A stretch of DNA of 36,348 nt from Candidatus Falkowbacteria bacterium CG10_big_fil_rev_8_21_14_0_10_37_14 (GTDB lineage: Bacteria > Patescibacteriota > Patescibacteriia > Patescibacteriales > Patescibacteriaceae). Shown one piece after another: positions 1-36,348 of the stretch. Positions within the stretch are counted from its first letter, which is position 1, and each line of letters opens with the position of its first letter. The stretch covers positions 97,232 to 133,579 of the forward strand of contig PFAM01000023.1 of assembly GCA_002778705.1 (NCBI GenBank), in the 5' to 3' direction. Position numbers and translations under genes: made by a program. The notes below the pieces were generated by a model that had not been told where the DNA came from, searched no databases, and saw nothing but the letters and a program-made list of their open reading frames with translations.

Positions 1-34
1 GTGAAATTGTCTAATATATTTATTGAACCTATCT

Positions 35-43
35 ATTGTATCA
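35..43 (-). promoter_or_regulatory. possible extended -10 promoter pointing off the left edge
   Basis: On the minus strand this reads TGATACAAT, an extended -10 (TG-N-TACAAT). It would drive a gene beyond the left edge. No good -35 is seen. A run of nine G (54-62) and a TTTATAAA-type repeat (97-117) lie between it and the end of the first gene. Confidence 0.25.
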
Positions 44-116
44 CAAATGAATAGGGGGGGGGCAAACCCTACAAATTTACTACCCGTTACCACATTCAAC
101 TTTATAAACTTTTAAC

Positions 117-2273
117 TTACTTAACCAGCCCCCCATTCAAATCTATTCCAGTGCTAATCGCCACATCATCATCTTCTAATTTAGATGTCTTCGGCTTACT
201 TTCTCTTTTAACAGTTGAACCGTTAAAATCATCCTGTGCTGTCAATTTAACTGCCGGTAATAAAATTAAAAGTTGATTGCGTTGCTCTCCGGTCGGTGAA
301 ACTTTAATGGTAAACTGCGCCGCAAAATCGTTAGACAATTTATCCATCACCGGCACCTCCCAAACTAGCTGTCTCATCACTGGTTCATAATTTAATTGTC
401 CAAACACCGTGGATAAATCAGCTATCTCAATATAACTCGGAATAGTCACCACTGCTCGCACCTTGGACAGATTATGTAAAGTATTATTCAAAGACCAAAA
501 AACTTTTAAGCTAGTGGTTTTGGCCACTTCCAAAGGTAAAGGACCGCTACCTAAAGGCATATTATCCTCGCTAAAATAGCGCACTACTGAACCTAAAGCC
601 AAATCAGAATTAACTCTAGCAATGATTTTATTAGAATAATTATCAGGCGTTGACGTTGATGTGGTACTAGTAGTCATTAAGTTTAAGTCTTTAGCTTCCG
701 CCTCTAAATCTCTCTTGTTTATTTGTGCCAAAATACTAGCTATATCACCAGATCGCTTCATTTCAAAGCGTGCTGCCACCGCAATATCTTGTCTAAAATC
801 TCTAGGTAATTCTGATAGATTTTTAACCTTTATAGAGAATTCAATTGTCCCCCGCTCTCCTTTATTTACTTGTGCTAATTCAGGAATCTGCAGCTTAGAC
901 CAAGTAATAGTTTGTCCAGAAACCTCTCCTTTGTTTTTATCTATTAAAGTAGCTCGAGCTAACAAATCACCTTCCAAAACAGCTGAAATAACCACATCTT
1001 CCATTGGTGAATCTCCAACATTATTATAGTTAATTGAATATTTTAAAACTTGGCCAAAATCTACACTCTGATCATTGCTCTGTCCGTTTAAATTTAATAA
1101 TAAACTTAAATCATTTTTAATCACTTCTAAATCCACATCCTCTTCATACAAAGGTAAGTAATCGCTACTGACAATTGTCGGAGTTGAAGATGTGTTTGCT
1201 AATATCGATGAAGTGGCCATACCTTGCTTATCATAATCAAACTTAAACTTCAAAGATACAATATCACCAATTTTATCCAAAAAACGAAAACGCACTCTTA
1301 ATTCCTGTTCTTCATTACTTATTTTATTAACCTGCCACACCCAAGGTCTAATCAAAACAGCGTCTAAATTAGGAACTTCTTCTCTCAAAAATTCCAATTG
1401 TGAGCTATCTGACGGCTCTACAGTTAAATGAAAGTTATCTAATACACTACCAGAGCTTTGTCGATATTTGATAACAATTTCCTGGTCTTCACTTTTTAAA
1501 ACACTAGAAGGCTTAATTAACTGTATGGCTAAGCCACTATCAGACACTACTGTTTCTAAAATTGTATTTTTCTTAAACTCTGTAGAAAACCCTTCAGCCT
1601 TATACAACAACTCACTTGACCATAAATTACTTTTACCGATTAGGTTATAAATCCTACCTCGTAAACGAATTTCTGCGGTTCCCTTACCAGCCAAATTATT
1701 AAATTTCCAAACATTATTATTACTACTAGGCATAGGAGTAGCATCTATGAAAACAAAGCCCTCAGGATAAGCCACCGATATAGTACCTTCTGATAAAGCT
1801 CTGCCGCTATTATTTACTACCTTAATAACATACTCCATTTCCTTGCCGGCTTGAGGGGCTTTTTCCCCTTCCATAGTTAAAGACACCTGAGTAATATCAT
1901 TAGCCGTGCTAAATTTTTGCCAAACACCAAAGCCAGCACCAACAATAAGTATCAAAACAAATAAACCTAAAATTATTTTAGTTAGTGGTCCAAAACTTTT
2001 TTTAATAGTTAGACGGCTAACATCAACTTGTTTGCCATTATCATCTTGATAAATTTCCGACAAACCGTCACTAATATTTTCTTTTTTAACAGCTGTAGTA
2101 ATATCATTGCTCAGCTTATCTATGTCTTTGTTGCGTGGCATATATATTTTTGCATTTACCCTCGCGTATGCGGGGGTCTCGCCAAAAAGTAGAGATTTAT
2201 TTATCTTATAATTAACAAAATTATCACTCATCCTTGTCTTATTTTTTGACATTGGAAATTGGAAATTTGACAT
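117..2273 (-). CDS. single-pass membrane protein with DUF11-like extracellular repeats
   Basis: A 718-residue protein with a charged N-terminal cytoplasmic part, one transmembrane segment at about residues 99-118, and a long predicted extracellular part rich in beta-sandwich-like stretches. Two of these (about 127-215 and 400-490) resemble DUF11/CARDB-type repeats with the '-Y-I-V-N-N-S/V-G-' pattern typical of bacterial surface proteins. No enzyme motif is seen, so an envelope structural or adhesive role is inference. It is the last gene of the GT4-DUF4012 operon, 7 nt after the DUF4012 gene, with GAGG just before the ATG inside the spacer. Residues 31-38 (GETPAYAR) are encoded by a dispersed palindromic repeat whose core recurs at 15806-15820, so the N-terminus may have been extended by an inserted element. 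Starts at Met8 or Met15 are also possible. Confidence 0.8.
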   Translation of the reverse strand: MSNFQFPMSKNKTRMSDNFVNYKINKSLLFGETPAYARVNAKIYMPRNKDIDKLSNDITTAVKKENISDGLSEIYQDDNGKQVDVSRLTIKKSFGPLTKIILGLFVLILIVGAGFGVWQKFSTANDITQVSLTMEGEKAPQAGKEMEYVIKVVNNSGRALSEGTISVAYPEGFVFIDATPMPSSNNNVWKFNNLAGKGTAEIRLRGRIYNLIGKSNLWSSELLYKAEGFSTEFKKNTILETVVSDSGLAIQLIKPSSVLKSEDQEIVIKYRQSSGSVLDNFHLTVEPSDSSQLEFLREEVPNLDAVLIRPWVWQVNKISNEEQELRVRFRFLDKIGDIVSLKFKFDYDKQGMATSSILANTSSTPTIVSSDYLPLYEEDVDLEVIKNDLSLLLNLNGQSNDQSVDFGQVLKYSINYNNVGDSPMEDVVISAVLEGDLLARATLIDKNKGEVSGQTITWSKLQIPELAQVNKGERGTIEFSIKVKNLSELPRDFRQDIAVAARFEMKRSGDIASILAQINKRDLEAEAKDLNLMTTSTTSTSTPDNYSNKIIARVNSDLALGSVVRYFSEDNMPLGSGPLPLEVAKTTSLKVFWSLNNTLHNLSKVRAVVTIPSYIEIADLSTVFGQLNYEPVMRQLVWEVPVMDKLSNDFAAQFTIKVSPTGEQRNQLLILLPAVKLTAQDDFNGSTVKRESKPKTSKLEDDDVAISTGIDLNGGLVK
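2163..2183. repeat. dispersed GC-rich repeat inserted in frame in a coding region
   Basis: The core GTATGCGGGGGTCTC sits in an AT-rich gene and encodes part of GETPAYAR. A near-identical core (one mismatch, GTATGCGGGAGTCTC) lies in the intergenic stretch at 15806-15820, also preceded by TTTxCC. GC content and recurrence mark it as an interspersed element rather than native protein sequence. Confidence 0.5.
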
Positions 2274-2280
2274 TATCCTC

Positions 2281-4605
2281 TTAATCTTCCTTTATCAAAT
2301 AAGTCCAATACTGATCTTTTAATAATTGACGATATGGTAAGTTGGATACAGTTGGATATTGCCAAGCAATTGTTTTATTCTCTGGTAAAATCAATTCAGA
2401 ACGCAGTCTGCTGTTTATTGATCCTGCTTGTTTTTGTGCCAATAGTGTATATTTATAAAGTTGCTCACCAGTCTCCCCTCTTAACCACTGGCGCTGCTTT
2501 TCACCGTTGGTAACTGTCTGATTTAAAGCCTTAATATTAAATGGCAAACGATATGACAAAGTAATTTCTGTCACTTCTCCTGGATCAACCATCGACCAAC
2601 CAGCAAACACCGTTTTATCTTGCTCCCGATAAATTTTTGTACCACTTACTGGCTCAACTTCCGCTGATATTTCATTAATCAATTGTTCATCAACTTCCCA
2701 ACTATTACTAACCAAATCAAATAATTTAGCGTCTGGTATTTTCCAACCACTAGCCGACAATAACTCAGACCCCAAAGGCACATATATTCTCATCCAATTA
2801 ACATTACGCACACCAGTAAATAAGGCCCCGCGAATTGCCGTATGCTCTCGCTTAATAGTCACTGTATCTACGACAGATCCGTCAGTCCTTAGTTCTGCTT
2901 TATGATTTATACTTTCTAGGATAGTTCTATCACTCTTTCCGCCAGCAATATTAGTATTAACCACTTGTAAATAATCTCCGGTTGTTGCACGTACACCACC
3001 ATCCCAACCTTGTTCCACTACCTTATCTTGTAACTCTACATCATTAAAATATAATAAAATGTTTTTACTATCAAAATTATCAATAAGCGCTGAAAGCATC
3101 TTCATTAATAATTCTTGATTAGTCACTCGGCCTAATTTTTCTATCAAGGCTTGATTTAAGTCGCCAATAATCGCCTTTGGTTTATTCGTTACAGCTTCTT
3201 TTTGTTCAGCATATTTTTGCACCACATCTAAAAAATTATCAGCCGTTATCACTTCATTATAAGCCGGCAAACTAACTGGACCGACAATTCTCAATAAGTC
3301 AATCACCACCTGTGGGGTTAAACTAATAATGCCATCCACAGTTGAACCGTCTGATTGTTCATAAAACCACATGATTTTACGAGCAGATGTAGGCCAATCT
3401 GGCCACCAATTACAATCCCACATCATCCAACGACCTCGTACTAGCCTTAAAGGCTCTGGGGCCGCTATAAACCGCTTCATGCCATATTCCACATCGTAAG
3501 TTCCACCTCCTGGAGTTTGTATTTGTTTAATCTCACCCTTAGAAAAATCTACGACAGCAAAACTTCCTATAAAACCCCCCGTAGCTCTCGCCTCAGTTGT
3601 ATTTTGAAAAACCAATAAATATCGCCTATTGGTGGTGTTACCTAAAAACAAAGATAATTTATCAGCGATATCCAATAATTCTGCTAAACCATTTTTAACC
3701 CAAACCCCATTCTCTTTTAATAATAAAAAAGTGTCCCGATATTCAAGCGGAATTGCCGACGAATCTAATTTTCCGATTTGAGCATTAACTTCCCCGGCCG
3801 CCTCTAAAGCTTCATAACCTTTAGTTATAAAATTATCTAAACGGTAAGTTAAAGGACCAGTCGCCAACAAATCATCCATTGCCGCCGTTAAAGCAGCCCC
3901 CATTAAAGCCGATTGCCTTCCAGCTTCAGCAATAATCGGGGCCGAACCAGCTAATTTTAATTTTTCATTAGGTATCATCGCCGCTAATTCAAACAGCCAA
4001 CTGTTAATTTCACCAATTTGCTTCTGCATATTCCAAAAACTATGGCTAGCTTGATTAAAATTATTACTAGCTTCACTAAAGTTTTTATTTGTAGCATCAT
4101 CTTTAGCAGACTTAAGATCATTCATAGCCGCTGAAGCTGCTGTAAATAATTTGTTTTTAAAAACTACCAACCCCCGATAGTTATAATACAAACCAGCTGG
4201 AGCTAATACCACGATCAACATTATAACAAACGATAAAGCCGCTCGACCTAACTTAACTTCGAGTTTAAAATGCCAGCTATTCAAAAATTGTTTTTGTTTA
4301 TACCACGCTAACTGACTATGTTTACGATATTTATTAAAACTTCGCTTAGCTAAAATCTTTTGTCGTTGTGCTTCGTTTACCATGATTTCTAAACCTCGTG
4401 CTACAACATTAATTATTTGACTAATCAATTTAAAGGGCCGACTAATTATTTGCCAAATTAATTTACTATTCCAAACTACGATTGTATGCACAATGTACCC
4501 CAAACTATACACAGCCTTTAAAGTTTTCTTTAATAGCCAAAACAAAACCCTAGCCTCTAGCCAGCCAAAATAAGTAATCCATTTTAAAATCTTAAAATGT
4601 CTCAT
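2281..4605 (-). CDS. DUF4012 domain-containing membrane protein
   Basis: A 774-residue protein. The N-terminal ~110 residues are basic and aromatic with possible amphipathic or re-entrant helices. A clear transmembrane helix follows at about 121-142, then a large outer-face region. The stretch from about residue 325, with RRYLLVFQNTTEARATGGF, SDGSTVDGIISLTP and a conserved GG-x-YD-E-Y pattern, matches DUF4012, a family common in CPR and actinobacterial genomes and of unknown biochemical role. It often sits beside polysaccharide genes. Here the start overlaps the stop of the upstream glycosyltransferase as ATGA, so translation is probably coupled, and the DUF11-like gene follows after 7 nt. 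A role in envelope glycan export or attachment is inference from this context. Confidence 0.85.
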   Translation of the reverse strand: MRHFKILKWITYFGWLEARVLFWLLKKTLKAVYSLGYIVHTIVVWNSKLIWQIISRPFKLISQIINVVARGLEIMVNEAQRQKILAKRSFNKYRKHSQLAWYKQKQFLNSWHFKLEVKLGRAALSFVIMLIVVLAPAGLYYNYRGLVVFKNKLFTAASAAMNDLKSAKDDATNKNFSEASNNFNQASHSFWNMQKQIGEINSWLFELAAMIPNEKLKLAGSAPIIAEAGRQSALMGAALTAAMDDLLATGPLTYRLDNFITKGYEALEAAGEVNAQIGKLDSSAIPLEYRDTFLLLKENGVWVKNGLAELLDIADKLSLFLGNTTNRRYLLVFQNTTEARATGGFIGSFAVVDFSKGEIKQIQTPGGGTYDVEYGMKRFIAAPEPLRLVRGRWMMWDCNWWPDWPTSARKIMWFYEQSDGSTVDGIISLTPQVVIDLLRIVGPVSLPAYNEVITADNFLDVVQKYAEQKEAVTNKPKAIIGDLNQALIEKLGRVTNQELLMKMLSALIDNFDSKNILLYFNDVELQDKVVEQGWDGGVRATTGDYLQVVNTNIAGGKSDRTILESINHKAELRTDGSVVDTVTIKREHTAIRGALFTGVRNVNWMRIYVPLGSELLSASGWKIPDAKLFDLVSNSWEVDEQLINEISAEVEPVSGTKIYREQDKTVFAGWSMVDPGEVTEITLSYRLPFNIKALNQTVTNGEKQRQWLRGETGEQLYKYTLLAQKQAGSINSRLRSELILPENKTIAWQYPTVSNLPYRQLLKDQYWTYLIKED

Positions 4606-5774
4606 AAAACTTGCTTATAGACTTTTAATGTCTCCGCACCTGAATCAATCCAATTAAATTTTTTAATTCGTTCTCGACCAAGTTTAATCATTTTTTCTCT
4701 CAAAAACTGGTCTTTATATAAATCAAGCATCGCCTTTAAAATAGTTTGAGGTTGCTTTGGATTAAAATACATTGCCGCTGTATCAAGTATTTCTGGCAAA
4801 GAGCTTCTCTCAGAGCTTAATACAGGGGTACCCATCGACATTGCTTCTAGTGGTGGTAATCCAAACCCCTCATATAAAGACGGGAAAACATACGCTTCCG
4901 CATGTTTATATAAATAAGCTAAAACAGCGTCAGGCACAAAACCAGCAAAAATTACGCTATTATTAGTCACTGGCTGATCATGCCATAGCTGCATTTCCGA
5001 AGCACTGGCTTTCAAACGTTTATAAAAATAATCTTCCTTGCCGACCAAAACTAGTTTAGCCTCACTTTCTATTTTACAAAAATCAGCAAAAACTTTAATT
5101 AAAGTTTCTAGATTTTTGTGTGGATAAGCATTACCAACATACAACCAATAAGGTTCCGTAATACCATACTTTTCTAATACTTTAGAATAGTTCACTGTTT
5201 CACTGGACTGTAAAGAGGCTACACCCTCATAAATTACTTTAATTTTGTCGGCTGGTATTAATAAAGAAGTTATTAAATCTTGTTTAGTAAACTCCGAAAC
5301 GGTAATAATTTTTTTAGCCTTTTTTACAGCTCGATTAATAATTTGTCTGTAAGCATAATTTTTAAGCCAATATAATACTGGACTTAAGGTGCTGGCTCGT
5401 TGTGTTGGATAATGAAACAAAATTAAATCATGAATCGTTACTACGAAAGCTGTCTGACACAGTAAAGGCACATTAAAATGCGGAAAGTGTATTAAATCCA
5501 ATTTTTCTTTAGCGATTAAATACGGCATAACAATCTGCTCCGCTAAGCCATACCAAGCAACATCAGCTAAAACTTTTTTAACATTAGATTGATTAATTTT
5601 AAAATCTTCCCAATTTTCTGAACGCAAAAATATCACATAATCGTTATGTGGATCTAATCGAATAACTTGATCAACAGTTTCTTGAGTGTAGCGGCCTAAA
5701 CCTTTACCAATAGACCCATAAAACCTGGCGTCTATACCAATACGACGCCGGTCATTTTTTGACTGCTTTATCAT
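4602..5774 (-). CDS. GT4-family glycosyltransferase
   Basis: A GT-B fold retaining glycosyltransferase of family 4 (Glycos_transf_1). Seen in the sequence: an N-terminal GIDARF...GLGRYT acceptor-domain motif, a central YVGNAYPHKNLE segment, and a C-terminal nucleotide-sugar site FPSLYEGFGLPPLEAMSMGTPV with the E-x7-E signature. It is probably cytosolic or peripheral and transfers a sugar from a nucleotide donor during envelope polysaccharide or glycolipid synthesis; donor and acceptor cannot be told. The reading frame stays open to 5813, but I place the start at the ATG at 5774 (MIKQSKNDRRRIGIDARF), because a strong -10 box lies just 6 nt upstream and the extra 13 residues lie within or upstream of that promoter. 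It is first gene of the operon with the DUF4012 and DUF11-like genes. Confidence 0.88.
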   Translation of the reverse strand: MIKQSKNDRRRIGIDARFYGSIGKGLGRYTQETVDQVIRLDPHNDYVIFLRSENWEDFKINQSNVKKVLADVAWYGLAEQIVMPYLIAKEKLDLIHFPHFNVPLLCQTAFVVTIHDLILFHYPTQRASTLSPVLYWLKNYAYRQIINRAVKKAKKIITVSEFTKQDLITSLLIPADKIKVIYEGVASLQSSETVNYSKVLEKYGITEPYWLYVGNAYPHKNLETLIKVFADFCKIESEAKLVLVGKEDYFYKRLKASASEMQLWHDQPVTNNSVIFAGFVPDAVLAYLYKHAEAYVFPSLYEGFGLPPLEAMSMGTPVLSSERSSLPEILDTAAMYFNPKQPQTILKAMLDLYKDQFLREKMIKLGRERIKKFNWIDSGAETLKVYKQVL

Positions 5775-5780
5775 ACAACT

Positions 5781-5810
5781 ATTATAGCACAAACACCTAA
5801 AAAACAGCAA
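5781..5810 (-). promoter_or_regulatory. extended -10 promoter giving a near-leaderless glycosyltransferase mRNA
   Basis: Minus strand: TTGCTG (5810-5805), 18-nt spacer, TGC-TATAAT (-10 at 5786-5781). Only 6 nt separate the -10 from the ATG at 5774, so transcription should begin at or within a base or two of the A of the start codon. Confidence 0.7.
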
Positions 5811-5811
5811 C

Positions 5812-5843
5812 AAAAAAACCTTTTCGATTTTAAAAAGGTTTTT
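5812..5843 (-). terminator. intrinsic terminator of the Fe-S operon
   Basis: An 11-bp stem AAAACCTTTT-type (5814-5824 pairs with 5833-5843, loop of 8). On the minus strand it is followed by a run of seven T (5818-5812). It lies 17 nt after the cysteine desulfurase stop and directly before the promoter of the next operon. Confidence 0.7.
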
Positions 5844-5860
5844 AAATCTAAAACATATAA

Positions 5861-7126
5861 TTAGTGATGTGCCGTAACACCCTTACCTTGATACGGTGTC
5901 AAATCTGGTGCCATATCACGAAACTTCTTCACCACCCCCGGCAAATGCTTCATTAGTTCATCGATATCTTCACGAGTATTATGCTTACCTAAAGTGAAAC
6001 GAATTGCTCCGTGCGTATCTTCCACTTTAATCCCCATAGCGAGTAACACTTTAGACGCCCCCAAAGTATTGGAAGCGCAAGCCGAACCAGTCGAAACGGC
6101 AATGCCGGCCTCCAAATCCAAGGCCATCAAAATTGACTCCCCTTCAGCCCCCAAGAAAGAAAAGTGCGCATGACTAGGAGAATTATTTTCGAGCGGAGTA
6201 TTCAACACTACTTTTGACATTTCTTCTACGATCCGCTTCACTAAATAATCTCTAACTTCCGCTACTTTAACAGCATTTTTTTCTCTGTTAAGAGTGGCCA
6301 AAGCTAAAGCTTCGCCTAAGCCAACAATCCCTGGTACATTTAAAGTTCCTGAACGCCAGTTACGTTCATGATGCCCACCATGCAGTAAAGCCACCAAAGG
6401 CACATTACCTTTAACGGCCAACAATCCTGAACCTTTCGGGCCATACATCTTATGAGCCGATAACGACAACATATCCACACCAAGATTTTCTAAGCCACAA
6501 TCAAAGTAGTTCGGGGCTTGGGTGGCATCTGAGTGAAAATAAATCAGCTGTGGCTTATCACCACGTTCACTCACTGACAGATGAGACCAATTTGCCAATT
6601 TTTCATTGTTGGCTTGTTTCACAACCGTGCTCAACTCAGTTATCGGCTGAACACTGCCAACTTCACTATTAACATACATAACAGACACTAAAACAGTTTC
6701 AGGCTTAATCGCCTGACGCAAATCTTCAGCCGATACAATTCCTTGTTTATTAACTGGTAAAATAGTTAAAGTAATTTGTTTCTCAGCTTCCAATAAATTA
6801 AGTGGCTCTAAGACTGCATCATGTTCTACCGCACTGGTAATGATGTGTGGACAAATAATTCCGCGTAATTTCAAACCGTTAACCAAACCTTTGATAGCCA
6901 AATTGTTAGCCTCGGTCGCCCCGGAAGTAAAAATAATTTCTGTCGGCTTTACCTGTAAAATCTCAGCAATTTTAGCACGTGCCATATCGACAGCCACCGC
7001 CGCCTGCCCGCCATAACTATGAATAGATGAGGCATTGCCAAAATGTTCTTGCCAATACGGTTGCATCGCCTCTAAAACTTTGGAATCCATCGGCGTTGTC
7101 GCACTATGATCAAAATATATAGACAT
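5861..7126 (-). CDS. iscS: cysteine desulfurase (NifS/IscS class)
   Basis: A PLP-dependent enzyme that takes sulfur from L-cysteine as a persulfide for Fe-S cluster and thio-tRNA synthesis. Seen: N-terminal YFDHSATTP, TSGATEANN (about 68-76), a SAVEHDAV histidine at 102, the HSDATQA aspartate, SLSAHKMYGPKG with the PLP lysine at 226, and STGSACAS with the persulfide cysteine at 350. The length (421) is slightly above the usual ~390-400. Much of the excess is an unusual stretch at about residues 176-191 (ANWSHLSVSERGDKPQ) just before the PLP-binding aspartate motif. It is the last gene of the Rrf2-iscU-nfu-iscS operon. No SD is seen, and a TTTATAAA-type repeat directly precedes the ATG. The C-terminal cysteine loop fits the group I (IscS-like) type. 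Confidence 0.95.
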   Translation of the reverse strand: MSIYFDHSATTPMDSKVLEAMQPYWQEHFGNASSIHSYGGQAAVAVDMARAKIAEILQVKPTEIIFTSGATEANNLAIKGLVNGLKLRGIICPHIITSAVEHDAVLEPLNLLEAEKQITLTILPVNKQGIVSAEDLRQAIKPETVLVSVMYVNSEVGSVQPITELSTVVKQANNEKLANWSHLSVSERGDKPQLIYFHSDATQAPNYFDCGLENLGVDMLSLSAHKMYGPKGSGLLAVKGNVPLVALLHGGHHERNWRSGTLNVPGIVGLGEALALATLNREKNAVKVAEVRDYLVKRIVEEMSKVVLNTPLENNSPSHAHFSFLGAEGESILMALDLEAGIAVSTGSACASNTLGASKVLLAMGIKVEDTHGAIRFTLGKHNTREDIDELMKHLPGVVKKFRDMAPDLTPYQGKGVTAHH

Positions 7127-7128
7127 AT

Positions 7129-7167
7129 AAGTTAAAAGTTTATCAAGTTTATAAAGTTCTTAAAGTT
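7129..7167. repeat. TTTATAAA-type dispersed repeat before iscS
   Basis: On the minus strand this holds the units AACTTTATAAACTTG and ATAAACTTTTAACTTA ending at the iscS ATG. The same word recurs at 97-117, 9753-9781 and 30492-30512. Confidence 0.6.
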
Positions 7168-7196
7168 AATTTTTATTTTGTACTTTACAAACTAAT

Positions 7197-7427
7197 TTAA
7201 GCTGATCTCACTTCTTTAATTTCCGGAATCACGGCTACCAATTCCGACTCAATATAATTTTTAAGAGTCACTGAAGACATTGGGCAATGACTACACATCC
7301 CCTGCAAGGCTAAATACAACACCCCCTCACCTTCAGCAAAAGATACAAACACCACATCACCACCATCCATCTGCAAGGCTGGTCGCAGTTTTTCCAATTC
7401 AATTTTAATTTTTTCCTCAATCTTCAT
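7197..7427 (-). CDS. NifU C-terminal-domain (Nfu-type) Fe-S carrier
   Basis: A 76-residue stand-alone NifU_C/Nfu domain. Seen: LRPALQMDGGDVVFV (the canonical 'RP-L-DGGD' opening) and GMCSHCPMSSVTL with the cluster-binding CxxC at residues 45 and 48. Such proteins bridge a [4Fe-4S] cluster at a dimer interface and pass it to apo-targets, plausible ones here being MiaB. It sits 11 nt after iscU and before iscS in the Fe-S operon. No extra N-terminal domain is present, so it is the minimal form of the family. Confidence 0.92.
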   Translation of the reverse strand: MKIEEKIKIELEKLRPALQMDGGDVVFVSFAEGEGVLYLALQGMCSHCPMSSVTLKNYIESELVAVIPEIKEVRSA

Positions 7428-7438
7428 AAAATTAAATA

Positions 7439-7810
7439 TTATTTTTTATGAGCAATTTTATATTGATTTATCGCACTGTGTAAAGCCTCTACACCAAGCA
7501 TTGAGCAATGAATTTTTGGTGCCGGTAAACCACCTAAATCTTTCACAATTGCATCTTTGTTAAGAGCTAACGCTTCATCTAAAGTTCTTCCCATAGCCAA
7601 ATCTGTCAAAGCCGATGACACAGCAATTGCCGCTGCGCAACCAAGAGTTTCAAACTTAATATCAGCAATGCGGTCATCAGCCACTTTGATATAGATTTTC
7701 ATAATATCCCCGCACACCGGATTACCCTCTTCACCAATCGCATCAGCGTCATCAATTACACCTTGATTATGAGGTGCTTTGAAATGATCTATCACTTTTT
7801 GTGAATACAT
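7439..7810 (-). CDS. iscU: Fe-S cluster scaffold IscU/NifU-N
   Basis: A 123-residue scaffold on which [2Fe-2S]/[4Fe-4S] clusters are assembled from sulfur delivered by the cysteine desulfurase. The three ligand cysteines are visible: C33 in NPVCGD (with D35), C58 in TLGCAAA, and C102 in KIHCSML. Length and motif spacing match the IscU/NifU N-terminal family. It has no LPPVK chaperone-recognition motif: the corresponding stretch reads GGLPAPKIHC, closer to the IscU/SufU forms that work without HscA. It lies between the Rrf2 regulator (31 nt upstream) and the Nfu gene (11 nt downstream). Confidence 0.93.
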   Translation of the reverse strand: MYSQKVIDHFKAPHNQGVIDDADAIGEEGNPVCGDIMKIYIKVADDRIADIKFETLGCAAAIAVSSALTDLAMGRTLDEALALNKDAIVKDLGGLPAPKIHCSMLGVEALHSAINQYKIAHKK

Positions 7811-7841
7811 AAATATATATATAAAAATTTAAAAATTAAAA

Positions 7842-8252
7842 TTAGTTTTTAGTACTTACTAATTCTGCCAAAGTTCGCTTTTGAAGTAAACTGGCCCAAA
7901 CGACTTCAATTTCAGATAATATTTGTCCTACTCGGCAATCACAATGATCACCACAAAAAACTTTACCACGATTGCCCACGCAATGCGCCACTGCCAAGCC
8001 ACCTTCTAAAACTTCTACCACTTGCCACAAATTGATTTCTTTAGGATTTCGCGCTAAAGAATATCCACCAGCCGACCCCTTAGTGCTAGATAAAATACTC
8101 TGTTTTTTTAAACTAGACAAGATAGTTTCTAGGTATTTCACTGACATTTTCTCTTGATTTGCTAAATCAGCCACCGATAATCCTTCTGGGAATAATCTGG
8201 CCAAAACAGCTAAAGCTCTTAATCCATAAGTAGTTTTTGTTGATAATTTCAT
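7842..8252 (-). CDS. Rrf2-family transcriptional regulator (IscR-like)
   Basis: A 136-residue winged-helix regulator. The N-terminus MKLSTKTTYGLRALAVLARL and the recognition-helix region MSVKYLETILSSLKK...GSAGGYSLARNP are classic Rrf2. Cysteines at 91, 100, 104 and 106 form a cluster-binding-like group (C-x8-C-x3-C-x-C), looser than the C-x5-C-x5-C of Escherichia coli IscR, so Fe-S sensing is likely but the ligand set differs. It is first gene of the Fe-S operon, as IscR is in isc operons, and probably autoregulates it. A promoter with a perfect 11-bp palindrome over its -35 box lies directly upstream. The start is set by the ATG 22 nt from the -10; no well-spaced SD is seen. Confidence 0.92.
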   Translation of the reverse strand: MKLSTKTTYGLRALAVLARLFPEGLSVADLANQEKMSVKYLETILSSLKKQSILSSTKGSAGGYSLARNPKEINLWQVVEVLEGGLAVAHCVGNRGKVFCGDHCDCRVGQILSEIEVVWASLLQKRTLAELVSTKN

Positions 8253-8273
8253 ATCCTACTAAAATTATAGGTT

Positions 8274-8302
8274 AATATACTTGCTTTAGGACAAGTTGTC
8301 AA
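8274..8302 (-). promoter_or_regulatory. promoter of the Fe-S operon
   Basis: Minus strand TTGACA (8302-8297), 17-nt spacer, TATATT (8279-8274). A second TATAAT at 8269-8264 lacks a -35 at proper distance. The leader to the Rrf2 ATG would be about 15-20 nt. Confidence 0.7.
8290..8300. promoter_or_regulatory. candidate Rrf2 operator over the -35 box
   Basis: Perfect 11-bp palindrome GACAAGTTGTC overlapping the -35 of the Fe-S operon promoter. A second inverted repeat, ACTTG-N8-CAAGT, spans 8279-8296. The position suits autorepression by the encoded Rrf2 protein (inference). Confidence 0.4.
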
Positions 8303-8304
8303 GG

Positions 8305-8333
8305 TTGAAAAAGATTCATAAGGGCTGTAAGAT
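8305..8333 (+). promoter_or_regulatory. dnaB promoter
   Basis: TTGAAA (8305-8310), 17-nt spacer, TAAGAT (8328-8333), 23 nt before the dnaB ATG. Back to back with the Fe-S operon promoter. Confidence 0.5.
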
Positions 8334-8356
8334 AATAAAACGTTTCAAAATCCTTT

Positions 8357-9751
8357 ATGCCTGATAAATCTATAGGGAAATTACCACCACAGAATTTAGA
8401 CGCCGAACACTATGTGTTAGGTGGTTTATTAATTGATCAACAGGCTATTATTAAGGTAGCTGATGTTATCCTACCTGATGATTTTTATAAAGCTGCTCAT
8501 AGTCAAATTTACGAGGCTATTATTGAGCTCTACGGTAAGCACGAACCAATCGACCTCTTAAGTCTAACTGGTCGACTTGAAGAGCGTAATCGTCTAGAAG
8601 GTGTCGGCGGTCGTGCCTATATTGCCAATTTGGCTTCTTCAGTTGGTACTTCGGCTAATATTGAATACCACGCAGAAATTATTCATAAAAAAGCTACTCT
8701 TCGTAAATTAATTCGTGCCGCCACCGAAATTACCGAGATGGGTTACGATGAAGACGAAGACTTAGATAAACTTCTAGATTCCGCCGAACAAAAACTATTT
8801 AATGTCAGTCAAAAGTTTTTAAAACAGAGTTTTATTGGAATTGACAATTTATTAGCTGGTGCTTTTGATCGTATCGATGACCTACACAAACAGGCCGGTA
8901 AATTAAGAGGTTTAGCCACCGGCTTTGCCGATCTTGATAAACTCTTAGCTGGTTTACAAAAATCTGATTTAATTATTTTGGCCGCTAGACCGTCCGTCGG
9001 TAAAACATCTTTTGCTTTAGATATTGCTCGCCAAGTTGCTGTTATCAACAAAGCTCCTGTAGCTGTTTTTAGTTTGGAAATGAGTAAAGAACAATTAGTG
9101 GACAGGATGCTTTGTGCTCAGGCTGGCGTTTCTCTTTGGAAAATGCGTACCGGTAATTTATCTGATTCTGGTGATAACAACGACTTTTCTAAAATTGGTA
9201 TCGGTATGGGCGAACTAGCCGAAGCCCCTATTTTTATTGATGACACTGCCGGTGCTAATATTATGCAGATTCGCACTAAAGCCCGTCGTCTCCAAATGGA
9301 ACATGGTCTCGGTTTGATTATTATCGACTATTTGCAGTTAATGGAAGGTCGCGGTAATTATAAAGATAATCGTGTCCAAGAAGTATCAGAAATTTCTCGA
9401 TCCTTAAAAATAATTGCTCGTGAATTAAATGTTCCAATTTTAGCATTATCTCAGTTATCTCGTGCTGTAGAACAAAGCAAGCCAGCTATTCCAAAATTAA
9501 TGCATTTAAGAGAGTCTGGCTCTATCGAACAAGACGCCGATGTGGTACTATTTATTTATCGCAAACTAGCTGATCGTAATTTTGACGCCGAATCACTAAC
9601 CGAAGAAGAAAAATCTTCTGCTGAAATTCACATCGCCAAACACCGTAACGGTCCAGTCGGCAAAGTTCATGTCCGCTTTGATCAAAATACCGTCAGCTTT
9701 AAAAATGACGCCAATCGTCTCGGCATAGTAGACGACATTCCAGATTTCTAA
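8357..9751 (+). CDS. dnaB: replicative DNA helicase DnaB
   Basis: A hexameric 5'-3' helicase of the replication fork, 464 residues, the usual size. The N-terminal primase/loader-interaction domain begins LPPQNLDAEHYVLGGLL. The C-terminal RecA-like domain follows a LATGFADLDKLLAGLQKSDLIILAARPSVGKTS block (Walker A about 211-218), with Walker B IIIDYLQL at 321-328 and a SQLSRAVE...LRESGSIEQDADVV end motif. No intein is present. The ATG has no SD. It leads the plus-strand run dnaB-ybaB-recR-small ORF, and is divergent from the Fe-S operon. Confidence 0.96.
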   Translation: MPDKSIGKLPPQNLDAEHYVLGGLLIDQQAIIKVADVILPDDFYKAAHSQIYEAIIELYGKHEPIDLLSLTGRLEERNRLEGVGGRAYIANLASSVGTSANIEYHAEIIHKKATLRKLIRAATEITEMGYDEDEDLDKLLDSAEQKLFNVSQKFLKQSFIGIDNLLAGAFDRIDDLHKQAGKLRGLATGFADLDKLLAGLQKSDLIILAARPSVGKTSFALDIARQVAVINKAPVAVFSLEMSKEQLVDRMLCAQAGVSLWKMRTGNLSDSGDNNDFSKIGIGMGELAEAPIFIDDTAGANIMQIRTKARRLQMEHGLGLIIIDYLQLMEGRGNYKDNRVQEVSEISRSLKIIARELNVPILALSQLSRAVEQSKPAIPKLMHLRESGSIEQDADVVLFIYRKLADRNFDAESLTEEEKSSAEIHIAKHRNGPVGKVHVRFDQNTVSFKNDANRLGIVDDIPDF

Positions 9752-9785
9752 ACTTACAAACTTTATAAACTTTATAAACTTACTT
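9752..9785. repeat. TTTATAAA-type dispersed repeat before ybaB
   Basis: Three tandem imperfect units (ACTTACAA, ACTTTATAA, ACTTTATAA, ACTT) fill the gap between the dnaB stop and the ybaB ATG. Same family as the repeats before iscS and the DUF3467 gene. Confidence 0.65.
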
Positions 9786-9786
9786 T

Positions 9787-10071
9787 ATGTTCAACAAACT
9801 AAAACAAATCAAAGACTTACGCAATCAAGCTAAAACCATGCAAAACGCTTTAGCTGAAGAGATTATTAATGTTAACCACAAAGGCATCGCTTTAAAAATC
9901 AACGGCAATATGGAGGTCTTGTCAATTAGCATTAGCGAACAAGCCAAAAATAATTTAGAAAGCAATTTAAAAGATTGTTTCAATGAAGCTATCAAAAAAA
10001 CTCAAATAGCCATGGCTAAAAAAATGCAATCCATGGGTAATATGCCAGGTCTTTCCGATTTATTAAAATAA
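9787..10071 (+). CDS. ybaB: YbaB/EbfC-family nucleoid-associated protein
   Basis: A 94-residue DNA-binding protein of the YbaB/EbfC family, which forms dimers that bind DNA like tweezers and help organise the nucleoid. Seen: an N-terminal helix FNKLKQIKDLRNQAKTMQ, a central strand-rich part NGNMEVLSISIS, and a C-terminal MAKKMQSMGNMPGLSDLLK close to the family ending. Location directly before recR is the conserved arrangement in many bacteria (often dnaX-ybaB-recR); here dnaB takes the upstream place. The ATG lacks an SD and is preceded by the dispersed repeat. Confidence 0.92.
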   Translation: MFNKLKQIKDLRNQAKTMQNALAEEIINVNHKGIALKINGNMEVLSISISEQAKNNLESNLKDCFNEAIKKTQIAMAKKMQSMGNMPGLSDLLK

Positions 10072-10088
10072 CACAGGCTCACAATTAA

Positions 10089-10706
10089 ATGTTATACCCC
10101 GCTTCCATCCAAAAATTAATAGAACTTTTAAGTAATTGGCCCTCAGTTGGTCCTAAAACTGCCGAACGCTATGCTTTATTTTTACTTAAACAGCCTCAAG
10201 GCTACTTAAGTGATTTATCCAAAGCCTTAGAGGTTGTAAAACAAGGTTTAGTTATCTGCCAACATTGTCGTCGCATAACCGATCAATCTCCCTGTTCTAT
10301 TTGTACCAATAATCAACGTGATCCACACCTACTCTGCGTTGTAGCAGAAACTAAAGATTTATTAGCCATAGAAAATACCGGTCGTTTTAAGGGCTTATAT
10401 CATGTTTTGGGTGGCGTTATTAACAGTGTTCGTCATACAGCCCCTAGTGAAAGTGGCTTAAAAAAATTAGTAGAAAGAATTAGCTCAGGGCAAATAACTG
10501 AGGTTGTTTTAGCTTTAAATCCAGATATTGATGGCGAAACCACTTGTTTATATTTATCCCGACTTTTATCAAAATTCCCTGTTCGCCTCACTCGGTTAGC
10601 ACGTGGTTTACCGACTGGGGCTAGCTTAGAATATGCCGATGAAAATACTTTGGCACACGCCTTTCATAATCGCAAAGATTATCAATCAACTTGGGAAAGT
10701 TTTTAA
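10089..10706 (+). CDS. recR: recombination mediator RecR
   Basis: A 205-residue RecFOR-pathway protein that helps load RecA at single-strand gaps. Domain order is standard: N-terminal helix-hairpin-helix LSNWPSVGPKTAERYALFLL, the four-cysteine zinc site (C57-x2-C60, C69-x2-C72), then a Toprim domain starting at CVVAETKDLLAIENTGRFKGLYHVLGG with a LNPDIDGETT acidic motif, and the LPTGASLEYADENTLAHAF end. Full length. Seventeen nt after ybaB, so probably cotranscribed. No clear SD. Confidence 0.96.
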   Translation: MLYPASIQKLIELLSNWPSVGPKTAERYALFLLKQPQGYLSDLSKALEVVKQGLVICQHCRRITDQSPCSICTNNQRDPHLLCVVAETKDLLAIENTGRFKGLYHVLGGVINSVRHTAPSESGLKKLVERISSGQITEVVLALNPDIDGETTCLYLSRLLSKFPVRLTRLARGLPTGASLEYADENTLAHAFHNRKDYQSTWESF

Positions 10707-10726
10707 CTATATAGGAGCTCTTTACA

Positions 10727-11077
10727 ATGATCGACCGAGATTATCTTTATCAAAGTAGTGTTAACGCTATCGCTTTAGAGTTGTCCATACTTCCAGAAGC
10801 TCTATCACCATTAAGCAGACAACTATGTCAACGACTCACAGAAACTGGTATTAAAATTTTATTAGCTATTGCCGATGCATTAGACCGTCAATTAATTTAT
10901 GAGCAAACTATCGCCGATTTAGGCGGTAACGAAATTAGCGACCAGTTACTGTTAACAGCCACAGAAAGCTTACTGACTTCTATCAAACTAAAACAGTTAA
11001 GTTTTCAACTTCAGTGTAATGATATTCACAGTCAAGTTATACGCTATAATGTTGAATATCAGGCCTTGTGCCAATAA
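10727..11077 (+). CDS. small helical protein of unknown function
   Basis: A 116-residue protein that I do not recognise. It is predicted mostly helical, slightly acidic, with no transmembrane segment, signal peptide or metal motif. It has one of the few clear SD sequences in the window (AGGAG about 11 nt before the ATG), starts 20 nt after recR and ends just before a strong terminator, so it is a real final gene of the dnaB-ybaB-recR run. A link to DNA maintenance is only guilt by association. Confidence 0.75.
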   Translation: MIDRDYLYQSSVNAIALELSILPEALSPLSRQLCQRLTETGIKILLAIADALDRQLIYEQTIADLGGNEISDQLLLTATESLLTSIKLKQLSFQLQCNDIHSQVIRYNVEYQALCQ

Positions 11078-11082
11078 ATCAA

Positions 11083-11116
11083 ACACCCAAATCTTTTCAG
11101 ACTTGGGTGTCTTTTT
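11083..11116 (+). terminator. intrinsic terminator after the dnaB-recR run
   Basis: Stem ACACCCAA / TTGGGTGT with an inner TCT/AGA pair, followed by CTTTTT, 6 nt after the stop of the small ORF. Confidence 0.85.
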
Positions 11117-11151
11117 ATAAAAAATAACTCCTAATATCTAGAAGCTATTTT
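11117..11151 (-). terminator. intrinsic terminator of rplU (convergent)
   Basis: On the minus-strand RNA 11151-11139 pairs with 11133-11121 as a 13-bp stem with two G-U wobbles and a 5-nt loop. The downstream arm ends in UUUU and continues UUAUAA. The plus-strand version has two mismatches instead of wobbles, so it points to the minus strand. Confidence 0.55.
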
Positions 11152-11167
11152 TAAGATTGGTAATAAA

Positions 11168-11482
11168 TTACGCGATGGTGTTAATTTTAATCTTGGTAAA
11201 AGCTTGACGATGACCAACGCTTTTCTTGTAGCGAACTTTAGACTTGTATTTCACGACCAAAACCTTATCACTTCGTCCTTGTTCCACAATTTCCGCTTCA
11301 ACCTTTTCACCTAATGAAGGATGACCCAAAAGCACTTCTCCGCTTTCAGAATCACCGGTCAATAAAGTTTCCAGTTTCAATTTGGCGCCACCGTCGCCTT
11401 CTAATTTTTCTACTTTAACTGTCTGGCCTTCCTTAACTTTGTATTGTTTGCCACCAGTCTTAATTACTGCCATTTTAGCCAT
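11168..11482 (-). CDS. rplU: 50S ribosomal protein L21 (bL21)
   Basis: A 104-residue protein beginning MAKMAVIKTGGKQYKVKEGQTVKVEKL, diagnostic for bL21, with the C-terminal KYKSKVRYKKSVGHRQAFTKIKI rRNA-binding tail. Met4 is an alternative start that would match the usual family length better. No SD. It has its own promoter inside the end of the upstream WecA-like gene and its own terminator. Unlike most bacteria, no rpmA (bL27) follows it; the next sequence is the convergent terminator and the end of the recR run. Confidence 0.96.
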   Translation of the reverse strand: MAKMAVIKTGGKQYKVKEGQTVKVEKLEGDGGAKLKLETLLTGDSESGEVLLGHPSLGEKVEAEIVEQGRSDKVLVVKYKSKVRYKKSVGHRQAFTKIKINTIA

Positions 11483-11511
11483 ATCTTTGATATTTATGAT
11501 TTGATTAAGAT

Positions 11512-11540
11512 AATTTAACTCTTTTGACGTTTTTTGTCAA
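11512..11540 (-). promoter_or_regulatory. rplU promoter inside the end of the WecA-like gene
   Basis: Minus strand TTGACA (11540-11535), 17-nt spacer, TAAATT (11517-11512). The -10 overlaps the TAA stop of the upstream gene. The predicted leader is about 20-25 nt. Confidence 0.6.
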
Positions 11541-12549
11541 GCAACCAGTTTAAGCCTATAATTAGCCCAGCTGCCACCAATAACAACAGCCCTAAGGCAC
11601 TTAATTTACCTTTAGATTGTAAAAATAAAGCTGACAAGCCAAAAAATAAAGCAAAAACATAAAAAACTAAAGAAGTCTGCTGAGGTGATAGCCCAACATC
11701 CATTAAACGATAATGTAAATGTTTACGATCTGACGACCGAAAAGGATTGCTACCAGCCCATAAACGTCTAATAATAGTCCAAGCTACATCTAAAATTGGT
11801 ACTCCCATTATTAATAACGCCAACGCAATTTTACCGCCAGAAATAATAGATAACACCCCTAAAACAAACCCGATTAAAAGCGATCCGCTCTCTCCTAAAA
11901 AAATCTTAGCTGGAGCCCAATTACGTAACCAAAAACCGGCTACAGCACCAGCAAAAATCAAAGCTACCCAAGCAATGTCTGGCTGATACCATCTTGTGGT
12001 TATTGTAAACAAGAAAATTATCAAGGCTCCAATCACACCCACTCCAGACACCAATCCATCCACGCCATCCAATAGCTTAGTGGTGTACATCATACCTAGT
12101 AACCACAAAGAAATAATTAAAGCACTTAACCAATCACTTAAATAAACAAAACCGCCAAACGGATTAGTAATTTTTTCAATATTCACTCCACCAGCTAAGA
12201 CTGCTAAAATTGCTAAAAGTGGAAAAGCTAATTGCTTCATTGGTGACAATTCATACTTATCATCCAAAACTCCCCCCAGCACTAAAATACCTCCACCCGC
12301 CAAAACTCCTAGCCAGTGATACATTGTTAAGTTACCTGCTGACACATACCTATAACTCAAAATTAAAACTATCACAGTCGATAAAAAAATTGCTACACCA
12401 CCAGCCAGTGGCGTAGGTTTGCTATGTGCATGGCGTTCTCTCGGCCAATCCAATAATTTATAATGCCAAGCCAATTTCTCTATTCCCACAGTTAAAACTG
12501 CCGCCAACAAAAAACTAAGTAAACTTCCTACAATATAAGTTATAATCAT
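11515..12549 (-). CDS. WecA/MraY-family polyprenyl-phosphate sugar-1-phosphate transferase
   Basis: A 344-residue polytopic membrane enzyme with about 10-11 hydrophobic segments. The family transfers a sugar-1-phosphate from a UDP-sugar to a polyprenyl phosphate to start glycan synthesis. Seen: KPTPLAGGVAIF, the LDDKYELSP aspartate pair, TKLLDGVDGLVSG, IFLGESGSLLIG and the loop DRKHLHYRLMDVGLS. The HLHYRL loop points to the WecA/TagO branch rather than MraY. Two family positions differ: the usual NAxNxxDG reads YTTKLLDG, and the Mg-binding aspartate of FxGDxGS is glutamate here. Its ATG overlaps the TGA of the Clp-like gene (ATGA), an unexpected pairing of envelope and proteostasis genes. Confidence 0.88.
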   Translation of the reverse strand: MIITYIVGSLLSFLLAAVLTVGIEKLAWHYKLLDWPRERHAHSKPTPLAGGVAIFLSTVIVLILSYRYVSAGNLTMYHWLGVLAGGGILVLGGVLDDKYELSPMKQLAFPLLAILAVLAGGVNIEKITNPFGGFVYLSDWLSALIISLWLLGMMYTTKLLDGVDGLVSGVGVIGALIIFLFTITTRWYQPDIAWVALIFAGAVAGFWLRNWAPAKIFLGESGSLLIGFVLGVLSIISGGKIALALLIMGVPILDVAWTIIRRLWAGSNPFRSSDRKHLHYRLMDVGLSPQQTSLVFYVFALFFGLSALFLQSKGKLSALGLLLLVAAGLIIGLNWLLDKKRQKS

Positions 12550-15272
12550 AAAGATTTGGCTTTCTCTACCACGACTTCACCAGCTTCATTAATAACCACT
12601 AAATCTCGTCGTGCCAGTTCACCACTTAAAATCTTATTTGCTATAACATTTTCTATTTGATCTTGCAAGAGGCGTCGTAGTGGTCTAGCACCAAACTCTG
12701 GATGATAACCCTTAGCAGCTAAAATAGCTAATCCCTTCTTGTCCACCGATAATCGCATACCTTTGTTCGCCAAAAGTTTTCCTAATTGATCAATCAAAAG
12801 TTTAGTAATAGCTATAACCTCAGTTATTGCTAACGGTTTAAACAACACCACTCCATCAAAACGATTAACTAATTCTGGTCGCATTACTTTCATTAGCTCT
12901 TGATCAATAAGTTGCTGTTTTAAAGCCGTTAAATCTTGCCCAGATTCTACAGCCTGTTTAATCGCCAGTGATCCAATGTTAGAAGTAGCAATAATTATAG
13001 TATTAGTAAAATCAACTGTATTCCCTTGTCCATCGGTCAAGCGTCCGTCATCAATCACTTGTAAAAATAAATCAAATACTCCCGGATTAGCCTTTTCTAA
13101 TTCATCTAATAAAACTAAAGCGAATGGAGCTTGCCTTACCTTTTCAGTTAAATAACCCTTAGATCCATTAGGTGTCCCTATCATTTTAATCACTGCATCT
13201 TCACCTTGATATTCCGACATATCCAAACGAATCATGGCGCTTTCAGATCCAAAATAGTTATCTGCCAAAACTTTAGCTAATTCTGTCTTACCTACACCAG
13301 TAGGTCCCAGGAATAAAAAAGTAGCAATCGGTCGCTTGTTATCACGCAATTCCGCCCTAGCCCGCCTCAAACTCTCCGCGACCATTGACACCGCCTCTGT
13401 CTGTCCCACAATCCGCTCATGCATTTTATTTTCCAAGGCTAGAAGAGCTTGCCCTTCTTCATGATTAACCTGACTCACCGGAACTTTTAAATCACGACTA
13501 ACTAATACCGCTACATCTTCACCCGTCACCGTTGTTTTGAACCCACGCTCATGAGCTACACCAGCCACAGTTTTTTCCAAAATTACCAAGGCCTTAGCCG
13601 GTAAATACTCGCTATGTTCTAATTTAGCGGTTAAACGCACTGCTTCAGCTATCGCTTCATAATTAATAAACACTTTATAATGATTTTCTAAAAAGCTGAC
13701 CTTAGATTCCAACATGCAAATAGCTTTATTAGCTTCAGGCTCTTCGATAGGTATCATCATTAACAATCTAGCTAAAGCGCTCCCCTCCACAAAACGTCGA
13801 TAATTTTCTTCACTAACAGTAGCCACACAAAATAACAATCGACGATCTAAAGCATCGGCTAAAATTCCAGCGGCATCCAAACTAGAAGCTCCACCAGCTG
13901 TTAAACCTAGCAACTCTTCTAAATTCGGCAAATGAATAATACAATTACCAGCCGTAGCTACCTCATCTATTAGCCTAATTAACTGTTGCTCAGCCGCTTC
14001 TGGAGCTAACCCCCCTAACAATCTAGCCGCATCAACCGTCAGTAATCGTTTATCTCTAAACTCTAATGGAACTTGTTCTAAAACCATTAGTTGTGCCAAA
14101 CCACCTACAATGGTTCTTTTACCAACTCCAGGGGGTCCTACCAATAACAATCCTGCTTGTCCACTGGCCATTGCGGTTAAAACTGTTTCCAACTCTGTTT
14201 CACGCCCAACGCACAACGGCAAACGACCATACTTAGCCGACACCGTTAGATCTTCGGCCAAACTATCTACCAGCGGTGTCGCTAAAGCCGTATAGGCACG
14301 GTCCATGGTGTTCCCAGGTTTAAAACGCGCCGCATGCCTAAAAGATTTATAATTAATTTTTAATCTCTCTTGAGTATTAAACCACTGCGTTAAATTACTT
14401 AATTTATTTTGTTCAATTCCTGAATCATAGAGTACTTCAGACAAAACTGGATCCGCCTCCATAGCCGGTAACCACAAATCAACAACTTCAATTTGTTGAC
14501 GTCCTTCTCTAAGCGCAGAAGCCAAACCTTGTAAAATAATTCTGTCAAATCCAGGCGCAAAATTTATTGCTCCGCTAGACATCCCTAAAAGCTCCACCTG
14601 ATGTCTTAGTTTTGTTGCTAACACCTGTGGCTCAAAAGTTAAACGCGATAACCAATGTTTAGCCTGAATACTTTCTCCAAGCATTACAAACCAAAAATGT
14701 AATGGTGTCACTTTAGACTGTCCCAAATCACCGACCCAAACATAAGCTTTCTCCAGACTATTCAGCAACTCCATAGATAAACAATCGGCTGCATTCTTTA
14801 GTTTTTTTCCACTAATACTATTCCAATCTCTCGTTTCATCTAAAACAGCATTGGTCGCTGTTTGTTTTATTTTAATAACTTCCTGCTCTCGCACATACAA
14901 ACGAAACACAATAAATAAATCTAAAAATCCGGTCAACCAAAACCACAAAACTAGTGGATCTTTACCTTCTACTATATTTTGAAAATCTAAATTAGTATTA
15001 CTAATTTTATACAACCACCAAGCTAAAGCAAACGCCCCGCTTAAACCAATAACAATCAACAAAAAATCCAAAAAACTATAAATTCGCTCCCTCATACGCC
15101 GCAAAAAAATGGACCCACGAGTAACCGGCAAAGAAAAATAATAAACCACATCGCCACAAATCAATCCATTGCCTAGACCGTGACAAACAGCACACAATTT
15201 ATTTTCCACTCGTCCCGATCCATTGCAAATCACACAACGCACTGGAATTAGCTCGGTTATATTTTTCAGCAT
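12546..15272 (-). CDS. membrane-anchored Clp/HSP100-type double AAA+ ATPase
   Basis: A 908-residue protein. Order seen: an N-terminal zinc-ribbon-like motif CVIC...CAVC (C13, C16, C27, C30); two transmembrane helices (about 67-88 and 107-125); a Clp-N-like helical region (about 155-300); AAA1 (about 350-590); AAA2 (about 620-900). AAA2 is intact: GPTGVGKT (656-663), Walker B LVLLDE (719-724), sensor TSN, arginine-finger region RPELVNRF, and sensor-2 GARPLRR. AAA1 looks degenerate: Walker A reads GPPGVGKR and the Walker B position reads CIIHLPN without the D-E pair. A ClpC/ClpB-type unfoldase tethered to the membrane is the best reading; no ClpP is nearby. Its leader resembles that of dnaK, suggesting stress control. 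No SD at normal spacing. Confidence 0.88.
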   Translation of the reverse strand: MLKNITELIPVRCVICNGSGRVENKLCAVCHGLGNGLICGDVVYYFSLPVTRGSIFLRRMRERIYSFLDFLLIVIGLSGAFALAWWLYKISNTNLDFQNIVEGKDPLVLWFWLTGFLDLFIVFRLYVREQEVIKIKQTATNAVLDETRDWNSISGKKLKNAADCLSMELLNSLEKAYVWVGDLGQSKVTPLHFWFVMLGESIQAKHWLSRLTFEPQVLATKLRHQVELLGMSSGAINFAPGFDRIILQGLASALREGRQQIEVVDLWLPAMEADPVLSEVLYDSGIEQNKLSNLTQWFNTQERLKINYKSFRHAARFKPGNTMDRAYTALATPLVDSLAEDLTVSAKYGRLPLCVGRETELETVLTAMASGQAGLLLVGPPGVGKRTIVGGLAQLMVLEQVPLEFRDKRLLTVDAARLLGGLAPEAAEQQLIRLIDEVATAGNCIIHLPNLEELLGLTAGGASSLDAAGILADALDRRLLFCVATVSEENYRRFVEGSALARLLMMIPIEEPEANKAICMLESKVSFLENHYKVFINYEAIAEAVRLTAKLEHSEYLPAKALVILEKTVAGVAHERGFKTTVTGEDVAVLVSRDLKVPVSQVNHEEGQALLALENKMHERIVGQTEAVSMVAESLRRARAELRDNKRPIATFLFLGPTGVGKTELAKVLADNYFGSESAMIRLDMSEYQGEDAVIKMIGTPNGSKGYLTEKVRQAPFALVLLDELEKANPGVFDLFLQVIDDGRLTDGQGNTVDFTNTIIIATSNIGSLAIKQAVESGQDLTALKQQLIDQELMKVMRPELVNRFDGVVLFKPLAITEVIAITKLLIDQLGKLLANKGMRLSVDKKGLAILAAKGYHPEFGARPLRRLLQDQIENVIANKILSGELARRDLVVINEAGEVVVEKAKSL

Positions 15273-15280
15273 ATGTGCAT

Positions 15281-15383
15281 TTTATCTCCACGAAAGTTTA
15301 TCTTAGCGAAGGCTGAAACCCACGTTTAAAAACTCTCCAGATAGTAATAACGCTTCTACCACAATTAACTTAATTAAAATTAG
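15281..15383 (-). promoter_or_regulatory. leader shared with dnaK, upstream of the Clp-like gene
   Basis: On the minus strand the blocks AATTTTAATTA, TTAATTG, GTAGAA, TTATT, CTA, TGGAGAG and TGGAGATAAAAT occur in the same order as upstream of dnaK (32556-32631). A GGTAG/CTATC hairpin matches GCAGTAG/CTACTGC of the dnaK copy. This copy carries about 30 extra nt between TGGAGAG and TGGAGATAAAAT. Whether it is a promoter, operator or RNA element cannot be settled by eye. Confidence 0.6.
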
Positions 15384-15424
15384 CGATTTTAAACTACTCG
15401 CCACCGTTTTTTATATTTATTTTC

Positions 15425-15787
15425 TCAAGACAATTGATAAAAAATTTGGCTAGCTAAAAATATTGGCAACACCAGCCAAATTACTACAGCCACTAAACAT
15501 ACAGCTAACCAACACAACCACGCTAAAAATCTTAAGATGGTTTGTACCAAACGAACAAAAAAACTTATTAAACGACTAACCCAATCTCGTTGACCATACA
15601 TTGGCACCAACAAATTTTTAAACCAAACCCCAGGATTAAGCCACTGCCATTCATCTGCTAAAAATTTTACTAGACCTCGAATTGCCGACCACAGACCTTT
15701 ACCATACCACCATAAAGGGAAATACAATAAAGATCCTAGCCAATCAAAAACTAAACGCCCTGCGTAATAAATAAAACTTTTCGACAT
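15425..15787 (-). CDS. small tryptophan-rich membrane protein, unknown
   Basis: A 120-residue protein, not recognised. It is unusually rich in Trp, Leu and Phe. It has two or three hydrophobic segments: a weak one at about 12-40, and a strong C-terminal one at about 83-117 that could form two helices. No catalytic motif or signal peptide is apparent. It is first of the run leading to the Clp-like ATPase, with 152 nt between them, and may share function with it at the membrane (inference). Its last codons (IFYQLS) are repeated in a remnant 490 nt upstream, suggesting a past tandem duplication. No SD is seen before the ATG at 15787. Confidence 0.7.
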   Translation of the reverse strand: MSKSFIYYAGRLVFDWLGSLLYFPLWWYGKGLWSAIRGLVKFLADEWQWLNPGVWFKNLLVPMYGQRDWVSRLISFFVRLVQTILRFLAWLCWLAVCLVAVVIWLVLPIFLASQIFYQLS

Positions 15788-15805
15788 AAACGCCTTTTGC
15801 CGTGG

Positions 15806-15820
15806 TGTATGCGGGAGTCT
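15806..15820. repeat. second copy of the dispersed GTATGCGGG repeat
   Basis: GTATGCGGGAGTCTC, one mismatch to the copy inside the first gene of the window (2166-2180). Here it lies in the leader of the small membrane gene. Confidence 0.5.
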
Positions 15821-15916
15821 CTTGACCTTACCACAGCTCGGTTAATTAAAATTTATGATTATTCACTCTTTGCTATCTTCTTTTCACTCTTTAGTTTTTT
15901 ATTTGTGTTTCTTTTC

Positions 15917-15943
15917 TTAAAATAATTGATAAAAAATCTTCAT
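15917..15943 (-). pseudogene. possible collapsed duplicate of the small membrane gene
   Basis: A mini reading frame of 8 codons (MKIFYQLF, stop) just after a TATAAT box. Its last codons and the following bases match the 3' end of the intact gene (IFYQLS stop; AATTGATAAAAAAT identical on the plus strand). It reads as a promoter plus start plus tail with the middle lost. Confidence 0.35.
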
Positions 15944-15947
15944 CTCT

Positions 15948-15956
15948 ATTATACCA
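15948..15956 (-). promoter_or_regulatory. extended -10 promoter upstream of the small membrane gene
   Basis: Minus strand TGG-TATAAT. The -35 position reads TTTTTT. It would transcribe the remnant and then the small membrane gene with a leader of about 155 nt. Confidence 0.45.
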
Positions 15957-16212
15957 CGCTCGGCTAAATAAAAAAAGCGTAGTCTTAAAACCACTCTCTA
16001 AATTTTTAATAACCACACTATAAAACAGTTTCTCTAAAAAACATCAATCACTTTTTTAATATCTTGCTATTTAATCAATATCAAACACTAATTTTATTAA
16101 ACACTCTTAAATCAAAATTTTTAATAATTTAAAGCCAAACTTAAAATAAAATAGTCTAAAATATAACATTTTTTAGCTTACATTAGACAAAAGATGTTTG
16201 CCAATATCTTTC

Positions 16213-16241
16213 TTGACAAGTATTTTAGTTAGTGATACACT
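16213..16241 (+). promoter_or_regulatory. promoter of the secE-nusG-rplK-rplA operon
   Basis: TTGACA (16213-16218), 17-nt spacer, TACACT (16236-16241). Predicted start about 16248, which excludes the in-frame GTG at 16232 as the secE start codon. Confidence 0.65.
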
Positions 16242-16258
16242 ATAAGCATAATTTTAAT

Positions 16259-16279
16259 AGCCCAAAAGGGCTGTTTTTT
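16259..16279 (+). terminator. terminator-like hairpin in the secE leader (possible attenuator)
   Basis: AGCCC-AAAA-GGGCT followed by G and six T, between the promoter and the secE ATG at 16289. A short GC stem plus U-run is a typical intrinsic terminator and would cut transcription before the operon unless bypassed. Confidence 0.6.
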
Positions 16280-16288
16280 GAAACCTAT

Positions 16289-16468
16289 ATGGAATGGATT
16301 ACTAATTATTTCCGTGACTCTGTAGCAGAAATACGTAAAGTAACTTGGCCTAATAAGCGCGAAGTTACTCAATACACTATTACTGTTATTGCTATGTCTT
16401 TAGGCTTAGCCCTATTCTTAGGCGGTTTGGATGCCGTGTTTAACCAAATTGTAAGTAAAATTATTTAA
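16289..16468 (+). CDS. secE: preprotein translocase subunit SecE
   Basis: A 59-residue single-span subunit of the SecYEG channel. Seen: an amphipathic N-terminal helix MEWITNYFRDSVAEIRKVTWPNKREV with the SecE signature 'E-KVTWP', then one transmembrane segment ITVIAMSLGLALFLGGLDAVF. The start is the ATG at 16289; the frame is open back to a GTG at 16232, but that lies in the promoter -10 region and the extra residues resemble no SecE. It directly precedes nusG (3 nt), the conserved bacterial order. Confidence 0.94.
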   Translation: MEWITNYFRDSVAEIRKVTWPNKREVTQYTITVIAMSLGLALFLGGLDAVFNQIVSKII

Positions 16469-16471
16469 CAT

Positions 16472-17017
16472 ATGGCAAAACAGACATTAAACCAAGGTCG
16501 TCGCTGGTATGTTCTGCACACTTATTCTGGTTACGAAGAGAATGTGGCTCAGAACTTACGTCAGAGAGTCGAATCCTTGGACATGGAGGATCGCATTTTC
16601 AATGTCTTGGTCCCTAAAGAGAAAAAAATAAAAATTCAAGGCGGTAAACGTAAAGTTGTAGAAGAAAAGATTTTTCCTGGTTATGTACTAGTTGAAATGA
16701 TTGTTAACGATGATACTTGGTATGCTGTTCGCAACACGCCAAATGTTACTGGTTTTATTGGCACTGGTACTATTCCTACCCCAATTTCTGAAGAAGAAAT
16801 TAAAGGCTTACAAAAACGAATGGGGGTAGATGAACCAAAGTTTAAAATTGATGTTGCCGTTGACACTCCTGTACGTATTACTGATGGCCCCTTCAAAAAT
16901 TTGGAAGGTAAAATTACCGAGGTCGATCATGAAAAAGGCAAAATTAAAGTATCTATTTCTATGTTTGGTCGCGAAACCCCAGTAGAGTTAGACTTTTTAC
17001 AGATTAAAAAAATATAG
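16472..17017 (+). CDS. nusG: transcription termination/antitermination factor NusG
   Basis: A 181-residue elongation factor that binds RNA polymerase through its NGN domain and Rho or ribosomal S10 through its KOW domain. Seen: RRWYVLHTYSGYEENVAQNL at the start, KIFPGYVLVEM...WYAVRNTPNVTGFIG in NGN, and GPFKNLEGKITEVDHEKGKIKVSISMFGRETPVELDF as KOW. Full length with no inserted domain. The ATG follows the secE stop by 3 nt without an SD, so reinitiation or coupling is likely. Confidence 0.96.
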   Translation: MAKQTLNQGRRWYVLHTYSGYEENVAQNLRQRVESLDMEDRIFNVLVPKEKKIKIQGGKRKVVEEKIFPGYVLVEMIVNDDTWYAVRNTPNVTGFIGTGTIPTPISEEEIKGLQKRMGVDEPKFKIDVAVDTPVRITDGPFKNLEGKITEVDHEKGKIKVSISMFGRETPVELDFLQIKKI

Positions 17018-17025
17018 AGCAATAA

Positions 17026-17113
17026 TTTCAAATTTTATAATTTTAAATTTGTAAACAAACAAAATAAAATTTTAAAAAATTAGGAAATTATTTATAAATT
17101 AAAAATTAAAAAT
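17026..17113. repeat. AT-rich repeat-like block between nusG and rplK
   Basis: Made of AATTTCAAATTTT, TTTTAAAAAATTAG, GGAAATTATTT and AAAAATTAAAAATTC words. The reverse complement of 30089-30190 carries a similar order of words. It resembles low-complexity interspersed repeats common in CPR intergenic gaps. Confidence 0.4.
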
Positions 17114-17163
17114 TCTTTTTGCTTTCCGCTATCGGTGCTTCTAGGGAAAAAGATTATAATAAT

Positions 17164-17586
17164 ATGGCTAAAAAAATTGTTACTAAAATTAAATTGCAGA
17201 TTCGTGGCGGTCAAGCCAACCCAGCTCCTCCAGTCGGTCCAGCTTTAGGTCAACATGGTTTAAACATTGCGGAATTTTGTTCTCGCTTTAATGAAGCGAC
17301 TAAGGATAAAATGGGCGAGTTAACTCCAGTGGAAATCACTGTGTTTGTTGACCGTACCTATTCCTTCGTTTTAAAAACTCCTCCAGCCTCTGAGTTGATA
17401 AAAAAGTATGCTGGAATTAAAGTTGGCTCTGGCTCTCCTCTAATTCAAAAAGTCGGTTCTTTAACTGATGCCCAATTAGAAGAAATCGCTCAGTTAAAAA
17501 TGCCTGATTTAAATTGCTATGATGTCGAAGCCGCCAAAAAGATTATTGCTGGTACCGCTCGTCAAATGGGAGTCCAAATTAAATAA
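17164..17586 (+). CDS. rplK: 50S ribosomal protein L11 (uL11)
   Basis: A 140-residue protein of the GTPase-associated centre. [16 protein letters not shown] followed by [21 protein letters not shown] is the uL11 signature; the C-terminal rRNA-binding domain holds [14 protein letters not shown] and [14 protein letters not shown]. The frame is open to 17119, but the ATG at 17164 matches the universal start and the extra 15 residues resemble no L11. The start context AATAATATGG resembles those of hsp20 and dnaK, without a well-placed SD. Confidence 0.96.
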
Positions 17587-17600
17587 TGATTAATTAATGT

Positions 17601-17633
17601 GGGACCCTGAGTTTATCGAAGGGGTTTGTACCA
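17601..17633. repeat. dispersed palindromic repeat (CTGAGTTTATCGAAG type)
   Basis: GGGACCCTGAGTTTATCGAA followed by GGGGTTTGTACC, an imperfect hairpin (ACCCT/AGGGGT) in the rplK-rplA gap. The core CTGA-[GA]-[TC]-TTRTCG also occurs twice in the 3' end of dnaK (30628-30643, 30690-30705). Confidence 0.5.
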
Positions 17634-17642
17634 CTAAAATTT

Positions 17643-18350
17643 ATGACAAAAACTATTGTTAACGGCCGTCGCACTAAAGCCAAGGCCACTAAGCTTCAAG
17701 AAGTTGGTTTAGAAATTGGCAAGGCTTATCCTTTGGCCGAAGCTATCGAATTAACCAAAAAATTATCCCCTAGTAAATTTGACGCTTCTGTAGAAGTCCA
17801 TTTCAAATTAGGTATCGATCCTAGAAAAGGTGATCAACAAATTCGTGCTGCCATTTCCTTACCTCATGGCACTGGCAAAACTGTTCGTGTTGCTGCTTTT
17901 GTTATGCCTGAAAATGAAGCCGCTTGTCGCACTGCTGGAGCTGATTTAGTTGGCGGTGAAGAATTAATTGAAACCATCGCTAAATCTGAAAAAACTGATT
18001 TTGAAGTAGCTGTTGCCGAACCAATGATAATGCGTCAATTATCCAAGATTGCTAAAATTTTAGGTACCCGTGGTTTAATGCCTTCTCCTAAAACCGAAAC
18101 TGTTACAACTAATCCTAGCTTAGCTGTGGGTGAACTAAAGAAAGGTAAAATTAGCTTCAAAAACGATGACACCGCTAATTTACACATCTTACTTGGCAAG
18201 GTTTCTTTTGACTCTGCTAAATTAGCTGAAAATTTTGCGGCTGTTTTGGACACTGTTCGCAAAGCTAAACCAGCCTCTTCCAAAGGTGCCTACATTAAAA
18301 ACTGCGTGATTACCTCCGCCATGGGCCCTGGTATCAAAATTCAACTATAA
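17643..18350 (+). CDS. rplA: 50S ribosomal protein L1 (uL1)
   Basis: A 235-residue protein of the L1 stalk, which acts in E-site tRNA release and often represses its own operon. Seen: YPLAEAIELTKKLSPSKFDASVEVHFKLGIDPRKGDQQIRA, SLPHGTGKTVRVAAF, and the domain II motif LGTRGLMPSPKTETVT. Full length. Its presence is informative because some parcubacterial lineages are reported to lack L1. It is followed by a strong terminator rather than by rplJ-rplL. Confidence 0.96.
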   Translation: MTKTIVNGRRTKAKATKLQEVGLEIGKAYPLAEAIELTKKLSPSKFDASVEVHFKLGIDPRKGDQQIRAAISLPHGTGKTVRVAAFVMPENEAACRTAGADLVGGEELIETIAKSEKTDFEVAVAEPMIMRQLSKIAKILGTRGLMPSPKTETVTTNPSLAVGELKKGKISFKNDDTANLHILLGKVSFDSAKLAENFAAVLDTVRKAKPASSKGAYIKNCVITSAMGPGIKIQL

Positions 18351-18377
18351 CCCTGATTTACCACTTTAAATATCATC

Positions 18378-18409
18378 AAAAAAACGAACAGCTTTTGTTC
18401 GTTTTTTTT
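18378..18409 (+). terminator. intrinsic terminator after rplA
   Basis: Stem AAAACGAAC / GTTCGTTTT extended by A/T pairs, loop of about 7, ending in eight T. It closes the secE-nusG-rplK-rplA operon. Confidence 0.9.
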
Positions 18410-18533
18410 ATTAATTTAGGCTATAAAAAATAGATATCAAGAAAAATGAAACCAAAACTTTTCTTCTCTAAGAATACTAACTTAATCAAGTTTATCTCAA
18501 AAAAAGCATTAATTAATATAGAACCATTAATAT

Positions 18534-18563
18534 TTGACTTTATTGAGCACTTGCCTCTATAAT
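18534..18563 (+). promoter_or_regulatory. promoter of the thymidylate-kinase-like gene
   Basis: TTGACT (18534-18539), 18-nt spacer, TATAAT (18558-18563). About 35 nt leader with a strong G-rich SD before the GTG at 18605. Confidence 0.75.
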
Positions 18564-18604
18564 AAGCCCAACACTTATCTTAAATAAACTATAGGGGGGT
18601 TATT

Positions 18605-19204
18605 GTGATTGGTAAATTAATCGTTCTTTGTGGAATTAATAATGTTGGCAAAACAACTCAAAAAGATTTGCTCGTTAAACGGATTTCTTCTGAACTTAAA
18701 CTTCCGGTTGAAGCTCTTAAATACCCAATTTATAATCTAAAGCCTAGTGGTCCCATGCTTGATGATTACTTACGTAATAACAGTAAAAACTACAGTGTTC
18801 AACGATTAGAAGCTCAAACTTTATTTGCTTTTAATCGTTATCAATACCAAGACACCTTACTGAACAAACTATACGACGGTATCAACATTATATCTGAAGA
18901 CTATATCGGCACTAGCATCGCTTGGGGCATGAGTTATGGTGAGCCCAGAAATAAACTTGAATATGTTAACTCAGAATTACGTCAGGCTGATTTAACTATT
19001 CTGCTAGACGGTGAACGCTTTTTAACATCCATTGAAACAAATCATTCTCATGAACAAGATTATCGATTAACTCAAGTTTGTCGAGCTAACCATTTACGCT
19101 TAGCTTATTTGTATAAATGGGAAATTATCAACGCTAATCAACCTGTTAGCGCAGTTCATAAAGACATCTGGCACTGTGTTCATTACAAATTATTAGCCCC
19201 TTAA
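18605..19204 (+). CDS. thymidylate-kinase-like P-loop protein
   Basis: A 199-residue P-loop NMP kinase fold closest by eye to thymidylate kinase. Seen: P-loop GINNVGKTT (10-18), TLFAFNRYQYQ where Tmk has a LLFxADRxQH-type helix, IISEDYIGTSIAWG (95-108) at the place of the Tmk DRY-S-AYQ motif, and ADLTILLDG matching the PDLT-x-LD strand. The DRY arginine is replaced (SEDY), so substrate or activity may differ from dTMP phosphorylation. The GTG start is supported by an AGGGGGG SD 7 nt upstream. It has its own promoter and terminator and stands beside two further kinases and dUTPase, consistent with nucleotide or dTTP supply. Confidence 0.75.
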   Translation: MIGKLIVLCGINNVGKTTQKDLLVKRISSELKLPVEALKYPIYNLKPSGPMLDDYLRNNSKNYSVQRLEAQTLFAFNRYQYQDTLLNKLYDGINIISEDYIGTSIAWGMSYGEPRNKLEYVNSELRQADLTILLDGERFLTSIETNHSHEQDYRLTQVCRANHLRLAYLYKWEIINANQPVSAVHKDIWHCVHYKLLAP

Positions 19205-19207
19205 AAA

Positions 19208-19247
19208 ACACGGATTATTATAGCTCTGCTTTAATAATCCGTTTTTA
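19208..19247 (+). terminator. intrinsic terminator after the thymidylate-kinase-like gene
   Basis: A perfect 11-bp stem ACGGATTATTA / TAATAATCCGT (19210-19220, 19232-19242) followed by TTTT and an AT-rich tail. Confidence 0.85.
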
Positions 19248-19257
19248 TTTTCTATCG

Positions 19258-19286
19258 TTGACTAAAAACTAATTTTTATTTATACT
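19258..19286 (+). promoter_or_regulatory. promoter of the tandem kinase-dut operon
   Basis: TTGACT (19258-19263), 17-nt spacer, TATACT (19281-19286); about 20 nt leader to the ATG at 19313. Confidence 0.7.
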
Positions 19287-19312
19287 GCTTTAGTTAATAC
19301 AACTTTTAATTT

Positions 19313-19906
19313 ATGACACCAAAAATTATCATTGGCTTGATCGGCGAAAAAGGTGCTGGTAAAGGCACGGTTTCAGATTACTTAACCACTAATTACGGAG
19401 CTGAACATTTCGGTACTTCCAAAGTTTTAAAACGTACTATTGGCGATTTATATTTAGATCTAACTCGCGACAATTTCATTAAATTAGCCCTAGTGCTAAA
19501 AGAGGGGTTTGGAGCTGCCGTTGTTATTAATTCTTTAATTCAAAATATTGAAGATAAGTCCGTTAGTCCAATTGTTATTGCTGATGGCATCCGTATGCAT
19601 GATGATGTTAAACCTTTTCTAGAACGTTATGGTCGCAATTTTTATCTCATCTATGTCACGGCTGATATGCAAATTCGTTATGAACGCACCAAAGCTCGTA
19701 AGGAAAAAGCCGGAGAAGATAAAATGAGCTGGCCAGAATTTATTGCCGAAGAGGCTAGGCTTACCGAGGTGGCTATTCACGAAGTTGGTCGCCAAGCTGA
19801 TTATATTATCGACAACAACGGTGATCAGCCTGCTTTAGAAAAACAAGTTAAAGAGGCTATGGAAAGTATTAAAAAACATCACGAACATCGTAATTCTATT
19901 AAATAG
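19313..19906 (+). CDS. P-loop (deoxy)nucleotide/dephospho-CoA kinase-like protein, copy 1
   Basis: A 197-residue single-domain P-loop kinase. Seen: IIIGLIGEKGAGKGTVSDYL (P-loop), a central PIVIADGIRMHDDV strand with DGIR, a lid-like region rich in charged residues (RYERTKARKEKAGEDKM), and ADYIIDNNGDQPALEKQV at the end. The general pattern matches adenylate-kinase-like, dNMP kinase or dephospho-CoA kinase families; substrate cannot be assigned. The neighbour at 19911 is a paralogue of identical length, and dUTPase follows, so nucleotide metabolism is the most likely role (inference). Confidence 0.75.
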   Translation: MTPKIIIGLIGEKGAGKGTVSDYLTTNYGAEHFGTSKVLKRTIGDLYLDLTRDNFIKLALVLKEGFGAAVVINSLIQNIEDKSVSPIVIADGIRMHDDVKPFLERYGRNFYLIYVTADMQIRYERTKARKEKAGEDKMSWPEFIAEEARLTEVAIHEVGRQADYIIDNNGDQPALEKQVKEAMESIKKHHEHRNSIK

Positions 19907-19910
19907 GTTT

Positions 19911-20504
19911 ATGCCTCAAAAATTAATTATCGGTTTAGTTGGCCCTATGGTTAGTGGTAAAGGCACTGTTGCTGACTATCTAAAAGAAAACTACAACGCT
20001 ACTGTTTATGGTTTTAGCTCGCCTTTACGTGATATTATTAAACGTTTGCATTTACCCCTACTTCGTAAAAATTTGGCCAACCTGTCTAATTGTTTACGAA
20101 CTCAATTTGGTAATGATTTGATCAGTTGTGCTATTATGGCAGATATCGCCGATGACTCCTCTCCGTTAATAGTTCTAGATGGTATTCGTCGCCTATCAGA
20201 TATTGAAAATGCTTCTAAATTACCAGGTTTTATCTTAATAAAAATTGATGCCAAAGAACAAACACGTTATAATCGTCTTTTAAAACGTAGTCAAAACTCC
20301 GATGATCAGCTTAAAACCTTAGCGGCTTTTCAAGCCGACGAACAAGCCGAAGCCGATAGAGAAATCCCCTTAGTAATGACCAAGGCTACTTTAGCAATAG
20401 ACAACAACGGCGATTTTGATTCTCTCTATACTCAAATTGACGCTTTAATAAAACCATTACTATCAAATGTTTTTAGACATTCAATTAATAACCCCAACCG
20501 CTAA
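19911..20504 (+). CDS. P-loop (deoxy)nucleotide/dephospho-CoA kinase-like protein, copy 2
   Basis: A 197-residue paralogue of the preceding gene, separated by 4 nt. The same framework is kept: LIIGLVGPMVSGKGTVADYL, LIVLDGIRRLSDIE, RYNRLLKRSQ, and TLAIDNNGDFDSLYTQI. The P-loop is GPMVSGKGT against GEKGAGKGT in copy 1, and overall identity is low by eye, so the duplication is old and both copies are intact. The last 38 nt overlap the start of dut, suggesting coupled translation. Substrate unknown. Confidence 0.75.
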   Translation: MPQKLIIGLVGPMVSGKGTVADYLKENYNATVYGFSSPLRDIIKRLHLPLLRKNLANLSNCLRTQFGNDLISCAIMADIADDSSPLIVLDGIRRLSDIENASKLPGFILIKIDAKEQTRYNRLLKRSQNSDDQLKTLAAFQADEQAEADREIPLVMTKATLAIDNNGDFDSLYTQIDALIKPLLSNVFRHSINNPNR

Positions 20505-20886
20505 ATTGCCAACTAGGGCTCATGCCGACGACGCTGGATTAGATTTGTACGCAGATGAAACCGTTGTAATTTATGCTAACCAGCAACAACTCATTAAAAC
20601 TGGCCTTCGATTAGCTATTCCCTATGGTTTTGTTGGTTTAGTTTGGGACAAATCTGGCTTAGCTCAAAAAGGTCTTCATTGCTTAGCTGGCGTAATAGAC
20701 GCTGGTTATCGAGGAGATCTACTTATAACAGTTTTCAATTTAAGCTCAATTAACTACGAAGTACAGCTCGGTCAAAAAATTGCCCAACTGCTTATCCAGC
20801 CAATAAAACTACCTACCCCTAGACTAGCTCAAGTTTCTATCAATACCACTCGTTCTGATCAAGGCTTTGGATCCACCGGATTATAA
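20467..20886 (+). CDS. dut: deoxyuridine 5'-triphosphate nucleotidohydrolase (dUTPase)
   Basis: A 139-residue trimeric dUTPase, which hydrolyses dUTP to dUMP and PPi, keeping uracil out of DNA and supplying dUMP for dTMP synthesis. All five motifs are visible: AHADDAGLDLYA, WDKSGLAQKG, LAGVIDAGYRGDLLI, LGQKIAQLLI and the C-terminal RSDQGFGSTGL. Length is typical. The ATG at 20467 lies within the preceding kinase gene; no other in-frame ATG lies before motif I, so this start is likely right. Confidence 0.96.
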   Translation: MFLDIQLITPTAKLPTRAHADDAGLDLYADETVVIYANQQQLIKTGLRLAIPYGFVGLVWDKSGLAQKGLHCLAGVIDAGYRGDLLITVFNLSSINYEVQLGQKIAQLLIQPIKLPTPRLAQVSINTTRSDQGFGSTGL

Positions 20887-20903
20887 CATTATAAGATAAA
20901 AAA

Positions 20904-20934
20904 GGACCATCCCAATTTTTATTGGGATGGTTTT
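20904..20934. terminator. bidirectional intrinsic terminator after dut
   Basis: Stem ACCATCCCAAT / ATTGGGATGGT (20906-20916, 20921-20931) with a 4-nt loop, four T on the plus side, and six A before it that give a T-run on the minus strand. It serves dut and the convergent small membrane gene. Confidence 0.85.
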
Positions 20935-20953
20935 ACATTTAATCCAACCAGTT

Positions 20954-21154
20954 TCATATTAAATCAATTAATAGACGCACTATCCATTGTAAAAAATAAC
21001 ACCACAGTAACAAAATTATTAAAACCGAGATACTAAACAAGCTCTTCCAAAAAATATCCCAAAAGGGTTTTTTTAAAGTAAGCCTAATAATCAAAACACA
21101 CAAGAGTCCACTACACAAAAATCCGACCAACCAATAAGACCACCATAAATTCAT
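20954..21154 (-). CDS. small two-helix membrane protein, unknown
   Basis: A 66-residue protein with two hydrophobic segments (about 5-25 and 36-62) joined by a short basic loop RLTLKKPFWD; not recognised. The frame is open to a GTG at 21166, but the ATG at 21154 has an ideal SD (AGGTGAGG, 6 nt upstream), one of the best in the window, so I use it. A consensus promoter precedes it and a terminator follows, making it a genuine monocistronic gene. Function cannot be guessed beyond membrane location. Confidence 0.75.
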   Translation of the reverse strand: MNLWWSYWLVGFLCSGLLCVLIIRLTLKKPFWDIFWKSLFSISVLIILLLWCYFLQWIVRLLIDLI

Positions 21155-21190
21155 TATGAACCTCACCTATTATTTTTAAGAGCTACTAAT

Positions 21191-21219
21191 AATATAAAAT
21201 TAAACGCTTTTTTTGTCAA
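21191..21219 (-). promoter_or_regulatory. promoter of the small two-helix membrane protein
   Basis: Minus strand TTGACA (21219-21214), 17-nt spacer, TATATT (21196-21191). Confidence 0.75.
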
Positions 21220-21222
21220 CTG

Positions 21223-21251
21223 TTGTTTTGTCCCATTTTTTAGGTTATAAT
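21223..21251 (+). promoter_or_regulatory. gatB promoter
   Basis: TTGTTT (21223-21228), 17-nt spacer, TATAAT (21246-21251), back to back with the minus-strand promoter. Confidence 0.65.
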
Positions 21252-21257
21252 AAGCTG

Positions 21258-21432
21258 GTATCACTCCTTACGAATGAGCACCTACCTGCCAACAAGCAAA
21301 GATTAGCTCAAATAACAGAAATAGCTATACTCTAGAGGCAGCCCACAAAGGCAACAACATTTATGTTTAGCTAAACAAACAATTTAATACTTCTTAGAAA
21401 GACTTCATCCATATGAAGTTACAACCTACATT
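21258..21432 (+). other. long leader of gatB, possibly structured
   Basis: About 175 nt between the predicted start and the gatB ATG, long for this compact genome. Possible pairings: GGT..CTC with GAG.ACC (21256-21281), CTGCC with GGCAG (near 21286 and 21336), and a CTTCAT/ATGAAG hairpin near 21404-21419. No T-box core (GGTGG/ACCGCG) is present and no known riboswitch is recognised. Confidence 0.35.
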
Positions 21433-22959
21433 ATGCCACATTACGATGTTATTATTGGTTTAGAAATTCACACCGAACTCAAAACTAATACCAAAATGTT
21501 TTGTTCTTGCGCTAATAATAATAACGCCCGAGCCAACTTTAATACTTGCCCCATCTGTTTAGGACATCCAGGCACGCTACCAAATCTTAATGAAAAAGCT
21601 GTAGAACTTGGTTGCCTTTTAGCATTAGCTCTTAATTGCAAAATTAATCAACAATCTAAATTTGACCGCAAGAACTATTTTTATCCCGATCTACCTAAAG
21701 GCTATCAAATCTCTCAATATGACCAACCACTAGCCTGGGGAGGTTTTTTGAATATCAGTCCTAATCATGATATTCTGTTAACTCGCCTGCATCTAGAAGA
21801 AGACACTGGCAAATTAGTCCACACTACTCTCGGAGCCAAAATGGATTACAACCGTGCCGGAGTTCCTTTGCTTGAGTTAGTTACTGAACCTTTAATTAAA
21901 TCCGCTGAAGAAGCTAAATTATTTGCTCAAAAATTACAGCAGCTTTTACGTTATTTAAATATTTCTGACGCTGACATGGAAAAAGGTTTGATGCGTTGTG
22001 AAGCTAATGTTAGTTTGCAAACTCCCGGTCGCTGGCACTACAACAACGGCTTAATAGAGCCAACCGGAGATGAACCGCTTAATCACAAAGTAGAAGTAAA
22101 AAACATTAACTCTTTTAAAGCTTTAGAATCAGCTATTAATTTTGAAATTACACGACAAACAAAAGCTCTCGAAGCAGGCCAAAATATCAAAGCTCAAACC
22201 AGAGGCTGGGATGAAAAAATTAAAGGCACTAAAGCCCAAAGACGCAAAGAAACTTCAGCTGATTACCGCTACTTTCCTGAACCAGACTTACCTCCATTAG
22301 ACTTAGACGACTCTTTTATCTCTCGAGCCAAGCAGTTAGTTATAGAATTGCCAGCCGATAAACATCGTCGTTTTGCTATCGAATACGGTTTACCTGCTAA
22401 TGATATCGAACTGTTAATAAATCAAACCACTATAGCTGATTATTTTGAAAATGTTGTTTCTGAACTGCGAGCTTGGATTATTGCTGAAGGTGATACTTGG
22501 GAAAGACAAAATGCACTTTTATCTAAAACTGCTTCCAATTGGCTTAACACAGAATTAAACAAGTTATTAAACAGTGCTAATTTAAGTATTCAGGCTTGCC
22601 CTATTACTCCAGAAAATTTTGCCGAATTAGTTAAATTAATTTACAAAAAACAAATCAATTCCTCCGCCGGTCAAACCATCATGGCTGAAATTTTTAAAAC
22701 TGGTGGCGAACCAAAAAGTGTTATGCGTCAACTAGGTTTAGAGCAATTAGACGACACTCTGACTATAAAAACTTTAGTTGAACAGGTTTTAAAAGAAAAC
22801 CCCAGCCAAGCCGAAGAATTTAAAACAGGAAAAATAGCTCTATCTAAATTTTTTGTCGGCAAAGTGATGGCGTTGTCCGGTGGCAAAGCTAATCCTGTTT
22901 TAGTTGAAAAAATAATCAATTTATGTTCTACAACTCTTAAACAAAACACCTCAGAATAA
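21433..22959 (+). CDS. gatB: Asp-tRNA(Asn)/Glu-tRNA(Gln) amidotransferase subunit B
   Basis: A 508-residue tRNA-binding kinase subunit of GatCAB, which phosphorylates and amidates misacylated Glu-tRNA(Gln) or Asp-tRNA(Asn). Seen: DVIIGLEIHTELKTNTKMFCSC, the zinc-site cysteines (CSC...CPIC), FDRKNYFYPDLPKGYQISQY, EVKNINSFKALESAINFEI, TSADYRYFPEPDLPP, and a C-terminal YqeY-like domain ending in KFFVGKVMALSGGKANP. Full length. gatA and gatC are not adjacent. The companion tRNA-Glu is at the right end of the window, but that is probably chance. Confidence 0.96.
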   Translation: MPHYDVIIGLEIHTELKTNTKMFCSCANNNNARANFNTCPICLGHPGTLPNLNEKAVELGCLLALALNCKINQQSKFDRKNYFYPDLPKGYQISQYDQPLAWGGFLNISPNHDILLTRLHLEEDTGKLVHTTLGAKMDYNRAGVPLLELVTEPLIKSAEEAKLFAQKLQQLLRYLNISDADMEKGLMRCEANVSLQTPGRWHYNNGLIEPTGDEPLNHKVEVKNINSFKALESAINFEITRQTKALEAGQNIKAQTRGWDEKIKGTKAQRRKETSADYRYFPEPDLPPLDLDDSFISRAKQLVIELPADKHRRFAIEYGLPANDIELLINQTTIADYFENVVSELRAWIIAEGDTWERQNALLSKTASNWLNTELNKLLNSANLSIQACPITPENFAELVKLIYKKQINSSAGQTIMAEIFKTGGEPKSVMRQLGLEQLDDTLTIKTLVEQVLKENPSQAEEFKTGKIALSKFFVGKVMALSGGKANPVLVEKIINLCSTTLKQNTSE

Positions 22960-22993
22960 TTTTATCTAATTGGTCATTTATCAACAAATCTAA

Positions 22994-25816
22994 ATGTTAA
23001 TATTAAAAAAAAATGCGTCCATTTTAAAGTTGTCTCTACGCCAACAAGCCTTTACATTAGTAGAAATACTAACAACAATTAGCTTAATCGCTATTATCGT
23101 TAGCGTGTCCATAGTTATCGTTACTAAACTACGCACAAACGCCGAAGATATTACCTATCTTAATGCCGTTACTAATGTCCAGACGGCACTTAATTCCTAT
23201 AAAATAGAAACTGGTTTTTATCCATCTACTCTAATTCCTGGTCAACCACTTATCAGCCCTATCGGAAAAACATTTCTTTCAGCTGGCCCGACTCAATCTG
23301 GTAAAATAGCCAACTGTCCAATCAGTGATTACACCTACACAGTAACTAACAATGGCCTATCATATAACTATAAATATTGTCTTAATAAATCCAGTATTAA
23401 CAATTGTAGCAGTCAAATAAGCTATGTAGCCAACCCTTCAGGCATTACTTCTTTAGGCCTTTGCAACAACACTTGCTGTTCAGTTGGGCAAATTTGTTTC
23501 AATAACACTTGTTGCACACGACAATGCTCCAATAAAGACTGTGGTGATGACGGCTGTGGTGGCTCTTGTGGAGATTGTTCTGCCCCTAACACCTGTGGCG
23601 GAGCTGGTGTCACCGGAGTTTGTGGTTGTATCTCTGAAACTAATATTGCTTTTTGCACCAGAAATAATCAAACCTGCGGTCCCTTAACAGCGCTTGATAA
23701 TTGTGGTATTTCTAGAACCGTAGCTGCTTGTGACACTTGTGATGGCAAAACCTGTGGCGATAGTGGTTGTAACACAACTAGCTGTGGTTCTTGCATTGCT
23801 CCAAAAACTTGTGGTGGTGCTGGTGTAGCCAACACTTGTGGCTGTACTCCAAATTGTTCTGGAAAAACTTGTGGAGACGATGGTTGCGGTGGAGTTTGTG
23901 GTACTTGCTCTGGCACTCAAGTTTGTGGTGGTGCTGGTGTAGCCAACACTTGCGGTTGTTTCCCTGGTGTTTGTGGCGAAAATTGTGGAACTTGTAGCAC
24001 TCAACCTTTCATCATTTGGACAGAAGTCTTTGGCCAAGGACAATTATATCGCGTAGCTCGTGACAGACAAGATAATACCAAATTAGTAGCCTCTATGTCT
24101 GGAGGCTCGGTGTATATTTCTAATGATAACGGTACCACCTGGACAAAAACAAGTACCCTTACATTTGGCAAACCTTATGATGTCGCCTCTGCTAATAATG
24201 GTAGCACCTTATATGTTGGCATGTATGCCAATAGCAGTTATAACCAACCCGGCATCGCTAAATCAATTAATCGTGGCTCCACTTGGAGTAAAATCTATTC
24301 AACAGACACCCGCGCTCTCGCAACCTCTAATGATGGACAAAAAGTTTTAGTCGCCAACACCCCCGTTTCTAAACTTAGCTTATCAACTAACAGCGGCTCA
24401 ACTTTTTCATCAATTGCCACTCCTGGCACAGCCTTATGGCTTTCAGTATCAATGTCTTCTGATGGCACAAAAATGGCCGCTATCGGTAAATTTACTAATA
24501 GCTATGCAGTTTGGGTTTCGACTGATAGTGGTACTACTTGGAATAATACTTTAACAGTTAACGATTACAGCGGTAATAGTTATATGGCACAGTTAGCCTA
24601 TTCTGGCGATGGCACTAAACTATTTGCAATAATAAATGCTAATTTCCCTGTTTATAAATCCACTGATGGAGGCCTCACTTTTACTTCAGGAAATAATGGA
24701 CTTTGGGCATCTTTATCAGTTTCTTCTGACGGCACTAAGATAGGTCTTACTAAAATAACTACCGCTCCTAGCGGCGATTTCTATTTATCAACTAATTCCG
24801 GCACTAATTATAGTAAAGTTAATACCAACTCTTTAACCACCGCTTATTATTTATCATCTAATTACACAGATGGTTCAATTATTTGCGGTGGGCAAATATC
24901 AACTAACAATGGCGTAACCTGGTCCCCATTTTTTTATCCTTATGATTGGACAGCTGTGGCTATTAATTCCAACGGATCCACTGCCTTAGCACTAACAAGT
25001 TCTAATCCAAATCTCCCTCATTTTACAACTCTCTTTAAAACCGTTAATGGTGGTACAACCTGGGCTCGTGTTTTTTCATCATACCAACAAGACTCTATTG
25101 GAAAAGCTGTAATTATGTCTGAAGATACCAACCACGCTTCATTCAGCATTAAATCTAGCTCAGATAGAGGTTTTTACACCTCTAACGATCTTACTACTTG
25201 GAAAAAACTATTCTCAGTCCCAAATGCCGCCTATAACAATATCAGTGGATCATATCGTTTATTTTACCAAATATATAACTACGAAAATGGAGCACCAGCG
25301 CCTATAGGACAAAATTATTGGGCAGAATCAGATTCATCATTCTCTTCGATTAGTGGTGGCTCGTCTATGTCTTCCGATGGCCTAAAAATCTTTGTTTATC
25401 AAATCAACGGATTTCTTCACATCTCTCACGATAGAGGAAAATCATGGATGCCAAAATTATTTGAACAAACTAGAGCTTGGTCCAGCATTGCTAATTCTAA
25501 TAGTGGTTCAACGGTAGCCGCCACAATAAATAGTGGTTATATCTGGGTTTCTACTGACAGTGGCGTTACTTGGACAGAAAAAACATCTTCTGGTAGTAGA
25601 GCTTGGTCAGCCATAGACGTTTCCTCTGGAGGTTATTTTATAGCAGCTGCAGTTAACGGAGGCTATATTTATCTCTCAACTGATAACGGCACTAGCTGGA
25701 CAGCCTTAACAGGTGCCGGGATAAGAAATTGGACTAGCCTAAAGTTTTCAGCTAGCAGTAATAAATTAATAGCTGCCTCTAGCTATGGACCAGTTTCCAT
25801 AGCTCCGATTCAATAA
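22994..25816 (+). CDS. type IV pilin-like protein with Cys-rich region and Asp-box beta-propeller
   Basis: A 940-residue surface protein. Order seen: a short basic leader, then QQAFTLVEILTTISLIAIIVS, a class III prepilin signal with cleavage expected after A19 (Ala, not the usual Gly, at -1) and Glu at +5; a pseudopilin-like segment (about 45-150) with TGFYPS as in GspG-type pseudopilins; a Cys-rich region (about 157-334) of repeated CGDDGCGG-x-CG-x-C and CGGAGVxxxCGC units; and about 600 residues with a dozen Asp-box (BNR) motifs such as STDSGTTW, STNNGVTW, SHDRGKSW and STDNGTSW. The last part should fold as one or two beta-propellers. An adhesin or sugar-binding tip carried on a pilus is the likely role (inference). 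No SD; a terminator follows. Confidence 0.85.
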   Translation: MLILKKNASILKLSLRQQAFTLVEILTTISLIAIIVSVSIVIVTKLRTNAEDITYLNAVTNVQTALNSYKIETGFYPSTLIPGQPLISPIGKTFLSAGPTQSGKIANCPISDYTYTVTNNGLSYNYKYCLNKSSINNCSSQISYVANPSGITSLGLCNNTCCSVGQICFNNTCCTRQCSNKDCGDDGCGGSCGDCSAPNTCGGAGVTGVCGCISETNIAFCTRNNQTCGPLTALDNCGISRTVAACDTCDGKTCGDSGCNTTSCGSCIAPKTCGGAGVANTCGCTPNCSGKTCGDDGCGGVCGTCSGTQVCGGAGVANTCGCFPGVCGENCGTCSTQPFIIWTEVFGQGQLYRVARDRQDNTKLVASMSGGSVYISNDNGTTWTKTSTLTFGKPYDVASANNGSTLYVGMYANSSYNQPGIAKSINRGSTWSKIYSTDTRALATSNDGQKVLVANTPVSKLSLSTNSGSTFSSIATPGTALWLSVSMSSDGTKMAAIGKFTNSYAVWVSTDSGTTWNNTLTVNDYSGNSYMAQLAYSGDGTKLFAIINANFPVYKSTDGGLTFTSGNNGLWASLSVSSDGTKIGLTKITTAPSGDFYLSTNSGTNYSKVNTNSLTTAYYLSSNYTDGSIICGGQISTNNGVTWSPFFYPYDWTAVAINSNGSTALALTSSNPNLPHFTTLFKTVNGGTTWARVFSSYQQDSIGKAVIMSEDTNHASFSIKSSSDRGFYTSNDLTTWKKLFSVPNAAYNNISGSYRLFYQIYNYENGAPAPIGQNYWAESDSSFSSISGGSSMSSDGLKIFVYQINGFLHISHDRGKSWMPKLFEQTRAWSSIANSNSGSTVAATINSGYIWVSTDSGVTWTEKTSSGSRAWSAIDVSSGGYFIAAAVNGGYIYLSTDNGTSWTALTGAGIRNWTSLKFSASSNKLIAASSYGPVSIAPIQ

Positions 25817-25828
25817 ACAGCTATCAAT

Positions 25829-25859
25829 AAAACCTCCCAATAATCTATTGGGAGGTTTT
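25829..25859. terminator. bidirectional intrinsic terminator between the pilin-propeller gene and miaA
   Basis: A 14-bp stem AAAACCTCCCAATA / TATTGGGAGGTTTT (25829-25842, 25846-25859) with a 3-nt loop and T-runs on both strands. Confidence 0.9.
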
Positions 25860-25862
25860 TAA

Positions 25863-26768
25863 TTAGCCGTCACCTAAAAAATTTTTTACTAATTCATCTG
25901 CCTCATCAATTGTTTTAATCCAATGTATCTTTACATCTTGTTTCTCCCAACGTTTAAACCAAAACATTTGTCTTTTTGCAAAATGACAAATATCTTTATA
26001 TAATGCTTCCACCATTTCATCATATTCAACCTTGTCTTGCAAATATCTAGCTATCCATTTATATTCTAAACCAAATTTTTCCAAACGCTGCCAGGTCACC
26101 CCCTCATTATTTAATCTTTCTACTTCCCCAATCATGTCTTCTTGATCCAGTCGGCTCATTAATCTTTGTTTAATCCGTGTATCCAAGACTTCTTTTGGCC
26201 AAACCAAACCAATCAACAAACAATCATACCGCGGCCGGTTTACTCTCGCCGTTGGTTCAGTTTTAGCCACAGCCAACTCTACATAACGCCCTAACCGTCT
26301 TTTATTATTTAAGTCGCTATTATTTAATTTAGCAAAAAATGTTGCATTAGCTGTTTTCAATAACTCTTGCAACTCTTCGACTGTTTTAGCTTCTAATTCT
26401 TCACGCAAGGCTCTATTAGTTGGCACATTAGGCATTACATAGCCATCACACACCGCTTGTAGATAGAGACCAGAACCGCCAACCACGATTGGCTGTTTTT
26501 TATTTACAAATATCTTTTCAATCGCTTCATAAGCTAGTCGCTGATAACGAGCTAAATCGAATTGTTCATTAGGTTTAGCCACATCAATTAAGTGATAAGG
26601 TACTCCCCCATAATCTCCCAAGTCTTTACCACTGCCAATATCCATACCCAAATAAACCTGTCGGCTATCAGCACTAATAATCTCACCTTCCAGATTTTTA
26701 GCTAATTTTATACCCAAACCAGTCTTACCAGAAGCTGTTGGACCTAAAACAACAATTAGTTTTTTCAT
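25863..26768 (-). CDS. miaA: tRNA dimethylallyltransferase MiaA
   Basis: Adds the isopentenyl group to A37 of tRNAs that read UNN codons. Seen: MKKLIVVLGPTASGKTGLGIKLA (P-loop), ISADSRQVYLGMDIGSGK, VPYHLIDVAKPNEQFDLARYQ, VVGGSGLYLQAVCDG and the C-terminal KRQMFWFKRW. I place the start at the ATG at 26768 (301 residues), which matches the family; the frame extends 7 codons to 26789 (MSITFTN). Neither start has an SD. miaB, which acts on the product of this reaction, lies 0.8 kb away on the same strand. Confidence 0.95.
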   Translation of the reverse strand: MKKLIVVLGPTASGKTGLGIKLAKNLEGEIISADSRQVYLGMDIGSGKDLGDYGGVPYHLIDVAKPNEQFDLARYQRLAYEAIEKIFVNKKQPIVVGGSGLYLQAVCDGYVMPNVPTNRALREELEAKTVEELQELLKTANATFFAKLNNSDLNNKRRLGRYVELAVAKTEPTARVNRPRYDCLLIGLVWPKEVLDTRIKQRLMSRLDQEDMIGEVERLNNEGVTWQRLEKFGLEYKWIARYLQDKVEYDEMVEALYKDICHFAKRQMFWFKRWEKQDVKIHWIKTIDEADELVKNFLGDG

Positions 26769-26847
26769 ATTTGTAAAGGTTATTGACATGTTTTTATGTT
26801 TAATGCTAGTTTTATGTTAGTATGTTCAATTAAACGGAGTTTGTATC

Positions 26848-27588
26848 GTGAATGAAATTTCCGAACACCTGCTATTATCCGATAATAAACAGCTTTTGTT
26901 CTTTAAAAATAACTTCCATTTATCTGGCATTACCACAAATCTTTTTGGTGATACTAGCTATCAAAATCTAGAACAAGAACAAGAGCTTAATCTGACCCTT
27001 AGTCGATCGTTTTCAGCTATTAGTTACCATAAACTGGAAGTTAAGCATCAAGACGAAATAATTGTTTTAAATAAAAACTCTTATTCTGAAGCTAATTATC
27101 ATCAAGCCGATGGTTTAATCGCTTTTGGAAAAAATCACTTTAAAATGTTACTGTGTAACACTGGTGATTGTCCAATTGTTATCTTAACAGATCCTAGTCG
27201 TGAACTGCAAGCTATTATTCACAGTGGCTGGCGAGGTTGTCGCTTAAGTATCACGAGAAAAGCCATTTTAAAAATTTGTGAAGTAGGTTTTGAAGCAGAG
27301 GATTTAATTGCTACAGTATGGCCTGGCATCGATTTTGAGCATTACATTTTTGGAGAAAAAGACGGTGCTAATTTTCCTGGGCATTACTTTAATAATCGTC
27401 TCAACCTACAAAGTGTTATTAACGAACAGCTGCTTAGATCTGGCTTACGACCAGAACACATTCAAATACCTAACATTAGTTCAGCTAGTCACAATTATGT
27501 TACTGGTCTAGCCTTTCGCTCTTTCCGATTAAGACGGGAGATGGAACGCAACATGGTATTCCTATTTAACAACGCTTGTGTTTATTAA
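26848..27588 (+). CDS. PgeF/YfiH-family (laccase-domain) protein
   Basis: A 246-residue protein of the Cu-oxidase_4 family. Characterised members include Escherichia coli YfiH (PgeF), linked to peptidoglycan-precursor editing, and the mammalian LACC1/FAMIN purine enzyme. Metal-site residues visible: H67 (EVKHQDE), C108 (CNTGDCP) and H125 (IIHSGWRG). The family's ADC motif reads GDC and the usual QVHG reads VKHQ, so the site is somewhat divergent. The GTG start is supported by GGAG 9 nt upstream. It is divergent from miaA and convergent with miaB, overlapping the miaB 3' end by 4 nt. Whether it edits peptidoglycan or acts on purines is open. Confidence 0.85.
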   Translation: MNEISEHLLLSDNKQLLFFKNNFHLSGITTNLFGDTSYQNLEQEQELNLTLSRSFSAISYHKLEVKHQDEIIVLNKNSYSEANYHQADGLIAFGKNHFKMLLCNTGDCPIVILTDPSRELQAIIHSGWRGCRLSITRKAILKICEVGFEAEDLIATVWPGIDFEHYIFGEKDGANFPGHYFNNRLNLQSVINEQLLRSGLRPEHIQIPNISSASHNYVTGLAFRSFRLRREMERNMVFLFNNACVY

Positions 27589-28880
27589 CTAGTACAACGA
27601 CTCCCTACGAGTCGTTTTTTTATCTTGCCTTTTAATCCAAATCGCTTCACTTCTAATATCTCTACCTCATAAAATTTTCCAATCTCTCCCTCGCCAGTCC
27701 ATAATACTGTTTTAAAATCTCTCGTTTTTCCACTCACTGTATTTTTTCCTTTTTTTACTTCATCGGCCAATACTGTAAGTGTTCGTCCCACCAAACGCTG
27801 GGCATTCTCTACTACTGTGCTTTTTAAAATATCATTCGCAATTATCTCTCGTCTTTGTTTTTCCTCTAGTGTTATGTCATCTGTCATTTTTTCAGCTACT
27901 GTCCCTGGTCGTGGACTATATTTAGCAATATAAGCCATATCAAATTTAGCCTTTTTCATTAATGTAATTGTATTTTGAAATTGCTGCTCACTTTCTCCAG
28001 GAAATCCCACAATAATATCAGTAGAGATTAAAGCCTCTGGGCTATAGTCTCGAATCATTTTTATTAATGATAAAAAATGTTCAGCTGTATATCGACGATT
28101 CATCGTTCGCAAAATATCATTATCACCGGCTTGCACTGCTAAGTGAAAATACTGTGCTGTATGTTTTCCTCTAGCCACTGTAGCAATTAATTTTTCTGAC
28201 AAATCTTTTGGATGACTAGTTGAAAACCTTAACCAAAAATCACCCTCTAATTCATCTATTTTTTTTAATAAATCCGCGAAATCCAACCCATCGCTTTTAT
28301 AACTATTAACATTCTGAGCAATTAAGGTTATTTCTTTATAACCTCTCTGTAATAAATTTTTTACTTCATTAATAATTTCTTGATGCGGTCTATAAACTTC
28401 TGGCCCCCTAGCATAAGGCACCACACAATAAGCACAAAAATTATTACAACCATTGCCAATTGGTACATAAGCGCTAACCATCGAACTATATTTAGCTTCT
28501 AGAGACAGATAATCCAAACTACCACTTGGCGCATTATCCTCCAAGCCCAATAAATTTTTTAGCTTTGCTAGCTCAGTTATTGGCAACCAAATATCAACCG
28601 AGTCTGCTAAATAATCACGAACATCAGGTCTTAAGGCCAAACAGCCGGTCAAAACAATTTTTAGATTAGGGTTAACCTTTTTCCATCGCGGAGCTAGCTC
28701 CTTAATACGGTTTTCAGCCGACTGACGCACACCACAAGTCACTAAAATAGCCACCTCAGCGTTTTCAGGGCCTTCAGTCGAAGTCAGGCCAGCCGAAATT
28801 AAATAAGCTTCCAGACGCTCACTATCAGCCTTATTCATCTGACACCCCATGGTAAAAATATAAAATTTTGATAAGCTCAT
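27585..28880 (-). CDS. miaB: tRNA-2-methylthio-N6-dimethylallyladenosine synthase MiaB
   Basis: A radical-SAM methylthiotransferase that converts i6A37 to ms2i6A37. Domains: N-terminal UPF0004 with cluster cysteines in FTMGCQMNKADSE, LVTCGVR and LTGCLA; a radical SAM core with GNGCNNFCAYCVVPYARG (CxxxCxxC) followed by GYKEITLIAQNVNSY and FPGE; a C-terminal TRAM region (about 365-425). Length (431) is normal. It needs two [4Fe-4S] clusters, tying it to the Fe-S operon at 5.9-8.3 kb. The last codons (RLVGSRCTS) contain the terminator of the convergent PgeF-like gene. The ATG is preceded by AGAAGG lying in the arm of a 48-bp palindrome. Confidence 0.95.
   Translation of the reverse strand: MSLSKFYIFTMGCQMNKADSERLEAYLISAGLTSTEGPENAEVAILVTCGVRQSAENRIKELAPRWKKVNPNLKIVLTGCLALRPDVRDYLADSVDIWLPITELAKLKNLLGLEDNAPSGSLDYLSLEAKYSSMVSAYVPIGNGCNNFCAYCVVPYARGPEVYRPHQEIINEVKNLLQRGYKEITLIAQNVNSYKSDGLDFADLLKKIDELEGDFWLRFSTSHPKDLSEKLIATVARGKHTAQYFHLAVQAGDNDILRTMNRRYTAEHFLSLIKMIRDYSPEALISTDIIVGFPGESEQQFQNTITLMKKAKFDMAYIAKYSPRPGTVAEKMTDDITLEEKQRREIIANDILKSTVVENAQRLVGRTLTVLADEVKKGKNTVSGKTRDFKTVLWTGEGEIGKFYEVEILEVKRFGLKGKIKKRLVGSRCTS
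27596..27621 (+). terminator. terminator of the PgeF-like gene embedded in the miaB 3' end
   Basis: Stem AACGACTC / GAGTCGTT (27596-27603, 27609-27616) with a 5-nt loop and seven T. It lies wholly within miaB coding sequence. Confidence 0.85.
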
Positions 28881-28888
28881 AATTCTCT

Positions 28889-28936
28889 ATCATCCTTCTA
28901 GTTCAGTATACTAGTATACTGAACTAGAAGGATGAT
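28889..28936. repeat. 48-bp perfect palindrome before miaB
   Basis: Positions 28889-28912 are the exact reverse complement of 28913-28936, centred on ACTAGT, with no spacer. The end nearest miaB reads AGAAGGATGAT on the minus strand, so an SD-like AGAAGG lies in one arm, 13 nt from the ATG. No U-run follows on either strand, so it is not a terminator. Confidence 0.9.
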
Positions 28937-28937
28937 T

Positions 28938-28976
28938 AAAAAAATAACAACAAGCGACTAAGGTTTTTAGTCGCTT
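28938..28976 (-). terminator. intrinsic terminator after dnaJ
   Basis: A 10-bp stem AAGCGACTAA / TTAGTCGCTT (28952-28961, 28967-28976), then on the minus strand GTTGTTA and seven T. The U-run is offset by about 7 nt from the stem. Confidence 0.7.
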
Positions 28977-28982
28977 ATAATT

Positions 28983-30071
28983 TTATAATCCCTCTTTAGC
29001 TAATTCTTCTAAAATTTTTCGTTGATCGCGTGACAATTTTCCAGGCACTTTAATTACTACTTCCACCAAATGATCACCTCGCCCATTACTTCGTAATCTT
29101 GGGATACCTCGACCACGAATTGCAATAACTTGTCCAGACACCGTCGCTTCCGGTATTTTTAAAATTACCTCACCATCAATCGTCTCAACTCCTTTCTTCG
29201 TACCTAAAACAGCTTCACTATACGTTATTTCTAATTTGGTTTTAATATCATTTCCTGACCGGCTCCAACGCTTGTCGGCTCGCACTCTAACTCTTAAATA
29301 TAGGTCACCAGCTGGTGTCCCGTGTGGTCCAGCTTGACCTTGACCGACAAACTTAATACTCTCTCCATCCCCAACACCAGCCGGAATTTTAATAGACAAG
29401 CTCGTAACATCATTTTTTATACCTTCACCGCCACACTCTGAACAATTTTTACTAGCCTTACGTCCTCGCCCTAGACAATCGTCACAAACCGCGGCCATTT
29501 GTACATTACCTAAAATAGTGCGTTGAATTTTAGTCACACGCCCACTACCTCGACAAGTGCTACAAGTATCAATCTTTGCTCCTGGTTCCGCACCTGTGCC
29601 ACTACAACGATTACAGTTTACGGCCTTACGAAGTCTCAATTCTTTTTCTACACCAAAAGCTGCTTCCAAAAAATTTAGCTCTAAAACCGCCTCAATGTCA
29701 GCCCCACCTGATTGTCTGCCCCCACCACTACCAAAACCAAACATATCACCAAATGATCCAAACATATCGCCTAAATCACCAAAATCAAACTGCGCTCCAT
29801 TTTGCCCAGGATTAAAACCACCAAAACCTGATCTAGAGCCACCTCCATTAGACCCAGCGCCACTAAAGGTTTGACCAAATTGATCATATTGAGCCCGTTT
29901 TTCCTTGTTAGACAAAACCTGGTAAGCTTCATTCGCCTCCTTAAACTTAGCTTCATTACCACCAGCCTTATCAGGATGATGTTGATGAGCTAATTTATGA
30001 AAGGCGCGTTTTAATTCTTCAGCGCTAGCTGATTTATCTACACCTAAAATTTTATAATAATCCTTAGACAT
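28983..30071 (-). CDS. dnaJ: chaperone protein DnaJ
   Basis: A 362-residue class A J-domain co-chaperone that stimulates DnaK ATPase and delivers substrates. Seen: J-domain with HHPDKAGG (HPD), a Gly/Phe-rich region (about 72-120), four zinc-binding repeats (CNRCSGTG, CSTCRGSG, CDDCLGRG, CSECGGEG), then two C-terminal beta domains with PAGVGDGESIKFVGQGQAG. It is the last gene of the chaperone run, 130 nt after the DUF3467 gene and followed by a terminator. No SD. Confidence 0.96.
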   Translation of the reverse strand: MSKDYYKILGVDKSASAEELKRAFHKLAHQHHPDKAGGNEAKFKEANEAYQVLSNKEKRAQYDQFGQTFSGAGSNGGGSRSGFGGFNPGQNGAQFDFGDLGDMFGSFGDMFGFGSGGGRQSGGADIEAVLELNFLEAAFGVEKELRLRKAVNCNRCSGTGAEPGAKIDTCSTCRGSGRVTKIQRTILGNVQMAAVCDDCLGRGRKASKNCSECGGEGIKNDVTSLSIKIPAGVGDGESIKFVGQGQAGPHGTPAGDLYLRVRVRADKRWSRSGNDIKTKLEITYSEAVLGTKKGVETIDGEVILKIPEATVSGQVIAIRGRGIPRLRSNGRGDHLVEVVIKVPGKLSRDQRKILEELAKEGL

Positions 30072-30084
30072 AACATGCGCAGAA

Positions 30085-30190
30085 AAATTTCAAATTTTAA
30101 ATTTTAAAATAATTTTCCAAACAAAAACTAATTTTTTAAAAATTAAAATTTGGTTTTGTTTATTTTGAAATTACAAAATTAAAAATTCTC
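30085..30190. repeat. AT-rich repeat-like block between DUF3467 gene and dnaJ
   Basis: Low-complexity words (AAATTTCAAATTTTAAATTT, AATTTTTTAAAAATT) in the 130-nt gap, partly matching the reverse complement of the nusG-rplK block at 17026-17113. AAAATTNNAA words on both halves allow an imperfect hairpin. Confidence 0.4.
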
Positions 30191-30201
30191 CAGAAAATTT
30201 A

Positions 30202-30483
30202 TTACTCTTTAAAGCCTATCTCTTTCTCAATCATTAAATCCGCTTCTTGAATGTTCCCAAAAGCATCTTCATAACGCTTTAAGTTTTCATTCATGGCCAT
30301 AATCATTCGCTTAAAATGAGCAGGTGAAGAAATTAGTTTCGCTACCACTCGTCCTGATGGTGACATAACATTAGCAAACACTATATGAAATTCTTCTTTG
30401 TTATGACTGATATTAGCCAGGTTGGTATATTCAGCCCCAGAAAAATTGTCAGCAATTTTTAGCCCCTGTGGTTCATTAGCCAT
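30202..30483 (-). CDS. DUF3467 family protein
   Basis: A 93-residue protein. The pattern AEYTNLANISHNKEEFHIVFANV, ISSPAHFKRMIMAMNENLKRYEDAFGNI is the DUF3467 signature (strands with a buried 'EF-F', then a helix with 'SP-H-K' and 'N-YE--G-I'). The function of the family is not known. It lies between dnaK and dnaJ in the chaperone run, so a link to proteostasis is possible but unproven. No SD; a TTTATAAA-type repeat directly precedes the ATG. Confidence 0.85.
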   Translation of the reverse strand: MANEPQGLKIADNFSGAEYTNLANISHNKEEFHIVFANVMSPSGRVVAKLISSPAHFKRMIMAMNENLKRYEDAFGNIQEADLMIEKEIGFKE

Positions 30484-30579
30484 ATGTATCTGTTAAAAGT
30501 TTATAAAGTTAAAATTCAAAAAATAAATAAAATTCGCAAATGGATACACAATAAACTTTAAAAACTTTAAGAACTTAAA
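30484..30579. repeat. TTTATAAA-type dispersed repeats before the DUF3467 gene
   Basis: Minus strand AACTTTATAAACTTTTAAC (30511-30493), ending 9 nt before the ATG, and a more diverged unit AAGTTCTTAAAGTTTTTAAAG (30552-30574) directly after dnaK. Confidence 0.6.
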
Positions 30580-30583
30580 ATGC

Positions 30584-32545
30584 TTATTTCTCCACTTCTC
30601 CTTCAATCGGGCTGGCCTTTGCTTGTTCTGAACTTGTCGCAGAATCCCCAGCTGGTTCAGTAGTCCCACTCTGGGCTGAGCCTGTCTGATCTGAATTTGT
30701 CGAACCCTTCATCATATCCTCCATTGGGTTAGCCCCAGCTGCAGCTTGAGCAGAATACATCGCCGCACCAACGGTTTGTGCAATCTGATTAATCTCTTCA
30801 ATTTTTTTCTTTAAGTCTTCAACAGAACCACTGTCTTTAACTGTTTTTAATTCGGCAATTTTAGCTTCTAAGCTAGTTTTATCTTCATTCTTAATCTTAT
30901 CCCCAGAATCTTTAATTAATTTCTCTAATTGAAAAATTAAACCTTCAGCTTGGTTGCGAACTTCAATGCTTTCTTTCTTAACTTTATCTTCATCAGCGTG
31001 AGCTTCCGCTTCATGACGCATTCGCTCCACTTCTTCTTTACTTAAAGACGAGCTGGCGGTGATAGTAATTTTTTGTTCACGATTAGTCCCCTTATCAGTG
31101 GCCTTAACATTCAAAATACCGTTAGCGTCAATATCAAAAGATACTTCAATCTGTGGCACACCCCGTGGTGCTGGAGGAATACCGTCTAAAATAAAACGAC
31201 CTAAACTCTTATTATCATTAGCCATGGGGCGTTCACCTTGTACGATATGAATTTCCACACTTGGTTGACTATCAGCGGCTGTAGAAAAAACTTGCGAACG
31301 AGAAGTGGGAATAGTGGTATTGCGTTCAATAATCTGCGTAGCTACTCCACCCATAGTTTCAATACCTAAAGTCAAAGGAATAACATCCAAAAGCAATACA
31401 TCTTTAACTTCGCCTTGTAAAACACCAGCTTGCACAGCAGCCCCCATCGCCACTACTTCATCAGGGTTCACACTTAAGTTGGGCTCCTTACCAAAGAATT
31501 CTTTAACTTTAGCTTGAACCAATGGCATACGAGTCATACCACCAACCATCACAACTTCATTAATATCGCTAATACTTAAACCAGAATCAGTTAAAGCTTT
31601 CTTACAAGGTTCTAGAGTTTTTTCTACCAACATACCAACTAATGATTCAAACTTAGCACGAGTAATCTTCATTGCTAAATGCTTAGGACCGCTAGCATCC
31701 ACCGAAATAAATGGTTGGTTGATTTCAGTTTCCATGCTTGTTGATAGTTCAATCTTCGCTTTTTCTGCTGAATCTTTAATGCGTTGTAAGGCTAGCGGAT
31801 CTTTAGTTAAATCTAAGCCTGAGTCTTTTTTAAATTCTTCAACGATATACGCAATCAGTAATTGGTCAAAATCTTCACCACCTAAATGAGTATCGCCGTT
31901 AGTTGCCTTTACTTCAATAGTTTCTGGGCTAATATCCAAGACCGACACATCAAAAGTACCACCGCCTAAATCATAGACTACAATTTTTTGACCAGTTTTT
32001 TTATCAAAACCATAAGCCAAAGCAGCTGCGGTTGGCTCATTAATAATACGCTTTACATCTAAACCAGCAATACGACCAGCATCTTTAGTAGCCTGTCTTT
32101 GAGAATCATTAAAATAAGCCGGTACGGTAATAATTGCCTCAGTGATAGTCTCACCTAAGCGTGCTTCAGCATCTGCCTTTAATTTAGACAAAATCATCGC
32201 TGAAATTTCTTCCGGACTATATTCTTTACTCTGCATTAAAACCTTTACAGCTTCACCTGTTGATTTGATTTTATATGGATATAACTTAATATCACGAGCC
32301 ACTTCACTGTCGCCAGCCGATCGACCAATCAAACGTTTAACAGCAAATACTGTGTTCTCTGGATTAGTTACAGCCTGACGCTTAGCCGCCGCCCCCACTA
32401 ATCTCTCACCATTTTTAGTTACAGCTACAACTGATGGAGTAGTACGAGCCCCCTCAGCATTTTCTAGAATCTTTGGCATACCGCCTTGAATAACAGACAT
32501 AGCCGAATTAGTAGTCCCCAAATCAATACCTAAAATTTTTGACAT
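30584..32545 (-). CDS. dnaK: molecular chaperone DnaK (Hsp70)
   Basis: A 653-residue Hsp70. Seen: [52 protein letters not shown] and [10 protein letters not shown] of the ATPase domain; [18 protein letters not shown] linker and substrate domain; a helical lid and a Gly/Ala/Ser-rich tail. The tail (about 615-650) is low complexity, ends EGEVEK instead of the usual EEV-x-D, and its DNA contains two degenerate copies of the CTGARYTTRTCG dispersed repeat. It is separated from the upstream CIRCE-controlled genes by 107 nt holding a leader like that of the Clp-like gene. The start ATG has AATAATATGTC context and no SD at normal spacing. Confidence 0.97.
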
Positions 32546-32555
32546 ATTATTTTTA

Positions 32556-32631
32556 TTTTATCTCCACAAATGCGGAAAGCTCTCCAAGCAGTAGCAATAA
32601 TTCTACTGCAATTAATGTAATTAAAATTGTT
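32556..32631 (-). promoter_or_regulatory. leader shared with the Clp-like gene, upstream of dnaK
   Basis: Minus strand order: AATTTTAATTA, TTAATTG, a perfect 7-bp hairpin GCAGTAG-N8-CTACTGC, TGGAGAG followed by CTTTCC (a 12-bp near-palindrome), and TGGAGATAAAAT. Most blocks are identical in the leader at 15281-15383. TGGAGATAAAAT could hold a -10 (TAAAAT) or a distant SD. Confidence 0.6.
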
Positions 32632-32652
32632 AACAATAACTTTACCCTTCTA

Positions 32653-32925
32653 TCAAAATCCGTCTATAATCTTTTGATCTTCTTTTTGTTGAGCATCATT
32701 TTTAATTTGTAAATCCTTAGCTCTCTGAATAATTGACTGTTGTTCTTCAGTAGAGGTTACTTTTTGTAAATTTTCGTTATTCAAGCTCTCTGAAGTACTA
32801 GTCATAGTCTGTTGCTCAGTTACACTACCAAAACCTCGTAAATATTCCATCTGTGTAACTAAGAGCCAACCAATAATTACTACCGTGATTAAAATAACTA
32901 ATAAACCAACATAGCCTTTATACAT
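32653..32925 (-). CDS. small membrane-anchored coiled-coil-like protein, unknown
   Basis: A 90-residue protein, not recognised. One N-terminal transmembrane helix (about 6-24), then a Ser/Thr/Gln/Glu-rich polar region (34-90) with a likely helical or coiled-coil end (SIIQRAKDLQIKNDAQQKEDQK). It sits 8 nt after hsp20 and before dnaK in the chaperone run, so it is probably cotranscribed under HrcA control. A membrane-linked stress role is only inference from position. Confidence 0.65.
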   Translation of the reverse strand: MYKGYVGLLVILITVVIIGWLLVTQMEYLRGFGSVTEQQTMTSTSESLNNENLQKVTSTEEQQSIIQRAKDLQIKNDAQQKEDQKIIDGF

Positions 32926-32933
32926 AAAATTAA

Positions 32934-33365
32934 TTATTTTTTCACAGTTTTTATTTTAATCTGCTTCGGTTTACTTTCTGGTGCTTTTGGAATACTTATT
33001 TTTAAAACTCCATCAGTTGCTACCGCTTCAGCCTCACTGCCTAAAACATGAGTCGGTAGTTGAATAGAACGAAAGAAAGAACCACGACGAATCTCTTTAC
33101 GATAATAATTTTTATCCTCTACTTCACTCTTTTTTTCTGATTCACCTTTAATACATAAAACATCATTCTCTATAGATATTTCTACTTGTTCGGGATCGAT
33201 ACCAGCTAATTGCGCCTCAACAATCACAGCTTCTTTACCTTCATACATATCGATTGATGGCACGAAGCTATCTTGGTTTTGCCAACTGGCTGGCAACATT
33301 GAATTAAAGTTCCTGTCCATCTCCTCAAAGGGATCAATGAACGGAGTCCATTTGATTAGTGACAT
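32934..33365 (-). CDS. small heat-shock protein (Hsp20/alpha-crystallin family)
   Basis: A 143-residue ATP-independent holdase that forms oligomers and binds unfolding proteins. The alpha-crystallin domain (about 38-130) shows VPSIDMYEGKEAVIVEAQLAGIDPEQVEISIENDVLCIKGE, YRKEIRRGSFFRSIQLP and the signature GVLKISIPK. It has the usual short N-terminal arm and a Lys-rich tail (KPKQIKIKTVKK with an IKI anchor-like motif). It lies 1 nt after grpE. Start context AATAATATGTC, identical to that of dnaK, without an SD. Confidence 0.93.
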   Translation of the reverse strand: MSLIKWTPFIDPFEEMDRNFNSMLPASWQNQDSFVPSIDMYEGKEAVIVEAQLAGIDPEQVEISIENDVLCIKGESEKKSEVEDKNYYRKEIRRGSFFRSIQLPTHVLGSEAEAVATDGVLKISIPKAPESKPKQIKIKTVKK

Positions 33366-33366
33366 A

Positions 33367-33888
33367 TTATTTTTTTAATTTATACACCACCACTTTGGCG
33401 GGTATTAATAATTTATTATTTAATAAATATCCTGGCATCACTTCTTTGAAAACAGCCTCATCTAGTTTCTCATCTTCTGTTACTTCTTCTCCAATCGCTT
33501 CCATTGTATTATGGTCAAAAATTCCAGATGTATCTATTTCAGCCACTCCGGCCACTGTAATAATTTCTTTAAATTGCTTAACTACTAGACGGACCCCCTC
33601 CAACCAAGCATCAGTGCTGGCACCAGCCTCAGTTACTACCATTTTCAAGTTATTATAAATTGGCAAAAGATCAGATAATAAACCAGCATTAGCATATTGA
33701 ATTGTTTCAATTCGTTCACGAACTGTCTGTTTCTGTAAATTTTGATAATCTGCTAACGCACGCTTATATTTAGCCTCAAAATCCAAGGTTGATTGATCCG
33801 ACAAAGTTGACTGATCCGACTTCGTTGTCAAATCAATATCTTGCTCTTCGTTTGAGAGATTAGCCTCTTCTAAATTATTTTTTTTCAT
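33367..33888 (-). CDS. grpE: nucleotide exchange factor GrpE
   Basis: A 173-residue GrpE that drives ADP release from DnaK. Seen: a low-complexity N-terminal arm with a short repeat (SDQSTLSDQSTLDFEAKYKRALADYQNLQKQTVRE) leading into the long dimeric helix, the LLPIYNNLKMVV segment, and the C-terminal beta domain with HNTMEAIGEEV...VMPGYLLNNKLLIPAKVVVYK. It overlaps the hrcA end by 14 nt, indicating coupled translation. Confidence 0.94.
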   Translation of the reverse strand: MKKNNLEEANLSNEEQDIDLTTKSDQSTLSDQSTLDFEAKYKRALADYQNLQKQTVRERIETIQYANAGLLSDLLPIYNNLKMVVTEAGASTDAWLEGVRLVVKQFKEIITVAGVAEIDTSGIFDHNTMEAIGEEVTEDEKLDEAVFKEVMPGYLLNNKLLIPAKVVVYKLKK

Positions 33889-34570
33889 AATTTAAATATT
33901 GATATAAATTATTAATAATAGCTAAATTAATAGCGTAATCTTGACGCAGAGGCCCAATAATACCAAACAGTCCTCGTTGCCCACCGGTAAAATATTTAGC
34001 TGTAACAGCACCTAAAAGCGGTCCAAAAGGACAATTCTCTCCCAGTAAAACAGCCGGTTCAGTCGGCCAACTATCAAATTTATCAGCAATTATTTCGTCT
34101 AAACGATCAATAATTACAGAAAATTTACAAACCAGTCCAGGTTGTGATAATTCTGGCTGAGATAATAAATTGCTGATGCCAGTATAATATAAACTGCGAC
34201 GATGAAAGGCCCAGAAGATAGCCACATTAGCTTCAGCGGCCACTAACTTAGCGGTTCGCTTAAAGTCTTCCTCTTTTTTACCTGTTAAAGCTTCGGCTAA
34301 TTTATTTAATAACTCCTGAGACAATTCAGCGGTTTTTGTATTAGCTATAAACCATCGCCAAGCCTCTTCAGTTGGTAATCGACCGGCCGAAGTATGTGGT
34401 TGATAAATCCAACCCTCTTCTTCTAAAACAGACATTTCATTACGCACCGTGGCCGAAGAACAGTTTAGAGCATACTTATCCACTAGCAAAACCGAACTAA
34501 CCGGTTGGCCACTCTTAATGTTTTCTTGAATAATTGTCTCTAAAATTAGCTTTTTTCTTTCATTTAGCAT
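33875..34570 (-). CDS. hrcA: heat-inducible transcription repressor HrcA (short form)
   Basis: A 231-residue repressor that binds CIRCE. The N-terminal winged helix is clear: NERKKLILETIIQENIKSGQPVSSVLLVDKY...SSATVRNEMSVLEEEGWIYQPHTSAGRLPTEEAWRWFI. The C-terminal GAF-like part keeps GENCPFGPLLGAVTAKY and GLFGIIGPLRQDYAINLAIINNL. Typical HrcA proteins are about 340 residues; about 100 residues of the middle/dimerisation region are missing, though the frame and both ends are intact, so this looks like a lineage-specific short form, not a broken gene. A perfect CIRCE overlaps its promoter, so it autoregulates. Confidence 0.93.
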   Translation of the reverse strand: MLNERKKLILETIIQENIKSGQPVSSVLLVDKYALNCSSATVRNEMSVLEEEGWIYQPHTSAGRLPTEEAWRWFIANTKTAELSQELLNKLAEALTGKKEEDFKRTAKLVAAEANVAIFWAFHRRSLYYTGISNLLSQPELSQPGLVCKFSVIIDRLDEIIADKFDSWPTEPAVLLGENCPFGPLLGAVTAKYFTGGQRGLFGIIGPLRQDYAINLAIINNLYQYLNYEKK

Positions 34571-34593
34571 AATTCTGTTTTAAAAACATTGCT

Positions 34594-34622
34594 ATTATAT
34601 AACCACTTAGCACTCATGTCAA
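34594..34622 (-). promoter_or_regulatory. promoter of hrcA-grpE-hsp20
   Basis: Minus strand TTGACA (34622-34617), 17-nt spacer, TATAAT (34599-34594). A perfect consensus; the -35 lies inside the CIRCE spacer. Confidence 0.85.
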
Positions 34623-34633
34623 GAGAGTGCTAA
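34607..34633. promoter_or_regulatory. CIRCE operator (HrcA binding site)
   Basis: TTAGCACTC (34607-34615), 9-nt spacer, GAGTGCTAA (34625-34633): an exact match to the CIRCE consensus, covering the -35 of the hrcA promoter. Confidence 0.97.
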
Positions 34634-34657
34634 AAACTTCTTAAATTTGGCCAATTC

Positions 34658-34686
34658 TTGCCTTTTATTAATAATCATGCTTTAAT
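34658..34686 (+). promoter_or_regulatory. def-fmt promoter
   Basis: TTGCCT (34658-34663), 17-nt spacer, TTTAAT (34681-34686), about 40 nt leader to the def ATG. It is divergent from hrcA and 25 nt from the CIRCE. Confidence 0.45.
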
Positions 34687-34733
34687 GTAAACGCTAAGCA
34701 ATTAAATATCTTGGCCATTATTTATTTTATTCT

Positions 34734-35210
34734 ATGTCTATACTTAAAATAATCACTCACCCTAATCCTCTTTTGCGTCAAATATCCCTACCTTTTTCGG
34801 TGGCAGAAATTACTAACACCAAGACCCAACAATTCATTACAGATATGATTGAAACTATGTTAGCCAAAGATGGAGTTGGCTTAGCCGCCCCTCAAGTAGG
34901 TCAAAGTCGTCGTATGGTAGTAGTAAATACCAAACAAGGTCCTTTAGCCATGTTTAATCCAGAAATCACTAAAAAATCCCTTCTTAAAGAATGGGACGAA
35001 GAAGGTTGTTTGTCTATTCCTCAAACTTTTGGTCGCGTCAAACGCCCTAAAAGTATTCGCTGTCAATTTATTGACGCTACGGGCAAGCAAAAAAACATAG
35101 CCGCCCAAGGCTTATTGGCTCGCGTCATTCAACATGAGGCTGATCACTTAGACGGCAAATTATTTATAGATTTTGCTAAAGACATCGTCGAAGGAGTAAA
35201 CACGCTGTAA
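34734..35210 (+). CDS. def: peptide deformylase
   Basis: A 158-residue metalloenzyme that removes the formyl group from nascent protein N-termini. All three motifs are present: GVGLAAPQVG, EEGCLSIP (Cys ligand) and QHEADHLDG (HExxH ligands). Length is normal. The stop overlaps the start of fmt (TAATG), coupling the enzyme that removes formyl groups to the one that adds them, a common bacterial pair. No SD before the ATG. Confidence 0.96.
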   Translation: MSILKIITHPNPLLRQISLPFSVAEITNTKTQQFITDMIETMLAKDGVGLAAPQVGQSRRMVVVNTKQGPLAMFNPEITKKSLLKEWDEEGCLSIPQTFGRVKRPKSIRCQFIDATGKQKNIAAQGLLARVIQHEADHLDGKLFIDFAKDIVEGVNTL

Positions 35211-36151
35211 TGTCAAATAAACCACTCAAAATTGTTTTTGCTGGAACGCCCGACTTCGCTTGCCCTAGCCTGACTGCTTTAGTGCGCGACACCGACTTAT
35301 CTATTAAGTTAGTTATTACTCAGCCTGATAAACCCTCTGGCCGTGGTTTAGAATTCACTAAACCAGCTATTAAAGTTTTGGCAGAAAAAATTAATTTACC
35401 ATTGACTCAGCCAGAAAAAATTAATCAACTAAAAGCTAGACTACTAGAAATTAAACCAGATGTTATTGTTGCTGTTGCTTATTCCCAACTAATTCCCGAA
35501 GATTTATTAGCCATTCCCCGCCTAGGCTGGATTAATGTTCACGCTTCACTTCTTCCTCGTTATCGAGGAGCCGGGGTTATTCAAGCACCAATTTTAAATA
35601 ACGACCAAGAAAGTGGAGTAACAATTATGTTAATGGCCAAAGGTTTAGACACTGGACCAATTTTAGCACAAAGCCGAGTTACTTTATCACTAAACGAAAC
35701 CGCTGGCTCTTTATCTGAAAGTTTAAGCCAATTAGGCGGCAGCTTGTTGTTAAAAACATTAAAGGCTTATGTCGCCGGAGATATTAAACCTCGAGAACAA
35801 GAACATACTCAATCTACTTATGTTGGCTTAATCAAAAAACAAAACGCCTTAATTGATTGGAATAAACCAGCTAAAACCATTGAAAAGCTAGTGCGTGCTA
35901 TGTCTCCTTGGCCAACTGCTTGGACTTGGTTAAATGGCCGCCAATTAAAAATCACGGCCGCCGAACCAAAGACACTACCAATCAATACCTACAAAGTCGG
36001 CAAAACCTTTTTATATAACAATATGCTAGCCGTACAATGTGGCGAAGATTCTTTATTAATCAATCGGCTTAAGTTAGAAAGTAAAAATGAAGTAACAGCC
36101 AAGGCTTTTATCAATGGCCACCAAGATTTAATTGGTCAGATTTTAGGCTAA
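35210..36151 (+). CDS. fmt: methionyl-tRNA formyltransferase
   Basis: A 313-residue enzyme that formylates initiator Met-tRNA using 10-formyl-tetrahydrofolate. Seen: IVFAGTPDFACPSL at the start, VITQPDKPSGRG, WINVHASLLPRYRGAGVIQ with the catalytic Asn and His, MLMAKGLDTGPIL with the catalytic Asp, and a C-terminal OB-like tRNA-binding domain with IDWNKPAKTIEKLVRAMSPWPTAW. The variant GAGVIQ replaces the frequent GAAPIQ. Full length; coupled to def. Confidence 0.96.
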   Translation: MSNKPLKIVFAGTPDFACPSLTALVRDTDLSIKLVITQPDKPSGRGLEFTKPAIKVLAEKINLPLTQPEKINQLKARLLEIKPDVIVAVAYSQLIPEDLLAIPRLGWINVHASLLPRYRGAGVIQAPILNNDQESGVTIMLMAKGLDTGPILAQSRVTLSLNETAGSLSESLSQLGGSLLLKTLKAYVAGDIKPREQEHTQSTYVGLIKKQNALIDWNKPAKTIEKLVRAMSPWPTAWTWLNGRQLKITAAEPKTLPINTYKVGKTFLYNNMLAVQCGEDSLLINRLKLESKNEVTAKAFINGHQDLIGQILG

Positions 36152-36204
36152 TCTTGACTGGTGATTAATGTTTGTATATATTGATTTAGTAATTTTATAA
36201 AGAT

Positions 36205-36276
36205 GGCCCGTTCGTCTAACGGCTAGGACGCCAGGTTCTCATCCTGGTAATAGGGGTTCGATTCCCCTACGGGCTA
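36205..36276 (+). tRNA. tRNA-Glu (anticodon CTC)
   Basis: Cloverleaf by eye: acceptor GGCCCGT / ACGGGCT (first pair G-U), D-arm with CTAACGGCTAGG, anticodon stem CCAGG/CCTGG around TTCTCAT (anticodon CTC at 36238-36240), T-arm AGGGG-TTCGATT-CCCCT, discriminator A. No CCA is encoded. There is no intron. Confidence 0.95.
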
Positions 36277-36277
36277 C

Positions 36278-36323
36278 ATAAATAAACAGAGCAACGCAGA
36301 TAAGCGTTGCTCTGTTTATTTAT
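36278..36323. terminator. 20-bp perfect hairpin after tRNA-Glu
   Basis: 36278-36297 pairs exactly with 36304-36323 (core AGAGCAACGC / GCGTTGCTCT), loop AGATAA. There is no strong U-run, but the AT-rich flanks and its place between two tRNA-like ends suggest a bidirectional terminator or processing signal. Confidence 0.6.
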
Positions 36324-36330
36324 ATAATAT

Positions 36331-36348
36331 CGACAGTGGGGAATCGAA
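36331..36348 (-). tRNA. possible 3' end of a tRNA running off the right edge
   Basis: On the minus strand this reads TTCGATTCCCC then ACTGTCG: a T-loop (TTCGATT), the C-rich 3' half of a T-stem and an acceptor-like tail. The rest lies beyond the window, so identity is unknown. Confidence 0.35.

Follow-up and report, generated by a model that had tools for sequence, protein, structure and literature searches.

An orphan gene in a draft genome of Candidatus Falkowbacteria encodes the largest prepilin found in that genome, which is probably (at a rough probability of 0.6) a minor type IV pilin of modular build, acting as an adhesin on the pilus. Its uninterrupted reading frame (positions 22994-25816, plus strand, of the window, i.e., the entire stretch of 36,348 nucleotides analyzed here) encodes 940 amino acids, which comprise a prepilin leader, a pilin module, a Cys-rich region, and a large head of Asp-box repeats (Table 1). 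The proposed function is suggested by the pilus machinery genes of the same genome, by the existence of other pilins with grafted modules, and by the analogy with PilX2, a propeller-ended minor pilin.

We infer that the prepilin peptidase of the genome cuts the class III signal and that the helix packs the pilin module, at the tip or along the flank, into a type IV pilus built by one of several PilB/PilC sets. The Cys-rich segment would make up a stiff stalk held together by disulfide bonds. The twin Asp-box propeller may bind a partner, most likely a glycan or a protein on a neighboring cell, thereby serving in attachment. Its head is one of several kinds found on the prepilins of this genome. 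The draft genome (910,378 bases in 26 contigs, 89.56% complete; the window is located on contig C24) belongs to a tiny, probably host-dependent bacterium of the CPR (Patescibacteria).

Table 1. Features of the pilin gene and its immediate context (positions in the window).
Feature	Position	Strand	Basis
gatB (context)	21433..22959	+	same strand, ends 34 bases upstream of pilin gene; Pfam GatB_N, GatB_Yqey
Prepilin leader, 19 residues from ATG	22994..23050	+	translation; matches to N_methyl and TIGR02532
Pilin module, residues 20-152, GspG/geopilin-like	23051..23449	+	model; GspG E 1.1e-4; geopilin chain E 0.002
Cys-rich region, residues 153-337	23450..24004	+	Cys count; CGDDGCGG/CGDSGC and CGGAGV units
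Asp-box repeats, residues 338-940, two modelled beta-propellers	24005..25813	+	BNR, shuffles, models, fold searches
Terminator-like hairpin: perfect inverted repeat flanked by runs of A and T	25829..25860	.	between pilin gene and miaA; by eye
miaA (context)	25863..26789	-	faces pilin gene; Pfam IPPT

Prepilin signal, pilin module, and assembly machinery

The translation contains a prepilin signal with the expected cleavage site after Ala19 (between QQA and FTLVE), a hydrophobic helix, and a GspG-like TGFYP segment; the signal and the TGFYP segment agree with the original prediction. N_methyl matches the protein with 21.2 bits in the search of the genome, which is above the cut-off, and with 18.6 bits (E 0.0013), just below it, in hmmscan. 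TIGR02532 exceeds its cut-off (17.6 vs 16.3 bits); the match to GspG is weak and far below the family cut-off. The pilin module comprises a long helix with Glu at +5, the TGFYP segment, and few strands. Because an in-frame TTG at position 23030 represents an alternative start, with a leader of 7 instead of 19 residues, translation may begin at either ATG or TTG.

The Ala residue at position -1 had been suspected to impair processing. It is no objection to the prepilin assignment, because 15 of the 34 prepilin signals in the source genome likewise carry Ala, the other 19 carrying Gly (31 signals were read by script; three rows marked '?' were read by eye as G, A, and A).

The source genome encodes one prepilin peptidase (Peptidase_A24), T2SSE ATPases, PilB with MshEN, PilC, and PilM, and is thus equipped for signal cleavage and pilus assembly. 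The hallmarks of a modular type IV pilin in the sense of PMC8179133 are present: a class III signal (IPR012902-type motif), a pilin module with a long helix and Glu at +5, an extra non-pilus domain (BNR, modelled propellers), and a prepilin peptidase together with assembly machinery in the genome. Elsewhere in the genome (G000:C10), a single frame of 1,015 aa (L216:1511-4555, minus strand) carries two PilB/GspE-type ATPase domains in tandem.

Cysteine-rich region

The protein contains 41 Cys residues, 37 of which fall within the 185 residues from 151 to 335. This segment includes three CGxxGC units, and the protein has three copies of CGGAGV; repeated CGDDGCGG/CGGAGV units had been noticed at the outset. 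A Pfam search of this part gave no match, and residues 148-338 have a pLDDT under 50 and no confident structure in the model of the whole protein (model 1). Judging from its sequence, the region is presumed to be a disulfide-bonded stalk; related stalks occur in other prepilins bearing other heads. The source genome encodes two DsbA-like proteins, which could provide for disulfide formation; VKOR was looked for in that genome and not found. Pilins and a thiol-disulfide oxidoreductase are described as abundant in CPR genomes (PMC6744442).

Asp-box propeller head

The pattern [ST].[DN].G.[ST][WFY] matches 10 times in residues 335-940, whereas shuffled sequences (n=2,000) average 0.07 matches and never exceed 3; a looser pattern finds 11 boxes in the propeller part. 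The repeats are therefore real, if somewhat fewer than the "about a dozen" first counted. Pfam BNR exceeds its cut-off (34.9 bits vs 27, E 6.4e-9).

Structure prediction, which had been proposed as a check, yielded both the pilin helix and beta-propellers. Model 1 (17 sequences, mean pLDDT 63.7, pTM 0.43) comprises a helix at residues 13-73, pilin strands, and blades from about residue 340 to the C terminus, with a first propeller of 7 or 8 blades at about residues 346-648. It aligns with the propeller 2ymu (Z 27.4, rmsd 4.6, 536 aligned), the seven-bladed design 7bie (Z 27.3, rmsd 2.7, 273 aligned, residues 347-648), and 1nr0, which consists of two seven-bladed propellers (Z 25.2, rmsd 5.2, 552 aligned). 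In model 2, which covers just residues 336-940 (29 sequences, mean pLDDT 73.4, 217 residues at 90 or higher), the first domain aligns with longer WD40 chains over about 305 residues (5mzh, Z 24.9, rmsd 3.4), the matches to double propellers are loose (rmsd about 15), and residues 361-451 have a pLDDT under 50. According to these models, the propeller fold is well supported, the blade count and the layout of the second propeller less so.

The list of nearest folds is led by enzymes. GH74 chains are the top matches in Foldseek (E 1.8e-22 for model 1, at about 15% identity, and 1.2e-16 for model 2), a profile search finds the xyloglucan hydrolase 2cn3 (E 3.1e-17), and the NCBIfam glycosylhydrolase F510_1955 matches with 75 bits. 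These matches would agree with a twin propeller resembling GH74 (xyloglucanase fold) and cleaving a polysaccharide on the pilus or on the cell surface. However, 75 bits are far below the F510_1955 cut-off of 175, the identity to GH74 is low, and the same profile is matched by Ycf48 and sortilin, which are not known to be enzymes, so that an enzymatic head appears improbable. The profile alignment is out of register and gives no position for the catalytic Asp pair that GH74 enzymes have between their propellers. Twin Asp-box propellers are common to the modelled head and the GH74 xyloglucanases (2cn3, 6p2l), but the latter are secreted enzymes; their twin seven-bladed layout may be reflected in the double-propeller fits of model 1, whereas those of model 2 are loose. 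A sialidase (GH33) was rejected: the hallmark of sialidases is an R-I-P motif before the first Asp box, and R[IVL]P occurs nowhere in the protein.

Genomic context and recurrence of the fusion

The adhesin candidate is not flanked by pil genes, contrary to what had been expected; in the Pfam search of the window, its neighbors are gatB and miaA. A recently acquired foreign gene was rejected, because its GC3 of 0.289 falls within the range of the other window genes (0.248-0.379). The GC content of the Cys-rich part is raised (0.465), without such a rise at third positions. At a distance, a 718-aa DUF11/DUF7619 protein adjoins a DUF4012 protein and a glycosyltransferase (window positions 120-2273 and 2284-4605, minus strand), possibly another set of surface proteins.

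The protein matched 123 of the 145 genomes searched, its own included; among the matches listed, those in genomes of the same order and class mostly concern the pilin part. When the reading frames of 16 Asp-box stretches were checked for a fusion with a pilin, it was found in two genomes of the same order, namely in four genes of G088 (L081, L083, L084, L085) and, in G092, in the complete L086 and in L090, which is cut by a contig end. A contig scan with about the last 140 residues as query yielded 78 loci. By a sequence test, a prepilin signal was present in 6 of the 85 frames in these loci with at least three Asp boxes: the four G088 genes already mentioned, one of G092, and one of a Saccharibacterium (L113), whose matches to N_methyl and BNR_6 both exceed the cut-offs. 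Among the remaining 79 frames, many start like ordinary secreted proteins, and some run off the contig start, their N terminus lying outside the sequence.

The source genome contains a second pilin gene with Cys-rich and Asp-box parts on contig C3 (L061:871-3000, minus strand), an interrupted paralogue. Its in-frame TAG at 1888-1890 is followed by an Asp-box frame that runs on for about 340 codons to position 871 and then shifts; this paralogue has either decayed or been interrupted, unless the assembly is in error there.

One might suspect that the window gene itself is an assembly chimera or a decaying, functionless fusion, given the draft state of the genome (26 contigs) and an Asp-box frame that continues behind the stop codon of the paralogue (L061:1888-3000). 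Yet the reading frame of the window gene is unbroken, its GC3 resembles that of its neighbors, and the same domain order, by which the original prediction was to be judged, occurs in other genomes, which makes this explanation highly implausible. A chimeric assembly was rejected because pilin–Asp-box fusions recur in three other genomes (G088, G092, and that of the Saccharibacterium with L113) and a second copy, albeit interrupted, is present in the source genome.

Because other Asp-box proteins of relatives have ordinary starts resembling signal peptides, display without a pilus seems to be common for this domain. The prepilin N terminus of the window protein might likewise serve merely as export signal and membrane anchor, with the stalk and the propeller exposed on the cell surface outside of any filament. 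The position of an orphan gene among housekeeping genes and the bulk of a 600-residue head, which would have to be accommodated in a filament, are consistent with such an anchor. However, an anchor would not need the retained Glu at +5 together with a complete GspG-like pilin module and its strands, bulky modular pilins have been described within filaments (PMC8179133), and PilX2, which also ends in a propeller, is reported to act together with its pilus (PMC12206443). We consider a mere anchor rather unlikely and favor a pilus-borne adhesin.

Prepilins with different heads

N_methyl has 34 matches in the source genome, with 13 open frames of at least 300 aa; three run off a contig end. A pattern search alone revealed two more on contig C3, including the interrupted copy, so that large prepilins number about 15 and bear heads of several kinds. 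By Pfam, these heads comprise Laminin_G_3 in nine large prepilins, an LVIVD propeller in one (L072), Lcl_C in one, and a cadherin-like plus Gly-rich head in one, in addition to the Asp-box genes; another large prepilin (L077) is Cys-rich and has no named domain. LVIVD is presumably identical to IPR013211, the repeat in a large modular pilin from a related CPR group. While the notion of a propeller displayed on a pilus was right in outline, it had missed this large set of different heads.

Among the relatives, N_methyl matches number 34 in G001, 14 in G003, 47 in G008, 39 in G012, 31 in G088, 9 in G087, and 5 in G062. Frame lengths, which cover 150 of these 179 matches, reach at least 300 aa in 18 of the 27 matches listed for G001, 4 of 11 for G003, 34 of 43 for G008, 30 of 35 for G012, 17 of 25 for G088, none of 6 for G087, and none of 3 for G062. 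Since prepilins are scarce and short in G087 and G062, two genomes of the order at a greater distance, the expansion took place in some lineages only. The count for G012 does not result from stray contigs, because this genome consists of one 869,590-base contig.

Mosaic structure and exchange of heads

In a comparison among 114 prepilin frames, each part of the window protein has a different nearest relative. For the pilin part, the best matches are prepilins that differ at the C-terminal end (L035, 40% over 117 aa); for the stalk, the best match is a prepilin bearing an Lcl_C head (44% over 167 aa), and for the propeller, it is proteins of G088 and G092 (about 29% over 600 aa).

In G001, a member of the same genus, two genes on two contigs (L066:1813-3756 and L067:2229-4025) have 1,040 bp in common at 98.5% identity. 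The shared stretch extends from 43 bases before the start through the pilin and stalk parts, and its last 700 bp are almost identical; the identity then breaks sharply, the 3' parts differ completely, and the upstream flanks differ as well. This pattern points to a recent exchange of heads, and a head swap is the likely origin of the pair. The evidence for recent exchange consists of this one pair in G001 plus a weaker second pair (L069/L071, 87% over 381 bp); a search of both genomes found no long shared copies besides L066/L067.

In G008, six tandem prepilins (L217, G008:C4:353500-362000) have near-identical pilin starts and heads of the FISUMP/Lcl or LamG type. The pilin parts of 20 paralogues in this genome have a median protein identity of 83-86% and a median dS of about 1.4, at which synonymous changes are saturated (67 same-type and 123 different-type pairs; heads were typed by a simple motif, which left three of the 20 without a type). 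Because of this saturation, neighbors with differing heads are old paralogues with no sign of recent exchange, and any exchanges in the array would be old, which speaks against a repertoire under active reshuffling.

The gatB–miaA interval harbors a prepilin also in 2 of 12 relatives (L206, L213), with a LamG head in G008 and no named head in G088; in another of the 12, the sequence (L209) stops within gatB and is uninformative. The prepilins in this interval of the three genomes have three different heads, and their pilin parts are not mutually close. Orthology was rejected on the basis of their ranks, with those of G008 and G088 in 61st and 80th place among 94 pilin matches to the window protein; the site is common, the genes are distant. 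Given this distance between the pilin parts, prepilin genes seem to have entered the interval on more than one occasion.

Comparison with known systems

Modular pilins, including propeller-ended ones, are already known; a head of Asp-box propellers on a Cys-rich stalk was not found named in the open-access texts searched. PilX2 of Nanosynbacter lyticus TM7x (Saccharibacteria) is described as a minor pilin whose C terminus forms a seven-bladed propeller of RCC1 repeats. It is needed for full host binding, which deletion of pilX2 reduces by about half; the authors predicted no PilD signal for it (PMC12206443). Like PilX2, a proposed pilus adhesin, the window protein is a CPR pilin with a C-terminal beta-propeller. 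However, PilX2 has RCC1 repeats instead of Asp boxes (up to E 0.1, hmmscan of the window protein has BNR among the matches listed and no RCC1), the available text of PMC12206443 describes neither a Cys-rich stalk nor a second propeller, as modelled here, and its gene is part of a pilin locus, whereas the window gene is an orphan between gatB and miaA.

In Streptococcus sanguinis, modules grafted on the pilins PilB (vWA) and PilC (lectin) are reported to act as adhesins (PMC8179133, PMC9934059). The window protein shares this combination of a pilin module and a grafted module. Binding has been demonstrated for these non-CPR proteins, whereas that of the window protein is proposed by analogy; they also have other heads and a short linker in place of the long Cys-rich stretch. 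The large modular pilin of the related CPR group likewise carries a repeat head, but of another repeat family, and its available description includes no Cys stalk.

The tip adhesin PilY1/PilC also displays a beta-propeller on a type IV pilus. PilY1 itself, however, is described as carried by minor pilins and not as a pilin (PMC8179133), whereas the window protein has its own pilin module; the PilY1 propeller domain (IPR008707) is absent among the five families matched up to E 0.1 in hmmscan. The architecture of an Asp-box propeller and a pilin was not found in the open-access texts searched, and may be listed in the supplement of PMC8179133 (Dataset S1). No link between modular pilins and Patescibacteria was found in the same texts; in its accessible text, a paper on the Candidate Phyla Radiation treats pili and concanavalin A-like lectins as separate surface features.

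Implications for host recognition

As a test of how ultrasmall, probably epibiotic bacteria recognize their carrier cells, a knock-down of tip-located minor pilins has been proposed in a review (PMC11665869). Pilus proteins with different heads may be used to grip other cells. With at least 30 large headed pilin genes each in genomes of about 0.9-1.0 Mb, G008 and G012 possess a candidate repertoire for host recognition, and the pair in G001 suggests that heads are swappable on a short time scale. This set of heads and the G001 pair are more interesting than the window protein itself. We tentatively raise the possibility that these CPR bacteria maintain a repertoire of pilus heads that is dispersed and actively reshuffled, in which a cassette of pilin and stalk would recombine with LamG, FISUMP/Lcl, Asp-box, LVIVD, Gly-rich, and Cys-only modules. 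Such a repertoire, which might be likened to the adhesin or antigen repertoires found elsewhere, could let lineages change which cells they grip.
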